Assembly: GCF_000949385.2 (NCBI RefSeq)
Contig: NZ_JYKO02000001.1
Coordinates: forward strand, 124,001-188,000
Source of the DNA: Pseudomonas sp. LFM046
Lineage (GTDB): Bacteria; Pseudomonadota; Gammaproteobacteria; Pseudomonadales; Pseudomonadaceae
DNA: 64,000 bases
Direction: 5' to 3'
Positions 1 through 64,000 of the stretch are shown here, piece after piece (positions within the stretch are counted from its first letter, which is position 1; every line of letters begins with the position of its first letter). Below the pieces are notes generated by a model. It was given only the letters and a program-made list of their open reading frames with translations, searched no databases and was not told the DNA's origin. A program made the translations under genes and the position numbers.

Positions 1-964
1 TGCCCAGATAAAGGGCAGCGTAATCCGGATCGTTACGGTCGACGCCCAGTTGGGCCAGCATCAGGTGGGTCTGCTTGGACGGGAACTCGATGTGGCTGAT
101 GCCGGGCTTGGGTGTTTCGGGTTCAGGCAGCTTGGGCAGCGCCGGGCCTTGCGGCAGGGCCTTCGATACCTGGTTGGCAATGGCCTCGGCCTCGGCGCGG
201 GACAGGTTGCCCACCAGGGCGATCACCACGTTGCCGGCGGCGTAGGCCTTCTGGTGGAAGGCGCGCAGCTGGGCCACGGTGATCGCGGGAATGGACTTCT
301 CGTCACCGTCGCTGGGGTGGGCGTAGGGGTGCTTGCCGTAGAGCTTGTCGAAGAGTTCCAGGCCGGCCAGTTTGCCGGGGTTCTGCTTCTGGTACTCGAA
401 GCCGGCGAGCATCTGGTTCTTGATCCGCGCCAGGGAGTCCTCGGGGAAGGTCGGGGCGCCGATCACCTGGGTGAACAGCTGCAGGGCCGGCTCGCGCTGC
501 TCGGGGGCGGTGAGGCTGCGCAGGCTGGCGATGGCCATGTCGCGGTAGGCGCCATTGCCGAACTCGGCGCCCAGGCCCTCGAAGCCTTCCGCGATGGCGG
601 TGACATCCTTGCCGGCCACGCCTTCGTTGAGCATGGCGTTGGTCAGGGTGGCGAGACCGGGGGCGTCGCCATCCTGGCTGCTGCCGGCGGCGAAGGTCAG
701 GCGCAGGTCGAACATCGGCAGCTCAGGCGCGGCGACGAACAATACCTTGGCGCCTTCGGCGGTCTTCCAGCTCTGGATTTCCAGACTGCGGCGGCTGGGC
801 GCCTTGCCGTCCAGTTCAGCCAGGGACTGAAGACCCTGGGCAGGGGCGGCGGTTTCGGCGGTGGCGGTGCTGTCAGGATGGTTGACGATGAAACCGAGCA
901 CGCCGAGCAGGGCGATCAGGGCCAGGCCGAGCAGGCCGTAACGCAGGCCGTTGCGCTCACTCAT
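1..964 (-). CDS. M16 family peptidase-like protein, catalytically degenerate partner (3' end beyond window)
   Basis: Partial gene. It starts at the ATG at 964-962 and runs off the left edge, so about 321 codons are visible. The N-terminus has one hydrophobic segment (about residues 8-27), suggesting a membrane anchor or signal, then an M16-like domain (ELPMFDLRLTFAAGS). Where an active M16 protease carries HxxEH, this protein reads LATLTNAMLNEG, so the zinc motif is absent. Its start overlaps the stop of the upstream, catalytically intact M16 gene (ATGA). An active plus inactive pair in one operon is the usual layout of heterodimeric bacterial M16B peptidases. I infer it is the non-catalytic subunit. 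Its C-terminal half cannot be checked here. Confidence 0.85.
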   Translation of the reverse strand, partial: MSERNGLRYGLLGLALIALLGVLGFIVNHPDSTATAETAAPAQGLQSLAELDGKAPSRRSLEIQSWKTAEGAKVLFVAAPELPMFDLRLTFAAGSSQDGDAPGLATLTNAMLNEGVAGKDVTAIAEGFEGLGAEFGNGAYRDMAIASLRSLTAPEQREPALQLFTQVIGAPTFPEDSLARIKNQMLAGFEYQKQNPGKLAGLELFDKLYGKHPYAHPSDGDEKSIPAITVAQLRAFHQKAYAAGNVVIALVGNLSRAEAEAIANQVSKALPQGPALPKLPEPETPKPGISHIEFPSKQTHLMLAQLGVDRNDPDYAALYLG

Positions 965-2313
965 TGCGGGGCCTCCTCGGGCAGGATGTGGGCGACGCTC
1001 AGGCGATCGCGGGTGAAGAAGGTCTTGGCGGCAGCCTGGATATCGGCGGGGGTCACGGCTTCCAGGGCGGCGAGGTCCTGGTCCATCAGTTTCCAGGACA
1101 GGCCGACAGTTTCCAGCTGGCCGATGGTGGTGGCCTGGCTGGTGATGGAGTCGCGCTCATAGACCAGGTTGGCGATGACCTGGGCGCGCACGCGCTTGAG
1201 TTCCTCGGCACTGGGCGGCGTCTTCTGCAGGTCCTCCAGTTGGCGCCAGATACCGGCTTCGGTCTGGTCGAGGGTCTTGCCCTTCTGCACGTTGGGGGTG
1301 GCGCTGATGACGAACAGGCTGTCGCCTCGGGGGAAACCGTCGTACCAGGCGGACGCGCCGCTGACCAGTTCCTCGCCGCGCTCCAGGCGGCTCGGCAGGC
1401 GGGCGCTGTAGCCGCCGTCGAGCAGGGTGGCGAGCAGGCGCAGGGCGTGGACCTGGCGGGCGTCCTTGGCGGTCGCGAGGCCCGGCACGTTGAAGCCCAT
1501 CAGCAGGCTCGGCAATTGCGTGCGAACGTGCAGGGTCAGGCGGCGCTCACCCGGCGTGGTCAGTTCCAGGGGCTTCTTCGTGGGCGGCACGTCGCGACGC
1601 GGGATGCCGGCGAAGTAGCGTTCGGCCAGGCCCTTGACCTCGTCCGGGGTGACGTCGCCCACCACCACCAGCGTGGCGTTGTTCGGCACGTACCAGGACT
1701 CGTACCAGTGACGCAGTTCCTCCACCTTCATGCGATTGAGGTCGGCCATCCAGCCAATGGTGGGGATGTGGTAACCGCTGGCCGGGTAGGCCATGGCCTT
1801 GAAGCGTTCGAAGGCCTTGGCCGTCGGCTTGTCGTCGGTGCGCAGGCGGCGTTCTTCCTTGATCACCTCGATCTCGCGCTTGAACTCCTCGGGGGGCAAC
1901 TTGAGGCTTTCCAGGCGGTCGGCTTCCAGCTCGAAGGCGACGCCCAGGCGGTCGCGGGCCAGCACCTGGTAATAGGCGGTGTAGTCGTCGCTGGTGAACG
2001 CGTTTTCCTCTGCGCCCAGCTCCCGCAGGATGCGCGAGGCTTCACCGGGGCCGAGCTTGCGGCTGCCCTTGAACATCATGTGCTCCAGGGCGTGGGAGAG
2101 GCCGGTCTGGCCGGACGTCTCATAGCTGGAGCCGACCTTGTACCAGAGCTGGGACACCACCACGGGCGCGCGATGGTCTTCACGGACCACGACCTTCAGG
2201 CCGTTGTCCAGGGTGAACTCGTGGGTGGGCTGGTTGTCTGCAGCGAGGGCCAAAGCGGGCAGACAGAGAGCGCAATACAGCAAGCCGGCGGCTTGTCGGG
2301 CAATGGCTTTCAT
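961..2313 (-). CDS. Zinc-dependent M16 family peptidase (catalytic subunit)
   Basis: 450 residues. A signal peptide (about residues 1-25, ending ALALA) suggests export to the periplasm. The inverted zinc motif HALEH (H74, E77, H78) lies in the N-terminal M16 domain, followed by the acidic helix FELEADRLESL that supplies the third ligand in this family. A second M16 C-domain follows (VVVGDVTPDEV and after). The overlapping downstream gene encodes a homologue without the zinc motif, so the two probably work as a heterodimer processing periplasmic peptides or misfolded proteins. The substrate is unknown. The gene is divergent from ftsY with a 143-nt gap. Confidence 0.9.
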   Translation of the reverse strand: MKAIARQAAGLLYCALCLPALALAADNQPTHEFTLDNGLKVVVREDHRAPVVVSQLWYKVGSSYETSGQTGLSHALEHMMFKGSRKLGPGEASRILRELGAEENAFTSDDYTAYYQVLARDRLGVAFELEADRLESLKLPPEEFKREIEVIKEERRLRTDDKPTAKAFERFKAMAYPASGYHIPTIGWMADLNRMKVEELRHWYESWYVPNNATLVVVGDVTPDEVKGLAERYFAGIPRRDVPPTKKPLELTTPGERRLTLHVRTQLPSLLMGFNVPGLATAKDARQVHALRLLATLLDGGYSARLPSRLERGEELVSGASAWYDGFPRGDSLFVISATPNVQKGKTLDQTEAGIWRQLEDLQKTPPSAEELKRVRAQVIANLVYERDSITSQATTIGQLETVGLSWKLMDQDLAALEAVTPADIQAAAKTFFTRDRLSVAHILPEEAPQ

Positions 2314-2456
2314 TGATGTTCTTGACCTGTCGGACGGCCCCGGCGGTCGTACCGCCTGCGGGCGAAGAGGTGCTAGGATACCCCATCCTTTCCCGGGGCG
2401 GCGAAGCTGGCCGGCATAGAGCCAGCACTGCAGCTCCCTTGAGATGCAATCGACTC

Positions 2457-3863
2457 ATGTTTGGTTCCAACGACGACAAGAAGGCTCCGGCGCAGGCCGG
2501 GGAAAAGAAATCCTTGTTCGGCTGGCTGCGCAAGAAGCCCCAGGAAACCGCTCCCGTCGCTCCGACGGAACCGGTGGCCCCTGTCGAGGCTGAAGCGCCG
2601 GCCGCGCCTGCGCCCGCACCCGAAACTGCCCCGGTTGCTGCCACCGTTGCTCCTGTTGCCGAGCGCGCAGTCGAGCCGGTTTCGACCCCCGCTCCAGCGC
2701 CTGTGATCGCGCCTGTTCCGGCTCCTGAGCCCGTCGTGGCGCCGGTTGTGGTCGAAGCCGCCGCTCCCGTGGTTGAAGCGCCAGCGCCTGCGCCCACCCC
2801 GGCTCCGGTGATTGCCGAGACTCCCGCAGCGGTCGAGCCTGCTGCACCTGCACCAGTCGTGGATCAGAGTGTTCCGACAGCTGCGCCGACTCCGGTCGCA
2901 CAGGCCGTTGCGGCTGCGGCCGAGCCCGCCAAGGCCGGTTTCTTCGCCCGTCTCAAGCAGGGCCTGTCGAAAACCAGCGCAAGTATCGGCGAAGGCATGG
3001 CCAGCCTGTTCCTCGGGCGCAAGGCCATCGACGACGACCTGCTGGACGAAATCGAAACCCGTCTGCTCACCGCCGACGTCGGCGTGGAAGCCACCAGTGC
3101 CATCGTCCAGAGCCTGACCCAGAAGGTCGCACGCAAGCAGCTGGCCGACAGTGGCGCGCTCTATCAGGCCCTTCAGGAAGAACTGGCCGCCCTGCTGCGT
3201 CCGGTGGAGCAGCCGCTGAAGATCGACGGCGGCCGCGCGCCTTACGTGATCCTCGTGGTCGGCGTGAACGGCGTCGGCAAGACCACCACCATCGGCAAGC
3301 TGGCCAAGAAGCTGCAGCTGGAAGGCAAGAAGGTGATGCTGGCCGCTGGCGATACCTTCCGCGCCGCTGCCGTGGAGCAGCTGCAGGTCTGGGGCGAGCG
3401 CAACAATATTGCGGTGATCGCCCAGCACACCGGCGCCGATTCCGCCTCCGTGATCTTCGACGCCGTGCAGGCCGCCAAGGCCCGTGGCATTGATGTGCTG
3501 ATCGCCGACACCGCCGGCCGCCTGCACACCAAGGACAACCTGATGGAAGAGCTGAAGAAGGTGCGCCGCGTGATCGGCAAGCTGGACGAGTCGGCTCCCC
3601 ACGAAGTGCTGCTGGTGCTGGATGCCGGCACCGGGCAGAACGCCATCAACCAGGCCAAGCAGTTCCACCAGGCGGTCAGCCTGTCCGGCCTGGCGCTGAC
3701 CAAACTGGACGGCACCGCCAAGGGCGGGGTGATCTTCGCCCTGGCCAAGCAGTTCAGTCTGCCGATCCGCTACATCGGCGTTGGCGAAGGCATCGACGAC
3801 CTGCGCACCTTCGAAGCCGACGCCTTCGTCAAGGCCCTCTTCGCTGAGCGGGAGTCTGCATGA
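2457..3863 (+). CDS. ftsY: Signal recognition particle receptor FtsY
   Basis: 468 residues from the ATG at 2457 (MFGSNDDKK). An in-frame extension to 2313 exists but lacks family-like sequence. FtsY is the membrane-associated GTPase receptor that docks SRP-ribosome complexes at the Sec translocon. About residues 40-155 are a low-complexity Ala/Pro/Val/Glu acidic A-domain. The N domain follows, then the G domain with GVNGVGKTTT (about 269-278), DTAGR (351-355) and TKLDG (415-419). The stop overlaps the ftsE start (ATGA), giving the classic ftsY-ftsE-ftsX operon. Confidence 0.97.
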   Translation: MFGSNDDKKAPAQAGEKKSLFGWLRKKPQETAPVAPTEPVAPVEAEAPAAPAPAPETAPVAATVAPVAERAVEPVSTPAPAPVIAPVPAPEPVVAPVVVEAAAPVVEAPAPAPTPAPVIAETPAAVEPAAPAPVVDQSVPTAAPTPVAQAVAAAAEPAKAGFFARLKQGLSKTSASIGEGMASLFLGRKAIDDDLLDEIETRLLTADVGVEATSAIVQSLTQKVARKQLADSGALYQALQEELAALLRPVEQPLKIDGGRAPYVILVVGVNGVGKTTTIGKLAKKLQLEGKKVMLAAGDTFRAAAVEQLQVWGERNNIAVIAQHTGADSASVIFDAVQAAKARGIDVLIADTAGRLHTKDNLMEELKKVRRVIGKLDESAPHEVLLVLDAGTGQNAINQAKQFHQAVSLSGLALTKLDGTAKGGVIFALAKQFSLPIRYIGVGEGIDDLRTFEADAFVKALFAERESA

Positions 3864-4528
3864 TTCGATTCGAGCAGGTCGGCAAGCGCTATCCCAATGG
3901 TCACGTTGGCCTGCACGAACTGAGCTTCCGCGTTCGCCGCGGCGAGTTCCTCTTCGTTACTGGCCACTCCGGCGCCGGCAAGAGCACGCTGCTGCGCCTG
4001 CTGCTGGCGATGGAGCGCCCCACCAGCGGAAAGCTGCTGCTGGCCGGGCAGGACCTGTCGACCATCACCAATTCGCAGATCCCCTTCCTGCGCCGCCAGA
4101 TCGGCGTCGTCTTCCAGAATCACCAGCTGCTGTTCGACCGAAGCGTGTTCGACAACGTCGCCCTGCCGCTGCAGATCCATGGCCTGTCCAAGGCGGAAAT
4201 CGCCAAGCGGGTCAGCGTGGCCCTGGAGCGCGTCTCCCTGGCGGACAAGGCAGAGCTGTACCCGGCCGACCTGTCCACCGGTCAGCAGCAGCGTGTCGGC
4301 ATTGCCCGCGCTGTGGTCCACCGCCCGGCCCTGCTGCTGGCGGACGAACCCACCGGTAACCTGGACCCGCGCCTGGCCGCCGAGATCATGGGCGTATTCG
4401 AGGACATCAATCGCTTGGGCACCACAGTGCTGATCGCCAGTCACGACCTGGCGCTTATCGCGCGCATGCGTCACCGCCTGCTCACCCTGCAACGCGGTCG
4501 TCTGATCGGTGACGGGGAGGCTGTCTGA
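3860..4528 (+). CDS. ftsE: Cell division ATP-binding protein FtsE
   Basis: 222 residues. ATPase of the FtsEX complex, which couples the divisome to periplasmic amidase activation. Walker A is GHSGAGKS (35-42), the ABC signature is LSTGQQQ (138-144) rather than the more common LSGGEQQ, and Walker B is LLLADEPTGNLDP (158-170). The start overlaps the ftsY stop by 4 nt, and the stop overlaps the ftsX start (TGATG), so the three genes are probably translationally coupled. Confidence 0.97.
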   Translation: MIRFEQVGKRYPNGHVGLHELSFRVRRGEFLFVTGHSGAGKSTLLRLLLAMERPTSGKLLLAGQDLSTITNSQIPFLRRQIGVVFQNHQLLFDRSVFDNVALPLQIHGLSKAEIAKRVSVALERVSLADKAELYPADLSTGQQQRVGIARAVVHRPALLLADEPTGNLDPRLAAEIMGVFEDINRLGTTVLIASHDLALIARMRHRLLTLQRGRLIGDGEAV

Positions 4529-5547
4529 TGAGCGCCAAGCAGATGCCGCCGCCAAAGCCGGCCGAACGTGTCGGTGCCTCGCCGCGTCATGTCGAGAACC
4601 CGGAGAAGGGCGACGAAGGCCCGGATTTTCGCACTCTGCTGCACGCCTGGCTGGAGAGCCACCGCACCAGCCTGGTGGACAGCCTGCGTCGCCTGGGTCG
4701 CCAGCCCATCGGCAGCTTCTTCACCTGCCTGGTGATGGCCATCGCCCTCAGCCTGCCCATGGGCCTGTCGCTGCTGCTCAGCAACGTCGAGCGCCTGGGC
4801 GGTTCCTGGCAGCGCGCGGCGCAGATTTCCCTGTTCATGAAGATGGACGCCAGCGAAGCCCAGGGGCAGAAGCTGCGGGACGAGATCGCCGGCATGCCGG
4901 ACGTGGCCGAGGCCGAGTGGATCAGCCGCGAACAGGCCCTGGCCGAACTGCAGCAACAATCCGGCCTCGGCGAAGCCCTCAAGGAACTCCCGCAGAACCC
5001 GCTGCCGGGCGTGGTCCTGGTGACGCCGAAGGAAATCGACAAGGCCGGCCTGGAAGCCCTGCGCCAGCGCCTTGCCGAACAGTCGGGCGTCGAGCAGGCG
5101 CAGCTGGACCTGGTCTGGGTCGAGCGCCTGTCCGCGATCCTCAAGCTGGGCGAGCGGTTCGTCTTCGGCCTGGCTGTGTTGCTGATCCTGGCGTTGCTGC
5201 TGGTGATCGGTAATACCATTCGTCTGCATATCGAGAACCGCCGCACCGAGATCGAGGTGATCAAACTGGTGGGCGGGACCGACAGCTACGTGCGGCGTCC
5301 CTTCCTCTATATGGGCGCACTCTATGGCACTGGTGCGGGCCTGCTGGCCTGGCTGGTGCTGGCCTATGGCCTGAATTGGCTGAACGACGCGGTGGTGCGG
5401 CTGGCCGGTCTGTATGGCAGCGATTTCGCCCTGGCGGGCGTGCCGCTGGCCGACGGACTGTCACTGCTCGTGGGGGCGGTGCTGCTGGGCTACATTGGCG
5501 CCTGGCTGGCCGTTGCCCGCCATCTGAGCGAGCTGGCGCCCCGCTAG
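4528..5547 (+). CDS. ftsX: Cell division protein FtsX
   Basis: 339 residues. Permease-like partner of FtsE. A cytoplasmic N-terminus of about 65 residues precedes TM1 (FFTCLVMAIALSLPMG). A periplasmic domain of about 120 residues follows, which in this family contacts the amidase activator. Three C-terminal membrane segments begin near FVFGLAVLLILALL, MGALYGTGAGLLAW and SLLVGAVLLGYIGAW. The start shares one base with the ftsE stop. It is the last gene before the rpoH promoter region; the hairpin at 5577-5602 lies just after it. Confidence 0.95.
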   Translation: MSAKQMPPPKPAERVGASPRHVENPEKGDEGPDFRTLLHAWLESHRTSLVDSLRRLGRQPIGSFFTCLVMAIALSLPMGLSLLLSNVERLGGSWQRAAQISLFMKMDASEAQGQKLRDEIAGMPDVAEAEWISREQALAELQQQSGLGEALKELPQNPLPGVVLVTPKEIDKAGLEALRQRLAEQSGVEQAQLDLVWVERLSAILKLGERFVFGLAVLLILALLLVIGNTIRLHIENRRTEIEVIKLVGGTDSYVRRPFLYMGALYGTGAGLLAWLVLAYGLNWLNDAVVRLAGLYGSDFALAGVPLADGLSLLVGAVLLGYIGAWLAVARHLSELAPR

Positions 5548-5576
5548 AAATCTCCGGTTGTCGCAGTCTGTGCAAC

Positions 5577-5602
5577 GGGGTGTAAGGAAACTTTTACACC
5601 CC
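5577..5602. terminator. Inverted repeat between ftsX and rpoH
   Basis: Perfect 9-nt arms GGGGTGTAA (5577-5585) and TTACACCCC (5594-5602) flank an 8-nt loop. No T-run follows the right arm, so it is a weak candidate for an intrinsic terminator of ftsYEX. It overlaps the possible AlgU -35 of rpoH, so a regulatory role is also possible. Confidence 0.45.
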
Positions 5603-5631
5603 CTTGCAGTCAGATAGGCCAGTGCTACACT
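5588..5631 (+). promoter_or_regulatory. rpoH promoter region: sigma70 extended -10 promoter plus possible AlgU (RpoE-type) promoter
   Basis: Sigma70 candidate: TTGCAG (5604-5609), 16-nt spacer, TACACT (5626-5631), with TG at 5623-5624 forming an extended -10. Overlapping AlgU-like candidate: AAACTT (5588-5593; consensus GAACTT), 16-nt spacer, TCAGA (5610-5614; consensus TCTGA). An AlgU-dependent rpoH promoter is known in P. aeruginosa, as I recall, which makes the second candidate plausible although imperfect. Confidence 0.5.
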
Positions 5632-5661
5632 GCGCGAGCTTTAGTGAATCGGAGGATTCGC

Positions 5662-6516
<855 letters not shown>

Positions 6517-6530
6517 TGCTGAAACCCAGA

Positions 6531-6557
6531 AAAGCCGCACTTCGGTGCGGCTTTTTT
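6531..6557 (+). terminator. Intrinsic terminator of rpoH
   Basis: AAAAGCCGCAC, TTCG tetraloop, GTGCGGC, then six T residues (stem arms 6534-6540 and 6545-6551). It is a textbook Rho-independent terminator 15 nt after the rpoH stop. Confidence 0.93.
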
Positions 6558-6576
6558 CTGTCCGGAGAAAATCACC

Positions 6577-7179
6577 ATGCCCATGCCGCCCTTGCGCTCC
6601 GGTCACTGGTTGCTATTCGGCGCGGTCGCCGTGCTGTTCTTTTCCATGGCGTTGTGGATGAGTCGGCAGCCTGACCATGCCGCACCGTTGCCCTGGCTGG
6701 TGGACTGGCAGGAGGCGGTAATCGAACCGCTTTCCGAGGAAGACCTGACCCTGGAACAGCTGGCCGAACTGGCGCCGGGCGAACTCTGGCTGCAGCCACG
6801 GCCCGAGGGGCCGCGCCTGGTCTATCGCTCCGAGCAGGACCGGGAGGAGGGCTCCTGGCGCCTGGAAGCGGAACTGCAGCTCAGCGACAGCGAGCACACC
6901 AGCCTGGGCAAGGCGCTGGGCAAGGGTGCCGACGAGCAGCCCCTCAGCGCGGACATGCTGGAGCAACTGGGCGGACACCGGGTGGCCGTGTTGAACATGG
7001 TGCCCATGGCCGAAGTCTCGGCGGCGCGCCTGGCCGCCAGCATCGGGCCGCCGCGACTGCGCGTGCGCACGGGCGACGGCGAGGCCTGGGTCTATCCCCA
7101 GCAGGGGCTGAGCGCTCACCTGGTGGACGGCAAGCTGCAGCTGCTGCATCTGGTGCCGCGCGAGTCGATAACTCACTGA
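6577..7179 (+). CDS. Conserved hypothetical membrane-anchored protein
   Basis: 200 residues. A short basic N-terminus precedes one hydrophobic helix (about residues 11-28, WLLFGAVAVLFFSMALWM), then a soluble, acidic, Leu/Glu-rich domain probably outside the cytoplasm. A GGAG ribosome site is about 10 nt before the ATG. It lies between the rpoH terminator and the convergent mtgA. I do not recognise a domain with a known activity. The position matches a small conserved hypothetical found downstream of rpoH in pseudomonads, as I recall. Confidence 0.7.
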   Translation: MPMPPLRSGHWLLFGAVAVLFFSMALWMSRQPDHAAPLPWLVDWQEAVIEPLSEEDLTLEQLAELAPGELWLQPRPEGPRLVYRSEQDREEGSWRLEAELQLSDSEHTSLGKALGKGADEQPLSADMLEQLGGHRVAVLNMVPMAEVSAARLAASIGPPRLRVRTGDGEAWVYPQQGLSAHLVDGKLQLLHLVPRESITH

Positions 7180-7259
7180 ATCCCAGGGCGTGTCCATTGG
7201 CGGGTGGGCTTCAGCCCTGCTTTCGAGGCTTGGCCTACTGAGACACGAGCCCCGATGCG

Positions 7260-7952
7260 TCAGAGTTGTTGCACGTAATTGGCGCCGCCCAGCTGGTTCA
7301 TCTGCCGACGGATCCAGCCGGCGCGACGAGCAACGTAGGCGCCGGGGCGAGTAGGGCTCCACTCCCGGGGGTTGGGCAGCACCGCCGCCAGCAGTGCCGC
7401 CTGCTGGCGCGACAAACGCTTGGCGGGTACGCCGAAGTGATGGCGCGCCGCAGCTTCGGCGCCGAAGACGCCGTTGCCCCATTCCACGCTGTTCAGGTAG
7501 ACCTCGAGGATCCGTTGCTTGGGCCAGAACAGCTCCATCAGGCCGGTGAACCAGACCTCCAGCCCCTTGCGCAACCAGTTGCGCCCGGACCAGAGGAAGA
7601 GGTTCTTCGCCACCTGCTGGCTGAGGGTGCTGGCGCCTCGGATGGAACCGCCGCGCTCGTTGTGGGCCAGGGCCTTGCGGATGGCGGGGACGTCGAAGCC
7701 CCAGTGCTCGGCGAATTTCTGGTCTTCCGCAGCGACCACTGCGATCTTCAGGTCGTCGGGCAGCTCGTCCCACGACACCCAGTCGCGCTCGATGTCGATG
7801 GGTTTGCCGTCGATCCAGGATTCGATCTTGCGCTCCACCATCAGCATGGTGCCCGGTGGCGGGACCCAGCGGAACAGGATCACCAGCAGCACGGACGCCG
7901 CCGCGAACCAGAGCAGCAGTGTGAACAATCGGCGGCGGATGGTGCGGAGCAT
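7260..7952 (-). CDS. mtgA: Monofunctional biosynthetic peptidoglycan transglycosylase
   Basis: 230 residues from the ATG at 7952 ([10 protein letters not shown]). The frame stays open further upstream, but that part is unlike the family. It polymerises lipid II glycan strands at the inner membrane. There is a single TM at about residues 9-28, then a GT51 domain with the catalytic-Glu motif [15 protein letters not shown] (E76) and downstream [16 protein letters not shown]. It has no transpeptidase domain, consistent with a monofunctional enzyme. It is divergent from the DUF423 gene across 66 nt. Confidence 0.95.
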
Positions 7953-8018
7953 GCTGGCTTGGCCCGGGGAAATTTGCGCGCCATTATAGCGGCCGTCCGT
8001 CCCGAGTCTGGAGTCCCC

Positions 8019-8396
8019 ATGGCGCGCCTGTACCTGCTGCTTTCCGCATTCACCGGATTTACCGGGGTGGCCCTTGGCGCCTTCGCCGCCCATGGCCTCA
8101 AGAGCAGGCTGACTCCCGAGCACCTGGCGGTGTTCCAGACCGGCACCCACTACCAGTTGATCCACGCCCTGGCCCTGTTCGGCGTCGCCCTGCTGGCGCT
8201 GCACGCGCCGAGCCGTCTGCTGACCCTGGCCGGGGGGTTCTTCGCCCTCGGTATCCTGCTGTTCTCCGGCAGTCTCTACCTGCTGACCCTGTCGGGCATC
8301 GGCAAGCTCGGCATCATCACACCCTTCGGCGGCCTGGCCTTCCTCGCCGGGTGGTTGTGCCTGGGGCTGGCGGCCTGGAATCTGAGTAGTCGCTAA
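8019..8396 (+). CDS. DUF423 family small membrane protein (YgdD-like)
   Basis: 125 residues from the ATG at 8019 ([27 protein letters not shown]). The motif GAFAAHGL and four hydrophobic segments covering nearly the whole chain identify DUF423 (YgdD family), an inner-membrane protein of unknown biochemical function. It is divergent from mtgA and is followed by the thiS promoter. Confidence 0.88.
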
Positions 8397-8441
8397 CTTG
8401 ACCATGGCGTCAAATTGCGGGACGAATGGCGTCCTTTTGCC

Positions 8442-8470
8442 TTGGTGCCGCGCGGCTATCGGGCTAGAAT
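8442..8470 (+). promoter_or_regulatory. Candidate sigma70 promoter for thiS-thiG
   Basis: TTGGTG (8442-8447), 17-nt spacer, TAGAAT (8465-8470), with the thiS ATG about 34 nt downstream of the -10. No thiamine-pyrophosphate riboswitch fold could be recognised in the short leader. Confidence 0.45.
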
Positions 8471-8503
8471 GCCGTCCCCTTTTCCAGTTGTGACCGACCC
8501 GTC

Positions 8504-8704
8504 ATGCGCATTCAGTTGAACGGCGAACCCTTCGAGCTGCCTGAGGGCCAGACTGTCGCGGACCTCATTGCCCGCCTGGACCTGGCAGGTCGCCGCGTCG
8601 CAGTCGAGCTCAACCTCGACATCGTGCCGCGCAGCCAGCACGCCGCCACTGCCCTGCGCGAAGGCGATCGCATCGAGGTGGTCCACGCCATAGGCGGCGG
8701 CTAG
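8504..8704 (+). CDS. thiS: Sulfur carrier protein ThiS
   Basis: 66 residues with a ubiquitin-like fold, ending in the GG tail (HAIGGG) that is thiocarboxylated to donate sulfur in thiazole synthesis. It begins MRIQLNGEPFELPEGQTV, typical of the family. It stands 87 nt upstream of thiG, its direct partner, and probably shares its transcript. Confidence 0.95.
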   Translation: MRIQLNGEPFELPEGQTVADLIARLDLAGRRVAVELNLDIVPRSQHAATALREGDRIEVVHAIGGG

Positions 8705-8791
8705 TCGCGGGCCTCGCGCCCACTCAGCCGCATCCACCTGCAGTCCCCGTTTCGCGCTTCGCGCCTTCCCTCTGCCCGCCAGGAGTCCAGC

Positions 8792-9586
8792 ATGAGCCAC
8801 ACGCCGATCGACAAGCCCTTCACCCTCGCGGGCCGTACCTATCAGTCGCGTCTGCTGGTGGGCACCGGCAAGTACAAGGACCTCGAGGAAACCCGTGTCG
8901 CCATCGAGGCTTCCGGCGCCGAGATCGTCACCGTGGCCGTGCGCCGGACCAACATCGGCCAGAACCCGGGCGAGCCCAATCTGCTGGACGTGATTTCCCC
9001 GGACAAGTACACCATCCTGCCGAACACCGCCGGCTGCTATAACGCCGAAGAAGCGGTGCGCACCTGCCGCCTGGCCCGCGAGCTGCTGGATGGCCACAAG
9101 CTGGTCAAGCTGGAAGTCCTGGCTGACCAGAAGACCCTCTTCCCCAACGTCGTCGAGACCATCAAGGCCGCTGAACAGCTGGTCAAGGACGGCTTCGACG
9201 TCATGGTTTACACCAGCGACGACCCCATCATCGCCCGCCAGCTGGCTGAGATCGGCTGCATCGCCGTAATGCCGCTGGCCGGCCTGATCGGCTCGGGCAT
9301 GGGCATCTGCAACCCCTGGAACCTGCGCATCATCCTCGAAGAAGCCAAGGTTCCGGTGCTGGTGGATGCCGGCGTGGGCACCGCCTCTGACGCCACCATC
9401 GCCATGGAGCTGGGCTGCGAGGCCGTGCTGATGAACACCGCCATCGCCCACGCGCAGAACCCCGTGATGATGGCCGAGGCCATGAAGCACGCCATCGTCG
9501 CCGGCCGCCTCGCCTACCTGGCCGGGCGTATGCCGCGCAAGCTCTACGCCAGTGCTTCGTCGCCGCTGGACGGACTGATTCGCTGA
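8792..9586 (+). CDS. thiG: Thiazole synthase ThiG
   Basis: 264 residues. It forms the thiazole phosphate of thiamine from 1-deoxy-D-xylulose 5-phosphate, dehydroglycine and ThiS thiocarboxylate. The Schiff-base lysine is K106 in HKLVKLEVL. Phosphate-binding glycine motifs ([12 protein letters not shown]) close the TIM barrel. It follows thiS on the same strand and is preceded by an AGGAG ribosome site. Confidence 0.97.
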
Positions 9587-9724
9587 GAACCGGTCACGAT
9601 CAGCTGCGCGTTGGCCCTGCGGCGTTAAAAACAGGTTCGGATGCTCATTTACCGCTCGTAAACTCCGCGTCCTCACCTGTTTTTGCCTTGCATGGCTCTA
9701 GCTCGCAAGATCGTGAGCAGGTTC
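9587..9724. repeat. 138-nt palindromic intergenic element between thiG and trmB
   Basis: Nested inverted repeats are centred on about 9655: GAACC (9587-9591) with GGTTC (9720-9724), TCACGATC (9594-9601) with GATCGTGA (9709-9716), AAAAACAGGT (9627-9636) with ACCTGTTTTT (9675-9684), and TTTAC (9648-9652) with GTAAA (9658-9662). All four pairs share one axis. It could form a long interrupted hairpin, or serve as a terminator or processing site between thiG and trmB. Confidence 0.8.
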
Positions 9725-9751
9725 TGAATTCCACTGACAGGTTTCGCAAGC

Positions 9752-10471
9752 ATGATTGAAGAACAGGGCTCGCCGGCCGCCGCCGACGAAACGCGCCATC
9801 ACCGCACCATCAAAAGCTTCGTGATGCGTGCCGGGCGCATGACCGAAGGCCAGCAGCGCGGCCTCGACCAGGGCTGGCCGAAGTTCGGCCTGGAGCTGGC
9901 CGATGGCCTGCAGGACTTCGACGCCCTGTTCGGCCGTACTGCACCGCGCACCTTCGAGATCGGCTTCGGCATGGGCCACGCCACCCTGGAGATGGCCGCC
10001 GCCGCGCCGGAGCAGGACTTCATCGGCGTCGAGGTGCACCGTCCCGGCGTCGGCGCCCTGTTGAACGGCGCCATGACCCAGGGCCTGAGCAACATCCGCG
10101 TCTACAGCTGCGACGCCCTGGAAGTGCTGCGCGACTGCGTGGCCGACGCCAGCCTGGACCGCGTCCTGCTGTTCTTCCCCGATCCCTGGCACAAGTCCCG
10201 CCACCACAAGCGTCGCATCGTCCAGGCGTCCTTCGCCGAGCTGGTGCGCCAGAAGCTCAAGGTCGGTGGCGTGCTGCACATGGCCACCGATTGGGAGCAT
10301 TACGCCGAGCACATGCTGGAAGTGATGAACGTGGCGCCGGGCTACCGCAACCTGGCGGAAGACGGTCGCTACGTCCCGCGCCCGGACGAACGTCCGGTGA
10401 CCAAGTTCGAACGCCGCGGCGAACGCCTCGGCCACGGCGTCTGGGACCTCAAGTTCCAGCGCATCGATTGA
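9752..10471 (+). CDS. trmB: tRNA (guanine-N7-)-methyltransferase TrmB
   Basis: 239 residues. It methylates guanine 46 in the variable loop of tRNAs using S-adenosylmethionine. The SAM loop is [15 protein letters not shown] (GFGMG at 71-75). The family signature [15 protein letters not shown] is in the middle, and the conserved C-terminal [19 protein letters not shown] is present. It lies 165 nt after thiG, separated by the large palindromic element. Confidence 0.95.
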
Positions 10472-10551
10472 CCGGCCGGCGCCCTGCGGCGCCCCGGTAG
10501 ACCTGACTAGACCGGGACCACCCGGCACCTCACCTGATCCGACGATAGCAA

Positions 10552-10609
10552 CGCCTGCCCGACGGCAGGCGGAATAAGAATAAGAGCGACGCGGCGCCAC
10601 CTGCGTCGC
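10552..10609 (+). other. Two hairpins in the trmB to DUF1329 intergenic region
   Basis: Hairpin one: CGCCTGCC (10552-10559), CGAC loop, GGCAGGCG (10564-10571). Hairpin two: GCGACGC with GCGTCGC (about 10587-10609), just before the ribosome site of the next gene. Neither has a T-run. They may be a trmB terminator and a leader structure of the DUF1329 gene. Confidence 0.4.
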
Positions 10610-10621
10610 GAGGAGAAGGCT

Positions 10622-11968
10622 GTGTTGTTGAAAACTTTCGGATATCTGCTCCTGGCCGGCTGCGCCCTGCAGGCCCAGGCCAAGGTCGACGTTACCCAGG
10701 CTGCCCGTCTTGGGCAGGACCTCACCCCGCTCGGCGGCGAGCGTGCCGGCAATGCCGACGGCACCATTCCGGCCTGGGATGGTGGCCTCGCCACGCCGCC
10801 CGCCGGCTACCAGCCAGGCATGCACCACCCCGATCCCTATGCGGCAGACGGCCTGCGCTTCGTCGTCGACAGCCGCAACATCAGCCAGTACGACAAGCTG
10901 CTGACGCCGGGCTACAAGGCGCTCCTGCAGCAGTATCCGGACTACAAGCTGCGGGTCTTCCCGACCCACCGCAGTGCCGCGGCGCCGCAGCGCATCTACG
11001 ACGCCACCCGCTTCAATGCGCAGAACGGCGAGCTGATCGCGGGTGGCAACGGTGTCCAGGGTGTGGCTGCGGGCGTTCCCTTCCCCATCCCGGCCAGCGG
11101 CCTGGAAGCCATCTGGAACCACATCCTGCGCTATCGCGGCGAACAGGTTCACTTCACCACCAACCAGGCCGCGGTGCTCGCCAACGGCAGCTACAACCTG
11201 CTGAAGCTGGAGCGGGACATCTACTTCGTCTACGGTCGCGACGGCATGACCCCGGCGAACCTGGAGAACACCCTGTTCTTCTACAAGTACCGCGTGGTGG
11301 CGCCGTCCAAGCTGTCCGGCTCGGCGCTGGTGGTCCAGGAAACCCTCGACCAGGTGCTGTCGATCCGCAAAGCCTGGCGCTTCAACCGTGGCGAGCGCCG
11401 TGTCCGTCGCCTGCCCATGCTGGCCTACGACACCCTGCAGCCCGACACCAACGGCCTGGCCACCGCCGATGTGGTGGACTCCTACAACGGTGCGCCGGAC
11501 CGCTACGAGTGGCAGTTGCTGGGCAAGCAGGAAATGCTGGTGCCCTACAACAGCTATGCCGTCCACCAGAAGGGCATCCCCTACGAGCAGATCCTCAAGG
11601 CGAACTTCGTGAATCCCGACCTGCTGCGCTACGAGCAGCACCGCGTCTGGGTGGTGGAAGCGACCCTGCGCAAGGGCTTCAGCCATCCTTACGCCAAGCG
11701 CCGCTTCTACCTGGATGAGGACAGCTGGCAGATCCTGGCCGTCGACCTCTACGACAAGGACGGCAACCTGAGCGGCATGCAGGAAAGCCACCCGATCAGC
11801 TACTACGACGCACCGATGTTCGGCAGCACGCTGGAAACCATCTACGATTTCGTGGGTAGCCGATACTTCGTGGATGGCCTGGACAACAACGAGCCCATGT
11901 ACGATTTCAACGCATCGCTCTATCCGAGGGACTTCACGCCTCAGGCACTGCGACGCGAAGGCAACTGA
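10622..11968 (+). CDS. DUF1329 domain-containing exported protein
   Basis: 448 residues, using the GTG at 10622 directly after a GAGGAGAAGG ribosome site. A signal peptide of about 21 residues ends at AQA, before KVDVTQAARLGQDLTPLGGERAG. Its start and full length fit DUF1329, outer-membrane lipoprotein-sorting-like proteins of pseudomonads that often accompany export or hydrophobic-compound genes. The aromatic, Tyr-rich body (YRVVAPSKLSGSALV, RRFYLDEDSWQILAVD) resembles the LolA/LolB-like fold proposed for the family. Its function is unproven. A strong terminator follows. Confidence 0.82.
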   Translation: MLLKTFGYLLLAGCALQAQAKVDVTQAARLGQDLTPLGGERAGNADGTIPAWDGGLATPPAGYQPGMHHPDPYAADGLRFVVDSRNISQYDKLLTPGYKALLQQYPDYKLRVFPTHRSAAAPQRIYDATRFNAQNGELIAGGNGVQGVAAGVPFPIPASGLEAIWNHILRYRGEQVHFTTNQAAVLANGSYNLLKLERDIYFVYGRDGMTPANLENTLFFYKYRVVAPSKLSGSALVVQETLDQVLSIRKAWRFNRGERRVRRLPMLAYDTLQPDTNGLATADVVDSYNGAPDRYEWQLLGKQEMLVPYNSYAVHQKGIPYEQILKANFVNPDLLRYEQHRVWVVEATLRKGFSHPYAKRRFYLDEDSWQILAVDLYDKDGNLSGMQESHPISYYDAPMFGSTLETIYDFVGSRYFVDGLDNNEPMYDFNASLYPRDFTPQALRREGN

Positions 11969-11990
11969 TTCCGGCCTGCCTGGCCAACCC

Positions 11991-12014
11991 AGCCGCCCCC
12001 AGGGGCGGCTTTTT
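11991..12014 (+). terminator. Intrinsic terminator after the DUF1329 gene
   Basis: Arms AGCCGCCCC and GGGGCGGCT around a two-base centre (11991-12010), followed by TTTT (to 12014). It lies 23 nt after the stop codon. Confidence 0.88.
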
Positions 12015-12046
12015 AATGGGCCGCGTTCTATGGCAGGCGGCAATCC

Positions 12047-12110
12047 GTAGGGTGCGCCATGTGCACCGGAAAATCTGCGCGAGCCAACTGGTGCGCACGG
12101 CGCACCCTAC
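12047..12110. repeat. Intergenic inverted repeat of the GTAGGGTGCGCC type
   Basis: Left arm GTAGGGTGCGCC then GTGCACC (12047-12067). Right arm GGTGCGCAC then GGCGCACCCTAC (12090-12110). The arms are near-perfect inverted copies separated by 22 nt. Sequences of this type recur between genes in pseudomonads. A fragment, GGCGCACCCTGCC, is also seen near 59537. Confidence 0.8.
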
Positions 12111-12136
12111 CGCCGAGCCCTTTTGGGTCATGCCGT

Positions 12137-12391
12137 TCAGTTGATCAGCTCTGCCCCCGTCAGCGTCGATTCCGGCAGCGCCGGTGGTGCGGGGCTGATC
12201 TGCAGGTACTTGATGCTTTCGCGGGGGATCAGCAGCAAGTCGCCGTCTACCTCGATGCTGAGAAAGGGCGATTCCATCTGGCGGCGCAGACCGTGGGCAA
12301 TCTCCACGGGATTGGAGGACTGCTGGGGGAAGCGCAAGGCCAGGCGCTGGCCGTCCTGGAAATGCAGGTAGAGGTGCTTGATCGGCTTCAT
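12137..12391 (-). CDS. Conserved hypothetical protein, small
   Basis: 84 residues from the ATG at 12391 (MKPIKHLYLHFQDG), preceded by AGGGAG. It is soluble, beta-rich in appearance and has no membrane segment or cysteine. I do not recognise the family. It is the last gene of the leftward cluster running from hemW, 51 nt after the DUF3392 gene, and converges on the DUF1329 gene. The inverted repeat at 12047-12110 lies between the two stops. Confidence 0.65.
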   Translation of the reverse strand: MKPIKHLYLHFQDGQRLALRFPQQSSNPVEIAHGLRRQMESPFLSIEVDGDLLLIPRESIKYLQISPAPPALPESTLTGAELIN

Positions 12392-12442
12392 GGGCGTGCT
12401 CCCTGGATTGGCGGCCAATGGCCGCCGGGGAAGCCGTCGGCC

Positions 12443-12766
12443 TCAGTTGCGATCGGCGATCACGCCGATCACGAAGAAGACTAGTAGCAGGACGGGCGCC
12501 AGGGTGTAGTTGTTGAAGTAGCCGAGCCCCTTGGCCAGCCAGGGCGTGAGATAGATCATCGCCAGGCCGTAGCCCAGCGCGCAGAGCAGCACGAAGAGCA
12601 GGGTGCGGAAGAGGAAGTTGAGGCTGCCGATACGTTGTTGCAGCCAGGCATTGAGGGCGGGCCCGAAGAGCACCAGTACGGTGGCCATGATGGCCAGGGC
12701 GATATCGTGCAGGTGGCCGCGGCTCCAGCGCGACAGGGTGGCGATCAGGTCCAGTACGACTTCCAT
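12443..12766 (-). CDS. DUF3392 family membrane protein
   Basis: 107 residues from the ATG at 12766 (MEVVLDLIATLSRWSRGHLHDIALA). Three to four hydrophobic helices are visible: ALAIMATVLVLFGPAL, FLFRTLLFVLLCALGYGLAM, and a C-terminal APVLLLVFFVIGVI. The length and the start RWSRGHLHDIALA fit DUF3392, a family of unknown function. The frame is open further upstream, but that part overlaps hemW and is unlikely to be translated. Confidence 0.75.
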   Translation of the reverse strand: MEVVLDLIATLSRWSRGHLHDIALAIMATVLVLFGPALNAWLQQRIGSLNFLFRTLLFVLLCALGYGLAMIYLTPWLAKGLGYFNNYTLAPVLLLVFFVIGVIADRN

Positions 12767-12824
12767 CCAGGGGTCCTTGGCGTAGGGTTCGGGGGCAGAC
12801 GATTCCAAATCCGCAGCCCGCCCG

Positions 12825-14009
12825 TCAAGGCAGGAAGTGCTGCAGCAGGTCATTGAGGAACAGCTGGCCTTCGGTGGTGGCCACCAGGCGTTGCGGGTCC
12901 TTCAGTAGCAGGCCACGGGTCTCGGCCTCGAGGCGTGCTGCCGCCAGGCTCTCCAGCGGCAGGCCGGTGCGCTGAGTGAACAATGCTGCGGGCACGCCGT
13001 CCGTGAGGCGCAGCACGTTCATGAGGAATTCGAAGGGCAGCTCGTCGTGTTCCAGGTGGCGCTCGCCGGCCTGGAAGCGCTTGGCCGGGTCCATGTAGTC
13101 CTTGGGCAGGCGGGTTTTCCAGCTGCGGATGATGCGACCGTCCGGGCTGCTCAGCTTGGCATGGGCGCCGGCGCCGATGCCGAGGAAGTCGCCGAAGCTC
13201 CAGTAATTGAGGTTGTGCCGCGCGCGCAGGCCGTTGCGGGCGTAGGCGGACACCTCGTACTGCGCATAGCCCTGCTCGGCCAGCAGTGCCTGGCCGGCTT
13301 CCTGGATGTCCCAGAGGATGTCGTCCTCCGGCAGTTCCGGCGGCTGGCTCCAAAACACCGTGTTCGGCTCCATGGTCAGCTGGTACCAGGACAGGTGCGT
13401 CGGTGCCTGGGCGATGGCGGTGTGCAGGTCTTCCAGGGCGTCCTCGATGGATTGCTCCGGAAGTCCGTGCATCAGGTCGAGGTTGAAGTTGTCGAAGCCG
13501 GCCTTGCGCGCCATGTCGGCGGCGCGGATGGCTTCGTCGCCATTGTGGATGCGCCCGAGCGCCTTGAGCTTGGCTTCCTGGAAGCTCTGCACGCCGATCG
13601 ACAGGCGATTGATGCCGAGCTGACGGTAGGCGGCGAACTTGGCCTGCTCGAAGGTGCCGGGGTTGGCTTCGAGGGTGATCTCGATGTCGCGGGAGAACGG
13701 CACCCGCTGTTCCACGCCATCCAGCAGGCGGCCGATGGCATTGGCGCTGAACAGGCTGGGCGTGCCGCCGCCGAAGAAGATCGACGTCAGTTCGCGGCCG
13801 TGGACATGGCCGAGGTCCTGGTCGAGGTCGTCCAGCAGGGCGTCGATGTAGGCCTCTTCAGGCAGCTCGGCGCCCGCGGCGTGGGAGTTGAAGTCGCAGT
13901 AGGGGCACTTGCGCACGCACCAGGGGATATGGACGTAGAGCGCCAGGGGTGGGAGCTGGAAGCCGAGAGTTTCGCTTCCAGCCTCCGGGTGCGTGCCTGT
14001 GGTTTTCAT
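12825..14009 (-). CDS. hemW: Heme chaperone HemW (radical SAM family)
   Basis: 394 residues from the ATG at 14009. The radical SAM cluster motif is CVRKCPYC (C31, C35, C38), preceded by LYVHIPW and followed by the FFGGGTPS motif. HemW was long annotated as an oxygen-independent coproporphyrinogen oxidase-like protein; established work assigns it a heme-trafficking role. The one extra family cysteine after CxxxCxxC is replaced here by Phe (CDF), typical of HemW rather than HemN. Its start overlaps the rdgB stop by 4 nt. Confidence 0.94.
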
Positions 14010-14599
14010 ATCCCCAGCCGCTGCTTGAGCAGGGCCATGGCGCGGGCGCGGTGGCTGAGCTGGTTCTTGTCGATGGGGGAGAGTTCGGCGCTGGAGCATT
14101 CGCATTCGGGGACCCAGAACAGCGGGTCGTAGCCGAAGCCGTGCTCGCCACGGGCCTCGAACAGGATGTGGCCGCGCCAGATGCCTTCGCAGAGGATCGG
14201 CAGCGGATCTTCGGCGTGCCGCAGCAGCGCCAGGCTGCAGATGAACTGTGCGCCGCGCTCGGCTTCGGGCACGTCGCGCAGGACGTCCAGCAGCTTGGCG
14301 TTGTTCGCCGCGTCACCCTTGCCATCGGCGTAGCGCGCCGAATAGATGCCGGGAGCGCCGCCGAGGAAATCCACCGCGAGCCCGGAGTCGTCGGCGAGTG
14401 CCGGCAGGCCGGATACCCGAGCCGCATTGCGGGCCTTGAGGATGGCGTTTTCGACGAAGGACAGGCCGGTCTCTTCCGGCTCGACTTCGCTGAACTCGGC
14501 GATGGAGCGCACTTTCACGCTGTCGCCGAGCATGGCCTGGAGTTCCTTGAGTTTGCCGGCGTTGTGGCTGGCCAGCACCAGTTCTTTGAAGGGCATCAT
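14006..14599 (-). CDS. rdgB: XTP/dITP diphosphatase (Ham1/RdgB family)
   Basis: 197 residues, starting [20 protein letters not shown]. The first ATG (14599) overlaps the upstream stop (ATGA) and a second ATG follows immediately. It hydrolyses non-canonical purine triphosphates. The SHNAGK motif (11-16) binds nucleotide, and the catalytic Asp lies in [10 protein letters not shown]. The C-terminal SHRARAM motif is present. It is in an operon with metX, metW, the DUF4426 gene and hemW. Confidence 0.95.
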
Positions 14600-15015
14600 T
14601 GGTCGGGGAAGAATTCCTGGTCGAAGCTGAAGCTATGGGCCGCTTCGTCTCCGCGTTGGACGTTGAGGGTGAAGTTCAACACTTCACGCTCGTTGAAGGG
14701 GAACTGCGCTAGGTAGTAGATGGCCTCGCCTTCGTTGATCTGCTTGAACTGCAGCGGGGTGACCTGGCCGAGCAGGTTCTTCACCTGGCCGCTGACGTTG
14801 GCGGTGCTGGCCTTGCCGGCCTTGAGCACGGCGACGTTGACCACGCCCTGGGTCTTGCTGCGGGTCAGGCCGACGGCCGCCGCGATGTCCGGCTGCAGGA
14901 AGCTGGAATTGAAGGCGTTGTAGTGGACATCCATATCGCCGAAGGTCTGCTTGCGCTCGGCGGCTGCCGGCAGGGCCAGGCAGAGGGCGAAAAGGAACAG
15001 GGCTAGACGACGCAT
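14596..15015 (-). CDS. DUF4426 domain-containing exported protein
   Basis: 139 residues with a clear signal peptide ([19 protein letters not shown], cleavage near residue 19). The mature region has [20 protein letters not shown], typical of DUF4426, a periplasmic family of unknown function commonly found between metW and rdgB in gammaproteobacteria. It overlaps rdgB by 4 nt and follows metW by 17 nt, so it belongs to the met transcript. Confidence 0.85.
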
Positions 15016-15032
15016 GCTGGGTCTCCTTGGGT

Positions 15033-15653
15033 TCAGACTGCGACGCGGTGGTCGGCGAGGCCGGGGCCGCTGACGCGATAGATGCCGATCTCACCCAACA
15101 GATTAGGCCAAACCCGGCTGGGCAGGTTGTGCCTGTGCTCGTTGTCCACGGCCAGACGGTCGAGCACCTTCACCTGCATTTCGCGGCACAGCGCCTCGAA
15201 GTCCTTGAAGGTGCAGAAGTGGATGTTTGGCGTGTTGTACCAGGTGTAGGGCAGGAACTCCGACACCGGCATGCGCCCATAGCGCGCCAGGTACCAGCGG
15301 CAGCGCCAGTGGCCGAAGTTGGGGAAGGTGATGATGCACTCGCGGCCCACCCGCAGCATTTCCTTGAGGATGCGGTCCGGGTAGTGCACGGCCTGCAGCG
15401 CCTGGGTCATCACCACCACATCGAAGCTGTTGCTGGCGAAGTTGCCCAGGCCCTTGTCGAGGTCCTGTTCGATCACGTTCACCCCGCGATCGATGCAATG
15501 GGCAATGTTTTCCGGGTCGATTTCCAGGCCGTAGCCGCTGACCTGCTTGGTGTCGCGCAGCGAGGCGAGCAGTTCGCCGCGGCCGCAACCGAGGTCGAGT
15601 ACCCGGCTGCCGGCGGGAATCCAGTCCTGGATGATTTCGAGGTCGGCACGCAT
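15033..15653 (-). CDS. metW: Methionine biosynthesis protein MetW
   Basis: 206 residues. Class I methyltransferase-like fold with the SAM loop VLDLGCGRGELL (about 18-29) and an acidic beta-2 end (GLEID). It works with MetX in homoserine activation; in several proteobacteria MetW is needed for full MetX activity. It begins 3 nt after the metX stop, consistent with co-translation and a complex. Confidence 0.95.
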   Translation of the reverse strand: MRADLEIIQDWIPAGSRVLDLGCGRGELLASLRDTKQVSGYGLEIDPENIAHCIDRGVNVIEQDLDKGLGNFASNSFDVVVMTQALQAVHYPDRILKEMLRVGRECIITFPNFGHWRCRWYLARYGRMPVSEFLPYTWYNTPNIHFCTFKDFEALCREMQVKVLDRLAVDNEHRHNLPSRVWPNLLGEIGIYRVSGPGLADHRVAV

Positions 15654-15656
15654 GGG

Positions 15657-16796
15657 TTACACCGCAATCCTGTTCATGTAGCTGCTGAAGGCGTGGAGGT
15701 AGCGCGGGATCGGCATGAGGAAGGCGTCGTGGCCCTGGGGCGCATCGATCTCCAGGTAGCTGACGTTCTTGCGCGCCGCTGTCAGGGCGTCGACGATCTC
15801 GCGGGACCGGGCCGGGGAGAAGCGCCAGTCGGTGGTGAAGGACATGACGCAGAAGTCCGCCTTGGCCACCGCCAGGGTGCGCGACAGGTCGCCGTCATGG
15901 GCGGCCGCCGGATCGAAGTAGTCCAGCGCCTTGGTCATCAGCAGGTAGGTGTTGGCATCGAAGCGACCGGAGAATTCCTCGCCCTGGTAGCGCAGGTAGC
16001 TTTCCACCTGGAACTCCACGCTGTGGAAGTCGTAGTTGAGCTTCTCGGTCTTCAGGCCGCGGCCGAATTTCTCGCCCATGGCGTCGTCCGACAGGTAGGT
16101 GATGTGGCCCACCATGCGCGCCAGCATCAGTCCGCGCTTGGGGATCACGCCCTGTTCCTGGAAATGCCCGCCGTGGAATTCCGGGTCGGTGAGGATGGCC
16201 TGGCGGGCCACCTCGTTGAAGGCGATGTTCTGCGCCGAGAGCTTGGGCGCCGAGGCAATGGCCAGGCAGTGCCGCACACGCTCGGGGTAGCTGATGGTCC
16301 ACTGCAGGGCCTGCATGCCGCCGAGGCTGCCCCCCACCACCGCGGCCCACTGCTGGATACCGAGGGTGTCGGCCAGACGTGCCTGGCTGTTGACCCAGTC
16401 TTCCACCGTCATCACCGGGAAATCGGCACCGAAGGGGGCGCCGGTGGCCGGGTTGATGCTGGAGGGACCGGTGGAGCCGTTGCAGCCGCCGAGGTTGTTC
16501 AGGCTGACGACGAAGAATCGGTTGGTATCGATGGCCTTGCCCGGGCCGATGCAGCTGTCCCACCAGCCCGGCTTGCGGTCTTCCATGCTGTGGTAGCCGG
16601 CGGCATGGTGGTGGCCGGACAGTGCATGGCAGATCAGCACCGCATTGCTGCGGGCGCCGTTCAGTTCGCCATAGGTTTCATAGACCAGTTCGTAGTCGGC
16701 CAGGCTGCGGCCGCAGGCCAGCGCCAGCGGCTCGCTGAAGCGCTGCACCTGGGGACTGACCAGTCCGACGGAATCTGCGGGAATGGCGGTGGGCAT
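15657..16796 (-). CDS. metX: Homoserine O-acyltransferase MetX
   Basis: 379 residues. Alpha/beta hydrolase-fold acyltransferase for the first committed step of methionine synthesis. The nucleophile elbow is GGSLGG (S157), and the catalytic His is in APQGHDAFL near the C-terminus. The conserved [12 protein letters not shown] motif is present. The MetX family includes both acetyl- and succinyl-CoA enzymes; Pseudomonas MetX is reported to use succinyl-CoA, but the choice cannot be proved from what I checked here. It is the first gene of the metX-metW cluster, with its own promoter. Confidence 0.95.
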
Positions 16797-16828
16797 CGCG
16801 ACCCTGCTCTTGATTTGGGAAGGGCGCC

Positions 16829-16857
16829 AGTCTAAAGAGCGCCGCCCCCAGCGGCAA
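16829..16857 (-). promoter_or_regulatory. Candidate sigma70 promoter for metX-metW
   Basis: Reading leftward: TTGCCG (16857-16852), 17-nt spacer, TAGACT (16834-16829), about 33 nt before the metX ATG. It overlaps an inverted repeat (GCCGCCCC at 16841-16848 with GGGGCGGC at 16864-16871) that could end transcription from the upstream GTPase gene. No SAM riboswitch could be recognised in the roughly 25-nt leader. Confidence 0.5.
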
Positions 16858-16906
16858 GCGCGTGGGGCGGCGGCTAAGGCGTTGAATAATCAGGCTCGGG
16901 GCCGGT

Positions 16907-18895
16907 TCAGGCGGACTCGCCGCCACGGTGGCGGCGGGGCGCCAGCGGCAGGTTGACGACCTTGCCCATGCGCTGCATGGGGGAGGGCAGGCGGAAGGTG
17001 CGGAGCATCTCGTTGGCCTGGGCGATCTGCTGCTCCAGTTCCTCGGTGTAGCGCCCCAGTTGCTGGCCGCGCTGGCGGGTGAGCTGGGTTTCCTGGGCCA
17101 GCGCCTTCAGCCGCAGCATGTGGGTTTCCAGCAGCTGCTTGTGCTCCAGGGTGTGCTGCATCAGCGGCATCAGCGCGTCGCTGGCCCATTGGGCGACGTC
17201 CTGGCGCAGGCGCTGGTGCATACGGATGACTTCCTGCACCAGGGTCTCGAAGAAGCGCTTGCCGAGCTGACGCTGCTCGGTGAGCAGGGTCTTGGGATGC
17301 CGGCGGAACTGATCGGCCTTGGCACGTAGCTGGGAGAGTTCACGCAGGTAGCGCTGCACATGGAACAGCGGTGCATCGACCCCGTGCAGCGGGTTCTCGT
17401 CGTTGTGCCGGCGGTAGATGGCCGAGACCATCTTGTTGGCCATCTCGGCCTCGTGTTCGAGGCTGTGCAGGTCGAATTCCACTGCACGGAAGAAATGCAG
17501 GATGCCCTGGTTGATGCCCAGGGTGGTCCAGCTGCCGGTGAGCTCGCGGCGCAGGCGCGCCAGGTGTTCGTCCAGGCGTTCCGCTCGCGAGGCGCTGCGC
17601 AGCATGTCGCCCTGGCGCTTGAGCAGACGCTGGTTGGTTTTCAGGCTGAGCAGGCGACGGTGATGCCGGGCGTGGTCTTCCTTCGTTCGGGCGGTCAGCT
17701 CGAAGAGCATCTGGCCGTTGTCCTGATGGTGGTTGTCGAGCATCGACTGCTGCTCGCGGACCTTTTCCAGGCGCAGGTTGAGCACGTGCAGGCTGTTCTG
17801 CAGCAGGGCCATCATCTGGTTGGCCACGTTGTCTTCGATCAGCCGCTCCTTCTGGGTGACGATGCGCTCGCAGAGCAGCGCTTCGAGGGTGCCGATCTGG
17901 CTGCGGGCGAGCAGGTCGCCGTCCTTGCGCACCTTGGCCAGCAGCGCTTGCTTGGCCGAAAGCGGCAGCACTTCATCGCTGCGGATGCCGAGCTGGCGGG
18001 CGGTGGTTTCCTGGATGCGGCGAATGGCGTTCTGCACGAAGGTGTCGCCGGCCAGGTCGTCCCAGAGTACGTCGATCTTGTTCAGCACGGCGAAGAGATG
18101 GGCCTGGGTGTCCTCGTCCAGCTGACGGATGTGCTGCTGCCACACGCTCATGTCGCTGGCGGTGACGCCGGTATCGGCGGAGAGCAGGAAGACGATGGCC
18201 TGGGCGCTGGGCAGCATCGACAGGGTCAGCTCCGGTTCACTGCCCAGCGCGTTCAGACCGGGGGTGTCGAGGATCCGCAGGCCCTGGCGCAGCAGCGGGT
18301 GGTCGAAGTTGACCATGGCATGGCGCCAGGCCGGCACCAGCACTTCGCCGGGGCGGCCGGTGGGGTCCAGCATGTCGGGGTGGAAGCCCAGCTGGATGGC
18401 CTGCTCGACGGGCATGGGCTTGGTCCGCGCCACCTGGGCGAAGGCCTGGATCATGTTGTCCGGGTCACTCGGGTCCAGGGGAATGTTCACCCAGTGCCGC
18501 GGCGCACGCTTGAACTGCGCCACGCTGGCGGAGGCGGTGCGCGACTCGATGGGCAGCAGGCGGATGTAGGAGCGCTCGGAGCGGGGGTCGTAGAACAGCT
18601 CGGTGGGGCACATGGTGGTGCGCCCGGCCTGGGACGGCAGCATGCGCTGGCCGAATTCGGAGAAGAACAGGCTGTTGATCAGTTCGGTCTTGCCGCGGGA
18701 GAACTCGCCGACGAAGGCCAGGGTGATGTGGTCGGTGCGGAGCAGGCGCTGGACCCGTTCCAGCTTGGCGGAGAGCGCGTCGGAGTTGAGCCGGTTGTGT
18801 TCCAACCAGCTTCTGTAGCGGGTGATCTCCCGCAAAAGCTCCCGCTTCCAGGCTACGTAGGCGTCGACTTGCTGACTGAGACGCTCCATGCTCAT
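16907..18895 (-). CDS. Dynamin-family large GTPase, function unknown
   Basis: 662 residues. The GTPase domain is near the N-terminus: G1 GEFSRGKT (63-70), G2 region RTTMCPTE (about 92-99), G3 DTPG (210-213), G4 NKID (272-275). The remaining 350 or so residues are highly charged and helical, with long predicted coiled-coil stretches (for example LNLRLEKVREQQSMLDNHH and LEQQIAQANEML). No clear transmembrane paddle is visible, so membrane remodelling is possible but unproven. The basic tail (LAPRRHRGG) may contact lipid or nucleic acid. It has its own promoter upstream and is downstream of yggU. Confidence 0.85.
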   Translation of the reverse strand: MSMERLSQQVDAYVAWKRELLREITRYRSWLEHNRLNSDALSAKLERVQRLLRTDHITLAFVGEFSRGKTELINSLFFSEFGQRMLPSQAGRTTMCPTELFYDPRSERSYIRLLPIESRTASASVAQFKRAPRHWVNIPLDPSDPDNMIQAFAQVARTKPMPVEQAIQLGFHPDMLDPTGRPGEVLVPAWRHAMVNFDHPLLRQGLRILDTPGLNALGSEPELTLSMLPSAQAIVFLLSADTGVTASDMSVWQQHIRQLDEDTQAHLFAVLNKIDVLWDDLAGDTFVQNAIRRIQETTARQLGIRSDEVLPLSAKQALLAKVRKDGDLLARSQIGTLEALLCERIVTQKERLIEDNVANQMMALLQNSLHVLNLRLEKVREQQSMLDNHHQDNGQMLFELTARTKEDHARHHRRLLSLKTNQRLLKRQGDMLRSASRAERLDEHLARLRRELTGSWTTLGINQGILHFFRAVEFDLHSLEHEAEMANKMVSAIYRRHNDENPLHGVDAPLFHVQRYLRELSQLRAKADQFRRHPKTLLTEQRQLGKRFFETLVQEVIRMHQRLRQDVAQWASDALMPLMQHTLEHKQLLETHMLRLKALAQETQLTRQRGQQLGRYTEELEQQIAQANEMLRTFRLPSPMQRMGKVVNLPLAPRRHRGGESA

Positions 18896-19042
18896 TCAGG
18901 CTCTCCTCGGGATCACGCTTCCTGCGTACGGGGATGGACGAAGATCGATTCGGGTTGTCGACGACGCTGGCGGTCGCACCACAATATCCAGAGACTTGCT
19001 CCGGGCGGGTAAAGGCAGAGTGCCAGCCTGTCATTGCTCGGC

Positions 19043-19070
19043 ATTATGCGCCTCGGGTATCGGGCGTCAA
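19043..19070 (-). promoter_or_regulatory. Candidate sigma70 promoter for the dynamin-like GTPase gene
   Basis: Reading leftward: TTGACG (19070-19065), 16-nt spacer, CATAAT (19048-19043). The gene starts at 18895, leaving a leader of about 140 nt. The 18896-19103 gap otherwise shows no gene. Confidence 0.55.
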
Positions 19071-19103
19071 TCGCCCTGGAGGCAACGCCCGCCTTAAGGT
19101 AGG

Positions 19104-19400
19104 TCAGGACTGCCGAGCGGTTAGTCCGGGCAGGTCGGGAAGGATGCGCGGGCGCTGGATTCGCACCCGCTTCTGGCGGTTCAGTTCGCCGCTTTCCAGG
19201 CTCACCTGGGACTTGGCGACGCCGAAGGCCGCCGCCAGGAACGCCATGAGATGGGCATTCGCCTTGCCTTCCACCGGCGGCGCGGTGAGGCGGATCTTCA
19301 GCCGCTCGCCGTGCAGCCCGGCGAACTCGTCACGGCTCGCCTTGGGCTGCAGATGGCAGTCGAGGATCAGGTCCTCGCCCGCCCAGCGGTACCAGCTCAT
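19104..19400 (-). CDS. yggU: DUF167 family protein YggU
   Basis: 98 residues. DUF167 motifs are present: HLQPKASRDE near residue 16, RLTAPPVEGKANAHLMAFLA in the middle, and a C-terminal SGELNRQKRVRI. It is a small soluble protein of unknown biochemical role. Its ATG shares a base with the yggT stop (TGATG), so it is probably translationally coupled. Confidence 0.92.
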   Translation of the reverse strand: MSWYRWAGEDLILDCHLQPKASRDEFAGLHGERLKIRLTAPPVEGKANAHLMAFLAAAFGVAKSQVSLESGELNRQKRVRIQRPRILPDLPGLTARQS

Positions 19401-19993
19401 CAGAGGAAGGGACTGAGGATCTGCGGCATGCCGGTCATGGCGGCGAGGTTGCCGATCACCAGCATGTCCAGCAGTTTCAGTGCAATGAAGGCGAAGATCG
19501 GCGAAATATCCAGACCGCCGAGGTTCGGCAGCAGCTTGCGGAAGGGCATCAGCAAGGGTTCGCAGATCTGGTTCACCAACTGGGCGCCGGGGTTGTAGCT
19601 GCCCGGAGCGACCCAGGAGAGGATCACGCTGATGATCAGGGCGAAGAAGAACACCTTCAGGAACAGCGACGTCACGCCGATGATCGACCAGATCAGCAGT
19701 TGCAGCAGGTAGCCGCCGACGCCGTAGCCCATCAGGGTCAGGGTGACGATCATCAGCAGCAGCTGCACCAGGATGGCCAGCACCAGGGAGGCGAGGTCCA
19801 GTCCGCCGAAGCCGGGGATGATCTTGCGCAGCGGGTTGAGCAGCGGCTTGGTGGCGCGCACCACGAACTGGCTGAGCGGGTTGTAGAAGTCCGCGCGCAC
19901 CAGTTGCAGGATGAAGCGCAGCAGGACGATCAGCAGGTACAGGCTGCCGAGGGTCTGGATCACATAGATGGCGGCGGTGTTGAGTCCGGTCAT
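19400..19993 (-). CDS. yggT: YggT family integral membrane protein
   Basis: 197 residues with two YGGT repeats, each a hydrophobic helix pair around a loop (FYNPLSQFVVRATKPLLNPL, then YNPGAQLVNQICEPLLMPFRKLLP). Four to five membrane helices. The family is linked to osmotic tolerance and cell-envelope organisation, with no defined activity. It is 13 nt after proC in the yggS-proC-yggT-yggU cluster. Confidence 0.92.
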   Translation of the reverse strand: MTGLNTAAIYVIQTLGSLYLLIVLLRFILQLVRADFYNPLSQFVVRATKPLLNPLRKIIPGFGGLDLASLVLAILVQLLLMIVTLTLMGYGVGGYLLQLLIWSIIGVTSLFLKVFFFALIISVILSWVAPGSYNPGAQLVNQICEPLLMPFRKLLPNLGGLDISPIFAFIALKLLDMLVIGNLAAMTGMPQILSPFL

Positions 19994-20006
19994 CGAGAAA
20001 GGCTCC

Positions 20007-20825
20007 TTATTGGCCCAGTTGTTCGGCCAGTTCGGCCGAGCGCCGGTCGGCGGCGCTCAGGGCCTGTTGCACCAGGGCTTCGAAGCCGCCGGCCTGGAAG
20101 GTTTTGATCGCCGCTTCGGTGGTGCCGTTGGGCGAGGTTACGCGACGACGCAGTTCAGCGGCGTCCACATCACTGGAAACCGCCATGCGCGCGGCGCCCA
20201 GGGCGGTCTGCAGGGTCAGCTGCTCGGCGGTGGCGCGGGGCAGGCCGAGCTTCTCGCCAGCGGCGGTCATGGCTTCCATGAGAAGGAAGAAGTAGGCCGG
20301 GCCGCTACCGGACACGGCGGTCACGGCGTCGATCAGTTTTTCCTCATCCAGCCACAGGGCGATACCCACGGCGGACAGCAGCTGCTCCGCCTGCTCGCGC
20401 TGGGCAGTGCTGACCTCGGCGTTGGCATAAAGACCGCTCGCGCCCTGGCCGACCAGCGCCGGGGTGTTGGGCATGCAGCGCACGATGGGGCGCGGGCCGA
20501 GCCAGGCGGCAAGGCTGGCGCAGGTGATGCCGGCGGCGATGGACACCACCAGCTGGCCGTCTTTCAGGCTGGGGGCCAGGGCCTGGCAGACGCTCTTCAT
20601 GACCTGGGGCTTGATGGCCAGGACCACCACGTCGGCGCCCTGCACGGCCTCGGCGTTGCTTTCCACCACCTCGATGCCGTGCCCGGCGGCGATCTTGGCG
20701 CGCTGCTCGGCGCCCGGGTCGCTGGCACGGATGTGGTCAGCGGCGACGCCCTGGGCGCGCAGGCCGCCGATCAGGCTGGCGGCCATGTTGCCGGCGCCGA
20801 TGAATGCGATGCGGGGAGTGCTCAT
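20007..20825 (-). CDS. proC: Pyrroline-5-carboxylate reductase
   Basis: 272 residues. Last step of proline synthesis, NAD(P)H-dependent reduction of pyrroline-5-carboxylate. N-terminal Rossmann motif FIGAGNMAASLIGGL (about 8-22). The C-terminal signature DAVTAVSGSGPAYFFLLMEAM and the terminal helices fit ProC, and the length is normal. It is 14 nt downstream of yggS. Confidence 0.96.
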   Translation of the reverse strand: MSTPRIAFIGAGNMAASLIGGLRAQGVAADHIRASDPGAEQRAKIAAGHGIEVVESNAEAVQGADVVVLAIKPQVMKSVCQALAPSLKDGQLVVSIAAGITCASLAAWLGPRPIVRCMPNTPALVGQGASGLYANAEVSTAQREQAEQLLSAVGIALWLDEEKLIDAVTAVSGSGPAYFFLLMEAMTAAGEKLGLPRATAEQLTLQTALGAARMAVSSDVDAAELRRRVTSPNGTTEAAIKTFQAGGFEALVQQALSAADRRSAELAEQLGQ

Positions 20826-20839
20826 GAATGCTTCCTTTA

Positions 20840-21532
20840 TTAATGCGAGGGCTGGCCGTAGTCGCGGGCGCCAAACAGCGCGGTGCCGATACGCACCCAG
20901 GTGGCGCCTTCGGCGATGGCCGCTTCGAGGTCATGGCTCATGCCCATGGACAGGGTGTCCAGGGAGGGGTTCAGTGCTTCCTGCAACTGGCGCAGGCGAG
21001 CGAAGGCGGCGTGCTGGGCCGTGAGGTCTTCAGTCGGTTCGGGAATGGCCATCAGGCCGCGCAGGCGCAGGTTCGGCAGCTCGGCCACGGCGGCGGCCAG
21101 TGCCGGCAGCTCCTCGGGGGCACAGCCGGACTTGCTCGCCTCGCCGCTGACATTCACCTGCAGGCAGATGTTCAGCGGCGGGAGGTGCGCCGGACGCTGG
21201 GCGGAGAGGCGCTCGGCGATCTTCAGGCGGTCCACCGAGTGCACCCAGTGGAAATGTTCTGCAATGGGTTTGGTCTTGTTCGACTGGATGGGGCCGATGA
21301 AATGCCAGGTCAGCGCCAGGTCGGTGAGCTCGGCCTGCTTGGTCAGGGCTTCCTGAAGGTAGTTTTCGCCGAAATCGGCCACACCGCTGGCGAAGGCTTC
21401 ACGGATCGCTTCGGCGGGTTTCGTCTTGCTCACGGCCAGCAGGCCGATGCTCGAAAATTCTCGTCCAGAGGCTTGCGCCGCCTCACGGATACGCGCGCGA
21501 ACCTTTGCAATATTGTCTGCTATCGTGGACAT
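20840..21532 (-). CDS. yggS: Pyridoxal phosphate homeostasis protein YggS (PLPBP)
   Basis: 230 residues from the ATG at 21532 (MSTIADNIAKVRARI); upstream in-frame codons overlap the pilT promoter region and are unlike the family. PLP-binding protein with an alanine-racemase-like barrel. The PLP lysine is K36 in LLAVSKTKP. WHFIGPIQSNK and LSMGMSHDLEAAI are conserved. It controls vitamin B6 and amino acid homeostasis and heads the yggS-proC-yggT-yggU cluster, divergent from pilT. Confidence 0.95.
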   Translation of the reverse strand: MSTIADNIAKVRARIREAAQASGREFSSIGLLAVSKTKPAEAIREAFASGVADFGENYLQEALTKQAELTDLALTWHFIGPIQSNKTKPIAEHFHWVHSVDRLKIAERLSAQRPAHLPPLNICLQVNVSGEASKSGCAPEELPALAAAVAELPNLRLRGLMAIPEPTEDLTAQHAAFARLRQLQEALNPSLDTLSMGMSHDLEAAIAEGATWVRIGTALFGARDYGQPSH

Positions 21533-21605
21533 TACCTGCGCTCTACAGCCCGGCCTGAGTGGGGTCTGCGGCATTCTAACCGCTTGATGTGAATTGGGGA
21601 GTCCC

Positions 21606-22640
21606 ATGGACATTACTGAGCTGCTTGCCTTCAGCGCCAAGCAGGGCGCTTCGGACCTGCATCTCTCTGCCGGCCTGCCACCCATGATCCGTGTCGACGG
21701 CGATGTACGCCGGATCAACTTGCCGCCCCTGGATCACAAGCAGGTGCACGCGCTGATCTACGACATCATGAACGACAAGCAGCGCAAGGATTATGAAGAG
21801 TTCCTCGAGACCGACTTCTCCTTCGAAGTGCCAGGTGTCGCGCGCTTCCGGGTCAACGCCTTCAACCAGAACCGCGGCGCCGGCGCCGTGTTCCGGACCA
21901 TTCCCTCCAAGGTGCTGACCATGGAAGACCTGGGGATGGGCGAGATCTTCAAGAAGATCTCCGACGTACCCCGCGGCCTGGTGCTGGTCACCGGCCCGAC
22001 CGGCTCGGGCAAGTCCACCACCCTGGCGGCCATGCTCGACTACCTGAACAGCACCAAGTACCACCACATCCTCACCGTGGAAGACCCGATCGAATTCGTC
22101 CACGAGTCGAAGAAGTGCCTGATCAACCAGCGGGAAGTGCACCGCGACACCCTGGGCTTCAACGAGGCCCTGCGCTCGGCCCTTCGTGAAGACCCGGACA
22201 TCATCCTGGTGGGCGAGATGCGGGACCTGGAAACCATCCGCCTGGCGCTGACCGCCGCGGAAACCGGCCACCTGGTATTCGGCACCCTGCACACCACCTC
22301 CGCCGCCAAGACCATCGACCGCGTGGTGGACGTGTTCCCCGCCGAAGAGAAGTCCATGGTCCGTTCCATGCTTTCCGAATCGCTCCAGTCGGTGATTTCC
22401 CAGACCCTGCTGAAGAAGATCGGCGGCGGCCGCGTGGCGGCCCACGAGATCATGATCGGCACCCCGGCCATTCGTAACCTGATCCGCGAGGACAAGGTGG
22501 CGCAGATGTATTCCGCCATCCAGACCGGCGGCTCCCTCGGCATGCAGACCCTGGACATGTGCCTCAAGGGCCTGGTGGCCAGGGGCCTGGTGAGCCGCGA
22601 GAGCGCCCGGGAAAAGGCCAAGAGCCCGGAAAACTTCTGA
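21606..22640 (+). CDS. pilT: Type IV pilus retraction ATPase PilT
   Basis: 344 residues from the ATG at 21606 (MDITELLAFSAKQGASDLHLSAG), matching P. aeruginosa PilT length. Walker A is GPTGSGKST (130-138). The Asp and His boxes and Walker B (DPDIILVGEMRDLET) follow, and the C-terminal AIRNLIRE motif needed for retraction is intact. It powers pilus depolymerisation for twitching. pilU follows by 39 nt. Confidence 0.98.
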   Translation: MDITELLAFSAKQGASDLHLSAGLPPMIRVDGDVRRINLPPLDHKQVHALIYDIMNDKQRKDYEEFLETDFSFEVPGVARFRVNAFNQNRGAGAVFRTIPSKVLTMEDLGMGEIFKKISDVPRGLVLVTGPTGSGKSTTLAAMLDYLNSTKYHHILTVEDPIEFVHESKKCLINQREVHRDTLGFNEALRSALREDPDIILVGEMRDLETIRLALTAAETGHLVFGTLHTTSAAKTIDRVVDVFPAEEKSMVRSMLSESLQSVISQTLLKKIGGGRVAAHEIMIGTPAIRNLIREDKVAQMYSAIQTGGSLGMQTLDMCLKGLVARGLVSRESAREKAKSPENF

Positions 22641-22679
22641 CCCGCCTGACCGGCGCCGGACCTTCACTGCGAGAACGTC

Positions 22680-23825
22680 ATGGAATTCGAGAAACTGCTG
22701 CGTCTGATGGTGGAAAAAGGCGGTTCCGACCTCTTCATCACGGCGGGTGTGCCGCCGTCGATGAAGGTCAACGGCAAGATCATGCCGGTGACCAAGAACG
22801 CCATGTCCCCGGAAATGACCCGGGAAACCGTGATCGGCGTGATGAACGAGCAGCAGCGCCGCGAGTTCGCCGAAAACCACGAATGCAACTTCGCCATCAG
22901 CGCGCGGGGCGTCGGCCGCTTCCGCGTCAGCGCCTTCTACCAGCGCAACCTGATTGGCATGGTGCTGCGCCGGATCGAGACCAACATCCCGACCATCGAC
23001 GAACTCAAGCTGCCGGAAATCCTCAAGAAGCTGTCGCTGACCAAGCGCGGCCTGGTGCTCTTCGTCGGCGCCACCGGTACCGGTAAGTCCACCTCCCTGG
23101 CGGCGATGATCGGCCACCGCAACAAGAACAGCAGCGGCCATATCATCTCCATCGAAGACCCCATCGAATTCATCCACCAGCACCAGAACTGCATCGTCAC
23201 CCAACGTGAAGTGGGCATCGACACCGAGTCCTTCGAGGTGGCCCTGAAGAACACCCTGCGCCAGGCGCCCGACGTGATCCTGATCGGCGAGGTGCGGACC
23301 CGCGAGACCATGGACCACGCCGTCGCGTTCGCCGAAACCGGCCACCTGTGCCTGGCCACCCTGCACGCCAACAACGCCAACCAGGCGCTGGACCGCATCA
23401 TCAACTTCTTCCCCGCCGACCGGCAGCAACAGGTCTGGATGGACCTGTCGCTGAACCTCAAGGCCATCGTCGCCCAGCAACTGGTGCCGACTCCGGACGG
23501 CAAGGGCCGCCGCGCGGTGATCGAAGTGATGATCAACACGCCGCTGGCCGCCGATCTGATCCGCAAGGGCGAGGTGCATGAGCTCAAGGCCCTGATGAAG
23601 CGTTCAACCGAGCACGGCATGCAGACCTTCGACCAGGCCCTGTTCAATCTTTACTCCCAGGGTGAGATCACCTACGAAGATGCGCTGCTCTACGCCGACT
23701 CGGCCAACGACCTTCGCCTGATGATCAAGCTGGGCTCGGAGACCGATGGTGAGCACCTCCAGCACATGAGCGACGGCCTGTCCCTGCAGGTTTCCGAAGA
23801 AAACCCGGGGCGCCGCTTCCGTTAA
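22680..23825 (+). CDS. pilU: PilT-like accessory retraction ATPase PilU
   Basis: 381 residues. PilT paralogue. Walker A is GATGTGKST (130-138), Walker B is APDVILIGEVRTRET, and the His box is GHLCLATLHANNA. The PilT AIRNLIRE stretch is replaced by TPLAADLIRKGEVHELK, the usual PilU difference. It assists PilT under load. It is in an operon with pilT and ends at a long palindromic terminator. Confidence 0.97.
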   Translation: MEFEKLLRLMVEKGGSDLFITAGVPPSMKVNGKIMPVTKNAMSPEMTRETVIGVMNEQQRREFAENHECNFAISARGVGRFRVSAFYQRNLIGMVLRRIETNIPTIDELKLPEILKKLSLTKRGLVLFVGATGTGKSTSLAAMIGHRNKNSSGHIISIEDPIEFIHQHQNCIVTQREVGIDTESFEVALKNTLRQAPDVILIGEVRTRETMDHAVAFAETGHLCLATLHANNANQALDRIINFFPADRQQQVWMDLSLNLKAIVAQQLVPTPDGKGRRAVIEVMINTPLAADLIRKGEVHELKALMKRSTEHGMQTFDQALFNLYSQGEITYEDALLYADSANDLRLMIKLGSETDGEHLQHMSDGLSLQVSEENPGRRFR

Positions 23826-23835
23826 GCGCCGCGCC

Positions 23836-23869
23836 CATGAAGAAGCCCGCCTAGGCGGGCTTCTTCATG
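23836..23869. terminator. Perfect 34-nt palindromic terminator after pilU
   Basis: Arms of 16 nt (23836-23851 and 23854-23869, CATGAAGAAGCCCGCC and its exact complement) around a TA centre. The stem ends in TTCTTCATG rather than a clean T-run. It starts 10 nt after the pilU stop and ends pilTU transcription, probably functioning on either strand. Confidence 0.75.
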
Positions 23870-23914
23870 TAAGTTGCAAGGCCGACCCATCATCCACAGC
23901 CTGCAGGAGGCAGC

Positions 23915-24310
23915 ATGAACACCCGTCAGGACACCCACAGCAAGGTCATCGGCTATCTGCTGTGGATCTTCGGATTCCTCGGTTCCCACCGCTTCTACTA
24001 CGGCAAGCCGGTGACCGGCACCATTTGGTTCTTCACCCTGGGCCTGTTCTTCATCGGCTGGATCATCGACCTGTTCCTGATCCCCTCCATGGACCGCGAG
24101 GCTTCCCTGCGCTTCAACCCCGGCCAGTACGACTACAACGTCGCCTGGATCCTGCTGACCTTCCTCGGCGTCTTCGGCGTGCACCGCATGTACCAGGGCA
24201 AGTGGATCAGCGGCATCCTCTACCTGCTCACCGGCGGCTTCTTCCTGCTCGGCGTGCTCTACGACTTCTGGACGCTGAACACCCAGGTGTCGGTGCTGAA
24301 CGCCCGCTGA
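23915..24310 (+). CDS. TM2 domain-containing membrane protein
   Basis: 131 residues with two TM2-type units. Each begins with hydrophobic residues, then GxHRFYxG or GVHRMYQGK, then a second helix: GFLGSHRFYYGKPVTG (about 20-35) and FGVFGVHRMYQGKW (about 84-97). Short loops end in the Asp-containing IDLF and LYDFWTL motifs. TM2 proteins are widespread with no assigned role. It lies downstream of pilU behind a terminator, so it is probably expressed separately. Confidence 0.85.
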   Translation: MNTRQDTHSKVIGYLLWIFGFLGSHRFYYGKPVTGTIWFFTLGLFFIGWIIDLFLIPSMDREASLRFNPGQYDYNVAWILLTFLGVFGVHRMYQGKWISGILYLLTGGFFLLGVLYDFWTLNTQVSVLNAR

Positions 24311-24340
24311 GCCCACTCCCCCTCGTGGGCCGCTGAACAC

Positions 24341-24441
24341 CTGTGGGGGCGAATTCATTCGCTAATCGGACCGACAGGTCCGACCTGCGATGTCCGGCGG
24401 GGGCGCTGCGCACCCCTTGGCGAATGAATTCGCCCCCACAG
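24341..24441. repeat. Palindromic element with 22-nt perfect arms
   Basis: The arms at 24341-24362 and 24420-24441 are exact inverted copies (outer CTGTGGGGGC, inner GAATTCATTCGC), enclosing a 57-nt centre with smaller repeats. The right-arm sequence CTTGGCGAATGAATTCGCCCC recurs as a single half copy near 41928-41948, so this belongs to a repeat family. Confidence 0.85.
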
Positions 24442-24565
24442 CCTCATCTCACCTGATGCACTGACCCCTTCGTCGGAACCCATGGCGGTCACCCGCCGCG
24501 CGGCCTATGTTCCAGCGTGGGGCGCTCGCTTTGCCCCGTGCCTGGTCGCGCAAGGAGGTGACGCC

Positions 24566-25945
24566 ATGAACAGGGTCAAAGATGTCCGCCCCGCGGTGCT
24601 CGACCTGATTGGCAACACTCCATTGGTGAGGGTCACCCGCTTCGACACCGGTCGCTGCACCCTCTTCCTCAAGCTTGAATCCCAGAACCCCGGCGGTTCC
24701 ATCAAGGACCGCATCGGCGTTGCCATGATCAACAGTGCCGAGCGCGATGGTCGCCTCAAGCCCGGCGGAACCATTGTCGAAGCCACCGCCGGCAATACCG
24801 GCCTGGGCCTGGCCCTGGTGGGGCGCGCGAAGGGCTACCGGGTGGTGCTGGTGGTGCCGGACAAGATGTCCACCGAGAAGGTGCTGCACCTGAAGGCCAT
24901 GGGCGCCGAAGTGCACATCACCCGCTCCGACGTGGGCAAGGGCCACCCGGATTACTACCAGGACCTGGCCGGACGCCTCGCGGCGCAGATTCCCGGCGCC
25001 TTCTTCGCCGATCAGTTCAACAACCCGGCCAACCCCCTGGCCCATGAAAGCACCACCGGCCCGGAGATCTGGCAGCAGACCGGGCAGGACGTGGACGCCA
25101 TCGTGGTCGGCGTCGGCTCCGCCGGCACCCTCACAGGTCTGACCCGCTACTTCCGTCGGGTGCAGCCCGATCTGGAAATGGTCCTGGCCGACCCGGTGGG
25201 TTCGGTGATGGCCGAGTACGTGCGCAGCGGCACCCTGGGCACCGTCGGCTCCTGGGCGGTGGAAGGCATTGGCGAAGACTTCATTCCCGGCATTGCCGAC
25301 CTGTCCAGCGTGCGCCAGGCGTACTCCATCAGCGACGAGGAGAGCTTCGCCCACGCCCGCGAACTGTTGCGCGCCGAGGGCATCCCCGGCGGCTCCTCCA
25401 CCGGCACCCTGCTGGCGGCGGCGCTGCGTTACTGCCGTGAGCAGAAGACCCCCAAGCGCGTGGTCAGTTTCGTCTGCGATACCGGCACCCGCTACCTGTC
25501 CAAGGTCTACAACGACCAGTGGATGACCGACCAGGGCCTGCTGGCGCGCAAGCGCTACGGCGACCTGCGCGACATCGTCGCGCGGCGTTACGAGGACGGC
25601 CGGGTGATCAGCGTGGGGCCGGACGACACCCTGCTCACCGCCTTCCAGCGCATGCGCCTGGCGGACGTCTCGCAACTGCCGGTGCTCCGGGATGGGCAAC
25701 TGGTGGGGGTGGTGGACGAGTCCGACATCCTGCTCGGTGTATACGCCGACGCCACACACTTCCGTCAGCCGGTGGCGAGCGTCATGACCACGCGCCTGGA
25801 GACCCTGGCGCCGGGCGCCAGCCTGGCCGAGCTGCAGGAAGAACTCGACCGCGGCCTGGTGGCGATCATCGCCGATGCATCCGGCTTCCACGGCCTGATC
25901 ACCCGCTCCGACCTGCTCAACCACCTGCGGAGGACCCTTGCATGA
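24566..25945 (+). CDS. Cystathionine beta-synthase
   Basis: 459 residues from the ATG at 24566, directly behind AAGGAGGTGACGCC; an earlier in-frame ATG at 24482 lacks a ribosome site. PLP-dependent condensation of serine and homocysteine, opening reverse transsulfuration. The PLP lysine is K47 in PGGSIKDR, with the phosphate-binding loop VGSAGTLTG and the TAGNTGLGLAL substrate loop. Two C-terminal CBS domains occupy about residues 335-459. The stop overlaps the next gene (ATGA), so the two steps of the pathway are translationally coupled. Confidence 0.93.
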   Translation: MNRVKDVRPAVLDLIGNTPLVRVTRFDTGRCTLFLKLESQNPGGSIKDRIGVAMINSAERDGRLKPGGTIVEATAGNTGLGLALVGRAKGYRVVLVVPDKMSTEKVLHLKAMGAEVHITRSDVGKGHPDYYQDLAGRLAAQIPGAFFADQFNNPANPLAHESTTGPEIWQQTGQDVDAIVVGVGSAGTLTGLTRYFRRVQPDLEMVLADPVGSVMAEYVRSGTLGTVGSWAVEGIGEDFIPGIADLSSVRQAYSISDEESFAHARELLRAEGIPGGSSTGTLLAAALRYCREQKTPKRVVSFVCDTGTRYLSKVYNDQWMTDQGLLARKRYGDLRDIVARRYEDGRVISVGPDDTLLTAFQRMRLADVSQLPVLRDGQLVGVVDESDILLGVYADATHFRQPVASVMTTRLETLAPGASLAELQEELDRGLVAIIADASGFHGLITRSDLLNHLRRTLA

Positions 25946-27126
25946 GCCAGCAGGACGACACGCCCCAACGAGCCTTCGCCACGCGCGTGATTCACGCCGG
26001 GCAGACTCCCGACCCGTCCACCGGCGCCATCATGCCGCCGATCTACGCCAACTCCACCTATGCCCAGTCCAGCCCCGGCGTGCACAAGGGCCTGGATTAC
26101 GGCCGCTCCCACAACCCCACCCGCTGGGCCCTGGAGCGCTGCGTCGCGGACCTGGAGGGCGGCAGCCAGGCCTTCGCCTTCGCCTCCGGACTGGCTGCCA
26201 TCGGCACCGTGCTGGAGCTGCTGGAAAGCGGCTCCCACATTCTTTCCAGCAACGATCTCTACGGCGGGACCTTCCGCCTCTTCGACAAGGTGCGCCAGCG
26301 TAGCGCCGGGCACCGCTTCAGCTTCGTCGACTTCAGTGACATCGCCGCCATCGAGGCGGCCATCCAGGACGACACGCGGATGCTCTGGGTGGAGACCCCG
26401 AGCAACCCGTTGCTGCGCCTGGCCGACCTGGAGGCCATCGCGGAGCTCTGCCAGGGGAGCGGCATCATCCTGGTGGCCGACAACACCTTCGCCAGTCCCT
26501 GGACCCAGCGCCCGCTGGAGCTGGGCTTCGATGTGGTGGTGCATTCCTCGACCAAGTACCTCAATGGCCACTCCGACGTGATCGGCGGCATCGCCGTCGT
26601 CTCGGCCGACAGCCGTTGCGACCTGCTGCGCGAGCGCCTGGGGTTCCTGCAGAACGCGGTGGGCGCCATCGCCGGTCCGTTCGACGCCTTCCTCACCCTG
26701 CGCGGCGTGAAGACCCTGGCCCTGCGCATGGAGCGGCACTGCAGCAATGCGCTGGAGCTGGCCTACTGGCTCGAACACCAGCCGCAAGTGGCGCGCGTCT
26801 ACTACCCTGGCCTGCAGTCCCACCCGCAGCACGCCTTGGCCCGACGGCAGATGCATGGCTACGGCGGCATGATCTCCCTTGACCTGCGCAGCGACCTGGC
26901 CGGCACCAAGCGCTTCCTCGAAGCCGTGCGTGTCTTCACCCTGGCGGAGAGCCTGGGCGGCGTGGAGAGCCTGATCGAGCACCCGGCGATCATGACCCAC
27001 GCCAGCATCCCGGCAGAAACGCGCGCCGAGATCGGTATCGGGGACTCGCTGGTGCGGTTGTCGGTGGGGGTGGAGGACGTCGACGACCTGCGCGCGGATT
27101 TGGCGCAGGCGTTGGAGCGGGTTTGA
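25942..27126 (+). CDS. Cystathionine gamma-lyase type PLP enzyme (Cys/Met metabolism family)
   Basis: 394 residues. Trans-sulfuration PLP-fold enzyme with lysine K205 in HSSTKYLNGHSD, the SGLAAIGTVLELL region and the ETPSNPLLRLAD motif. Paired with the overlapping cystathionine beta-synthase gene, it most likely cleaves cystathionine to cysteine, completing homocysteine to cysteine conversion. Sequence alone cannot exclude cystathionine gamma-synthase or methionine gamma-lyase activity, since the family shares these motifs. A hairpin lies 40 nt downstream. Confidence 0.9.
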   Translation: MSQQDDTPQRAFATRVIHAGQTPDPSTGAIMPPIYANSTYAQSSPGVHKGLDYGRSHNPTRWALERCVADLEGGSQAFAFASGLAAIGTVLELLESGSHILSSNDLYGGTFRLFDKVRQRSAGHRFSFVDFSDIAAIEAAIQDDTRMLWVETPSNPLLRLADLEAIAELCQGSGIILVADNTFASPWTQRPLELGFDVVVHSSTKYLNGHSDVIGGIAVVSADSRCDLLRERLGFLQNAVGAIAGPFDAFLTLRGVKTLALRMERHCSNALELAYWLEHQPQVARVYYPGLQSHPQHALARRQMHGYGGMISLDLRSDLAGTKRFLEAVRVFTLAESLGGVESLIEHPAIMTHASIPAETRAEIGIGDSLVRLSVGVEDVDDLRADLAQALERV

Positions 27127-27165
27127 GGTGATTCAGGGCAGGCACAGCGGCGCCTGATGTATTCC

Positions 27166-27188
27166 CCCCTCTCCCTCCGGGAGAGGGG
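27166..27188. terminator. Hairpin after the transsulfuration operon
   Basis: CCCCTCTCCC (27166-27175), three-base loop, GGGAGAGGGG (27179-27188). There is no T-run. It sits between two convergent genes, and the stem resembles that at 41780-41811, so it may instead be a repeat-family member. Confidence 0.45.
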
Positions 27189-27231
27189 TGGTGCAGTTCG
27201 TAGGATGCCTGAGGATGGTCTACCGCGCGCC

Positions 27232-29613
27232 TCAGTTCCCAGGCACCAGCTTCAACACCTCCCGGCTATTGGCCTCCACCTCATCCTCGGCGAAGTGCAT
27301 CGGCACGTACTCGCCACGCATGTACGCCTCAGCCTGGTCCTTGTAATGACCGTCGAACGGTACGCCGCTCTGGCCGACCGGGTTGATGCCCAGGGCGTGT
27401 TCGGCGTCGGCCATGTCCACCAGGCGCCGGGTGGAGGGGCCGTGGAACACTTCCCAGGGCGCCGGGCCGACGCGGTGGGACAGATTGTTGGGGATCTCGT
27501 GGCCACCGGGAGCGGCGAAGGGACCGACGTTGAACAGCAGGTTCAGCGGCTTCTGCTGGCCCAGGGGATGACCGTGGGTCAGGGTGTGGGCGCTGCCCCA
27601 GAGCCATTTCGAGCTGTCTTCACCCAGGGTTTTCTTCAGGTGCGCGAGGCTGGCCTGCCAGGCGGCCTTGATCCCTTCCGCGCGGCTCTCCTTCTGCGGG
27701 GTGTCGCGCTTGTCCCACCAGGGCGAGGTGGCATCGGCGGTCAGGCGGGGCAGTGCGGCATCCAGCACGCGGGTCTGCAGCAGGCTGTCGAAGAAAGCGT
27801 CGCCGAGTTCGTCGTGCATCGCTGCCTTGGCCAGTTCGAAGGTGAGCTGGTTGAGCAGGGTGGCAGCTGTCGAGTCCAGTCGGTGGTCACCGTCCCAGTT
27901 GGCCAGCTGTTCCACCAGGGCACGTTCCTGTTCGTTGCCTGCCGCCGCGCGCAGCTCATCGAGAATGGGCGCCAGCAGCTTTGCCGGATAGCCGCTGCCG
28001 GTGTCCAGTTGCAGCGCCTGGCTGTTCTGCACATCCCACTTCACCCCGGGCTGGGCCAGCTTGCGGTCCAGGCGCTGGCCGCGCTCCGGCAGGTTGTAAT
28101 AGCCAGGAATGGCCACGCCCGTGGGCGACAAGGGCTGGTAGTTGGCCGAGACGATGTAACCGCGCTCGGGATTCTCTTCATGCGGATTGGCGCTGAAGGG
28201 CAGGAAGCCCGGCTTGTCCGCCTCTCCCTTGCTGCCGTCGAGGATGAAGGTGGGGTTCACGCCGTCCGGGCGCTGCGGCAGCTTGGCCGAGGCCCACCAG
28301 CCGATGTCCCCGCTGGCGCCGGCCCAGACCACGTTCAGGCCCGGGGCGTGGATTTTTCCGGCGGCGGCGCGGGCCTTGTCCAGGCTGTCGGCGCGGTTGA
28401 GTTCGTAGAAGGCGTCGAGGATGGGGTTCTCGGTTTCGAGGAAGGCCCACCACATGGCGATCGGCGTCTTGCCACCGGCCACGCCCAGCGCATCGTTGAT
28501 GATCGGACCGTGGGGCGAGCGGCGCAGGGTCAGCTTCACCGCATCGCCGTCCTTGACCCGGATGGTCTCCTCGCGGCTTTCCATGTCCACCCAGTTGCCC
28601 TGGTACCAGACCTGGTTCGGGTTGTTCGGATTGGTCTTTTCGGCGATCAGGTCCAGGTCGTCGTTCTGGAACATGGTCAGGCTCCAGGCGAACTGGCGGT
28701 TGTGGCCGAGCGAGGCAACCGGGTTCAGCGCCTGGTGGTGGCCATAGAGCTCGAAGCCCGGATAGGCCAGTTGCGCTTCGTACCAGACCGCCGGTACGGC
28801 GAAGCGGATATGGGGGTCGCCTGCCAGCAGCGGTTTGCCGCTGGCGGTGCGGCTGCCCGACACCGCCCAGGCGTTGCTGCCCTCGAACTGCGGCAGGCCG
28901 GCTTCCATCAGAGCCTGCTGGCTGAGGTAGGCGAGGCGGTTGAGCCCTTGCCAGTCGGCGCTGGCCAGGGGCTGGCGGATCACGCCTTCGGGATGCCAGT
29001 CGATATCGAAGACCGTCAGGTAATCGGCGCCCAGCTCGTCGCGCACGTAGGTCATCACCGGTTCGGTGCGGAAGGCGGCGGCGAAGCTGTAGGCCATGTA
29101 GCCGGCCACGGAGAGGGTGTCTTCGACGGTGAAGGGGCGCTTCTCGATGCCCAGCAGGTCGAACTCCACCGGCGCCGGGCGGCGGTCCTGGTATTGGTTG
29201 ACGCCATCGAGGTACGCCGCCAGTGCTTTGTAGGCGGGGCTGCTTTTGTCCATCTTGCGGGCGTATTCGTCAGCGTGGGCGCGAATCCCCAGGGTGCGGA
29301 ACAGGCGGTCGGTGTCCACCAGGCGCGCGCCGAGGACTTCGGCCAGTTCGCCGCGCGCCAGGCGGCGCAGCATTTCCATCTGGAACAGGCGGTCCTGGGC
29401 GTGGACGAAGCCGAGAGCGCGGTACAGGTCGGCTTCGTTGCCGGCCTGGATATGAGGCACGCCGCGCTCGTCGTAGCGCACCGTCACGGGGGCTTGCAGG
29501 TGGGCCAGGGCCAGCTCGCCGTCGCGCAGCGGCTTCTTGCTTTCGCTGTACCAGGCGGCGCCAGCGGCAGCCGCGGCGACGATGACGGCCAGGGCTGTCA
29601 GGGTGCGTTTCAT
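27232..29613 (-). CDS. Penicillin acylase family protein, likely acyl-homoserine lactone acylase
   Basis: 793 residues. Ntn-hydrolase of the penicillin/AHL acylase family. An N-terminal hydrophobic signal (about 1-20) exports it. The alpha chain leads to the autoprocessing site, where S246 in PQFEG-SNAWAVSG becomes the N-terminal nucleophile of the beta subunit. Length, start and placement match HacB of P. aeruginosa, one of its quorum-quenching acylases, as I recall; the other P. aeruginosa acylases PvdQ and QuiP would be alternatives. It is divergent from an AraC-type regulator that may control it. Confidence 0.85.
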   Translation of the reverse strand: MKRTLTALAVIVAAAAAGAAWYSESKKPLRDGELALAHLQAPVTVRYDERGVPHIQAGNEADLYRALGFVHAQDRLFQMEMLRRLARGELAEVLGARLVDTDRLFRTLGIRAHADEYARKMDKSSPAYKALAAYLDGVNQYQDRRPAPVEFDLLGIEKRPFTVEDTLSVAGYMAYSFAAAFRTEPVMTYVRDELGADYLTVFDIDWHPEGVIRQPLASADWQGLNRLAYLSQQALMEAGLPQFEGSNAWAVSGSRTASGKPLLAGDPHIRFAVPAVWYEAQLAYPGFELYGHHQALNPVASLGHNRQFAWSLTMFQNDDLDLIAEKTNPNNPNQVWYQGNWVDMESREETIRVKDGDAVKLTLRRSPHGPIINDALGVAGGKTPIAMWWAFLETENPILDAFYELNRADSLDKARAAAGKIHAPGLNVVWAGASGDIGWWASAKLPQRPDGVNPTFILDGSKGEADKPGFLPFSANPHEENPERGYIVSANYQPLSPTGVAIPGYYNLPERGQRLDRKLAQPGVKWDVQNSQALQLDTGSGYPAKLLAPILDELRAAAGNEQERALVEQLANWDGDHRLDSTAATLLNQLTFELAKAAMHDELGDAFFDSLLQTRVLDAALPRLTADATSPWWDKRDTPQKESRAEGIKAAWQASLAHLKKTLGEDSSKWLWGSAHTLTHGHPLGQQKPLNLLFNVGPFAAPGGHEIPNNLSHRVGPAPWEVFHGPSTRRLVDMADAEHALGINPVGQSGVPFDGHYKDQAEAYMRGEYVPMHFAEDEVEANSREVLKLVPGN

Positions 29614-29722
29614 GGACGGTTCTCCTTGTTATGGTCGCCGCATTCTCCTCAAGCCCCGTCTCGCGGGCATTGACCGGCGACTTTTGAGCTGAAAGTCTTC
29701 GGTCAATTGCCTGGAGCCCTCC

Positions 29723-30763
29723 ATGTCCGCCGTCGAGACCGATTTCACCGCCACTGCGCCCCTGACCCACTCTGCCACCCTGCGCCGCCTGCTCTACGAA
29801 GCCATGGCCGACCTCGGGCTGGACCCGGGGAAGGTCTATCAGGGCGTCAACCAGCACCGCCGCCGGGGGCCGCCTCCGGCGGACGGCCGTTTGCGCCACG
29901 ACGATGCCCCGCAGTTCTGGACCTCCGCCGACACGCTGTGCGGCGACCCCGATATCGGCCTGCACCTGGGGGAAGCCATGAAACCGCGCTTGCTGGATGT
30001 GGTGGGCTACCTGCTGCTGGCCAGCCGGGACCTGGGGGAGGCGCTGGCGAGTTTCCTGCGCTTCCAGCACATCCTTTCCGGTGGATTCGTCGCCCAGTTG
30101 CAGGAGCAGGGTGGGCAGGCGCGGCTGGTGCTCGATCTCAACTACCTGGGCTATTCGTCCTTGCGTCAGCAGATGGAATGCCTGGCGCTGCTGTTCACCA
30201 AGCTGCTGGGCTTCATCACCGACGGCGAGTTCCGCCTCCACGGCGTGCAGTTCCGGCATCCCCGGCCCGCTCGGGTGAGCGAACACCAGCGGCTGTTCGG
30301 ACTGCTCCCCGAGTTCGGTCGCGAGCACGATGTGCTGTTGTTCCCGGCGGCGCTGCTGAAGCGCCCGTCGCGCACCGCCAACCCGGAGATGCATGCGCTG
30401 CTCTGGCAGCACGCCGAGTCGCAGTTGGAGGCCTTGAAGGGCAACGATCTGCTCAACCGTCTGCGTTACCTGCTGGGCGTGCGGCTGGGGAGTGCGGATT
30501 GCTCGCTGGAGGCCTGCGCCGCCGAGCTGGGCCTTTCGGCTGGCGCCCTGCAGCGGGCATTGACGGAGCAGGGCAGCAACCTGCGACGGCTGCGCGAGTC
30601 GGTGCAGCGGACCCGGGCCGTGGACCTGCTGCAGGAGGGCAAGGCCTTGCGGGAGGTGGCCAGGGCTTGCGGTTTTTCCGAGCTGTCACCCTTCTACCGG
30701 GCCTTTCGCCGTTGGTACGGCGTGCCGCCAGAGGCATACCGGGCGCGTCTTGGGGCGGCTTAG
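29723..30763 (+). CDS. AraC family transcriptional regulator
   Basis: 346 residues. The N-terminal effector domain resembles the arabinose-binding-type domain of OruR-like regulators (VGYLLLASRDLGEALASFLRF). The C-terminal double helix-turn-helix is at about 255-346, with the second HTH in LREVARACGFSELSPFYRAFRRWYG. It is divergent from the acylase gene with a 109-nt gap, so local control is plausible. Its stop overlaps the convergent next gene by 4 nt. The inducer is unknown. Confidence 0.85.
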   Translation: MSAVETDFTATAPLTHSATLRRLLYEAMADLGLDPGKVYQGVNQHRRRGPPPADGRLRHDDAPQFWTSADTLCGDPDIGLHLGEAMKPRLLDVVGYLLLASRDLGEALASFLRFQHILSGGFVAQLQEQGGQARLVLDLNYLGYSSLRQQMECLALLFTKLLGFITDGEFRLHGVQFRHPRPARVSEHQRLFGLLPEFGREHDVLLFPAALLKRPSRTANPEMHALLWQHAESQLEALKGNDLLNRLRYLLGVRLGSADCSLEACAAELGLSAGALQRALTEQGSNLRRLRESVQRTRAVDLLQEGKALREVARACGFSELSPFYRAFRRWYGVPPEAYRARLGAA

Positions 30764-31329
30764 GACGGCGCTCGCCAGGCGCAGAAACAGCCCGAGGCCA
30801 GGGTACTGCTGGCATTCACCGGGCGGTTGTCGAGCAGCGCCTCGAGGATGGGCTCGATGAAGCTGTTGGCCGAGTTGCACACCGCCCCTTCGCTGTAGGG
30901 ACCGAAGTAGGCCAGGCGGCCATCACGATCCCAGATGCCCACCGCAGGCACCGCCGGCAACTGCTCGGCGCCGGGCATGCCCGCCAGCGGCTTCAGGGCT
31001 TCCAGGCCGGGGGGCAGTTGGCCCTTGCTACCGGGCTTTTGCAGGGCATGGAAGGTCACACCCTGGGGCGCGAAACGCTGGATCAGTTCGGCCAGATGCT
31101 GCTGATTGCCGGCGTTGCAGGGGCAGGCCGGGTCCCAGAAGTGCACCACCCGGATCGGCCCCGGTCCGGCGAGTTCGGCCGGCAGGCGCAGTTGCTCGCC
31201 GGAGAACACCGTGGGCTGGGTGTTGAACGGGCGGATATAGCGGGACTCGTACCAGCGGTAGCCGAGGGCCAGGGCGGCCGCGCAGGCGAGGACGAACAGG
31301 CTGGTCAGCAGGGTTCTGGGCTTTGGCAT
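30760..31329 (-). CDS. DUF6436-like, thioredoxin-fold membrane-anchored protein
   Basis: 189 residues from the ATG at 31329; an alternative GTG start at 31371 adds 14 residues, and neither has a clear ribosome site. One hydrophobic anchor (about residues 8-24) precedes an extracytoplasmic domain. The motif HFWDPACPCN (about 82-91) resembles a thioredoxin active-site region, but with CPC in place of CxxC. Two more cysteines lie at the C-terminus (SGCFCAW). It may be a redox protein; the assignment rests on fold-like features only. The stop overlaps the AraC gene tail. Confidence 0.6.
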   Translation of the reverse strand: MPKPRTLLTSLFVLACAAALALGYRWYESRYIRPFNTQPTVFSGEQLRLPAELAGPGPIRVVHFWDPACPCNAGNQQHLAELIQRFAPQGVTFHALQKPGSKGQLPPGLEALKPLAGMPGAEQLPAVPAVGIWDRDGRLAYFGPYSEGAVCNSANSFIEPILEALLDNRPVNASSTLASGCFCAWRAPS

Positions 31330-31456
31330 GCGCGTGGGGACAGGGCTTGAAGAGGGCGCGTAGCTTGCCACGTTGCGCCGGGCAGCAGAATATCGGCAGC
31401 CGGCCAGGGACCCAGGCGGTCCTGTGGATCTCTTCGCTTCATCCAGGGAAAGCCCG

Positions 31457-32398
31457 ATGTCAGACCACTTCCAGCCCGATCTCCTGCGCTCGCTGTTGCG
31501 ACCCTTGGCCGCAGGCGCCGCCGATCTGCGCCAGGCCCAGAGCTATCGCGCGTTCTACGGGCTGGACTTCTCCGCGCGCTATCCGGGACTGTCCACGCGC
31601 CTGGGCTGCGTCGAGGCCGCCGGGCACAACCTGGTCACCCAGCTCTGGCTGCCGCCCGAACCTCGCGCCAGCCTGGTGATGCTGCACGGCTATTACGATC
31701 ACATGGGCCTTTACGGGCATCTGGTGGACTGGGCGCTGAGCATGGGCTTCGCGGTGATTGCCTGCGACCTGCCGGGACACGGGCTGTCCAGCGGCGCGCG
31801 GGCGAGCATCGGCGACTTCTCCGAGTACCAGGCCACCCTCCAGGCGCTGCTGGGCGAGGCTGCGGCCCTGAACCTGCCGCAACCCTGGCACCTGGCTGGT
31901 CAGAGCACTGGCGGCGCCATCCTGCTGGATTATCTGCTGACCGGCTCGCCACGCCCGGAGCTGGGCGAAACCCTGCTCTTCGCACCGCTGGTGCGACCAC
32001 GCGCGTGGGGTTGGTCGAAGTTCAGCTACCAGCTGCTGCGCCATTTCGTTGAAGGCATCCCGCGCCGCTTCAGCGTCAATTCCAGCGATGCCGAGTTCAT
32101 CGAATTCGTCCAGCACAAGGACCCGCTGCAGCCCCAGACCCTGCCCACCGCCTGGGTTGGCGCCCTGGCACGCTGGGTGCCGCGTATCGAGAAGGCACCG
32201 CGCAGCCGCCACCGGCCCTTGGTCATCCAGGGCGATGGCGACATGACGGTGGACTGGAAGCACAACCTCGGGGTGCTGGCGGAGAAGTTCGACCAGCCCG
32301 AGGTGCTGATGCTGGAAGGAGCCGGGCACCACCTGGTGAACGAATCACCGGCCTATCGGGAGCGGTATTTCGGGTTTCTGCGGGAGCGGTTGGAATAA
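31457..32398 (+). CDS. Alpha/beta hydrolase, monoacylglycerol-lipase / lysophospholipase type
   Basis: 313 residues from the ATG at 31457 (MSDHFQPDLLRSLL). Alpha/beta hydrolase with oxyanion region LVMLHGYYDHMG, nucleophile motif GQSTGG, an Asp candidate in VIQGDGDMTVDW and the catalytic His in LEGAGHHLVNE. The sequence resembles Hydrolase_4 (serine aminopeptidase S33 type) proteins acting on lysophospholipids or monoacylglycerol. It has no signal peptide, so it is cytoplasmic. It stands alone between an opposite-strand gene and a repeat-rich gap. Confidence 0.85.
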   Translation: MSDHFQPDLLRSLLRPLAAGAADLRQAQSYRAFYGLDFSARYPGLSTRLGCVEAAGHNLVTQLWLPPEPRASLVMLHGYYDHMGLYGHLVDWALSMGFAVIACDLPGHGLSSGARASIGDFSEYQATLQALLGEAAALNLPQPWHLAGQSTGGAILLDYLLTGSPRPELGETLLFAPLVRPRAWGWSKFSYQLLRHFVEGIPRRFSVNSSDAEFIEFVQHKDPLQPQTLPTAWVGALARWVPRIEKAPRSRHRPLVIQGDGDMTVDWKHNLGVLAEKFDQPEVLMLEGAGHHLVNESPAYRERYFGFLRERLE

Positions 32399-32465
32399 CG
32401 CCGCGGACCTGTTGGATGGGGCGGGCGGCGTTTCGCGAGCGGAGCGATAGCCATGCGGACAAGGC

Positions 32466-32497
32466 TGATGGGTATCGCAAGCTCCACCCATCCTACG
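32466..32497 (-). repeat. 32-nt repeat copy 1 (reverse orientation)
   Basis: Ends in CACCCATCCTACG. It is the exact reverse complement of the sequences at 41838-41869 and 44831-44862. It forms the right arm of a longer degenerate palindrome starting near 32411. The stretch from 32399 to 32675 holds no gene. Confidence 0.85.
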
Positions 32498-32584
32498 AAC
32501 CTCACCCAGCAAGCAACGTAGCCCGGATTTCGTCCGTACAAGAACGGCGGGAAAGTTCGGGGTAATGCCAGGGGGCGCAGGACC

Positions 32585-32658
32585 CGTAGGATGGGTGGAG
32601 CGGAGCGAAACCCATGCGGACTGGACTGATGGGTACCGCAAGCGCCACCCGGCCTACG
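32585..32658. repeat. Palindromic element related to the 32-nt repeat family
   Basis: Left arm starts CGTAGGATGGGTGGAGC (32585-32601); right arm ends GCCACCCGGCCTACG (to 32658). It is a diverged copy about 90 nt after copy 1, so this gap carries two tandem elements. Confidence 0.75.
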
Positions 32659-32675
32659 AAGTGTAGAGCCGCCCC

Positions 32676-33443
32676 TCAGATGCCCTTCTGTGCCGGGGCG
32701 AGGCTGGAGGCGTCCTGGCCTACGGCGAGGCCGGCGCGTACGGCGGCCAGGGCGGCCTGGTAGTAGGCCTTGCCTTCGGCGGATTCGGCGAAGGTGACGA
32801 ACTCTTCCAGCTCCGGATCGGACAGGTCGCGATAGACATAGAGCAGGGTGTTGTCCAGGTCGTTGCCGATCTGCTGCATCAGGCGCTGGCGCTGGCCGTC
32901 GATCATGCCCTGGGCCTGGCCGCCGCCCAGCAGGCCGGGAAGCATCTGGCTCAGGCTGTCGGCGGCGACACCGGCCAGGGCCAGGCTGACTTCGGCGCCG
33001 GCTTCGCGAGCCGGGATGGCATCGGCCAGATGGCGGATCAGCAGCCGGCGGGTGGCGCTGGCGTCCATGCGCGGCAGACCGTTGGCGGTCTTTGCCAGTT
33101 GGTCGCGGCGGGTGGCCAGGGTTTCAGCGGCGATGATCTTGCGCCCCAGCGGCGACTGGAAGAAGGCCAGGGCCGGACGCGGATCGTTCAGTTGGCCGCG
33201 CAGGGCCGCTTGAGCGCGCTGGTCGATGGCCTGGGGCTGGAACCGACGATTGCTGTTGTCCACCAGTGCCTGGTAGACCGCCGGCGGCAGGGTCTTCTGG
33301 TAGCGCTGCTGGGCCGCCGTGAGGGCGTCGTTGAAATGTGCGCGCTGGTCCGGCCAGCCGGCTGCCTGGTAGAGGCTGGCGTGATCGTCAGCCAACGCGG
33401 GCAGGCCGAGGAGCAGGAGGGTGACGGCGAAAAGCAGGCGCAT
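32676..33443 (-). CDS. DUF2059 domain-containing exported protein
   Basis: 255 residues with an N-terminal signal peptide ending near residue 18 ([11 protein letters not shown]). A DUF2059-like segment near the C-terminus has LLYVYRDLSDPELEEFVTFAESAEGKAYY (start about residue 196). The family is exported and functionally uncharacterised. Helical and Gln/Arg-rich in between. It has its own upstream gap toward the divergent oxygenase gene. Confidence 0.8.
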   Translation of the reverse strand: MRLLFAVTLLLLGLPALADDHASLYQAAGWPDQRAHFNDALTAAQQRYQKTLPPAVYQALVDNSNRRFQPQAIDQRAQAALRGQLNDPRPALAFFQSPLGRKIIAAETLATRRDQLAKTANGLPRMDASATRRLLIRHLADAIPAREAGAEVSLALAGVAADSLSQMLPGLLGGGQAQGMIDGQRQRLMQQIGNDLDNTLLYVYRDLSDPELEEFVTFAESAEGKAYYQAALAAVRAGLAVGQDASSLAPAQKGI

Positions 33444-33633
33444 GGATTCTCCTAGATGACGCAGTCCGCTGTTCGTATCGGACCCACTCGTACGGCATCG
33501 GTTCGGCGGGGGAAGGCGGTGGCGGGTGGGCAGAGCGGGGGTTGAGCGTGCGGCTATTCTCTGCGGACTCGGGCTTTATTGTCGAGGTGTCGGAAACTGC
33601 CCCAGGTCATGTAGGAGAAATCCTTCTCGCTGG

Positions 33634-33639
33634 TAGAAT
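33634..33639 (+). promoter_or_regulatory. Extended -10 element immediately before the oxygenase ATG
   Basis: TGGTAGAAT has TG then TAGAAT (33634-33639). A start 6-7 nt downstream would lie at about 33645-33647, only a few bases from the ATG at 33649. No Shine-Dalgarno sequence is visible between them. Confidence 0.45.
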
Positions 33640-33648
33640 CCCGCCATC

Positions 33649-34269
33649 ATGACGACACCTGCCGAATCCTCCCTGCTCGAACCCATCATCGACGACCTGG
33701 CCAGCCAGGGCTGGTCCCACCAGCGCCTCGTCCTGTCCGCCGAACTCACCGCCGCCCTGGCGGCTGAGTGTCGTGCTCGCGCCGCTGCCGGAAGCCTGGC
33801 TGCGGCGTCCGTGGGGCGTGGCGAGGGCCAGCAGGTCCGCGAAGGCATTCGCGGCGACCGCATTCACTGGCTGGAGCCTGGCCAGTCGGCGGCCAGCGAT
33901 GCCTACCTGGCGCTGATGGACGCGCTGCGTCAGCAGCTCAATCGAGAGCTCTACCTGGGGCTGGAGGATTTCGAATGCCACTTCGCCCTCTATCCGCCCG
34001 GCGCCTTCTACCAGAAACACCTGGATCGCTTCCGCGACAATGACCGCCGCGCGGTATCGGTGGTGGCTTACCTGAATGCCGACTGGCAGCCGGAGCAGGG
34101 GGGCGCCCTGCGCCTGCACCTCGCCGATGGCGAGCATGACGTGCAGCCCGAGGGCGGCAGCCTGGTGGTCTTCCTCTCCGCGGAATTGCCCCACGAGGTG
34201 CTGCCCGCCAGCCGCGAGCGCCTGTCCCTGGCCGGGTGGTTCCGTCGTCGCGGCAGCGGTTCGATCTGA
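33649..34269 (+). CDS. 2-oxoglutarate Fe(II) prolyl hydroxylase, PHD2-like (PPHD type)
   Basis: 206 residues. Double-stranded beta-helix Fe(II)/2OG oxygenase with the HxD motif at H124-x-D126 (YQKHLDRFRD), the distal His H182 (LPHEVLP) and an Arg nine residues later (R191) for 2-oxoglutarate, the same spacing as human PHD2. Pseudomonas PPHD hydroxylates a prolyl residue of elongation factor Tu, as I recall, making this the likely substrate. The start lacks a Shine-Dalgarno, and a -10-like TAGAAT lies 10 nt upstream, so the mRNA may be leaderless. Confidence 0.85.
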   Translation: MTTPAESSLLEPIIDDLASQGWSHQRLVLSAELTAALAAECRARAAAGSLAAASVGRGEGQQVREGIRGDRIHWLEPGQSAASDAYLALMDALRQQLNRELYLGLEDFECHFALYPPGAFYQKHLDRFRDNDRRAVSVVAYLNADWQPEQGGALRLHLADGEHDVQPEGGSLVVFLSAELPHEVLPASRERLSLAGWFRRRGSGSI

Positions 34270-34278
34270 TCCAGGGGC

Positions 34279-34836
34279 CTAGTGGCCCCAGACGCGGAAT
34301 TGCCCACGCAGATCGGTGATATCCCGGATCTCAAGGCTGCCGATGCGGCGCTCGCCGATATGCATGTCGGCGGCGACCCGCACGCGGATGCGCTGTGCCG
34401 GGATGAAGCTGGCCTGAAGCTGTTCGTTGATGGTGGTGAGGTCGGGCAACTCCAGGCGGAGCTGCTGGGTGCCCGAGGCATTCTTCACCACGTCGAGCTT
34501 GAGGGTCGGTTGGTCGGCGCCCAGCGCCGGAACGGTCAGGCCCAATTGCGCCGGGCCGAGGGCGAAGCTGCCGCCGACGCCGTTGGGGCAGTCGCCGGGT
34601 TTGACGCAGCCGTTGTCGATGCGGATGTTGCGCAGGGAGAGGCTGCCGCCGTCGTCGGTCCAGGTGAGGCTGTCGATGCGCGTCATCAGGTCCAGGCGAA
34701 GGTTGATCCCGGCCTGGCCGCTGATCTGGCTGAGGGCCTGGTTGTCCAGGGATTCCAGGGCGGCCTGACCGGCACCGCTGAGCAGGGCGGTGCCGCAGGC
34801 GAGGACGAGGCGTAGGCTGTGGGTCGTTCTGGGCAT
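34279..34836 (-). CDS. DUF6160-like exported protein of the putative pilus-associated family
   Basis: 185 residues with a signal peptide ending in GAGQAALE. The mature start LDNQALSQISGQAGINLRLDLM is a motif I recall from DUF6160 proteins (FilA-like). A Cys pair (C-VKPGD-C) sits in the middle, and the remainder is beta-rich. Function unknown. It converges with the oxygenase gene (9-nt gap). Confidence 0.65.
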   Translation of the reverse strand: MPRTTHSLRLVLACGTALLSGAGQAALESLDNQALSQISGQAGINLRLDLMTRIDSLTWTDDGGSLSLRNIRIDNGCVKPGDCPNGVGGSFALGPAQLGLTVPALGADQPTLKLDVVKNASGTQQLRLELPDLTTINEQLQASFIPAQRIRVRVAADMHIGERRIGSLEIRDITDLRGQFRVWGH

Positions 34837-35061
34837 GGCACGCTCCTGTGCGGTTGGCGCGCAGAGTCTGGGGTGCGGTGCGGGAGGCGGCCAGTGGCGT
34901 CCGGCGTTTCCCGCCTAAGGATCGGGAAGTTCATCGCCTTCCACCGTGACCAGCTTGGCAGTTGACCGCTCGCGGCCCTACCTTCGATCTGGGCCCGGCT
35001 CGCGCTGGCGCCACAGCTGTTACCTGGGGTGACCGTAAGTGGCGCCCCTTTGGAGATGAAG

Positions 35062-35553
35062 ATGCAGAAGATTCTGGTCAGCCGTTGCCTGCTCGGGCAG
35101 CCGGTGCGTTATGACGGCGGTGCCCACGGGCCATTCGACGTGCTGGCTCGCTGGCAGGAGGAGGGCCGCATCGTGCCGCTCTGCCCGGAGGTGGCAGGCG
35201 GCCTGCCGACGCCGCGGGCGCCGGCGGAGATTCCCGGCGGCCGTGGGGCTGGGGTGCTGGACGGCGAGTTGCCCGTGCTCACCGACGACGGCCAGGACGT
35301 GACCGCCGAGTTCGTCGCCGGGGCGCGTATCGCCCTGGAACTGGTGGCCGCCCACGGTATCCGCATCGCCCTGCTCAAGGCGCGCAGCCCGTCCTGCGGC
35401 AACCGCGAGAACTACGACGGCAGCTTCAGCGGCACCCGTGTCGCCGGCGAGGGGGTGACTGCCGCAGCCCTGCGCCGCGCCGGCGTGGAGGTGTTCAGCG
35501 AGGAAGAATTGGCCGAAGCGGCGGCGCGCCTGGCTGAGTTGGAGGCAGGCTGA
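35062..35553 (+). CDS. DUF523 domain-containing protein
   Basis: 163 residues from the ATG at 35062, chosen for TTGGAG 6 nt upstream; ATG 35056 is an alternative. Conserved DUF523 features: an early CLLGQPVRYDGG with one cysteine, CPEVAGGLPTPRAPAEI with a second, and KARSPSCG near the C-terminus. The conserved cysteines suggest a metal or redox role, but the function is unknown. Confidence 0.88.
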   Translation: MQKILVSRCLLGQPVRYDGGAHGPFDVLARWQEEGRIVPLCPEVAGGLPTPRAPAEIPGGRGAGVLDGELPVLTDDGQDVTAEFVAGARIALELVAAHGIRIALLKARSPSCGNRENYDGSFSGTRVAGEGVTAAALRRAGVEVFSEEELAEAAARLAELEAG

Positions 35554-35556
35554 GGC

Positions 35557-36090
35557 TCAGCGGGCGGTCGCGGCCGGCTGGCTGAGGTCCTTGCCCAGCC
35601 ACTGCTGCGACAGTTCTCCCAGCCGCCCTTCGGACTTCAGCTTGTCGAGGGCGCGGTTAAGGGTGTCGCGGAAAGCCGGATTGCCCTTCTGAAAGGGGAT
35701 CGCCATGGGCTGCACCACGCCGTTGTCGCCTTCGGCCTCGGCCAGGGGGAACGCGTAAGGCTCGCTGAACTCCAGGGCGCCCTGGCCTTGGGGCGCGGCT
35801 CCCAGTTGGTCCAGGGCGATGTCGTAGCGGCCGGCCTGGAGGCCCTCCAGCAGCTTGCCATCTTCTGCTACCACGAAGTCCGCATCGACATTCAGCTCCG
35901 CCGCCAGGGCACGGCCCAACTCCACTTCGAAACCGGTCAGTTTGCCGTCCTCACGGTAGCTATAGGGCGGGCTGTTTTCGTCCAGGGCGATGCGCAGGCT
36001 GCCGCGTTCCCAGATGTCGTCGAGCAGTTCGGCCTGGGCCAGGGGGCTCAGCAGGGCGAACAGGGCGGGCAGGCAATACAGCAGACGCAT
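35557..36090 (-). CDS. Single-lobe SBP_bac_3-type solute-binding protein, shortened
   Basis: 177 residues, against roughly 250 for amino-acid-binding proteins. Signal peptide to about residue 20 (ALLSPLAQA). Lobe 1 begins LRIALDENSPPYSYREDGKLTGFEVE. The chain passes straight from DQLGAAPQGQGALEFSEPYAF to the closing lobe-1 part (NPAFRDTLNRALDKLKSEG). The roughly 75 residues of lobe 2 are absent, with no frameshift or stop in the visible gene. No permease or ATPase gene adjoins it. It may be a deletion relic, or a genuine one-lobe binding domain. Confidence 0.7.
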   Translation of the reverse strand: MRLLYCLPALFALLSPLAQAELLDDIWERGSLRIALDENSPPYSYREDGKLTGFEVELGRALAAELNVDADFVVAEDGKLLEGLQAGRYDIALDQLGAAPQGQGALEFSEPYAFPLAEAEGDNGVVQPMAIPFQKGNPAFRDTLNRALDKLKSEGRLGELSQQWLGKDLSQPAATAR

Positions 36091-36217
36091 GGGGGACTTC
36101 CTCGATTTTTAATGGTTTTTCGGCCGGCGCGGGTGGAGCGCCTTGCTCGGACAGCAAGTGAACCTAACTGGTTGCATGGGGTCTGGTGTCTCGCTCACAA
36201 AAACATGGAGATGTGTC

Positions 36218-36649
36218 ATGAGGAATCTGTATTGCCTGAGCCTGGGCGCCCTGCTGCTTGGCGCTACCACCGCTTCCCAGGCGGCCATGCCGCTGACCCC
36301 CGCGCCCGAAGGCGCGCAGGTGTACGTCATCGAGCCGGCTGATGGCGCCACCGTCGGCCAGACCTTCACCGTCAAGTTCGGCCTCAAGGGCATGGGCGTC
36401 GCGCCGGCGGGTGTCGATGCGCCCGCCACCGGCCACCACCATCTGCTGATCAACCTGGATGAGCAACCGGCGATGGATATGCCGCTGCCGATGACCGACA
36501 ACATCCGCCACTTCGGCAAGGGCCAGACGGAAACCGAGGTCACCCTGCCACCAGGCAAGCACACCCTGCAATTGCTGGTGGGGGACAGGAACCACGTACC
36601 GCTGAGCCCGCCGGTGATTTCGGACCAGATCACCATCACGGTGAAGTGA
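36218..36649 (+). CDS. DUF4399 domain-containing exported protein
   Basis: 143 residues from the ATG at 36218 (MRNLYCLSLGALLLGA). Signal peptide ending near SQAAM. The DUF4399 core has FTVKFGLKGMGVAPAG and the histidine cluster TGHHHLLI, plus GKHTLQLLVGDRNHVPLSPPV. Histidine-rich, possibly metal-binding, but unassigned. It lies between the shortened binding protein and serA, converging with serA at a strong shared terminator. Confidence 0.82.
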   Translation: MRNLYCLSLGALLLGATTASQAAMPLTPAPEGAQVYVIEPADGATVGQTFTVKFGLKGMGVAPAGVDAPATGHHHLLINLDEQPAMDMPLPMTDNIRHFGKGQTETEVTLPPGKHTLQLLVGDRNHVPLSPPVISDQITITVK

Positions 36650-36677
36650 CCCGACACCTGCCCGGCTGAATCCGGGC

Positions 36678-36713
36678 CATGAAAAAGGGAGGCCCAGGCC
36701 TCCCTTTTTCATG
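36678..36713. terminator. Bidirectional terminator between the DUF4399 gene and serA
   Basis: Arms of 17 nt (36678-36694 and 36697-36713), with CATGAAAAAGGGAGGCC perfectly inverted around CA. The A-tract and T-tract flank the stem on both sides, so it should work on both strands. Confidence 0.88.
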
Positions 36714-36725
36714 AGCACGCGAACC

Positions 36726-37955
36726 TTAGAACAGGACGCGGCTGCGGATGGTGCCGTTGACCTGCTGCAGCTTCTCGAGGGCGAGGTCCGAGTAGTCGGC
36801 ATCGACGTCGATCACCACGTAGCCGACCTTCTCGTCGGTCTGCAGGTACTGGCCGGAGATGTTGATGCCGTTGTCGGCGAACACCTTGTTGATCTCGCTC
36901 ATCACGCCCGGCACGTTCTGGTGGATGTGCAGCAGGCGGTGCTTGCCCGGGTGCGACGGCAGGGCCACTTCGGGGAAGTTCACGGAGGACACCGAGGTAC
37001 CGTTGTCGCTGTACTTGACCAGCTTCTCGGCCACTTCCAGACCGATGTTGGCCTGGGCCTCGGCGGTGGAGCCGCCGATGTGCGGGGTCAGGATCACGCG
37101 GTCCAGGCCACGCAGCGGGCTTTCGAACTCTTCGTCGTTGGACTTGGGCTCGACCGGGAACACGTCGATGGCGGCGCCGATCAGGTGCTCGTCCTTGATG
37201 GCGTCGGCCAGGGCGTCCAGCTTCACCACGGTGCCGCGCGCGGCGTTGATCAGGATGCCGCCCTTCTTGATGGCGCGGATTTCCTGCTCACCGATCATCC
37301 ACTGGGTGGACGGCAGCTCGGGCACGTGCAGGGAAACGATGTCGGACATGCCCAGCAGCTCGTGCAGGTTGCCGACCTGGGTGGCGTTGCCCAGCGGCAG
37401 CTTGGTCACGGTGTCATAGAAGAACACCTGCATGCCCAGGGCTTCGGCCAGCACGGAAAGCTGGGTGCCGATGGAGCCGTAGCCGACGATACCCAGCTTC
37501 TTGCCGCGGATTTCGAAGGAGTTGGCTGCGGACTTGATCCAGCCGCCACGGTGGCAGGAGGCGTTCTTCTCCGGGATTCCGCGCAGCAACAGGATGGCTT
37601 CGGCCAGAACCAGTTCGGCGACCGAACGGGTGTTGGAATAGGGGGCGTTGAACACGGCGATACCGCGTTCGCGGGCGGCGTTCAGGTTGACCTGGTTGGT
37701 GCCGATGCAGAAGCAGCCGACGGCGATGAGCTTCTTGGCGCAGTCGAACACCTCTTCGGTGAGCTGGGTGCGCGAGCGGATGCCGATGAAGTGTGCGTCG
37801 GCGATCTTCTCTTTCAGTTCGTCATCCGAGAGGGCGCCCTTGAGGTACTCGATGTTGGTGTAACCGGCGGCCTTCAGGGTGTCCACGGCGTTCTGGTGGA
37901 CGCCTTCGAGGAGAAGGAACTTGATCTTGCTCTTTTCGAGAGAGGTCTTGCTCAT
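36726..37955 (-). CDS. serA: D-3-phosphoglycerate dehydrogenase
   Basis: 409 residues. First step of serine synthesis, NAD-dependent. The NAD-binding motif is GIVGYGSIG (155-163), with the catalytic Arg, Glu and His in the usual positions (VAELVLAE, LHVPELPSTQWMIG, TPHIGGS). A C-terminal ACT domain (about 330-409, VGYVVIDVDADYSD) allows serine feedback. The enzyme family can also reduce 2-oxoglutarate to D-2-hydroxyglutarate. The divergent neighbour probably recycles that product. Confidence 0.97.
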   Translation of the reverse strand: MSKTSLEKSKIKFLLLEGVHQNAVDTLKAAGYTNIEYLKGALSDDELKEKIADAHFIGIRSRTQLTEEVFDCAKKLIAVGCFCIGTNQVNLNAARERGIAVFNAPYSNTRSVAELVLAEAILLLRGIPEKNASCHRGGWIKSAANSFEIRGKKLGIVGYGSIGTQLSVLAEALGMQVFFYDTVTKLPLGNATQVGNLHELLGMSDIVSLHVPELPSTQWMIGEQEIRAIKKGGILINAARGTVVKLDALADAIKDEHLIGAAIDVFPVEPKSNDEEFESPLRGLDRVILTPHIGGSTAEAQANIGLEVAEKLVKYSDNGTSVSSVNFPEVALPSHPGKHRLLHIHQNVPGVMSEINKVFADNGINISGQYLQTDEKVGYVVIDVDADYSDLALEKLQQVNGTIRSRVLF

Positions 37956-38058
37956 CTGCGTACCTATGTATCCCGGTAAAAAATGACAGAAGCGGGCCGT
38001 GGGAGAAGTTGGCTGCTACCCGGAAGATCGGCTGGAGCGCACGATTCACGGGGTGCGT

Positions 38059-38068
38059 ATGCTAGCAT
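38059..38068. promoter_or_regulatory. Palindrome ATGCTAGCAT between serA and the D-2-hydroxyglutarate dehydrogenase gene
   Basis: Perfect 10-bp palindrome in the divergent spacer (37956-38143). It could be an operator shared by the two genes, but short palindromes of this length also occur by chance, so support is weak. No clear promoter boxes were found around it. Confidence 0.25.
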
Positions 38069-38143
38069 GATCTCCTTTTCCCTTGCTCGGTTGCGACCTG
38101 AATCGTTCTCAGGGCGACCATGAATGATTTGAGAGTTCCGCTG

Positions 38144-39535
38144 ATGACCAACGCTGCCCTGATCGAAGAGCTGAAGACCCTGGTTGAGCCCGGCAAGGTC
38201 CTGACCGACGCCGCGTCCCTGGATGCCTATGGCAAGGACTGGACCAAGCATTTCGCCCCGGCGCCCAGCGCCATCGTCTTCCCCAAGACCATCGAGCAGG
38301 TGCAGGCCATCGTCCGCTGGGCCAATCAGCACAAGGTCGCGCTGGTACCGTCCGGTGGCCGTACCGGCCTGTCCGCTGCCGCCGTGGCGGCCAGCGGCGA
38401 GGTGGTGGTCGCCTTCGACTACATGAACCAGATCCTCGACTTCAACGAGTACGACCGCACCGTGGTCTGCCAGCCGGGCGTGGTCACCGAGCAGCTGCAG
38501 AACTTCGCCGAGGACAAGGGCCTGTACTACCCGGTGGACTTCGCGTCTGCCGGCTCCAGCCAGATTGGCGGCAACATCGGCACCAATGCCGGCGGGATCA
38601 AGGTGATTCGCTACGGCATGACCCGTAACTGGGTGGCTGGCCTCAAGGTGGTCACCGGCGCTGGCGATGTGCTGGAGCTGAACAAGGACCTGATCAAGAA
38701 CGCCACTGGCTACGACCTGCGCCAGCTGTTCATCGGCGCCGAGGGCACCCTGGGCTTCGTGGTCGAGGCCACCATGCGCCTGGATCGCGCGCCGAAGAAC
38801 CTCACCGCCATGGTGCTGGGTTCGCCGGACCTGGATTCCATCATGCCGGTGCTGCATGCCTTCCAGAGCAAGCTGGACCTGACCGCTTTCGAATTCTTCT
38901 CCGACAAGGCCATGGCCAAGGTCCTGGCCCGTGGCGACGTGCCGGCGCCCTTCGAAACCGAGTGCCCCTTCTACGCCCTGCTGGAGTTCGAAGCGGCCTC
39001 GGAAGAGATCGCCAACGACGCCCTGGCCACCTTCGAGCACTGCGTCGAGCAGGGCTGGGTGCTGGACGGCGTGATGAGCCAGAGCGAGCAGCAGTTGCAG
39101 AACCTGTGGAAGCTGCGCGAGTACATCTCCGAGACCATCTCTCACTGGACCCCGTACAAGAACGACATTTCCGTCACCGTCTCCAAGGTGCCGGCGTTCC
39201 TGCACGACATCGACGCCATCGTCGAAGCCAACTACCCGGACTTCGAAGTGGTCTGGTTCGGCCACATCGGTGACGGCAACCTGCACCTGAACATCCTCAA
39301 GCCGGACAACCTGTCCAAGGACGAGTTCTTCGCCAAGTGCGCCACCGTGAACAAGTGGGTGTTCGAGACCGTCGAGAAGTACAACGGCTCCATCTCCGCC
39401 GAACACGGCGTGGGCATGACCAAGCGGGACTACCTCGGCTACAGCCGCTCGGAGCCGGAGATCGCGGTGATGAAGGCGATCAAGGCGGTGTTCGATCCGA
39501 ACGGGATCATGAACCCCGGCAAGATCTTCAATTGA
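38144..39535 (+). CDS. FAD-binding D-2-hydroxyglutarate dehydrogenase
   Basis: 463 residues, starting at the ATG at 38144 (MTNAALIEELKTLVEPGKVLTD), which fits the family start; an upstream ATG (38120) is a weaker alternative. FAD-linked oxidase with VPSGGRTGLSAAA, ASAGSSQIGGNIGTNAGG and a C-terminal dehydrogenase domain containing the metal-binding HIGDGNLHLN motif. It oxidises D-2-hydroxyglutarate, made as a side product by SerA, back to 2-oxoglutarate. Divergent arrangement with serA supports this coupling, which is established for Pseudomonas homologues as I recall. Confidence 0.92.
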   Translation: MTNAALIEELKTLVEPGKVLTDAASLDAYGKDWTKHFAPAPSAIVFPKTIEQVQAIVRWANQHKVALVPSGGRTGLSAAAVAASGEVVVAFDYMNQILDFNEYDRTVVCQPGVVTEQLQNFAEDKGLYYPVDFASAGSSQIGGNIGTNAGGIKVIRYGMTRNWVAGLKVVTGAGDVLELNKDLIKNATGYDLRQLFIGAEGTLGFVVEATMRLDRAPKNLTAMVLGSPDLDSIMPVLHAFQSKLDLTAFEFFSDKAMAKVLARGDVPAPFETECPFYALLEFEAASEEIANDALATFEHCVEQGWVLDGVMSQSEQQLQNLWKLREYISETISHWTPYKNDISVTVSKVPAFLHDIDAIVEANYPDFEVVWFGHIGDGNLHLNILKPDNLSKDEFFAKCATVNKWVFETVEKYNGSISAEHGVGMTKRDYLGYSRSEPEIAVMKAIKAVFDPNGIMNPGKIFN

Positions 39536-39539
39536 GCAG

Positions 39540-39570
39540 ACAGGCGGTGGAGCGATCCACCGCCTGTTTT
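39540..39570 (+). terminator. Intrinsic terminator of the D-2-hydroxyglutarate dehydrogenase gene
   Basis: ACAGGCGGTGGA, GCGA loop, TCCACCGCCTGT, then TTT (39540-39570). Perfect 12-nt arms, starting 5 nt after the stop. Confidence 0.92.
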
Positions 39571-39598
39571 GCATGGATAGCGTTTCAGGAGTCGGTCA

Positions 39599-40264
39599 AT
39601 GAGCTACCAGCATCAGTACGTCGATGGCACCCCGATCCACTTTTCCCTGGGCAAGGTGGTCTGTGTCGGCCGCAACTACGCCGAGCATGCCAAGGAACTG
39701 AACAACCCCGTGCCGACCGAGCCGCTGCTGTTCATCAAGCCGGGCTCCTGCGTGGTGCCGCTGGTTGGCGGCTTCGGCATTCCGCAGGACCGCGGCGCGG
39801 TGCATTACGAGGCGGAAATCGCCGTGCTGATCGGCAAGCCGCTGTCCCGTCGTCCTGACGAGGAAGAAGTGCGCGACGCCATTTCCGGCTTCGCCCCGGC
39901 CCTGGACCTGACCCTGCGCGACGTGCAGGCCAGGCTCAAGGAGAAAGGCCTGCCCTGGGAAATCTCCAAGTCCTTCGACGGTGCCTGCGTGCTGGCGCCC
40001 TTCGTGCCGGGCGATGCCCCGGAGCGCCTGGACGAGATCGGCATCCGCCTGACCATCAATGGCCAGGTCTGCCAGGACGGCAACAGCCGCGACATGCTCA
40101 ACCCGATCCTGCCGCTGATCCAGCACATGGCCGGCCACTTCAGCCTGCAGCCGGGCGACGTCATCCTCACCGGTACGCCGGTGGGCGTCGGCCCGTTGAA
40201 TCCGGGCGACCAACTGGTGCTGGAGCTGGTGGGCCACAGCGCCTTCGAAAGCCGGGTCCTCTGA
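39599..40264 (+). CDS. Fumarylacetoacetate hydrolase (FAH) family protein
   Basis: 221 residues. FAH fold with the metal-binding Glu/Glu/Asp pattern around VHYEAEIAVLIGK (about 68-80), plus GRNYAEHAKELNN near the start and the closing GDVILTGTPVGVGP. Close in length to YcgM-type acylpyruvase or oxaloacetate decarboxylase members. The exact substrate cannot be read from the sequence. It follows the dehydrogenase gene behind a terminator. Confidence 0.88.
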   Translation: MSYQHQYVDGTPIHFSLGKVVCVGRNYAEHAKELNNPVPTEPLLFIKPGSCVVPLVGGFGIPQDRGAVHYEAEIAVLIGKPLSRRPDEEEVRDAISGFAPALDLTLRDVQARLKEKGLPWEISKSFDGACVLAPFVPGDAPERLDEIGIRLTINGQVCQDGNSRDMLNPILPLIQHMAGHFSLQPGDVILTGTPVGVGPLNPGDQLVLELVGHSAFESRVL

Positions 40265-40295
40265 TCCGGCCGACCGGCGGCGGCAAGCATTTCAC

Positions 40296-40324
40296 GGAAC
40301 TTTCACTGGCATCTGGCTATCTGT
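40296..40324 (+). promoter_or_regulatory. AlgU/RpoE-like promoter for the first SdiA-regulated-family gene
   Basis: GGAACTT (40296-40302) matches the extracytoplasmic stress -35 consensus exactly. A 17-nt spacer leads to TCTGT (40320-40324; consensus TCTGA). The gene start is 29 nt after it. Confidence 0.55.
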
Positions 40325-40352
40325 ACCCGACCCCATCGACGAGTCGTACCCA

Positions 40353-41303
40353 ATGTCACTCCGCTTCCCGAAGTGCATTCACCGCCCCCGGCTGATGCTG
40401 GGACTGGTCGCTGCCCTCGCCGGTGCCACTGCGCTGGTCCGCTTCATGCACTGGGACGACCGCGCCCAGGTCTGGCTCAGCGAGCATCAGCTGACCGCGG
40501 AACAGCGCGCCGACAGCATCTGGCTGCCGGGCTACAAGGCCGTCCTGCAGGGCAAGCCCCTGGCCGGCCTCGAGAACGACGAAACCTCTGATCTGGCCTA
40601 CAACCCCGTCACCGGCACCCTGTTCACCGTCACCGGCAAATCGCCGACCCTGGTGGAGCTGAGCCGCGACGGCGACGTGTTGCGCAAGATTCCGTTGAAA
40701 GGTTTCTCCAACCCGGAAGGCGTGGCGGTGCTGGAAGGCGGACACGTGGCGGTGACCGACGAGCGTCGCCGGACCCTGACTATCTTCGAACTGAACCCGG
40801 AAACCCGCGAGCTGACGGCGGGCAGCACCCCGGAGTTTGACCTGGGCTTCCCGGATTCCGGCAACAAGGGTTTTGAAGGCATTGCCTGGGACCCGGCCAA
40901 GGGCCGTCTGATCCTCGGCAAGGAGCGGGGCCCCATTGCCCTGTTCAGTCTCGGCAGTGACGGTAACGACACCCTGGACGAAGCGCTGCGTCCGCTGCCC
41001 AGCTACGGCTTGGGGATGCGCAATCTCTCCGCCCTCAGTGTCGACCCGCGCACCGGCCACCTGCTGGTGCTCTCGGCCCAGTCCAACCTGCTGCTGGAAC
41101 TGGACGACCAGGGTGAGCCGGTCAGCTTCATCAGTCTGCTGGGTGGCATGAACGGTCTGGAGAGTCGGATTCCCCGCGCCGAAGGCGTGGCCATGGACGA
41201 GAGCGGCGATATCTATGTCGTCAGCGAGCCGAACCTGTTCTACGTGTTCCGCAAGGAACTGGTGGCCAGCGCCGACGAGGACGAGGGTTTGTCGCTCCAG
41301 TAG
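40353..41303 (+). CDS. SdiA-regulated domain protein (YjiK-type), copy 1
   Basis: 316 residues with an N-terminal signal-anchor (about 14-30, LMLGLVAALAGATALV) and an extracytoplasmic beta-propeller. Repeat landmarks: ETSDLAYNPVTGTLFTVTG, GVAVLEGGHVAVTDERR, KGFEGIAWDPAKGRL, LSALSVDPRTGHLLVLS and EGVAMDESGDIYVVSEPNLFYVF. The family name comes from an E. coli homologue; the biochemical role is unknown. A paralogue is at 50048. It is preceded by an AlgU-like promoter, unlike its paralogue. Confidence 0.85.
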   Translation: MSLRFPKCIHRPRLMLGLVAALAGATALVRFMHWDDRAQVWLSEHQLTAEQRADSIWLPGYKAVLQGKPLAGLENDETSDLAYNPVTGTLFTVTGKSPTLVELSRDGDVLRKIPLKGFSNPEGVAVLEGGHVAVTDERRRTLTIFELNPETRELTAGSTPEFDLGFPDSGNKGFEGIAWDPAKGRLILGKERGPIALFSLGSDGNDTLDEALRPLPSYGLGMRNLSALSVDPRTGHLLVLSAQSNLLLELDDQGEPVSFISLLGGMNGLESRIPRAEGVAMDESGDIYVVSEPNLFYVFRKELVASADEDEGLSLQ

Positions 41304-41335
41304 GGTGCCCTGTTGGTTCCAGCGCCGCTCCCGCC

Positions 41336-41390
41336 GTTAAGCTTCGCTTAAGGTGCATTTAAGCCTCGATTCAGCTAGCGCTCCTAACCT
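41336..41390 (+). promoter_or_regulatory. Four direct-repeat boxes upstream of the CarO-like gene
   Basis: GTTAAG (41336), CTTAAG (41347), TTTAAG (41358) and ATTCAG (41369) begin exactly 11 nt apart, each separated by 5 nt. This is the layout of PmrA/PhoP/OmpR-class response regulator sites. A weak -10-like TAACCT is at 41385-41390, placing the last boxes over the -35 position. Confidence 0.65.
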
Positions 41391-41425
41391 GATCCCGTCT
41401 TCCAAACACACACGGGATCACCTCC

Positions 41426-41773
41426 ATGAACGCCAAATACCTCGCCCTGCTGGCCGCTCCGCTGTTCTCCACCGCCGTCATGGCCAGCAGCTACACCGGC
41501 CCGGGCGCTGCCACCCAGATCAATACAGTCGCTGCCGCCCTCGAAGCCGCCGACGATGCCCCCGTGGTACTGCAAGGTCAGATCGTCCGCCGCATCAAGG
41601 GCGATATCTACGAGTTCAAGGACGCCACCGGCACCATGAAGGTGGAAATCGACGACGAGGACTGGCCGCCGCAGACCATCGGCGAGAAGGACACCGTCAA
41701 GCTGACCGGCGAAGTCGACCGAGACCTGACTGGCCGCGAAGTGGATGTGGAGTTCGTTGAGCGGGTGAATTGA
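41426..41773 (+). CDS. YgiW/YdeI-family OB-fold protein, CarO-like
   Basis: 115 residues. Signal peptide to about residue 20 (LLAAPLFSTAVMASS), then a bacterial OB-fold (BOF) domain: VVLQGQIVRRIKGDIYEFKDATG, MKVEIDDEDWPPQTI and VKLTGEVDRDLTGREVDVEFV. The family is periplasmic and stress-related. In P. aeruginosa the homologue CarO is a calcium-regulated OB-fold protein, as I recall, and the position in the gene order agrees. The four 11-nt spaced boxes upstream suggest response-regulator control. Confidence 0.85.
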   Translation: MNAKYLALLAAPLFSTAVMASSYTGPGAATQINTVAAALEAADDAPVVLQGQIVRRIKGDIYEFKDATGTMKVEIDDEDWPPQTIGEKDTVKLTGEVDRDLTGREVDVEFVERVN

Positions 41774-41779
41774 TCGATG

Positions 41780-41811
41780 CAGCCCCTCTCCCGCTTGCGG
41801 GAGAGGGGCTG
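41780..41811. terminator. Hairpin after the CarO-like gene
   Basis: CAGCCCCTCTCCCGC (41780-41794), TT centre, then the perfect inverse (41797-41811). No T-run follows. It is the same type of stem as at 27166-27188, so it is either a terminator or a repeat. Confidence 0.55.
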
Positions 41812-41837
41812 TGTCGTCCAGCCGACTCATTGAGCGA

Positions 41838-41869
41838 CGTAGGATGGGTGGAGCTTGCGATACCCATCA
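41838..41869 (+). repeat. 32-nt repeat copy 2
   Basis: Starts CGTAGGATGGGTGGAGC. Identical to 44831-44862 and to the reverse complement of 32466-32497. It is followed by a second hairpin (GGCCGAAGG at 41902-41910 with CCTTCGGCC at 41916-41924) and a half-copy of the 24341-type repeat (about 41928-41948). Confidence 0.85.
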
Positions 41870-41962
41870 ACCCAGTCCGCATGGGTATCCGGTAATTGAA
41901 CGGCCGAAGGGCAGACCTTCGGCCTGCTTGGCGAATGAATTCGCCCCTACAACGATAGGGCC

Positions 41963-42994
41963 CTAGGCCACGCTCTCGAACCCCTGCAGCACATTGATCG
42001 CGTTGATGCCGATCTCTTCCACCGCGTAGCCCCCCTCCATCACGAAGAGCGTCTGCAAGCCGAGCTTGCCGATGATCTCGCCCATGCGCAGGTAATCCGG
42101 GCTGTCCAGCTTGAACTGCGAGATGGGGTCTTCCTTGAAGGTATCCACGCCCAGCGACACCACCAGTGCGTCCGGCGCGTACTCGGCGATCTGCCGGCAG
42201 GCGTCGGCCAGGGCGAGGCTCCAGACGGTCCAGTCGCTGCCTTCGGCCAGGGGGTAGTTGAAATTGAATCCGGCCCCGGCGCCCACGCCCTTCTCGTCGG
42301 CGAAGCCCAGGTAGTAGGGGTACTCGAAACGCGGGTCGCCGTGGATCGAGGTGAAGAGCACGTCCGCACGGTCGTAGAAGATGTCCTGGGTGCCGTTGCC
42401 GTGGTGGTAGTCCACATCCAGCACCGCGACGCGCTTGGCGCCGGCATCCAGCATGGCCTGCACGGCGATGGCGGCGTTGTTCAGGTAGCAGTAGCCGCCC
42501 ATGTAGTCCGCGGCGGCATGGTGGCCCGGCGGGCGGCACAGGGAAAAGATGCCGCGAGCGCCCTTGCGCAGCTCCGCCTGGCCGGTGAGGGCGACGTTGG
42601 CCGAACTGGTGATGGCCTGCCAGGTGCCAGCGGTGATGGGGGCGCCGGCATCGAAGGAGTAGTAGCCGAGGCGGCCGTCAATGTCGGTGGGTTCCACCTG
42701 GCGCAGGCGCCGGGTCGGCCAGGCGATGGGCAGCATGTCGTGGCTGCGGCCCTTGGCCTGCCAGTCGCTCCAGGCGTTCTTCAGGAAGTTGACGAAGCCT
42801 TCGCTGTGTACCCGCAGGATGGGCGACAGGCCGAAGTCGGCGGGCGTCTGGATTGCGCCCAGTTTCACCGCCTTGGCGCGGTCCAGCACCATGTCGGCGC
42901 GGCTCGGCTTCTCGAAGCAGGGGGTGAACTGGCCACCGATCAGCTCGTGCTTGCCGTGGTGCAGGTGGTGGTCGTCGGAATAGATCGTCAGCAT
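41963..42994 (-). CDS. Acetylpolyamine amidohydrolase (class II histone deacetylase family)
   Basis: 343 residues. Zinc-dependent deacetylase that releases polyamines from their acetyl derivatives. Zinc ligands by alignment are D195, H197 (DVDYHH) and D284 (LGVDTFKED). The catalytic His pair is H158-H159 (RPPGHHA), and the transition-state Tyr is Y323 (MEGGYAVEE). This numbering coincides with the well-studied Mycoplana ramosa enzyme as I remember it. It is 33 nt after the permease gene, so the two are co-transcribed. It corresponds in position to AphB of P. aeruginosa. Confidence 0.93.
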   Translation of the reverse strand: MLTIYSDDHHLHHGKHELIGGQFTPCFEKPSRADMVLDRAKAVKLGAIQTPADFGLSPILRVHSEGFVNFLKNAWSDWQAKGRSHDMLPIAWPTRRLRQVEPTDIDGRLGYYSFDAGAPITAGTWQAITSSANVALTGQAELRKGARGIFSLCRPPGHHAAADYMGGYCYLNNAAIAVQAMLDAGAKRVAVLDVDYHHGNGTQDIFYDRADVLFTSIHGDPRFEYPYYLGFADEKGVGAGAGFNFNYPLAEGSDWTVWSLALADACRQIAEYAPDALVVSLGVDTFKEDPISQFKLDSPDYLRMGEIIGKLGLQTLFVMEGGYAVEEIGINAINVLQGFESVA

Positions 42995-43027
42995 CAGCGT
43001 CTCCTTGCGGCTAGCGTTGGGGTGGGC

Positions 43028-44419
43028 TCATTCGAACTCGGAAAACTGCACCTGCGGTGCCGGACGGCGGAAGCCTCCGGTCTGCACCGCCAGGTAGGCC
43101 AGGCCGACGGCGAACCAGCCGGTGCCGATGGCCAGGGTCAGGGCCGACAGGCTGGTCCACAGCCAGGCGATCAGGGCGAAGCCGATCACCGGGACCAGGC
43201 CGTAGCGCAACAGATCGCCGCTCTGGCGCGGGCGGCCACTGAACAGGTAGGTGCGGATCACCGCCAGGTTCACGGCGGAGAAGGCCACCAGGGCGCCGAA
43301 ACTGATCATGGACGCCAGTGTGGCGAGGTCGATGACCACCGCCAGCAGCGACACGGCCGAGACGATCAGGATAGCCACGGTCGGCGTATGGAAGCGCTCC
43401 GACAGCGTGCCGAACAGGCGGCGCGGCAGGATGCCGTCGCGGCCCATGCTGTAGAGGATGCGCGACACCGAGGCCTGGGAGGCCAGGGCGGAACCCGCCG
43501 CGCCGGCGACATAGGTGGCGGTGAAGAAGGCGGCGAGGAACTGGCCGCCGGCCGTCAGCATCACTTCATTGGCGGCGGCGTCGACGTCCTTGAAGCTGCT
43601 GCCGGGGAACACCAACTGGCTGAGCAGCGACAGCAGGAAGAACAGCACGCCGGCGCTGAGGGTGGTGATGATGATCGCGCGGGGAATGTCGCGCTTCGGA
43701 TCGCGGGCTTCCTCGGCCAGGGTGGACACCGCGTCGAAGCCGAGGAAGGACAGGCAGAGCACCGCCGCGCCGGCCATCAGCGGCGCCAGTCCGGGCTGGC
43801 TGCCGTCACCGACGAAGGGCGCGGTGAAGTCGATGGGGCCGGTCATCAGGCTCTTGCCGGTCATGGCCAGGAACACGACGACGAAAATCAGCTGGGCGGT
43901 GACGATCAGGTTGCTCATGCCCGACACCGAGCTGATGCCGAGGATGTTCAGCACGGTCACCAGGGCGATGGTGCTGACCACGAAGACCCAGGCCGGCACT
44001 TCGGGGAAGGCGATGTTGAGGAAGAGGCCGATCACCAGGTAGTTGATCATCGGCAGGAACAGGTAATCCAGCAGCAGCGACCAGCCGGCGAGGAAGCCGA
44101 CGCCGGGGCCGAAGCTCAGGCTGGTGTAGGAGTAGGCCGAACCGGCGATGGGGTAGCGGCGGACCATGTAGCTGTACGACAGGGCGGTGAAGATCATCGC
44201 CAGCAGGGTCACCACATAGGCCAGGGCGGTGCGCCCGCCGGTCATTTCAGTGACCACGCCGTAGGTGGTGAAGATGGTCAGCGGCACCATGTAGACGAGG
44301 CCGAAGAAGACCAGGGCGGGCAGCCCGAGTATCCGGCGCAGGGCCGTGCCCTGGGCGCTGTGGGTGAAATCGTTGGGCAGGCCGGCATTGCTGGCGAGGC
44401 TGGCGGAAGGGGTCGACAT
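43028..44419 (-). CDS. APC superfamily amino acid/polyamine permease
   Basis: 463 residues from the ATG at 44419, with GGAGAG upstream; the frame is open further upstream but has no family-like sequence. Twelve hydrophobic segments are apparent. APC-family landmarks: GLVYMVPLTIFTTYG near the first helix, AYSYTSLSFGPGVGFLAGW, and SFLGFDAVSTLAEEARDPKRDIPRA in the middle. The pairing with an acetylpolyamine deacetylase suggests an exchange or uptake role for polyamines or amino acids. It has its own promoter about 260 nt upstream. Confidence 0.88.
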   Translation of the reverse strand: MSTPSASLASNAGLPNDFTHSAQGTALRRILGLPALVFFGLVYMVPLTIFTTYGVVTEMTGGRTALAYVVTLLAMIFTALSYSYMVRRYPIAGSAYSYTSLSFGPGVGFLAGWSLLLDYLFLPMINYLVIGLFLNIAFPEVPAWVFVVSTIALVTVLNILGISSVSGMSNLIVTAQLIFVVVFLAMTGKSLMTGPIDFTAPFVGDGSQPGLAPLMAGAAVLCLSFLGFDAVSTLAEEARDPKRDIPRAIIITTLSAGVLFFLLSLLSQLVFPGSSFKDVDAAANEVMLTAGGQFLAAFFTATYVAGAAGSALASQASVSRILYSMGRDGILPRRLFGTLSERFHTPTVAILIVSAVSLLAVVIDLATLASMISFGALVAFSAVNLAVIRTYLFSGRPRQSGDLLRYGLVPVIGFALIAWLWTSLSALTLAIGTGWFAVGLAYLAVQTGGFRRPAPQVQFSEFE

Positions 44420-44680
44420 TGTTCTTCTCTCCGTTTTACTGCGCACCCGTGAGGGGTGCCTGGGTCGCAAGGCGAGCCATCCGTGCGTGTGCAAGGCCGG
44501 GTCCGTTGCGCATCCGGCTGTGCGCGGGCAGTCAGTAAGGGTGGAGGCGAAGCATCCGCTGGGCGGAAGGAAGGAAAGCGGTGTGGATCGGAAGCGCACG
44601 GGACATCGTCATATCTCTCTAGCCATTGTTCTTGTTGAATCGGCACCCGTCTGTGGGGCGCCCGCTAGTTGCATGCGCTT

Positions 44681-44747
44681 CGATTCTGTCAGTGGAATAC
44701 CGGGGGCAGAACTCTGCAAAGGGTCAAAAAGGGATCAAAGTGGCCAA
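44681..44747 (-). promoter_or_regulatory. Regulated promoter module A (permease-deacetylase)
   Basis: Plus-strand landmarks: GGTCAAAA at 44722-44729, GGGAT at 44731-44735, GGCCAA at 44742-44747, and CGATTCTGTCAG at 44681-44692. Reading leftward the last is CTGACAGAATCG, an extended -10 (TGACAGAAT). The site would lie at about -46 to -71. It matches module B at 48804-48871. Confidence 0.65.
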
Positions 44748-44830
44748 CCTTGATGGCCGGCTGATGGGGTGGGGTGCACCTCGCGCACCGGGAATTCCGC
44801 GCGAACCGATCGGTACGGGTCCGGTCGGTT

Positions 44831-44903
44831 CGTAGGATGGGTGGAGCTTGCGATACCCATCACCATCGCCGATGGGTATCGCTTCGCTCCACGCCATCCT
44901 ACG
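44831..44903. repeat. Full palindromic element containing 32-nt repeat copy 3
   Basis: Left arm 44831-44862 is identical to copy 2; right arm 44871-44903 is its near-perfect inverse (GATGGGTATCGC to CCATCCTACG). It sits just after the solute-binding protein gene stop and could work as a transcription terminator or mRNA-stabilising stem. Confidence 0.85.
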
Positions 44904-44910
44904 GCCCGCT

Positions 44911-45960
44911 TTACTTCTTCAGCTTGGTCCATACCTTGCTGCGCAGGTTCAGGGCCTTGGGCGAGCAGAGCTTGAAGGTCTTCAGGCGGTCCAGTTTGTC
45001 TTGCGGGGTGTTGATGGCCGGGTCGTCGAACAGCTCCTTCTCCATGAACTTGTCCGAGCCCTCGATGGCGTTGTTGTACTTGGCGAAGTTGGAGGCGGCG
45101 GCGATGTTCTCCGGCAGCATCATCCAGTTGATGAAGGCGTGGGCCTCTTCCACGTTCACCGCATCCTTCGGAATCACCAGGTTGTCGATGAAGACGTGGA
45201 TGCCTTCTTTCGGATAGACGTAGACCAGGCTGTCGCGCTGGGCGTGGGCGCGATGGAAGGCGCCGTTCCACTGCTGGTGCATGGCCACTTCGCCCGCGGC
45301 CATGCGCTCGATGGTGCCGTCACTGTTGTACATGGCGAGCAGCGGCTTCTGCGCCAGCAGCAGGTCCTGGATCTTCTTCGCGTCCTTCGGGTCCTCGGTG
45401 CACTGGTCGATGGACAGATAGTGGGACGCGGCGATGTAGAGGTCTTCGATGGAGTTCAGCGCCACCACCTTGCCCTTCAATTCGGCCGACGGTTCGAAGA
45501 AGGGCTTCCAGCTCTCGTCGAGCTTGCCCCCCGGCACCTGCTTGCTGTCGTAGCTGTAGCCGGTGGTGCCCCAGAGGTAGGGCACGCTGTAGTCGTGGCC
45601 GGGGTCGAAGCTGAGGGTCTGGAAGTTGGCCTTGAGGTTGGTCAGGTTGGGCAGCTTGCTCTTGTCGAATTTCTGCAGCAGGTCGTCCTGCACCATGATC
45701 TGGATGAAGCTGTCCGACGGCACCACCACGTCATAGGCGCCGCCACCGGCCTTGAGTTTGGCCAGCAGGGTCTCGTTGCTGTCGTAGGCGTCCAGGGTGG
45801 CCGTGATGCCGGTGTCCTTCTCGAACTTCTTCAGCAGCTCCGGCGGGTAATAGTCCGACCAGTTGGCGAAGTGCAGGGTCCCGGCGGCCTGGGCGGAACC
45901 GGCCAGGCCGGTAGCGAGCAGAACGGCGAGCGCGAGCGGGGTACGACGGGTCATGGTCAA
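44911..45960 (-). CDS. Polyamine ABC transporter substrate-binding protein (PotF/PotD-like)
   Basis: 349 residues. Signal peptide to about residue 25 (GLAGSAQAAG). The mature start TLHFANWSDYYPPELLKKFEK has the W-S-D-Y polyamine-binding motif of PotF/PotD. The body follows the family (GGGAYDVVVPSDSFI, VPYLWGTTGYSYD). The operon context with a deacetylase suggests acyl- or acetylated polyamines as ligands. GGAG lies 7 nt before the ATG at 45960. It is the fourth gene of the importer transcript. Confidence 0.92.
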   Translation of the reverse strand: MTMTRRTPLALAVLLATGLAGSAQAAGTLHFANWSDYYPPELLKKFEKDTGITATLDAYDSNETLLAKLKAGGGAYDVVVPSDSFIQIMVQDDLLQKFDKSKLPNLTNLKANFQTLSFDPGHDYSVPYLWGTTGYSYDSKQVPGGKLDESWKPFFEPSAELKGKVVALNSIEDLYIAASHYLSIDQCTEDPKDAKKIQDLLLAQKPLLAMYNSDGTIERMAAGEVAMHQQWNGAFHRAHAQRDSLVYVYPKEGIHVFIDNLVIPKDAVNVEEAHAFINWMMLPENIAAASNFAKYNNAIEGSDKFMEKELFDDPAINTPQDKLDRLKTFKLCSPKALNLRSKVWTKLKK

Positions 45961-45983
45961 GCTCCTTGCTGGTCGAAAGCGGG

Positions 45984-46772
45984 TCAGCGCTTGCGCTGCC
46001 CGACGTAGTAGGACAATGCAACGAACGCGATGGAAATGACGAGGATGATCGAGGAGATGGCGTTGATCTTCGGCGAGATGCCCATCCTGATGGAGCTGAA
46101 GATGTACACCGGCAGGGTGGTGGCGCCGGCCCCGGCGACGAAGTAGGTGATGACGAAGTCGTCCATGGAAATGATGAACGCCAGCATGGCGCCGGAGAGG
46201 ATGCCGGGCATCAGCAGCGGGAAGGTCACCTTCCAGAAGGCCTTCCAGGGCGAGGCATAGAGGTCGGCGGCGGCCTCGGCCAGGCGCGGGTCCATGCCCT
46301 CCAGGCGGGCGCGGATCGGCAGGTAGGCGAAGGGAATGCAGAACACCACGTGTGCGATGAGGATGGTGAAGAGCGACAGCTTCAGCCCGATGAAGGCGAA
46401 GAACATCAGGGTGGCGACGGCGGTGACGATCTCCGGCACCAGCAGCGGCAGGCCCAGCACCCCGCTCATCATCGTCTGACCGCGGAAGCTGCGGCCACGC
46501 ATGCCCAGCGCCGCCAGGGTGGCCAGCGAGGTGGAAATCAGGGTGGCGAAGGTGGCGACGATCAGCGAGTTCTTCGCCGCGCGGACGATTTCCGGGTCAT
46601 TGGCCACCACCGAGTACCACTTCAGGCTGAAGCTCTCCCAGATGGTGGCGGACTGGCCGCCGTTGAAGCTCAGGGCCACCAGCACCAGGATCGGCACATA
46701 GAGGAAGGCGAAGAACAGCCAGGCGGTGGGCCGGACGCCGGTGAAGCGCCAGAGCGGGTTCTGCATGTTCAT
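45984..46772 (-). CDS. Polyamine ABC transporter permease (PotC-like)
   Basis: 262 residues with six predicted membrane helices. The binding-protein-dependent permease motif is EAAADLYASPWKAFWKVTFPLLMPGI. It pairs with the other permease to form the membrane channel. Its start overlaps the upstream permease stop (ATGA). The solute-binding protein gene follows by 23 nt. Confidence 0.92.
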   Translation of the reverse strand: MNMQNPLWRFTGVRPTAWLFFAFLYVPILVLVALSFNGGQSATIWESFSLKWYSVVANDPEIVRAAKNSLIVATFATLISTSLATLAALGMRGRSFRGQTMMSGVLGLPLLVPEIVTAVATLMFFAFIGLKLSLFTILIAHVVFCIPFAYLPIRARLEGMDPRLAEAAADLYASPWKAFWKVTFPLLMPGILSGAMLAFIISMDDFVITYFVAGAGATTLPVYIFSSIRMGISPKINAISSIILVISIAFVALSYYVGQRKR

Positions 46773-47683
46773 GGATGGCCTCCGCCGGCGGCCTGCTTGA
46801 AGCGCAGGCTGTAGAGCAGCATCGCCAGTAGCACGAAGCCGAGCAGGGCGAAGGACAGCGCCGCACCGAGGGGCCAGTTGTGGGATGCGCCGAACTGCAA
46901 CTGGATCAGGTTGCCGATCATCAGCGACTTACCGCCCCCCAGCAGCTCGGGAATGATGTAGTTGCCCAGCGATGGGATGAACACCAGGATCGCCCCGGCG
47001 ACGATGCCCGGCATGGCCAGCGGCACGATCACCCGACGCAGGGCTTGGAAGCGGTTGGCGCCGAGGTCGAAGGCTGCTTCCACCAGGCGCCAGTCGAGCT
47101 TTTCCAGGCTGGTGTAGATGGGCAGCACCATGAAGGGCAGGAAGGTGTAGAGCAGGCCGATCACCACCGCCACATCGGTGTAGAGCAGGCCAAGCGCGCC
47201 ATCGGACAGGCCGAATACACCGAGACCGCTGTCGATCAGGCCGCCATTGCGCAGCAGCAGGATCCAGGCGTAGACCCGCACCAGCAGGTTGGTCCAGAAG
47301 GGCACCGTGACCAGGAACAGCAACAGGTTGCGCCGCCGCTCGCTCTGCAGCGCCAGGTAAAGCGCGGTGGGAAAACCGATCAGCAGGCAGCCGATCGTGG
47401 TCAGCACCGAGAGCCAGAACGAACGCTGGAAGATCTGCAGGTAGTCGGTGTTGAACACCAGGCTGTCGTCCAGGTCGCGCTCGTAGAGGAAGTTGACGTA
47501 GGCCTCCAGGGAATACTGGTTCCACTTCACGCCGCCGTAGTCGCCGGGGACCAGGACCGACACCAGGAACATGATCCCCAGCGGCAGTACCAGAAACACC
47601 AGCAGGGCCAGCATGGCCGGGCTGGTGAGCAGCAGTCGCCGACGCAGCTGGCGGCGCTCGGCCTGGGCGCGCAGGGTGCTCAT
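46769..47683 (-). CDS. Polyamine ABC transporter permease (PotB-like)
   Basis: 304 residues. A charged N-terminus precedes six membrane helices. The EAA loop reads [26 protein letters not shown]. It overlaps the ATPase gene stop by 4 nt and the second permease start by 4 nt, so the importer subunits are translationally coupled. Confidence 0.92.
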
Positions 47684-48729
47684 TCCACCAGCACCCGAAT
47701 GGCTTCGCTGGGCACCTGCACCCGCACCTTTTCGCCCGTGGCGTAGGCGGTCAGCGCACCGTTGCGGTTCTGCTGGCGCACGCGGAAACCGCTCTGCCCC
47801 GCGATGTTGAGGTGGTAGACGGTGTCAGTGCCGACATAGACGACGTTCTCGATCTCGCCGGCGAGATTGCCGCGCTCGTCGAGGCTGGTGCGTTCCGGGC
47901 GGATGGCCAGGGTCACCGCGCCGCGGCGGGGACTGTAGGCGGAGAGCAGTTGGCCGTCGGACAGCAGCACGCCGCGCTCCAGGGCTTCGCCTTCGAGGAA
48001 GTTGGTCTCGCCGATGAAGTCCGCCACGGTGCGGTTGACCGGGGCTTCGTAGATGTCCGTGGGCGTGCCCACTTGGAGGATGCGCCCCTTGCTCATCACC
48101 GCAATGCGGTCGGACATGGTCAGGGCTTCTTCCTGGTCGTGGGTGACGAAGATGAAGGTAATGCCGGTTTCGTGCTGCAGGCGCTTGAGTTCGATCTGCA
48201 TTTCCTTGCGCAGCTTCTGGTCCAGCGCCGACAGGGATTCGTCCAGCAGCAGCACCTTCGGCTTGTTCGCCAGCGCCCGGGCCAGGGCGATGCGCTGCTG
48301 CTGGCCGCCGGAAAGCTGGTCGGCGCGGCGCTTGCCCACGTCCGGCAGCTTCACCAGTTCCAGCATGCGCTGCACCGTGGCGTCGATCTCGTCACGGCCG
48401 AGACCGCGCATTTCCAGGCCGAAGCCGATGTTCTGCGCCACCGTCATGTGGGGGAACAGGGCGTAGCTCTGGAATACGGTGTTGACGGGACGTCGGAAGG
48501 GGGGAAGGCCCTGCATGGGCTCGCCGTAGAGGCGAATGGCGCCGGAGCTGGGCTGCTCGAAGCCGGCGATGAGCCGCAGGAGGGTGGTCTTGCCGCAGCC
48601 GGAAGGGCCGAGGAGGGTGAAGAACTCGTTGGCGCGGATTTCCAGGGACACGTCGTCGAGGGCCTTCACGCCCTGCCCTGGATCCCCGAACTCCATACAC
48701 ACACGGTCGACGCTGATCGCGCTAGTCAT
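47680..48729 (-). CDS. Polyamine ABC transporter ATP-binding protein (PotA-like)
   Basis: 349 residues from the ATG at 48729; a GTG at 48738 would add three residues. Walker A is GPSGCGKTT (41-49), the signature is [14 protein letters not shown], and Walker B with D-loop is [12 protein letters not shown] (the DES form seen in PotA). A C-terminal TOBE-type regulatory domain is present (about 240-349). It is the first gene of the importer operon, about 70 nt downstream of module B. Confidence 0.93.
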
Positions 48730-48803
48730 GCTGATCACACGCTCTGATTGTTTTTCTTATCGGGCTTTTCTTTTTCTGCTGGTGAAGCCGCCCTCGTGTG
48801 GTC

Positions 48804-48871
48804 CGATTCTGTCAGCAGCCCGGTTTGCTGAAGAACGATAGATCAGGTCAAAAGGGGATATTTCCGGCCAA
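48804..48871 (-). promoter_or_regulatory. Regulated promoter module B (importer operon)
   Basis: Plus-strand landmarks: GGTCAAAA at 48846-48853, GGGAT at 48855-48859, GGCCAA at 48866-48871 and CGATTCTGTCAG at 48804-48815. Spacing GGTCAAAA to GGCCAA is 20 nt, as in module A; GGCCAA to the -10 box is 51 nt against 50 in A. The site would lie at about -47 to -72 relative to the predicted start. Confidence 0.65.
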
Positions 48872-48911
48872 GTTGTGGGCTGTGATGAGGGGCAAAGGGC
48901 GGCTTTCGACG

Positions 48912-49928
48912 CTATCGCCGGTACAGACTCGGCGACTGCCCGCTCCAGCGCTGGAAGGCATGGCGGAAGCTGGCGGTCTCGCTGTAGCCCAGTTGTTCGG
49001 CGATCAGGTAGATGGGCAGGTCGGTCTGCACCAGCAACTCCCGCGCCTTGTCGTAGCGCACTTCGTCCAGCAGGCGCTGGAAGCTGGTGTTCAGCCGTTG
49101 CAGGTGGCGGCGCAGGGTGCGTTCGGAGCGGTGCAGCTGGCGCGCCACGCTGTCCAGGTCGCAGGCTTCGCGCAGGTTGCCGGCCAGGTGTTGGCGAATC
49201 TGGTCGAGGACGTCGTGGCGGCTGTCGAGCTGGGCGTCCAGCTTCTGGCATTGCTGCAGGCCGTAGTGGCAGGTCACCGGATCGGCCAGGGGCAGGTGGC
49301 GGTCCAGCAGGGCGGCCTCGAAGCAAAGGGCATTGCACGGGGCGCCGAACTCCACCGGGCAGCCGAGCCTCTGTTCATAGGCGGCGGCATGCAGGGGCGG
49401 CCGGTAGGACAGCCGGACCCGCGTCGGGTGGATGCCGGTACCCAGCAGGTCCTGCAGCACGGTGAGGAGCGAGGTCAGGCACAGCTCGGTGTTGAACACC
49501 GTCAGCTCCGGCGCGTAGCGGTAACCACCAGCGACCAGGCGGGCTTCGTCCCCGTCTTCCTCCAGGCTCAGCTTGAAGTAGGTGCCGAGCAGCGCTGGAT
49601 GGCCAAGGGCGAGGGTCAGGGCGTCCCGCAGGGTGCGGCTGGCGAGCATGGTGTAGCCGAGGATGCCGTAGGCTGAAACGTGCATGCGCAGCCCGAGGGA
49701 CACGCCGAGGGCTGGGTCGCGGGTGCAGGCCAGGGCATTGGCGAAGACGCGCAGTTCCTGGGCGTGGGTGATGAGTTTCGCGGGGGTGTCGAGGTCGGCG
49801 CAGGCGACGCCGCTGCCCTCCAGCAGGCGCTGGCGGGGAATGCCGCTGCTGGCCAGGGTCGCCACTGCCAGGGCGATGGTGTGCAGGGTGGTGAGTGCGC
49901 GCTCTTCCGGTAGCAGTGAAGTGGTCAT
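48912..49928 (-). CDS. AraC family regulator, probable activator of the polyamine locus
   Basis: 338 residues from the ATG at 49928 (MTTSLLPEERALTTLH); in-frame codons upstream have no support. The N-terminal part matches the arabinose-binding-type effector domain (SLGLRMHVSAYGILGYTMLAS). The C-terminal pair of helix-turn-helix motifs lies at about 240-338, with LIAEQLGYSETASFRHAFQRWSG as the second. It is immediately upstream of the importer promoter on the same strand, and the shared motif in modules A and B is the right size for an AraC-type site. The ligand is unknown, possibly a polyamine. Confidence 0.87.
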   Translation of the reverse strand: MTTSLLPEERALTTLHTIALAVATLASSGIPRQRLLEGSGVACADLDTPAKLITHAQELRVFANALACTRDPALGVSLGLRMHVSAYGILGYTMLASRTLRDALTLALGHPALLGTYFKLSLEEDGDEARLVAGGYRYAPELTVFNTELCLTSLLTVLQDLLGTGIHPTRVRLSYRPPLHAAAYEQRLGCPVEFGAPCNALCFEAALLDRHLPLADPVTCHYGLQQCQKLDAQLDSRHDVLDQIRQHLAGNLREACDLDSVARQLHRSERTLRRHLQRLNTSFQRLLDEVRYDKARELLVQTDLPIYLIAEQLGYSETASFRHAFQRWSGQSPSLYRR

Positions 49929-50047
49929 GTCCGTCCCTTTTTGTAACGCCCCTGGTGCCCGATTGCCGGGCATTAAGCTTGAATTCAGGCAGTAACCCGG
50001 TGCGCTCTGTATCCTGCGCCGCGTCCTGAACTCCCGAGCCCTTGCTG

Positions 50048-50971
50048 ATGCGTTCCTTCCTGACCCCGCGGCGCCTGGCCGCCACGCTTTTGCTTCTGGT
50101 GCTGATGCTGCTTGGCATTGCCGCCCAGCAGTTCCGGCTCTTCGAGCGGGGCCTGTTCGTTTTGCAAGAATGGCGCCACGCCGCCGAATGGAAGGATCGC
50201 TCCATCTGGCTGCCGGACTTCCGCGTCAGCATCGAGGCCAAGCCCATCGAGGGCCTGACGGACGATGTGTCCGCCCTGACCTACGATCCCGACCGCCACA
50301 GTCTGTTCACCGTCACCAACCAGCGCCCGGAGCTCATCGAGCTGTCCCTCGACGGCCACCTGATCCGGCGCATCCCCTTGGTGGGCTTTGGCGATCCCGA
50401 GGCCATCGAGTACATCAGCAAGGGTATCTACGTCATTACGGACGAGCGGGAGCAGCGTCTGATCAAGGTGCGCGTGGACGAAAACACCACGTCCATCGAT
50501 GCCAGCCAGTCCCAGCAGTTGTCCCTGGCCATCGGCCTGTCCGGCAACAAGGGGTTCGAGGGGCTGGCCTATGATCCGGCCGGCCAGCGCTTGTTCGTCG
50601 CCAAGGAGCGCGATCCGGTGCGCATCTATGAGATCCATGGGTTCCCCCATACGCGCCCGGACAAGCCCTTCGCCGTGCACGTGGTGGACGACCCGAAACG
50701 CGATGCGCGGCTCTTTGTCCGCGACCTGTCCAGCCTGCAGTACGACGACCGCAGTGGCCACCTGCTGGCGCTGTCGGACGAATCGCGGCTGGTGCTGGAG
50801 TTGAACGCGGATGGTCGGCCCATCAGCAGCCTGTCGCTGCTGCGGGGTATGCACGGCCTGCAGCGTGGGGTGCCGCAGGCCGAAGGGGTGGCCATGGACA
50901 ACGAAGGCAACCTCTATCTGGTGAGCGAGCCGAACCTGTTCTACGTGTTCCGCAAGCAGGCTCGCGACTGA
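50048..50971 (+). CDS. SdiA-regulated domain protein (YjiK-type), copy 2
   Basis: 307 residues from the ATG at 50048; a TTG at 50042 is less likely. N-terminal hydrophobic anchor (about 12-27, LLLLVLMLLGIAAQQF) and a beta-propeller with LSALTYDPDRHSLFTVTN, NKGFEGLAYDPAGQRL, LSSLQYDDRSGHLLALS and the shared ending AEGVAMDNEGNLYLVSEPNLFYVFRK. Paralogue of the protein at 40353. It is divergent from the AraC regulator and abuts the convergent YegP-like gene with no gap. Confidence 0.85.
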   Translation: MRSFLTPRRLAATLLLLVLMLLGIAAQQFRLFERGLFVLQEWRHAAEWKDRSIWLPDFRVSIEAKPIEGLTDDVSALTYDPDRHSLFTVTNQRPELIELSLDGHLIRRIPLVGFGDPEAIEYISKGIYVITDEREQRLIKVRVDENTTSIDASQSQQLSLAIGLSGNKGFEGLAYDPAGQRLFVAKERDPVRIYEIHGFPHTRPDKPFAVHVVDDPKRDARLFVRDLSSLQYDDRSGHLLALSDESRLVLELNADGRPISSLSLLRGMHGLQRGVPQAEGVAMDNEGNLYLVSEPNLFYVFRKQARD

Positions 50972-51304
50972 TCAGCTTTCGTCGTTGAGGGTGGCGCCCG
51001 GGGCGTTGCTCTTCACCGACTCGATGCCCCCGCTGGCGCTGGCGGCGCTGGCGTACATCTGGCTCTGGCCGATGACCTGGCCGTTGGTGGCCTTGAGCAC
51101 GAAATAGAATTTGCCGTTGCTGGCGGTCTTGCTTTCGAAGGCGCCGTCGCGAACGGCGTTCTTGCGCACGGAATCGATACCGTTCAAGGCGGAATCCTTG
51201 GCCTTGTACAGCTCGCTGGTGAGGATGGTTTCGCCGTTGCCGGCGTTCAGGTTGAAGTGGAATTGGCCATCACTGGCCTTCTTCAGATGAAATTTCCCGG
51301 CCAT
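50972..51304 (-). CDS. DUF1508 (YegP-like) tandem-repeat protein
   Basis: 110 residues from the ATG at 51304, preceded by AGGAGGTG. Two repeats of the DUF1508 unit: MAGKFHLKKASDGQFHFNLNAGNGETILTSELY and ESKTASNGKFYFVLKATNGQVIGQSQMY, each followed by a short helix (KDSALNGIDSVRKNA, ASASGGIESVKSNA). Small soluble proteins of unknown function. Its stop directly abuts the stop of the convergent SdiA-type gene. Confidence 0.9.
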   Translation of the reverse strand: MAGKFHLKKASDGQFHFNLNAGNGETILTSELYKAKDSALNGIDSVRKNAVRDGAFESKTASNGKFYFVLKATNGQVIGQSQMYASAASASGGIESVKSNAPGATLNDES

Positions 51305-51404
51305 GGGGAGCACCTCCTGGATCAGTGGCATTGGACGGCGCCTTCCGGCGCCGTAGCCATCAAATCTAGTCGGTTTGCCAGATCCCGCAGGCCGGGAAAC
51401 GGCG

Positions 51405-52076
51405 TCAGGCCGTGATGCTCTTCACGCCGTCCTTGGTGCCGAGCAGCAGCAGGTCCGCCGGGCGGGCGGCGAACAGGCCGTTGGTGACCACGCCGACGAT
51501 GTTGTTGATCTGCTCTTCCAGCTGAGCCGGGCTGTCGATGCGCATGTTGTGCACGTCGAGGATGATGTTGCCGTTGTCGGTCAGCACACCCTCGCGATAG
51601 ACCGGATCGCCGCCCAGCTTCACCAGTTGGCGGGCGACATGGCTGCGAGCCATGGGGATGACTTCCACCGGCAGCGGGAAGGCGCCCAGCAGCGGAACCA
51701 GCTTGCTCTCGTCGGCGATGCAGATGAAGGTCTTGGCCACGGCGGCGACGATCTTCTCGCGGGTCAGGGCCGCGCCGCCGCCCTTGATCAGTTCGAGACG
51801 CTCGTTGCTCTCGTCGGCGCCGTCGACGTAGAACTCGAGCTCGCTGGTGCTGTTCAGGTCATAGACCGGGATGCCGTGGGCCTTCAGGCGCTGGGCGGTG
51901 GCTTCGGAACTGGCCACGGCGCCGTCGAAGGCCATCTTGTGCTTGGCCAGCAGGTCGATGAAGAAGTTGGCGGTGGAGCCGGTGCCGACACCGATGATGC
52001 TCTTCTCATCGAGCTTGGGGAGGATGAAGTCGATGGCGGCCTGGGCGACGGCCTGCTTGAGCTGGTCCTGGGTCAT
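51405..52076 (-). CDS. rpiA: Ribose-5-phosphate isomerase A
   Basis: 223 residues. Interconverts ribose 5-phosphate and ribulose 5-phosphate in the pentose phosphate pathway. Signature motifs: [14 protein letters not shown] near the start, VDGADES in the middle and [14 protein letters not shown]. The ATG at 52076 leaves 141 nt to the divergent ilvA. Confidence 0.97.
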
Positions 52077-52217
52077 GCTGTGGGGTCCGAATGGAGGAGT
52101 GTCGAGGGCGCGGATTATAGCCGGTCGGCGGGGCAAAACCCCGCATTCTCTGTGGTCGCCCGACGAATCCCTGCGGTAGACTCCGCCCATCCTAGGAAAG
52201 CCCCCAGTGAAGCCGCG

Positions 52218-53732
52218 ATGCTCGAAGAATACGTGAAGAAGACCCTGACCTCGCGCGTCTACGACGTCGCCGTGGAAACGCCTCTGCAGCCCGCTCGCCA
52301 GCTCACCGAGCGCCTGGGCAACCAGATTCTCCTCAAGCGCGAGGACCTGCAGCCGGTCTATTCCTTCAAGATTCGCGGAGCCTACAACAAGATCGCCCAG
52401 CTGACCCGCGAGGAGCTGGATCGCGGCGTGGTCACCGCCTCCGCCGGCAACCACGCTCAGGGTGTGGCCCTGGCGGCCCGCGAGCTGGGCATCAAGGCCA
52501 CCATCGTGATGCCGCGCACCACCCCGGAGTTGAAAGTGCAGGGCGTGCGTGCGCGCGGTGGCAAGGTGGTGCTGCATGGGGACGCCTTCCCCGAGGCCCT
52601 GGCCCACTCGCTGAAGCTGGTGGAGGAGAAGGGCTACGTCTACATCCACCCCTATGACGACCCGGAAGTGATCGCCGGCCAGGGCACCGTGGCCATGGAA
52701 ATCCTGCGTCAGCATCCGGGACGCCTGGACGCCATCTTCGTCCCGGTGGGCGGTGGTGGCCTGGTGGCGGGTATCGCCGCCTTCGTCAAATACCTGCGCC
52801 CCGAGGTGAAGGTGATCGGCGTCGAGCCGGATGACTCCAACTGCCTGCAGGCGGCCATGGCCGCCGGTGAGCGCGTGGTGCTCGGCCAGGTGGGCCTGTT
52901 CGCCGATGGCGTCGCCGTGGCGCAGATCGGCCAGCACACCTTCGATATCTGCAAGCAGTACGTGGACGAAGTGATCACCGTCAGTACCGACGAGATCTGT
53001 GCGGCGATCAAGGACATCTACGACGACACCCGCTCTATCACCGAGCCCGCTGGCGCCCTGGCCGTTGCGGGCATCAAGAAGTACGTCGAGCGCGAAGGCG
53101 TGCGCGACCAGACCCTGGTGGCCATCGACTCCGGTGCCAACATCAACTTCGACCGCCTGCGCCATGTGGCCGAGCGCGCCGAACTGGGCGAGAAGCGTGA
53201 GGCGATCATCGCCGTCACCATTCCGGAGCGGCCTGGCAGCTTCAAGGCCTTCTGCGAGGCCATCGGCAAGCGCCAGATCACCGAATTCAACTACCGCTAC
53301 AACACCGACGCCGAAGCGCACATCTTCGTCGGCGTGCAGACCCATCCGGAAACCGATCCTCGCGCGGCGCTGGTCGAGAACCTGCGTGGCCAGGGCTTCC
53401 CGGTGCTGGACCTGACCGATAACGAGTTGGCCAAGCTGCACATCCGCCACATGGTGGGTGGCCATGCGGCGCGCATCAGCGACGAGCTGGTGTTCCGCTT
53501 CGAGTTCCCCGAGCGACCCGGTGCACTGTTCAATTTCCTCAGCAAGCTGGGCGGCCGCTGGAACATCACCATGTTCCACTACCGCAACCACGGCGCCGCC
53601 GACGGTCGCGTGGTGGCCGGCCTGCAGGTGCCGGTCGAAGAGCGCGCCCTGGTGCACGCCGCGCTGGACGAGATCGGCTACCCCTACTGGGACGAGAGCG
53701 AAAACCCCGCGTATCAGCTCTTCCTGGGCTGA
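52218..53732 (+). CDS. ilvA: Threonine ammonia-lyase, biosynthetic
   Basis: 504 residues from the ATG at 52218 ([16 protein letters not shown]). PLP-dependent deaminase making 2-oxobutanoate for isoleucine. The PLP lysine is K51 in [10 protein letters not shown], with [13 protein letters not shown] and the GGGGLVAG phosphate loop. Two C-terminal ACT-like domains (about 330-504) confer isoleucine feedback in the family. It is divergent from rpiA. Confidence 0.96.
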
Positions 53733-53805
53733 CACAGGTCGAGGCGCTGGAGTGGGCGGCTGCTAGGCTTCGACTCAGCCGCTCTCGCTGACAAGGACTC
53801 GTTCC

Positions 53806-54264
53806 ATGGAAAACTACCTGCTGTTTCGCATCCTCCACGGCGTGGCCACCCTGCTGTTCTTCGGCGGGCTGGCCGGGCTGGTCTGGTATGGCTGGCGCAA
53901 CTTCCGTTCCGGCGATGCCGCGCGGATCGGCCCGAGCCTGCGGCGTATCCTGCTCATTGGCGTGCCGCTGCTGATCCTCGCTGCCGTTTCCCTGCCCATC
54001 AGCGGCTGGTGGATGGTGAACCTGGCGGGACTTCCGCTGGGCCAGACCTGGTTGCTGGGCGGGGCCATCCTCTATCTCTTCGGCTGCATCGGCTGGCTGC
54101 TGCTGTTCGGCCGCGTCTCGCGCCTGCGGGAGCAGGCCATGGCAGAAGGCGGGCCAGGCTCGGCCCAGGTGCGCCGTAGCCTCAAGGTCAGTGCCGCGTA
54201 CGGACTCGTCGGGCTGGTGCTGTTCATTTCCGTGCTGGCGCTGATGCTGGCCAAGCCGCTCTGA
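53806..54264 (+). CDS. DUF2269 family membrane protein, copy 1
   Basis: 152 residues with four hydrophobic helices (LLFRILHGVATLLFFGGLAG, IGVPLLILAAVSLPISG, TWLLGGAILYLFGCIGWLLL, AYGLVGLVLFISVLALML). The DUF2269 landmark HG near the start and the central GxxL loop are present. Function unknown. It is paired with a second copy 19 nt downstream, suggesting a heteromeric membrane pair. Confidence 0.82.
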   Translation: MENYLLFRILHGVATLLFFGGLAGLVWYGWRNFRSGDAARIGPSLRRILLIGVPLLILAAVSLPISGWWMVNLAGLPLGQTWLLGGAILYLFGCIGWLLLFGRVSRLREQAMAEGGPGSAQVRRSLKVSAAYGLVGLVLFISVLALMLAKPL

Positions 54265-54283
54265 GGCGGCGTCCGCATCCGGC

Positions 54284-54745
54284 ATGACGCTTTATTTCCT
54301 GCTCAAGACCGTCCACGGCCTGCTGGCCGCCGTGCTGTTCGGCACGGCGCTGGGCGGGCTGTTCTTTGCCAGTCGCGCCGCCAGGAGCGGCGATGCCGGA
54401 CAGATCGCCGCTACCTATGCGTCGCTGGTGCGTCTGGAGCTCTGGTTCATCGGTAGCTCCGCCATTCTGCTTCCGGTGAGCGGCCTTGCTCTCGCCAAGG
54501 TGGGGGGCTGGCCCCTGGGGCAGTTGTGGCTGATCTGGAGTTTCGGGCTCTACCTGGCGGCGGCGCTCTGCTGGCTGCCGCTGCTCTGGTTGCAGGTGCG
54601 TATCCGCAACGAGGCGCGCCGCGCCCTGCGGGAGGGGCGGATCGTGGCGTTGGCGGGCCAGATGGCCTGGCGCTTTCGGCTGGCGGTGCTGGCCCTGCTG
54701 TTACTGGTGGCGGTCTATGGGCTGATGGTGGTCAAGCCACTCTGA
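54284..54745 (+). CDS. DUF2269 family membrane protein, copy 2
   Basis: 153 residues with the same four-helix layout (YFLLKTVHGLLAAVLFGTALGGL, ELWFIGSSAILLPVSGLALA, LWLIWSFGLYLAAALCWLPLL, FRLAVLALLLLVAVYGLMVV). The HG motif and a matching helix 2 (LPVSG versus LPISG) show homology to copy 1. They are probably co-transcribed and of unknown function. It converges with the HAD phosphatase gene. Confidence 0.82.
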   Translation: MTLYFLLKTVHGLLAAVLFGTALGGLFFASRAARSGDAGQIAATYASLVRLELWFIGSSAILLPVSGLALAKVGGWPLGQLWLIWSFGLYLAAALCWLPLLWLQVRIRNEARRALREGRIVALAGQMAWRFRLAVLALLLLVAVYGLMVVKPL

Positions 54746-54822
54746 CCCCTGAGCGCCTCGGTAGAGCGCAGGATTCGCTGCGCCCACCGAATCACCGGTA
54801 TGGCGCAGCCTTCCATCTGTTC

Positions 54823-55476
54823 CTACCGCAGCGAGATCACCGGCCAGCTGCGCTTTTCCGCTTCGGCCCGCAGGTTCGGGTCCGGGTCCACCGCCACCGG
54901 GCGGGTCACCTGCTCCAGCAGGGGCAGGTCGTTCATCGAATCGCTGTAGAAGCTGCTGTCTTCCAGGCTGTGGCCGGTCTCGTCCAGCCAGCGGGCGAGG
55001 CGGGTCACCTTGCCTTCGCGGAAGCAGGGTACGTCCGTGGTGCGGCCGGTGTAGCGGCCGTCGGCCATCTCACACTCGGTGGCCAGGAGGGTCTCGACGC
55101 CCAGGCGCGCGACGATTGGGGCGGTGACGAAGCGGTTGGTGGCCGTGATGATCAGCAGCTTGTCGCCCGCGGCGCGGTGTTCGGCCAGCAGGGCTTCGCC
55201 CTTGGGCAGGATGATGGGTTCGATGCAGTCACGCATGAACTCGCGGTGCCACTGGTCAAGCTGCGCCATTTCGGTGCGGCCGAGGATTTCCAGGCTGAAA
55301 TTCAGGTAATCCCGGATATTCAGACGACCGGCCAGGTAGTCCTGGTAGAACTCGTCATTGCGTGCCTTGTAGGCAATCCCGTCGAGGATGCCGCGTTCGC
55401 ACAGGTAGTCGCCCCAGGCGTGGTCGCTGTCGCCAGCCAGCAGGGTGTTGTCGAGGTCGAAAAGAGCGAGGCGCAC
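54823..55476 (-). CDS. HAD-superfamily phosphatase, SerB-like (candidate histidinol-phosphatase)
   Basis: 217 residues using a GTG start at 55476, preceded by AAGGA; a longer frame upstream is unlikely. HAD subclass [14 protein letters not shown] with nucleophile D7 and acid/base D9, the Thr motif in IITATNRF, and [14 protein letters not shown] at the C-terminus. It matches by position a P. aeruginosa gene reported, as I recall, to encode histidinol-phosphate phosphatase rather than phosphoserine phosphatase. It is divergent from rppH. Confidence 0.82.
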
Positions 55477-55621
55477 GTCGTTTTTCCTTGCATCGGATCT
55501 TCGAAGGGCGGCCAGAATAGCGGCTTTCGCCGAGGCTGCACATTGCGCTGAAGGCTCGCATTGCTGCATTTACGGGCTTTATGGAACAATGCCGGAACAT
55601 GCGTTTGCGAGGTTGAGTGCC

Positions 55622-56101
55622 GTGATTGATTCCGATGGTTTCCGCCCGAATGTCGGCATCATTCTCGCCAATGATGTCGGGCAGGTACTTTGGGCACGGC
55701 GTATCAATCAGGATGCCTGGCAGTTCCCACAAGGCGGGATCAATCCGCGGGAAACGCCAGAAGAGGCTCTTTTCCGGGAATTGAACGAAGAAGTCGGCCT
55801 GGAAGAGCAGGATGTGAAGATTCTTGCCTGCACCCGTGGCTGGTTGCGCTATCGTCTGCCCCAGCGTCTGGTGCGTACCAACAGCCAACCGTTGTGCATC
55901 GGCCAGAAACAGAAGTGGTTCCTGCTGCGTTTGCAGTCGGACGAAAACAAGGTACGGATGGACCTGACCGGCAAGCCCGAGTTCGACGGCTGGCGCTGGG
56001 TCAGTTACTGGTACCCATTGGGCCAGGTGGTGACCTTCAAGCGTGAAGTCTATCGCCGCGCCCTCAAGGAACTAGCACCGCGCCTGCTGGCGCAAGACTG
56101 A
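55622..56101 (+). CDS. rppH: RNA pyrophosphohydrolase
   Basis: 159 residues from the GTG at 55622 ([18 protein letters not shown]), with GAGG upstream. Removes pyrophosphate from 5' ends of mRNA, starting decay. The Nudix box runs from G38 to L60, with E44, R52, E53, E56 and E57. The start and WQFPQGGI fit RppH. It sits 22 nt before ptsP on the same strand, so they may be co-transcribed. Confidence 0.95.
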
Positions 56102-56123
56102 CCCGGAGAAAGGCTGCCTAGCC

Positions 56124-58403
56124 ATGCTCAACACGCTGCGCAAGATCGTCCAGGAAGTGAACGCCGCCAAGGATCTGAAGGCGGCGTTGGCGATCATCGT
56201 GCAACGGGTCAAGGAGGCCATGGGTAGCCAGGTCTGCTCGGTCTACCTGATGGACCCCGAGTCCAACCGCTTCGTGCTCATGGCCACCGAAGGCCTGAAC
56301 AAGCGCTCCATCGGCAAGGTCAGCATGGCTCCCAACGAAGGCCTCGTGGGCCTCGTGGGCACCCGCGAAGAGCCGCTGAACCTCGAGCACGCCGCCGATC
56401 ACCCCCGCTACCGCTACTTCGCCGAGACCGGTGAAGAACGCTTCGCCTCCTTCCTCGGTGCCCCGATCATCCACCACCGTCGGGTGATGGGCGTACTGGT
56501 GGTGCAGCAAAAGGAGCGCCGTCAGTTCGACGAGGGCGAGGAAGCGTTCCTCGTCACCATGAGCGCGCAGCTCGCCGGCGTTATCGCCCATGCCGAGGCC
56601 ACCGGCTCCATCCGTGGCCTGGGCCGTCAGGGCAAGGGCACCCAGGAGGCCAAGTTCGTCGGCGTCGCGGGCGCTCCGGGTGCCGCCGTGGGCACCGCTG
56701 TGGTGGTGCTGCCGCCGGCCGATCTCGAGGTGGTGCCCGATCGCACCGTCGATGACATCGAAGCCGAGGTCGAACGCTTCAAGCAGGCCCTGGAAGCGGT
56801 GCGCGAAGACATGCGCCGGCTCTCCAGCAAGCTGGAAACCCAGCTCCGCCCCGAAGAGCGCGCGCTGTTCGATGTGTACCTGATGATGCTCGACGACGCC
56901 TCCATCGGCATGGAGGTCAAGCGCGTGATTCGCACCGGCCAGTGGGCCCAGGGTGCCCTGCGCCAGGTGGTGATGGAGCACGTCACCCGCTTCGAGCTGA
57001 TGGACGACGCCTACCTGCGCGAGCGCGCCTCCGACGTCAAGGACCTCGGCCGCCGCCTGCTCGCCTACCTGCAGGAAGAACGCAAGCAGAACCTGGTCTA
57101 CCAGGAAAACACCATCCTGGTCAGCGAGGAGTTGTCCCCGGCGATGCTCGGCGAAGTGCCCGAGGGCAAGCTGGTGGGCCTGGTCTCGGTACAGGGCTCG
57201 GGCAACTCCCACGTCGCCATCCTCGCCCGCGCCATGGGCATCCCCACTGTGATGGGGGCGGTCGACCTGCCGTATTCCAAGGTCGACGGCATCGAATTGA
57301 TCGTCGACGGCTACCACGGCGAAGTCTTCACCAACCCGTCGCCCGAACTGCGCAAGCAGTACAGCGAAGTGGTGGAGGAGGAGCGCCAACTGGTCAAGGG
57401 CCTGGATGCCCTGCGCAGCCTGCCCTGCGAGACCCTCGACGGCCAGCGCATGCCGCTCTGGGTGAACACCGGCCTGCTGGCCGACGTGACTCGCGCCCAG
57501 GAGCGTGGCGCCGAGGGCGTGGGCCTGTACCGCACCGAAGTGCCGTTCATGATCAACGAGCGCTTCCCCAGCGAGAAGGAACAGCTCGCCATCTACCGAG
57601 AGCAGCTCGCCGCCTTCCACCCGCTGCCGGTGACCATGCGTACCCTGGACATCGGCGGCGACAAGGCGCTGTCCTATTTCCCGATCAAGGAAAGCAACCC
57701 GTTCCTCGGCTGGCGCGGTATCCGCGTCACCCTCGACCACCCGGAAATCTTCCTCGTCCAGGTGCGCGCCATGCTCAAGGCCAGCGAGGGCCTGGACAAC
57801 CTGCGCATCCTGCTGCCGATGATCTCCGGCACCCATGAGCTGGAGGAGGCCCTGCACCTGATCCACCGGGCCTGGGGCGAAGTGCGCGACGAAGGTGTGG
57901 ATATCCCCATGCCGCCGGTGGGTGTGATGATCGAGATCCCCGCCGCGGTCTACCAGACCAAGGAGCTGTCGCGTCAGGTGGACTTCCTCTCGGTGGGTTC
58001 CAACGACCTTACCCAGTACCTGCTCGCGGTGGACCGCAACAACCCGCGCGTGGCGGATCTCTACGACTACCTGCACCCGGCGGTGCTCCAGGCCCTGAAG
58101 AAAGTGGTGGACGACGCCCACGCTGAAGGCAAGCCGGTGAGCATCTGCGGCGAGATGGCGGGCGACCCGGCCGCCGCTGTGCTGCTGCTGGCAATGGGCT
58201 TCGACAGCCTGTCGATGAACGCCACCAACCTGCCCAAGGTGAAGTGGCTGCTGCGCCAGGTCACCATGACCAAGGCCAAGGAGCTGCTGGACCAGTTGCT
58301 GGCCATCGACAACCCGCAGGTCATCCATAGTTCACTGCATCTGGCCCTGCGTAACCTGGGTCTTGGCCGAGTGATCAACCCGGCGGCGACCATCCAGGCC
58401 TGA
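56124..58403 (+). CDS. ptsP: Phosphoenolpyruvate-protein phosphotransferase PtsP (nitrogen PTS enzyme I)
   Basis: 759 residues. An N-terminal GAF domain (about 1-150) sets it apart from ordinary enzyme I. The PEP-utilising domain follows, with the phosphorylated His at H363 in GSGNSHVAIL, and a C-terminal TIM barrel with TLDIGGDKALSYF, GWRGIRVTLD and the active-site Cys in VSICGEMAGDP. It starts the nitrogen-related PTS phosphorelay. It is downstream of rppH and upstream of a diguanylate cyclase. Confidence 0.97.
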   Translation: MLNTLRKIVQEVNAAKDLKAALAIIVQRVKEAMGSQVCSVYLMDPESNRFVLMATEGLNKRSIGKVSMAPNEGLVGLVGTREEPLNLEHAADHPRYRYFAETGEERFASFLGAPIIHHRRVMGVLVVQQKERRQFDEGEEAFLVTMSAQLAGVIAHAEATGSIRGLGRQGKGTQEAKFVGVAGAPGAAVGTAVVVLPPADLEVVPDRTVDDIEAEVERFKQALEAVREDMRRLSSKLETQLRPEERALFDVYLMMLDDASIGMEVKRVIRTGQWAQGALRQVVMEHVTRFELMDDAYLRERASDVKDLGRRLLAYLQEERKQNLVYQENTILVSEELSPAMLGEVPEGKLVGLVSVQGSGNSHVAILARAMGIPTVMGAVDLPYSKVDGIELIVDGYHGEVFTNPSPELRKQYSEVVEEERQLVKGLDALRSLPCETLDGQRMPLWVNTGLLADVTRAQERGAEGVGLYRTEVPFMINERFPSEKEQLAIYREQLAAFHPLPVTMRTLDIGGDKALSYFPIKESNPFLGWRGIRVTLDHPEIFLVQVRAMLKASEGLDNLRILLPMISGTHELEEALHLIHRAWGEVRDEGVDIPMPPVGVMIEIPAAVYQTKELSRQVDFLSVGSNDLTQYLLAVDRNNPRVADLYDYLHPAVLQALKKVVDDAHAEGKPVSICGEMAGDPAAAVLLLAMGFDSLSMNATNLPKVKWLLRQVTMTKAKELLDQLLAIDNPQVIHSSLHLALRNLGLGRVINPAATIQA

Positions 58404-58486
58404 GGTGCCGGGCGGCAGTTTTGCCGCGCATGTGCTTTGCTCAAGCACAGAGTCCCAATCGGGTGGCGCCCACCCGCAGGAAGCTT

Positions 58487-59515
58487 ATGGACGAGCCCCT
58501 TGACCATTGCTACGGCACCACTCGCGAAGAGATCGAGCGGACGCTCCGCTTCGCCCTGGATATCGTCAGCGACGGCATCTGGGACTGGAATATCCGCACC
58601 AATCACGTCAAGCGCAGCCCTGGCTGGTACTCCATGCTCGGCTATCCGTCGGACAGCCTTCCGGAGGACGTGGACACCTGGAAATCGGTGATCCATCCCG
58701 GTGATTTCGAGCGGGTGATGCGCAACTTCCAGGCGTACCTGGATGGCGAAAGCCTGATCTACGCCGAGGATTACCGTTGCCGCTGCCGCGACGGCAGCTA
58801 CCTGTGGGTCAGCGATCACGGTCGTTTTGTCGAGTTTGACGAAGCCGGCAAGGCCACGCGCATGATCGGCGCCCATCGCAATATCCACAGGCGCAAGATG
58901 GCCACCCTGGAGCTGCAACGGAAGAACGAGGAACTGCTCACCCTCAATCGCCAGCTCGAAGAACTGGTGGAGGCTCGCACCGAGGCCCTGCGCAAGGCCA
59001 ACGAGGCCCTCGCCCAGCAGGTGGCCGCCGCCATGCGCCTGAGTGAGACCGATCCGCTGACCCAGGTCTCCAACCGCCGTCACTTCGAGCGCTCCCTGCA
59101 CAGCGAGTGGCAACGCTTCCAGCGCCACGGGCACAAGACATCGTTGCTGATGTTCGATCTGGACCACTTCAAGCGCATCAACGACAACCACGGCCACCAG
59201 ATCGGCGACCGCGCCCTGGTGGCGGTCAGCCGCACGGTGCGTGCCGCCTTGCGGGAGGAAGATTGCTTCGCCCGTTGGGGCGGTGAGGAATTCATCGCCC
59301 TGCTGCCGGATACCGAACTGGCCTCGGCGCTGCTGCTGGCCGAGCGCTTGCGGTTACAGGTGAGCCAGGCCGATCCCGGCCTTCCCCAGGGGCTCACCGC
59401 CAGCTTCTCGGTGGCTACGATGCAGCCGGGCGAAGGCATCGAGTCCTTGCTCAAACGCCTCGACGATGGCCTCTACCGCGCCAAGCTGCGGCGCAACTGC
59501 ATCGAGTCGGCCTGA
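58487..59515 (+). CDS. PAS domain diguanylate cyclase
   Basis: 342 residues from the ATG at 58487 (MDEPLDHCYGTTREE), with AGGA nearby; a longer open frame begins upstream at 58421. A PAS_3-type sensor occupies about 20-150 (WDWNIRTNHVKRSPGW). A linker coiled coil (ELQRKNEELLTLNRQLEEL) joins the GGDEF domain. The active motif is GGEEF (265-269), and the I-site RxxD is present (R256-D259), so product inhibition is expected. No transmembrane segment, so a cytoplasmic sensor. Confidence 0.93.
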   Translation: MDEPLDHCYGTTREEIERTLRFALDIVSDGIWDWNIRTNHVKRSPGWYSMLGYPSDSLPEDVDTWKSVIHPGDFERVMRNFQAYLDGESLIYAEDYRCRCRDGSYLWVSDHGRFVEFDEAGKATRMIGAHRNIHRRKMATLELQRKNEELLTLNRQLEELVEARTEALRKANEALAQQVAAAMRLSETDPLTQVSNRRHFERSLHSEWQRFQRHGHKTSLLMFDLDHFKRINDNHGHQIGDRALVAVSRTVRAALREEDCFARWGGEEFIALLPDTELASALLLAERLRLQVSQADPGLPQGLTASFSVATMQPGEGIESLLKRLDDGLYRAKLRRNCIESA

Positions 59516-59567
59516 CGCCCAGGCACTGGAGCGCGCGGCGCACCCTGCCAGGTCGTTCGCTGGAACG

Positions 59568-59595
59568 AAAAAGCCCGCCGGATGGCGGGCTTTTT
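59568..59595. terminator. Bidirectional terminator between the diguanylate cyclase gene and pyrC'
   Basis: AAAAAGCCCGCC (59568-59579), GGAT loop, GGCGGGC (59584-59590), then TTTTT. The A-run and T-run on either side allow function on both strands, as expected between convergent genes. Confidence 0.92.
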
Positions 59596-59609
59596 CATGG
59601 GCGCGCGGA

Positions 59610-60881
59610 TCAGCCTTCGAAGATGATCCGGCCGTCCACCAGGGTGTAGCGCACCTTGCCCGGCAGGCAATGGCCGATGAAGGGGCAGTTGTCGCCCTTG
59701 GATTTCCAGGTTTCGCCGGCCAGGGTGGAGGCCTGCGGGTCGAACAGCACCACGTCTGCCGGTGCACCCAGGGCCAGGCGGCCGGCGGGCAGGCGCAGGG
59801 CGCGCGCCGGGCCGGCGGTGAGGCGGGCGAGCAGGGTGGGCAGGTCCAGCAGGCCGTCCTGTACCAGGGTCATGGCCAGCGGCAGCAGCAGTTCCACGCT
59901 GCTCATGCCGGGCTCGGTGGCACCGAAGGGCGCGAGCTTGGCGTCCGGCTCGTGGGGCTGATGATGGCTGGCGATGGCGGAGATCACGCCGTTCTTCACC
60001 GCTTCACGCAGGCCGTCGCGGTCAGCGCGGGTGCGCAGCGGCGGTTGCACGTGGTAGAGGCTGGAGAAGTCGATCAGCGCCTCGTCAGTGAGGATCAGCT
60101 GGTACATCGCCACGTCCGCGGTCACCGGCAGGCCGCGTGCCTGGGCCTCCCCGATCATCTCGGCGCCACGGGCGCTGGTGATCTGGCTGAAGTGGGCGCG
60201 CACGCCGCTCTGCTCCACCAGCAGCAGGTCGCGGGCGAGCGCCACGGTCTCGGCGGTCTCCGGGATGCCGGCAAGGCCGAGGAAGCTGGCGGTGGGGCCC
60301 TCGTGGGCGAGGCCGCCTTCGGCGAGGGAAGCGTCCTGGGAGTGGAAGACCACCGTCAGATCGAAGGTGGCGGCGTATTCCAGGGCGCGGCGCTGGACTC
60401 GGTTGCTGGCGAAGGTGGCCAGGCCGTTGCCGAAGGCCACGCAGCCGACGTCACGCAGGGCCACCAGTTCGGACAGCTGTTCGCCGGCCAGACCCTTGGT
60501 CAGGGCGCCGATGGGGAAGACCTTGGCGTGGCCGGCTTCCTGGGCGCGGTCGAGGATCATCTCGGCCACGGCCGGGGTATCCAGCACCGGGCGGGTCAGG
60601 GGCGGGCAGCAGAGGCTGGTGACGCCACCGGTGACGGCGGCCAGGGTTTCGCTGGCGATATTGCCCTTGCGGCTGTAGCCCGGCTCGCGCAGGGCGACGG
60701 ACAGGTCCACCAGGCCGGGCGCGGCGACCAGGCCCTTGGCGTCGAGGGTCTTGTCGGCCTGGAAGCCCGCCGGGGCCTGGCCGATGGCTGCCACCTTGCC
60801 GCCTTCGAGGAAGAGGTCGGTGACCTGGTCGTGGCCTGAGGCCGGGTCGATCAGGCGGGCACCGAGGATATGAATACGCAT
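59610..60881 (-). CDS. pyrC': Dihydroorotase-like protein, non-catalytic (PyrC')
   Basis: 423 residues from the ATG at 60881. Amidohydrolase-fold homologue of dihydroorotase. The metal-binding motif of active enzymes, D-x-H-x-H-x-R, here reads DLSVALREPG (59-68), with S61 and A63 replacing the histidines, so it should not be active alone. In Pseudomonas this protein forms a structural complex with aspartate carbamoyltransferase. Its start shares one base with the pyrB stop. Confidence 0.95.
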   Translation of the reverse strand: MRIHILGARLIDPASGHDQVTDLFLEGGKVAAIGQAPAGFQADKTLDAKGLVAAPGLVDLSVALREPGYSRKGNIASETLAAVTGGVTSLCCPPLTRPVLDTPAVAEMILDRAQEAGHAKVFPIGALTKGLAGEQLSELVALRDVGCVAFGNGLATFASNRVQRRALEYAATFDLTVVFHSQDASLAEGGLAHEGPTASFLGLAGIPETAETVALARDLLLVEQSGVRAHFSQITSARGAEMIGEAQARGLPVTADVAMYQLILTDEALIDFSSLYHVQPPLRTRADRDGLREAVKNGVISAIASHHQPHEPDAKLAPFGATEPGMSSVELLLPLAMTLVQDGLLDLPTLLARLTAGPARALRLPAGRLALGAPADVVLFDPQASTLAGETWKSKGDNCPFIGHCLPGKVRYTLVDGRIIFEG

Positions 60882-61888
60882 CAGTTCAGCTCCTCGGCTT
60901 CCTGGTTCAGTTGACGTTGCGCGGCCTGGCCGCTCATGGCCATGGACAGCACGGCCATGCGCACGGCGATGCCGTAGGTGACCTGGTTGAGGATGACGGA
61001 CTGGGCGCCGTCGGCCACGGCGGATTCGATCTCCACGCCGCGGTTGATCGGGCCCGGGTGCATGACGATGGCGTCCGGCTTGGCCAGCGCAAGGCGCTGG
61101 GTGTTCAGGCCGTAGAGCTTGTAGAACTCGCCCTCGCTGGGCAGCAGGCCGCCCTGCATGCGCTCGCGCTGAAGGCGCAGCATGATGACCACGTCGACAT
61201 CCTTCAGGCCTTCGGCGAGGTCGGTGTAGACCTTCACGCCGTATTGCTCGACGCCTACCGGAATCAGGGTCTTGGGCCCGATCACGCGGATGTCCGGGCA
61301 GCCCAGGGTGCGCAGGGCGAGCATGTTGGAGCGGGCGACCCGGGAATGCAGGATGTCGCCGACGATGGCCACCGAGAGGTTTTCGAAACTGCCCTTGTGA
61401 CGGCGGATGGTGAGCATGTCGAGCATGCCCTGGGTCGGGTGCGCGTGGCGGCCGTCGCCGCCGTTGATGATGGCTACGTCCGGGCACACGTGCTCGGCGA
61501 TGAAGTGGGCGGCGCCGGAGTCGGCATGGCGCACCACGAACATGTCGGCGGCCATCGCCTCCAGGTTGCGCAGAGTGTCGAACAGGGTCTCACCCTTGCT
61601 GGTGGAGGAGGTGGAGACGTTGAGGGTGATGACGTCGGCGGACAGGCGCTGGGCCGCCAGCTCGAAGGTGGTGCGGGTGCGGGTGGAGTTCTCGAAGAAC
61701 ACGTTGCACACCGTCCGGCCGCGCAGCAGCGGGACTTTCTTCACCGCGCGGGCGCCGACTTCGAGGAAGGAGTCGGCGGTGTCGAGGATTTCCGTCAGCA
61801 GCTCGCGGGGCAGACCGTCGAGCGAGAGGAAGTGGCGCAGCTGGCCCTGGTCGTTGAGCTGCAGCGGGCGCTTGGCGTCTGTCGGCAT
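60881..61888 (-). CDS. pyrB: Aspartate carbamoyltransferase catalytic subunit
   Basis: 335 residues. Forms carbamoyl aspartate, the first committed pyrimidine step. The carbamoyl-phosphate loop is [13 protein letters not shown] (about 64-76), the Lys-containing loop is STSKGE, and HPTQGMLDM and [12 protein letters not shown] are present. A longer-than-usual N-terminal tail ([16 protein letters not shown]) is typical of the Pseudomonas enzyme, which assembles with PyrC'. It overlaps pyrC' by one base. Confidence 0.97.
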
Positions 61889-61925
61889 GGGGCAGGCCCT
61901 GAAAGGTTACGAAGAATCGGGAAGG

Positions 61926-62438
61926 TCAGGCGGGTGATGCGAGGTCCTGACGCTCTAGGGTGAGCGGCGCGGGGCCGAGCAATTTTACTCGTTCCGTGGC
62001 GCCCAGGGACAGGGTTGCGCCCACCACGTCGGGGCGGATCGGCAGCTCGCGGGCGTTGAGGTCCAGCAGGCAGACCAGGGTCACGCTGGCGGGGCGGCCG
62101 TAGTCGAACAGCTCGTTGAGGGCCGCGCGCACGGTGCGTCCGCTCATCAGCACGTCATCGATCAGGACCAGGTGCTGGCCCTCGATCTCGAAGGGCAGCA
62201 CGGAGGGGCGTACCTGCGGGTGCAGGCCGCTCTGGGTGAAGTCGTCGCGGTAGAAGGACACGTCCAGGGTGCCCAGCGGGCCGGACTCGCCCAGTTGCGC
62301 CAGGAGGGCCTGGGCAACCCAGACGCCGCCGGTGCGAATGCCGATGAAGCGCGGCTCGGTGATGGAGCGGGCCTTGAGGTGGGCTTGCAGGTCGCTGGCC
62401 ATCCGCGGCAGCAATTCGGCGGGGTTGGGCAGGGTCAT
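61926..62438 (-). CDS. pyrR: Bifunctional pyr operon regulator / uracil phosphoribosyltransferase
   Basis: 170 residues from the ATG at 62438. Type I phosphoribosyltransferase with PRPP motif [17 protein letters not shown]. In Gram-positive bacteria PyrR binds mRNA; in Pseudomonas the gene lies in the pyr cluster with uncertain regulatory function. It is 37 nt upstream of pyrB in the same transcript. Confidence 0.95.
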
Positions 62439-62460
62439 CGGCGGTCCTCGCTTTCTGGAG

Positions 62461-62901
62461 TCAGGAAGTTGCGCAATTCTCAGCCAGCCAGCCTTCCAGC
62501 AGCAGGGCGGCGGCCAGTGCATCGACGGGGCGCTCGCGGTAGCCATCGCGCTGGCCCTGGGCCAGGCGTTGGCCCTTGGCCTCGAAGGTGGTCAGGCGTT
62601 CGTCGTGGGTGAACACCGGCAGATTGAAGCGGCCATTCAGGCGTCGGGCGAATTTTTCCGCGCGGGCGCTCATCTCGCTGGGGGTGCCGTCCATGTTCAG
62701 CGGCAGGCCCACGACAATGGCGTCGGGCTGCCATTCGCGGATCAGGGCTTCGACCTGCTGCCAGTCCGGCACGCCGTTCTGGGCCTTCAGTACTTTGAGT
62801 TCGCGGGCCTGGCCGGTCACTGCCTGGCCCACGGCGACGCCGATCTGTCTGGTGCCGTAATCGAAGCCGAGCAGCAGGCGCAGGGGCTTGGGGTCTGCCA
62901 T
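62461..62901 (-). CDS. ruvX: Holliday junction resolvase-like protein YqgF (RuvX)
   Basis: 146 residues from the ATG at 62901 ([23 protein letters not shown]). RNase H-like fold with acidic sites in FDYGTRQIG (D14), the VGLPLNMDG loop and HDERLTT. Members process 16S rRNA ends or act on branched nucleic acid. Its start shares a base with the yqgE stop, and it is 22 nt before pyrR. Confidence 0.94.
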
Positions 62902-63467
62902 CAGGCGTGCCCGGCCTGGGCGGTGAGCAGGCTGAGGTTCACGCCCAGGCGCGCGGCGGCTGCGGCGAGGCGCTGCTCGGAGGGGGTGTCGAAGAGAATG
63001 GCCAGGTCCGCCGGGCAGGTCAGCCAGGCGTTGTCGCTCAGCTCGGCTTCCAGTTGTCCGGCATCCCAGCCGGCATAGCCGAGGGCTACCAGGCTCTTCT
63101 GCGGACCGCCGCCGTCGGCAATGGCGAAGAGCACGTCCTGGGAGGTGGACAGGGCCAGTTCGCCCAGTTCCAGGGTGGCCTGGAAGGAATGGCCGGTGGG
63201 GTGCAGGACAAAGCCGCGATCCGTCTGCACCGGGCCGCCGGAGTAAATGGGCAGGCCCTGGCAGCGCGCGGGCGGGGTGATTTCCGGGCGCAGCTGCTCC
63301 AGCACGTCGCTCAGGCTGAGGCCATTGGGACGGTTGATCACCAGGCCCATGGCGCCCTGCTCGTTGTGCTCCACCAGGTAGGTGACGGTCTGGGCGAAAT
63401 TGGGATCCGCCATGTGTGGCATGGCGATCAGGAAGTGGTGCTTGAGGTAGCTCGGTGCGCTTTTCAT
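62901..63467 (-). CDS. yqgE: UPF0301 / YqgE family protein
   Basis: 188 residues from the ATG at 63467 (MKSAPSYLKHHFLIAMPHMADPNFA). Family motifs: SYLKHHFLIAMP, MGLVINRP, GGPVQTDRGFVLH and the C-terminal WGAGQLE-like segment (WDAGQLEAEL). A conserved protein of unknown function, always near ruvX. It is adjacent to ruvX with one base of overlap. Confidence 0.94.
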   Translation of the reverse strand: MKSAPSYLKHHFLIAMPHMADPNFAQTVTYLVEHNEQGAMGLVINRPNGLSLSDVLEQLRPEITPPARCQGLPIYSGGPVQTDRGFVLHPTGHSFQATLELGELALSTSQDVLFAIADGGGPQKSLVALGYAGWDAGQLEAELSDNAWLTCPADLAILFDTPSEQRLAAAAARLGVNLSLLTAQAGHA

Positions 63468-63566
63468 GTCGGCTAGTTTCAGGCTTAAGGCGGCAGGCTT
63501 CAAGCGGCATGGCCGCCGATGCCCAGGTCCTGATTGAAGCCTAGAGCCTATACCGGTCTGCTGCCG

Positions 63567-64000
63567 TCAGTTGCTCGACAGGCGGTCGCCGCGCTCGAAG
63601 CGCCAGGTGCGAATGATTTCCAGACGGTCGATGTCCGCCAGGTCGCCGGTGAAGGGGGCGAAGGGCGCGGCGAGGCGGACGATGCGCATGGCGCCCTGGT
63701 CCAGCACGGCCTGGCCGGAGGATTCGAGCACCTGCACCTCGTAGAGGGTGCCGTCGCGGTTGATCGATACCAGCAGTCGCAAATTGCCGTAGATGCGTTG
63801 GCGGCGGGCTTCTTCGGGGTAGTTGAGGTTGCCGATGCGCTCGATCTTCTTGCGCCACTCTTCTTTGTACCAGGCGCCCTTGTCGCGCATGGTCGAGGCG
63901 GCGTTGAGGCGGTGGATGCGCGGGCGTTTGGCGTAGAGCTGGCGCTCCTTGTCCAGTTCGGCCTCGAGGCTGGCGATTTCGGAGGACAGTTGCGAGCTGT
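63567..64000 (-). CDS. TonB family energy transducer, C-terminal part (5' end beyond window)
   Basis: The reading frame continues past the right edge, so about 144 codons are seen. An alpha-helical, charged stretch with heptad character (SSQLSSEIASLEAELDKERQ) precedes the TonB C-terminal domain: NLNYPEEARRQRIYGNLRLL, INRDGTLYEVQVLESSG and TWRFERGD. The upstream anchor is out of view. In P. aeruginosa the TonB next to the pyr cluster is TonB3, tied to twitching motility, as I recall. The identity of this partial copy is inferred by position. Confidence 0.9.
   Translation of the reverse strand, partial: SSQLSSEIASLEAELDKERQLYAKRPRIHRLNAASTMRDKGAWYKEEWRKKIERIGNLNYPEEARRQRIYGNLRLLVSINRDGTLYEVQVLESSGQAVLDQGAMRIVRLAAPFAPFTGDLADIDRLEIIRTWRFERGDRLSSN

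Follow-up and report, generated by a model that had tools for sequence, protein, structure and literature searches.

A candidate tandem AraC-type operator at the acetylpolyamine-utilisation promoters of Pseudomonas

The genes with which Pseudomonas species use acetylated polyamines raise a simple question: what switches them on? In P. aeruginosa, passages of two papers describe the acetylpolyamine amidohydrolases PA0321 and PA1409 as inducible (PMC4784309; PMC11532494), and the first passage has both rising with acetylputrescine and agmatine (PMC4784309). Acetylputrescine, not putrescine, is reported to induce this polyamine branch. No regulator or operator for acetylpolyamine genes is named in the literature searched, a search with most subscription journals outside its scope. 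Here, we address the question in Pseudomonas sp. LFM046, using a window (the whole stretch of DNA analysed) of 64,000 nt (GCF_000949385.2, contig NZ_JYKO02000001.1, 124,001-188,000, forward strand). Coordinates of the locus are those of the window, and its genes are as follows.

41963..42994, minus strand: AphB-type acetylpolyamine amidohydrolase, downstream of the permease (Hist_deacetyl)
43028..44419, minus strand: amino-acid/polyamine-type permease, promoter A (AA_permease)
44911..45954, minus strand: importer solute-binding protein (SBP_bac_8)
45984..46772, minus strand: importer permease 2 (open reading frame; operon position)
46769..47683, minus strand: importer permease 1 (open reading frame; operon position)
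47680..48729, minus strand: importer ATPase, first gene of the importer operon, promoter B (ABC_tran, TOBE_2)
48912..49928, minus strand: AraC_B, AraC-type regulator with PF12625 and HTH_18, candidate DNA-binding protein (domains, co-occurrence, tree)

The first-pass annotation had described two modules here, A and B, with three boxes at identical spacing and a common 12-mer. Direct reading of the window bears this out. The pattern TTGGCC-N6-ATCCC-N3-TTGACC stands in each promoter, with CTGACAGAATCG 29/30 nt further on, and in both modules the box starts lie 9 and 11 nt apart, or 20 overall.

Module A, read directly: 12-mer 44681-44692; GGTCAAAA 44722-44729; GGGAT 44731-44735; GGCCAA 44742-44747
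Module B, read directly: 12-mer 48804-48815; GGTCAAAA 48846-48853; GGGAT 48855-48859; GGCCAA 48866-48871

Exact copies of the 12-mer within the window are confined to these two places; at up to two mismatches there are five matches, against 4.8 expected. The gap of 50 or 51 nt originally given holds if counted to GGCCAA, and the distance from the 12-mer to GGTCAAAA is 29 nt in A and 30 nt in B. Nor is the divergence described between the blocks a simple one. GTTCT occupies the same place in both modules (44712-44708 in A and 48836-48832 in B, minus strand), and the conserved block, at about 42 bp, exceeds the three boxes. Since the modules lie 4.1 kb apart and have the 12-mer and all three boxes in common, their likeness might be the mere trace of a recent promoter duplication, without any function. 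We give this almost no credence: the flanks of the blocks and the DNA separating them differ, the same element stands at the unlinked promoter of aphA, and the idea is contradicted by the element's conservation across genera.

The copy at aphA (copy C) lies 1.54 Mb from the window modules, 79 nt upstream of a paralogous deacetylase gene whose product, AphA, is 67% identical to AphB. A second PF12625 AraC gene, AraC_A, is located 0.84 kb upstream of this copy. In LFM046, the second half of copy C keeps only the TTGGCC box, and TTCT is absent. A search of the 5.97 Mb with the 26-bp pattern, allowing up to three mismatches, gave five matches. Three are A, B and C; the other two lie inside open reading frames. 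The latter were set aside, since the match at 3973847 corresponds to the 3′-terminal part of a conserved coding frame and that at 1882337 lies inside a 557-codon open frame. A match in genome G014 was set aside for the same reason as that at 3973847, and the match in G016 is similar in look. At the match in G002 (2952202) there is no such coding frame.

Conservation upstream of orthologous operons had been set beforehand as the test of the element, and the boxes proved to be kept across much of the Pseudomonadaceae. Within the genus, at least one copy is present in 18/18 genomes and all three copies in 12, with 0 matches to a reversed control pattern across the same 18. At up to two mismatches, site A was not found in four of them (G004, G008, G009, G017), and no C match was found in G002 and G003. 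Among 18 named permease loci, site A is missing at two (L044, L046), where the best match has 8-9 mismatches. In related genomes the element stands in front of genes for deacetylation and transport: among the 150 matches listed, 130 lie upstream of an aph gene within 8 kb on the same strand, 67 of them at 300 bp or less and 63 at 0.3-8 kb. The 26-bp element holds 1.64-1.82 bits per column and the 60 bp preceding it 0.21-0.66. The height in the element is due in part to the choice of sites by the pattern itself, but the next 17 bp, free of that selection, still hold 1.29-1.79. A class-wide exact scan of 368 genomes gave one match beyond the genome itself (G360), in surroundings unlike these promoters, with a strict pattern that variants would escape and a sample containing a single other Pseudomonadaceae genome. 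No Rfam family reached its gathering score in window positions 40000-51500.

The conserved block of module B forms a clear 20-bp direct repeat, and the comparison of sites generalises this. A lag of 20 gives the best direct-repeat correlation in B-type sites (0.72; next 0.36), in C-type sites (0.45) and in all 70 non-redundant sites pooled (0.61; next 0.31). In A-type sites it scores 0.29 and ranks third, leaving the repeat there ambiguous. Inverted-repeat scores in the same comparison are at most 0.27. Variants of the element occur in one genus (g5) and in Aquitalea, and were found by inspecting places where an element was expected. The g5 variant (11 genomes) has a 21-bp period and is located between araC and aph; at the Aquitalea locus L084, the whole-unit match is highest at lag 22, not 21. 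The element is thus best read as a tandem pair of putative AraC half-sites at a 20-bp interval, the downstream one adjoining the predicted -35, with a weak repeat at site A. The half-sites in the window are as follows.

44731..44747, minus strand: site A distal half-site, TTGGCCACTTTGATCCC (direct reading; family scan; footprint)
44711..44727, minus strand: site A proximal half-site, TTGACCCTTTGCAGAGT, degenerate, with a clear repeat of the TTGACC box alone (direct reading; lag correlation)
48855..48871, minus strand: site B distal half-site, TTGGCCGGAAATATCCC (direct reading; footprint)
48835..48851, minus strand: site B proximal half-site, TTGACCTGATCTATCGT (direct reading; lag correlation)

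Next to these lie the predicted promoter parts.

44706..44711, minus strand: predicted -35 of promoter A, TTCTGC (TTCT here in 17/17 A-type sites)
44683..44688, minus strand: predicted -10 of promoter A, CAGAAT, 17-nt spacer (within CTGACAGAATCG, 44681-44692)
48830..48835, minus strand: predicted -35 of promoter B, TTCTTC (one-base overlap with the end of the proximal half-site)
48806..48811, minus strand: predicted -10 of promoter B, CAGAAT, 18-nt spacer (within CTGACAGAATCG, 48804-48815)

The predicted -35 has one fixed position, occupied by TTCT in 82 of 90 sites and by TTTT in 5 (87/90 together). No self-sufficient sigma-70 promoter was found in 44400-48950, a weak result given that only 0.5 would be expected by chance. 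Some AraC-type proteins act both as activator and repressor, and the proximal half-site adjoins the predicted -35. The protein might therefore bind and mainly repress, or block RNA polymerase until its ligand comes, rather than act as a class II activator. We regard this as unlikely. The poor -35, and a search of 44400-48950 that found no strong sigma-70 promoter, make activation the better fit; the reported effect of acetylputrescine, an induction, agrees with repression and activation alike.

Which protein, then, would bind? AraC_B combines PF12625 (Arabinose_bd, E 2.5e-48), a known N-terminal ligand domain of the AraC/XylS family, with HTH_18 (PF12833, E 1.4e-21, residues 262-338), the family's C-terminal two-helix-turn-helix domain. 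Its PDB matches gave no hint of a ligand. In a survey of 198 Pseudomonadaceae genomes, 94 have both aph and such an AraC; 83 of these carry the canonical element somewhere in the genome, and the other 11, all g5, carry the 21-bp-period variant. The operator-linked AraCs fall in one clade (support 100/98), separate from 18 other PF12625 paralogues of the LFM046 genome. Three genomes have aph without AraC, and in none of the three does the gene carry the element (8-9 mismatches for the best match within the 400 bp before it). Of the 100 genomes with neither gene, 14 give a match when up to two mismatches are allowed. An AraC_B orthologue in G018 stands without an aph gene or the element close by. 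The recognition helices (RTLRR, ASFRHAF) are largely common to the groups, and in the helix-turn-helix consensus by group no residue change clearly tracks the g5 variant. The element, its architecture, its conservation and its co-occurrence are established by computation. Because it keeps company with one small AraC-type group, the element is very probably the binding site of that group. The adjacent AraC, earlier named as the obvious candidate, belongs to the co-occurring clade and so stands as a candidate, although not as the only one, since there are two paralogues.

The element could instead be a real operator of another regulator, such as the LysR-type PA2206 or a global nitrogen or carbon regulator, with the adjacent AraC controlling something else. 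We consider this quite unlikely. The element, g5 variant included, accompanies one AraC clade in 94/94 genomes with both genes and is missing at the gene in the 3/3 aph genomes without that AraC, and a 20/21-bp tandem repeat beside the -35 follows AraC/XylS geometry rather than a LysR or NtrC palindrome, with low inverted symmetry. The alternative can draw on two full-length named loci (L064, L067) that carry the element with no such AraC in the 8 kb examined, and on a LysR-like gene 3′ of the aphA-binding-protein pair in LFM046. Further, part of a P. aeruginosa hydrogen peroxide array report lists both aph loci together, as PA0321, PA0323, PA1409 and PA1410, as positively regulated by PA2206 (PMC3557286); the joint listing of the two loci counts equally for their belonging to one regulon.

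We therefore return to the AraC clade. On this view, a single regulon for acetylpolyamine utilisation would have modules A and B and the aphA copy as its operators. Each operator would consist of the half-site TTGRCC-N6-ATC in two direct copies, with a period of 20 bp (21 bp in some lineages). A weak -35 (TTCTKC) would adjoin the downstream copy, and at A and B a CAGAAT -10 would follow after 17-18 nt. The operator would be bound by an AraC/XylS-type dimer whose ligand domain is PF12625; the two paralogues of this protein, one encoded in the window (AraC_B) and one next to aphA (AraC_A), would have overlapping site preferences. On sensing an acetylated polyamine, most likely acetylputrescine, the bound protein would activate transcription. 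AraC binding, activation, the ligand and the transcription starts are all points that we infer. The first-pass proposal that importer, permease and deacetylase form one regulon gains support from the conserved boxes and the co-occurring AraC clade, and is extended by a third promoter, that of aphA. From the sequences, it is likely that the promoters of the importer, of permease-aphB and of aphA are driven by an acetylpolyamine-responsive AraC-type activator, of which there are two paralogues with overlapping specificities. We only tentatively suggest a wider version, in which an acetylpolyamine-sensing PF12625 AraC clade, with two paralogues and interchangeable operators, controls three promoters as one regulon in much of the Pseudomonadaceae and in Aquitalea, the loss of either regulator being covered by the other; the permease transcript may add a short-leader-peptide layer.

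By locus name, we take PA0321 and PA1409 of P. aeruginosa to be orthologues of genes described here, and PA1380, by gene type and position, is possibly the AraC_A orthologue. The enzymes and transport genes of the PA0321/PA1409 system are apparently orthologous to those of LFM046, and co-induction is reported; the passages on them in PMC4784309 and PMC11532494 name no regulator or operator, candidates for both of which are supplied here. PA1380 has been studied by ChIP-seq, EMSA and deletion, with cupB, motility and pyocyanin as targets (PMC13086498). The main text of that paper does not mention polyamine, PA1409, PA0322 or PA0326.

Our results offer the acetylputrescine-induced polyamine branch a specific operator sequence together with a sensor candidate, narrowing the question of acetylpolyamine sensing in Pseudomonas to two candidate genes. 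With the motif, the regulon can be widened, for example to binding-protein genes that stand alone in G184, G134 and G138; the element could also be put to use as a biosensor promoter for acetylputrescine.

AraC/XylS-type activators use tandem direct-repeat operators adjoining the -35, as in AraC araI1-I2 and XylS Pm. The proposed operator resembles these in its pair of direct half-sites, spaced by roughly two turns of the helix with the promoter-side one at the predicted -35, and in a candidate regulator with a C-terminal double helix-turn-helix. It differs from them in its half-site (TTGRCC-N6-ATC), in the PF12625 ligand domain of its candidate regulators and in a 20-bp spacing in most sites compared. 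It differs also in that two paralogues apparently share its sites.

The first-pass annotation had read the importer, permease and deacetylase genes as one regulon. That reading stands and is enlarged, the regulon now comprising at least three promoters, a predicted tandem-repeat operator and two candidate AraC paralogues. Every gene of the locus is read leftward in the window, with one promoter module (site B) before the importer operon and its twin (site A) before the permease and the acetylpolyamine deacetylase gene aphB.

Genes of the acetylpolyamine locus in the window
48912-49928, minus strand: araC, first gene of the locus, before site B
48729 to 44911, minus strand: importer ATPase, two permeases and binding protein, between sites B and A
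43028-44419, minus strand: permease, after site A
41963-42994, minus strand: deacetylase aphB, after the permease

Taken on the minus strand, the sequence of site A is TTGGCCACTTTGATCCCTTTTTGACC and that of site B is TTGGCCGGAAATATCCCCTTTTGACC. The twin modules were rightly recognised: on re-reading, their coordinates and box spacings hold, and they share a conserved 26-bp element, TTGGCC-N6-ATCCC-N3-TTGACC. An identical CTGACAGAATCG follows 29 nt beyond A and 30 nt beyond B; the 50 or 51 nt reported earlier had been counted to the far box.

When the 26-bp pattern was run over the strain's own 5.97-Mb genome, with up to three mismatches allowed, five matches emerged. Besides A and B these are a two-mismatch copy at 1714030 and two weak matches, both rejected as lying inside open reading frames. 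The third copy, site C (L006:6031-6056), reads TTGGCCACTTTGATCCCCTATTGGCC and has CAGAAT 35 nt beyond it. A second deacetylase gene, aphA, has its start codon 79 nt beyond site C; its protein is 67% identical to AphB, and a polyamine-type binding-protein gene comes next. A second PF12625 AraC gene (AraC_A) ends 0.84 kb upstream of site C, its product 46% identical to the window's AraC (AraC_B). Near site C (L006 5906-5935) there is also one copy of a 30-mer, GTAGGATGGGTGGAGCTTGCGATACCCATC, that occurs identically three times in the window (32467-32496, 41839-41868 and 44832-44861; none expected) and looks like a dispersed palindromic repeat.

Conservation upstream of orthologous operons, the check proposed for the twin modules, was found throughout the genus and also in much of the family. 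All 18 genus genomes carry at least one element match at up to two mismatches, and a reversed control pattern gave none. With matches assigned by sequence type and place, 12 of the 18 have A, B and C together, four have B and C (G004, G008, G009, G017), and G003 has A and B. G002, which has lost aphB and AraC_B and kept aphA, AraC_A and the permease with its A site, has an A match and an unexplained match elsewhere. The latter, a two-mismatch match (L180 2203-2228), lies outside any obvious conserved frame and away from aph genes.

One set of 198 Pseudomonadaceae genomes was searched for the pattern, the AraC (E <=1e-60) and the deacetylase (E <=1e-100). Both genes occur in 94 genomes, 83 of which have a canonical match somewhere. 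The other 11 are from a single genus, g5, and each of them carries a variant between araC and aph: a (C/G/T)TGTCCG-N5-ATCCC-like stretch with TGTCC again 21 bp on (GGTCCC replaces GATCCC in one genome). Three genomes have the deacetylase without the AraC (G019, G033, G058); the best match within 400 bp upstream of these genes has 8-9 mismatches, and the single match in G033 is on another contig. The AraC occurs without the deacetylase in G018 only, which has no match. Neither gene is present in 100 genomes, of which 14 have a match; the seven of these 14 that are among the matches listed look like chance. The reversed control gave seven matches across the 198 genomes.

Of the 150 matches listed, 67 are followed within 300 bp by an aph gene of the same strand and another 63 at a distance of 0.3-8 kb (the positions of A and B); 20 are placed otherwise. 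Three of these 20 precede lone polyamine-type binding-protein genes, which are likely extra regulon members:
L169 3090-3115 (G184)
L171 3006-3031 (G134)
L172 3873-3898 (G138)
One lies at the G002 permease, two (G008, G169) come from contigs that lack the aph gene, and the remaining 14 include coding and chance-like matches. A second deacetylase homologue, 59-62% identical, occurs in G045, G082, G096, G131, G142 and G150. That of G082 (L184 4162-5184), the one of the six read, has no element upstream, so the regulon does not take in all aph homologues.

The deacetylase pair was used to fetch 80 named loci (the 80 best of 461). A sense-strand site at up to three mismatches is present in 71 of them, in species including P. 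resinovorans, P. otitidis, P. citronellolis, P. nitroreducens, P. alcaligenes, P. fluorescens, P. protegens, P. koreensis and P. putida. The nine loci lacking one comprise L044, which has the permease and no site A, three short contigs (L051, L053, L061) and five Aquitalea loci. Inspection by eye of three of these Aquitalea loci (L081, L084, L088; L082 was left out and L083 is cut) shows TTGGCC and TTGACC 21 bp apart in the araC-importer gap, as in TTGGCCGAAATTATCCCTTAGTTGACC of L081. Fetched DNA includes the AraC in 67 of the 71 loci with a site; contig ends cut L096 and L116, and L064 and L067 are uncut. Site A is present in 16 of 18 named loci with the permease, the best matches upstream of the permease in L044 and L046 having 9 and 8 mismatches, respectively. 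Where no permease was hit (for example L045), aphB lies close behind the importer's binding-protein gene, which would place importer and aphB alike under site B.

A leader of about 257 nt is predicted for the permease transcript (window 44420-44676, minus strand). A short ORF of 20-29 codons has a similar place in all 17 A-type leaders (our own and 16 named loci), beginning MSRA and mostly ending PY in the strain's own genus, and beginning MTSFC or similar and ending RCG or HCG in the citronellolis-nitroreducens group. It is possibly a leader peptide; additional short ORFs also occur.

The genome has 21 PF12625 hits, including a further AraC-type gene in the window (29816-30367). In a tree of 20 of these proteins (the short hit L208 dropped) and 19 rows chosen from among the AraCs collected in other genomes, AraC_B, AraC_A and the g5 and Aquitalea proteins form one clade (21 rows, support 100/98), with the other 18 own paralogues outside. 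The clade also takes in the element-less G018 orthologue of AraC_B (L163 5146-6153, 71%), around which neither a deacetylase gene nor an element lies within the 14 kb read; this protein appears orphaned or reassigned. Only AraC_A is present in G130, 55 kb from aphA and with sites A and C kept, and in G002, with site A kept; only AraC_B is present in G030, G162 and G193, with elements at both deacetylase loci. Because single-regulator genomes keep elements of both kinds, we suggest that the two paralogues share specificity. We infer that an AraC-type regulator would bind the element, sense a ligand and thereupon activate.

We take the window locus to be PA0321-PA0326 and the site C locus PA1409-PA1410, an equation that agrees with gene order. 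Acetylputrescine and acetylcadaverine are substrates of both P. aeruginosa deacetylases, PA0321 and PA1409, and disrupting either gene slows growth on these compounds (PMC4784309; PMC11532494). PA0321, PA0323, PA1409 and PA1410 appear in a table of positive regulation by PA2206 under hydrogen peroxide (PMC3557286). The excerpts returned by a literature search name no regulator or operator for acetylpolyamine genes.

The shape of the element was compared across 70 non-redundant sites (10 type A, 32 type B, 28 type C). Information per column (A / B / C) is 1.82 / 1.64 / 1.66 bits in the 26-bp element, whose columns are inflated since the pattern picked the sites, and 1.79 / 1.54 / 1.29 in the next 17 bp, which are free of that selection; the conserved block is therefore about 42 bp. 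Values are 0.85 / 0.41 / 0.64 over the following 73 bp and 0.65 / 0.21 / 0.66 over the 60 bp upstream. When the first 17 columns were compared with those that follow, the best direct lag was 20 for B (0.72), for C (0.45) and for all 70 sites pooled (0.61, the next best pooled value being 0.31); in type A, lag 20 (0.29) ranked third after lags 11 and 10. At the second deacetylase gene of G030, a gene with one in-frame TGA, the element is simply repeated at 21 bp, as TTGGCCGGATTTATCCCTTTG followed by TTGGCCGGCGTTATCGTTTCC. The -35 had been called poor, and is, but its predicted position is fixed relative to the element: of 90 sites, 82 have TTCT starting there and 5 have TTTT. A tandem repeat adjoining the -35 is the operator layout of the AraC/XylS family, and the element described here, with its predicted -35, would have that same layout.
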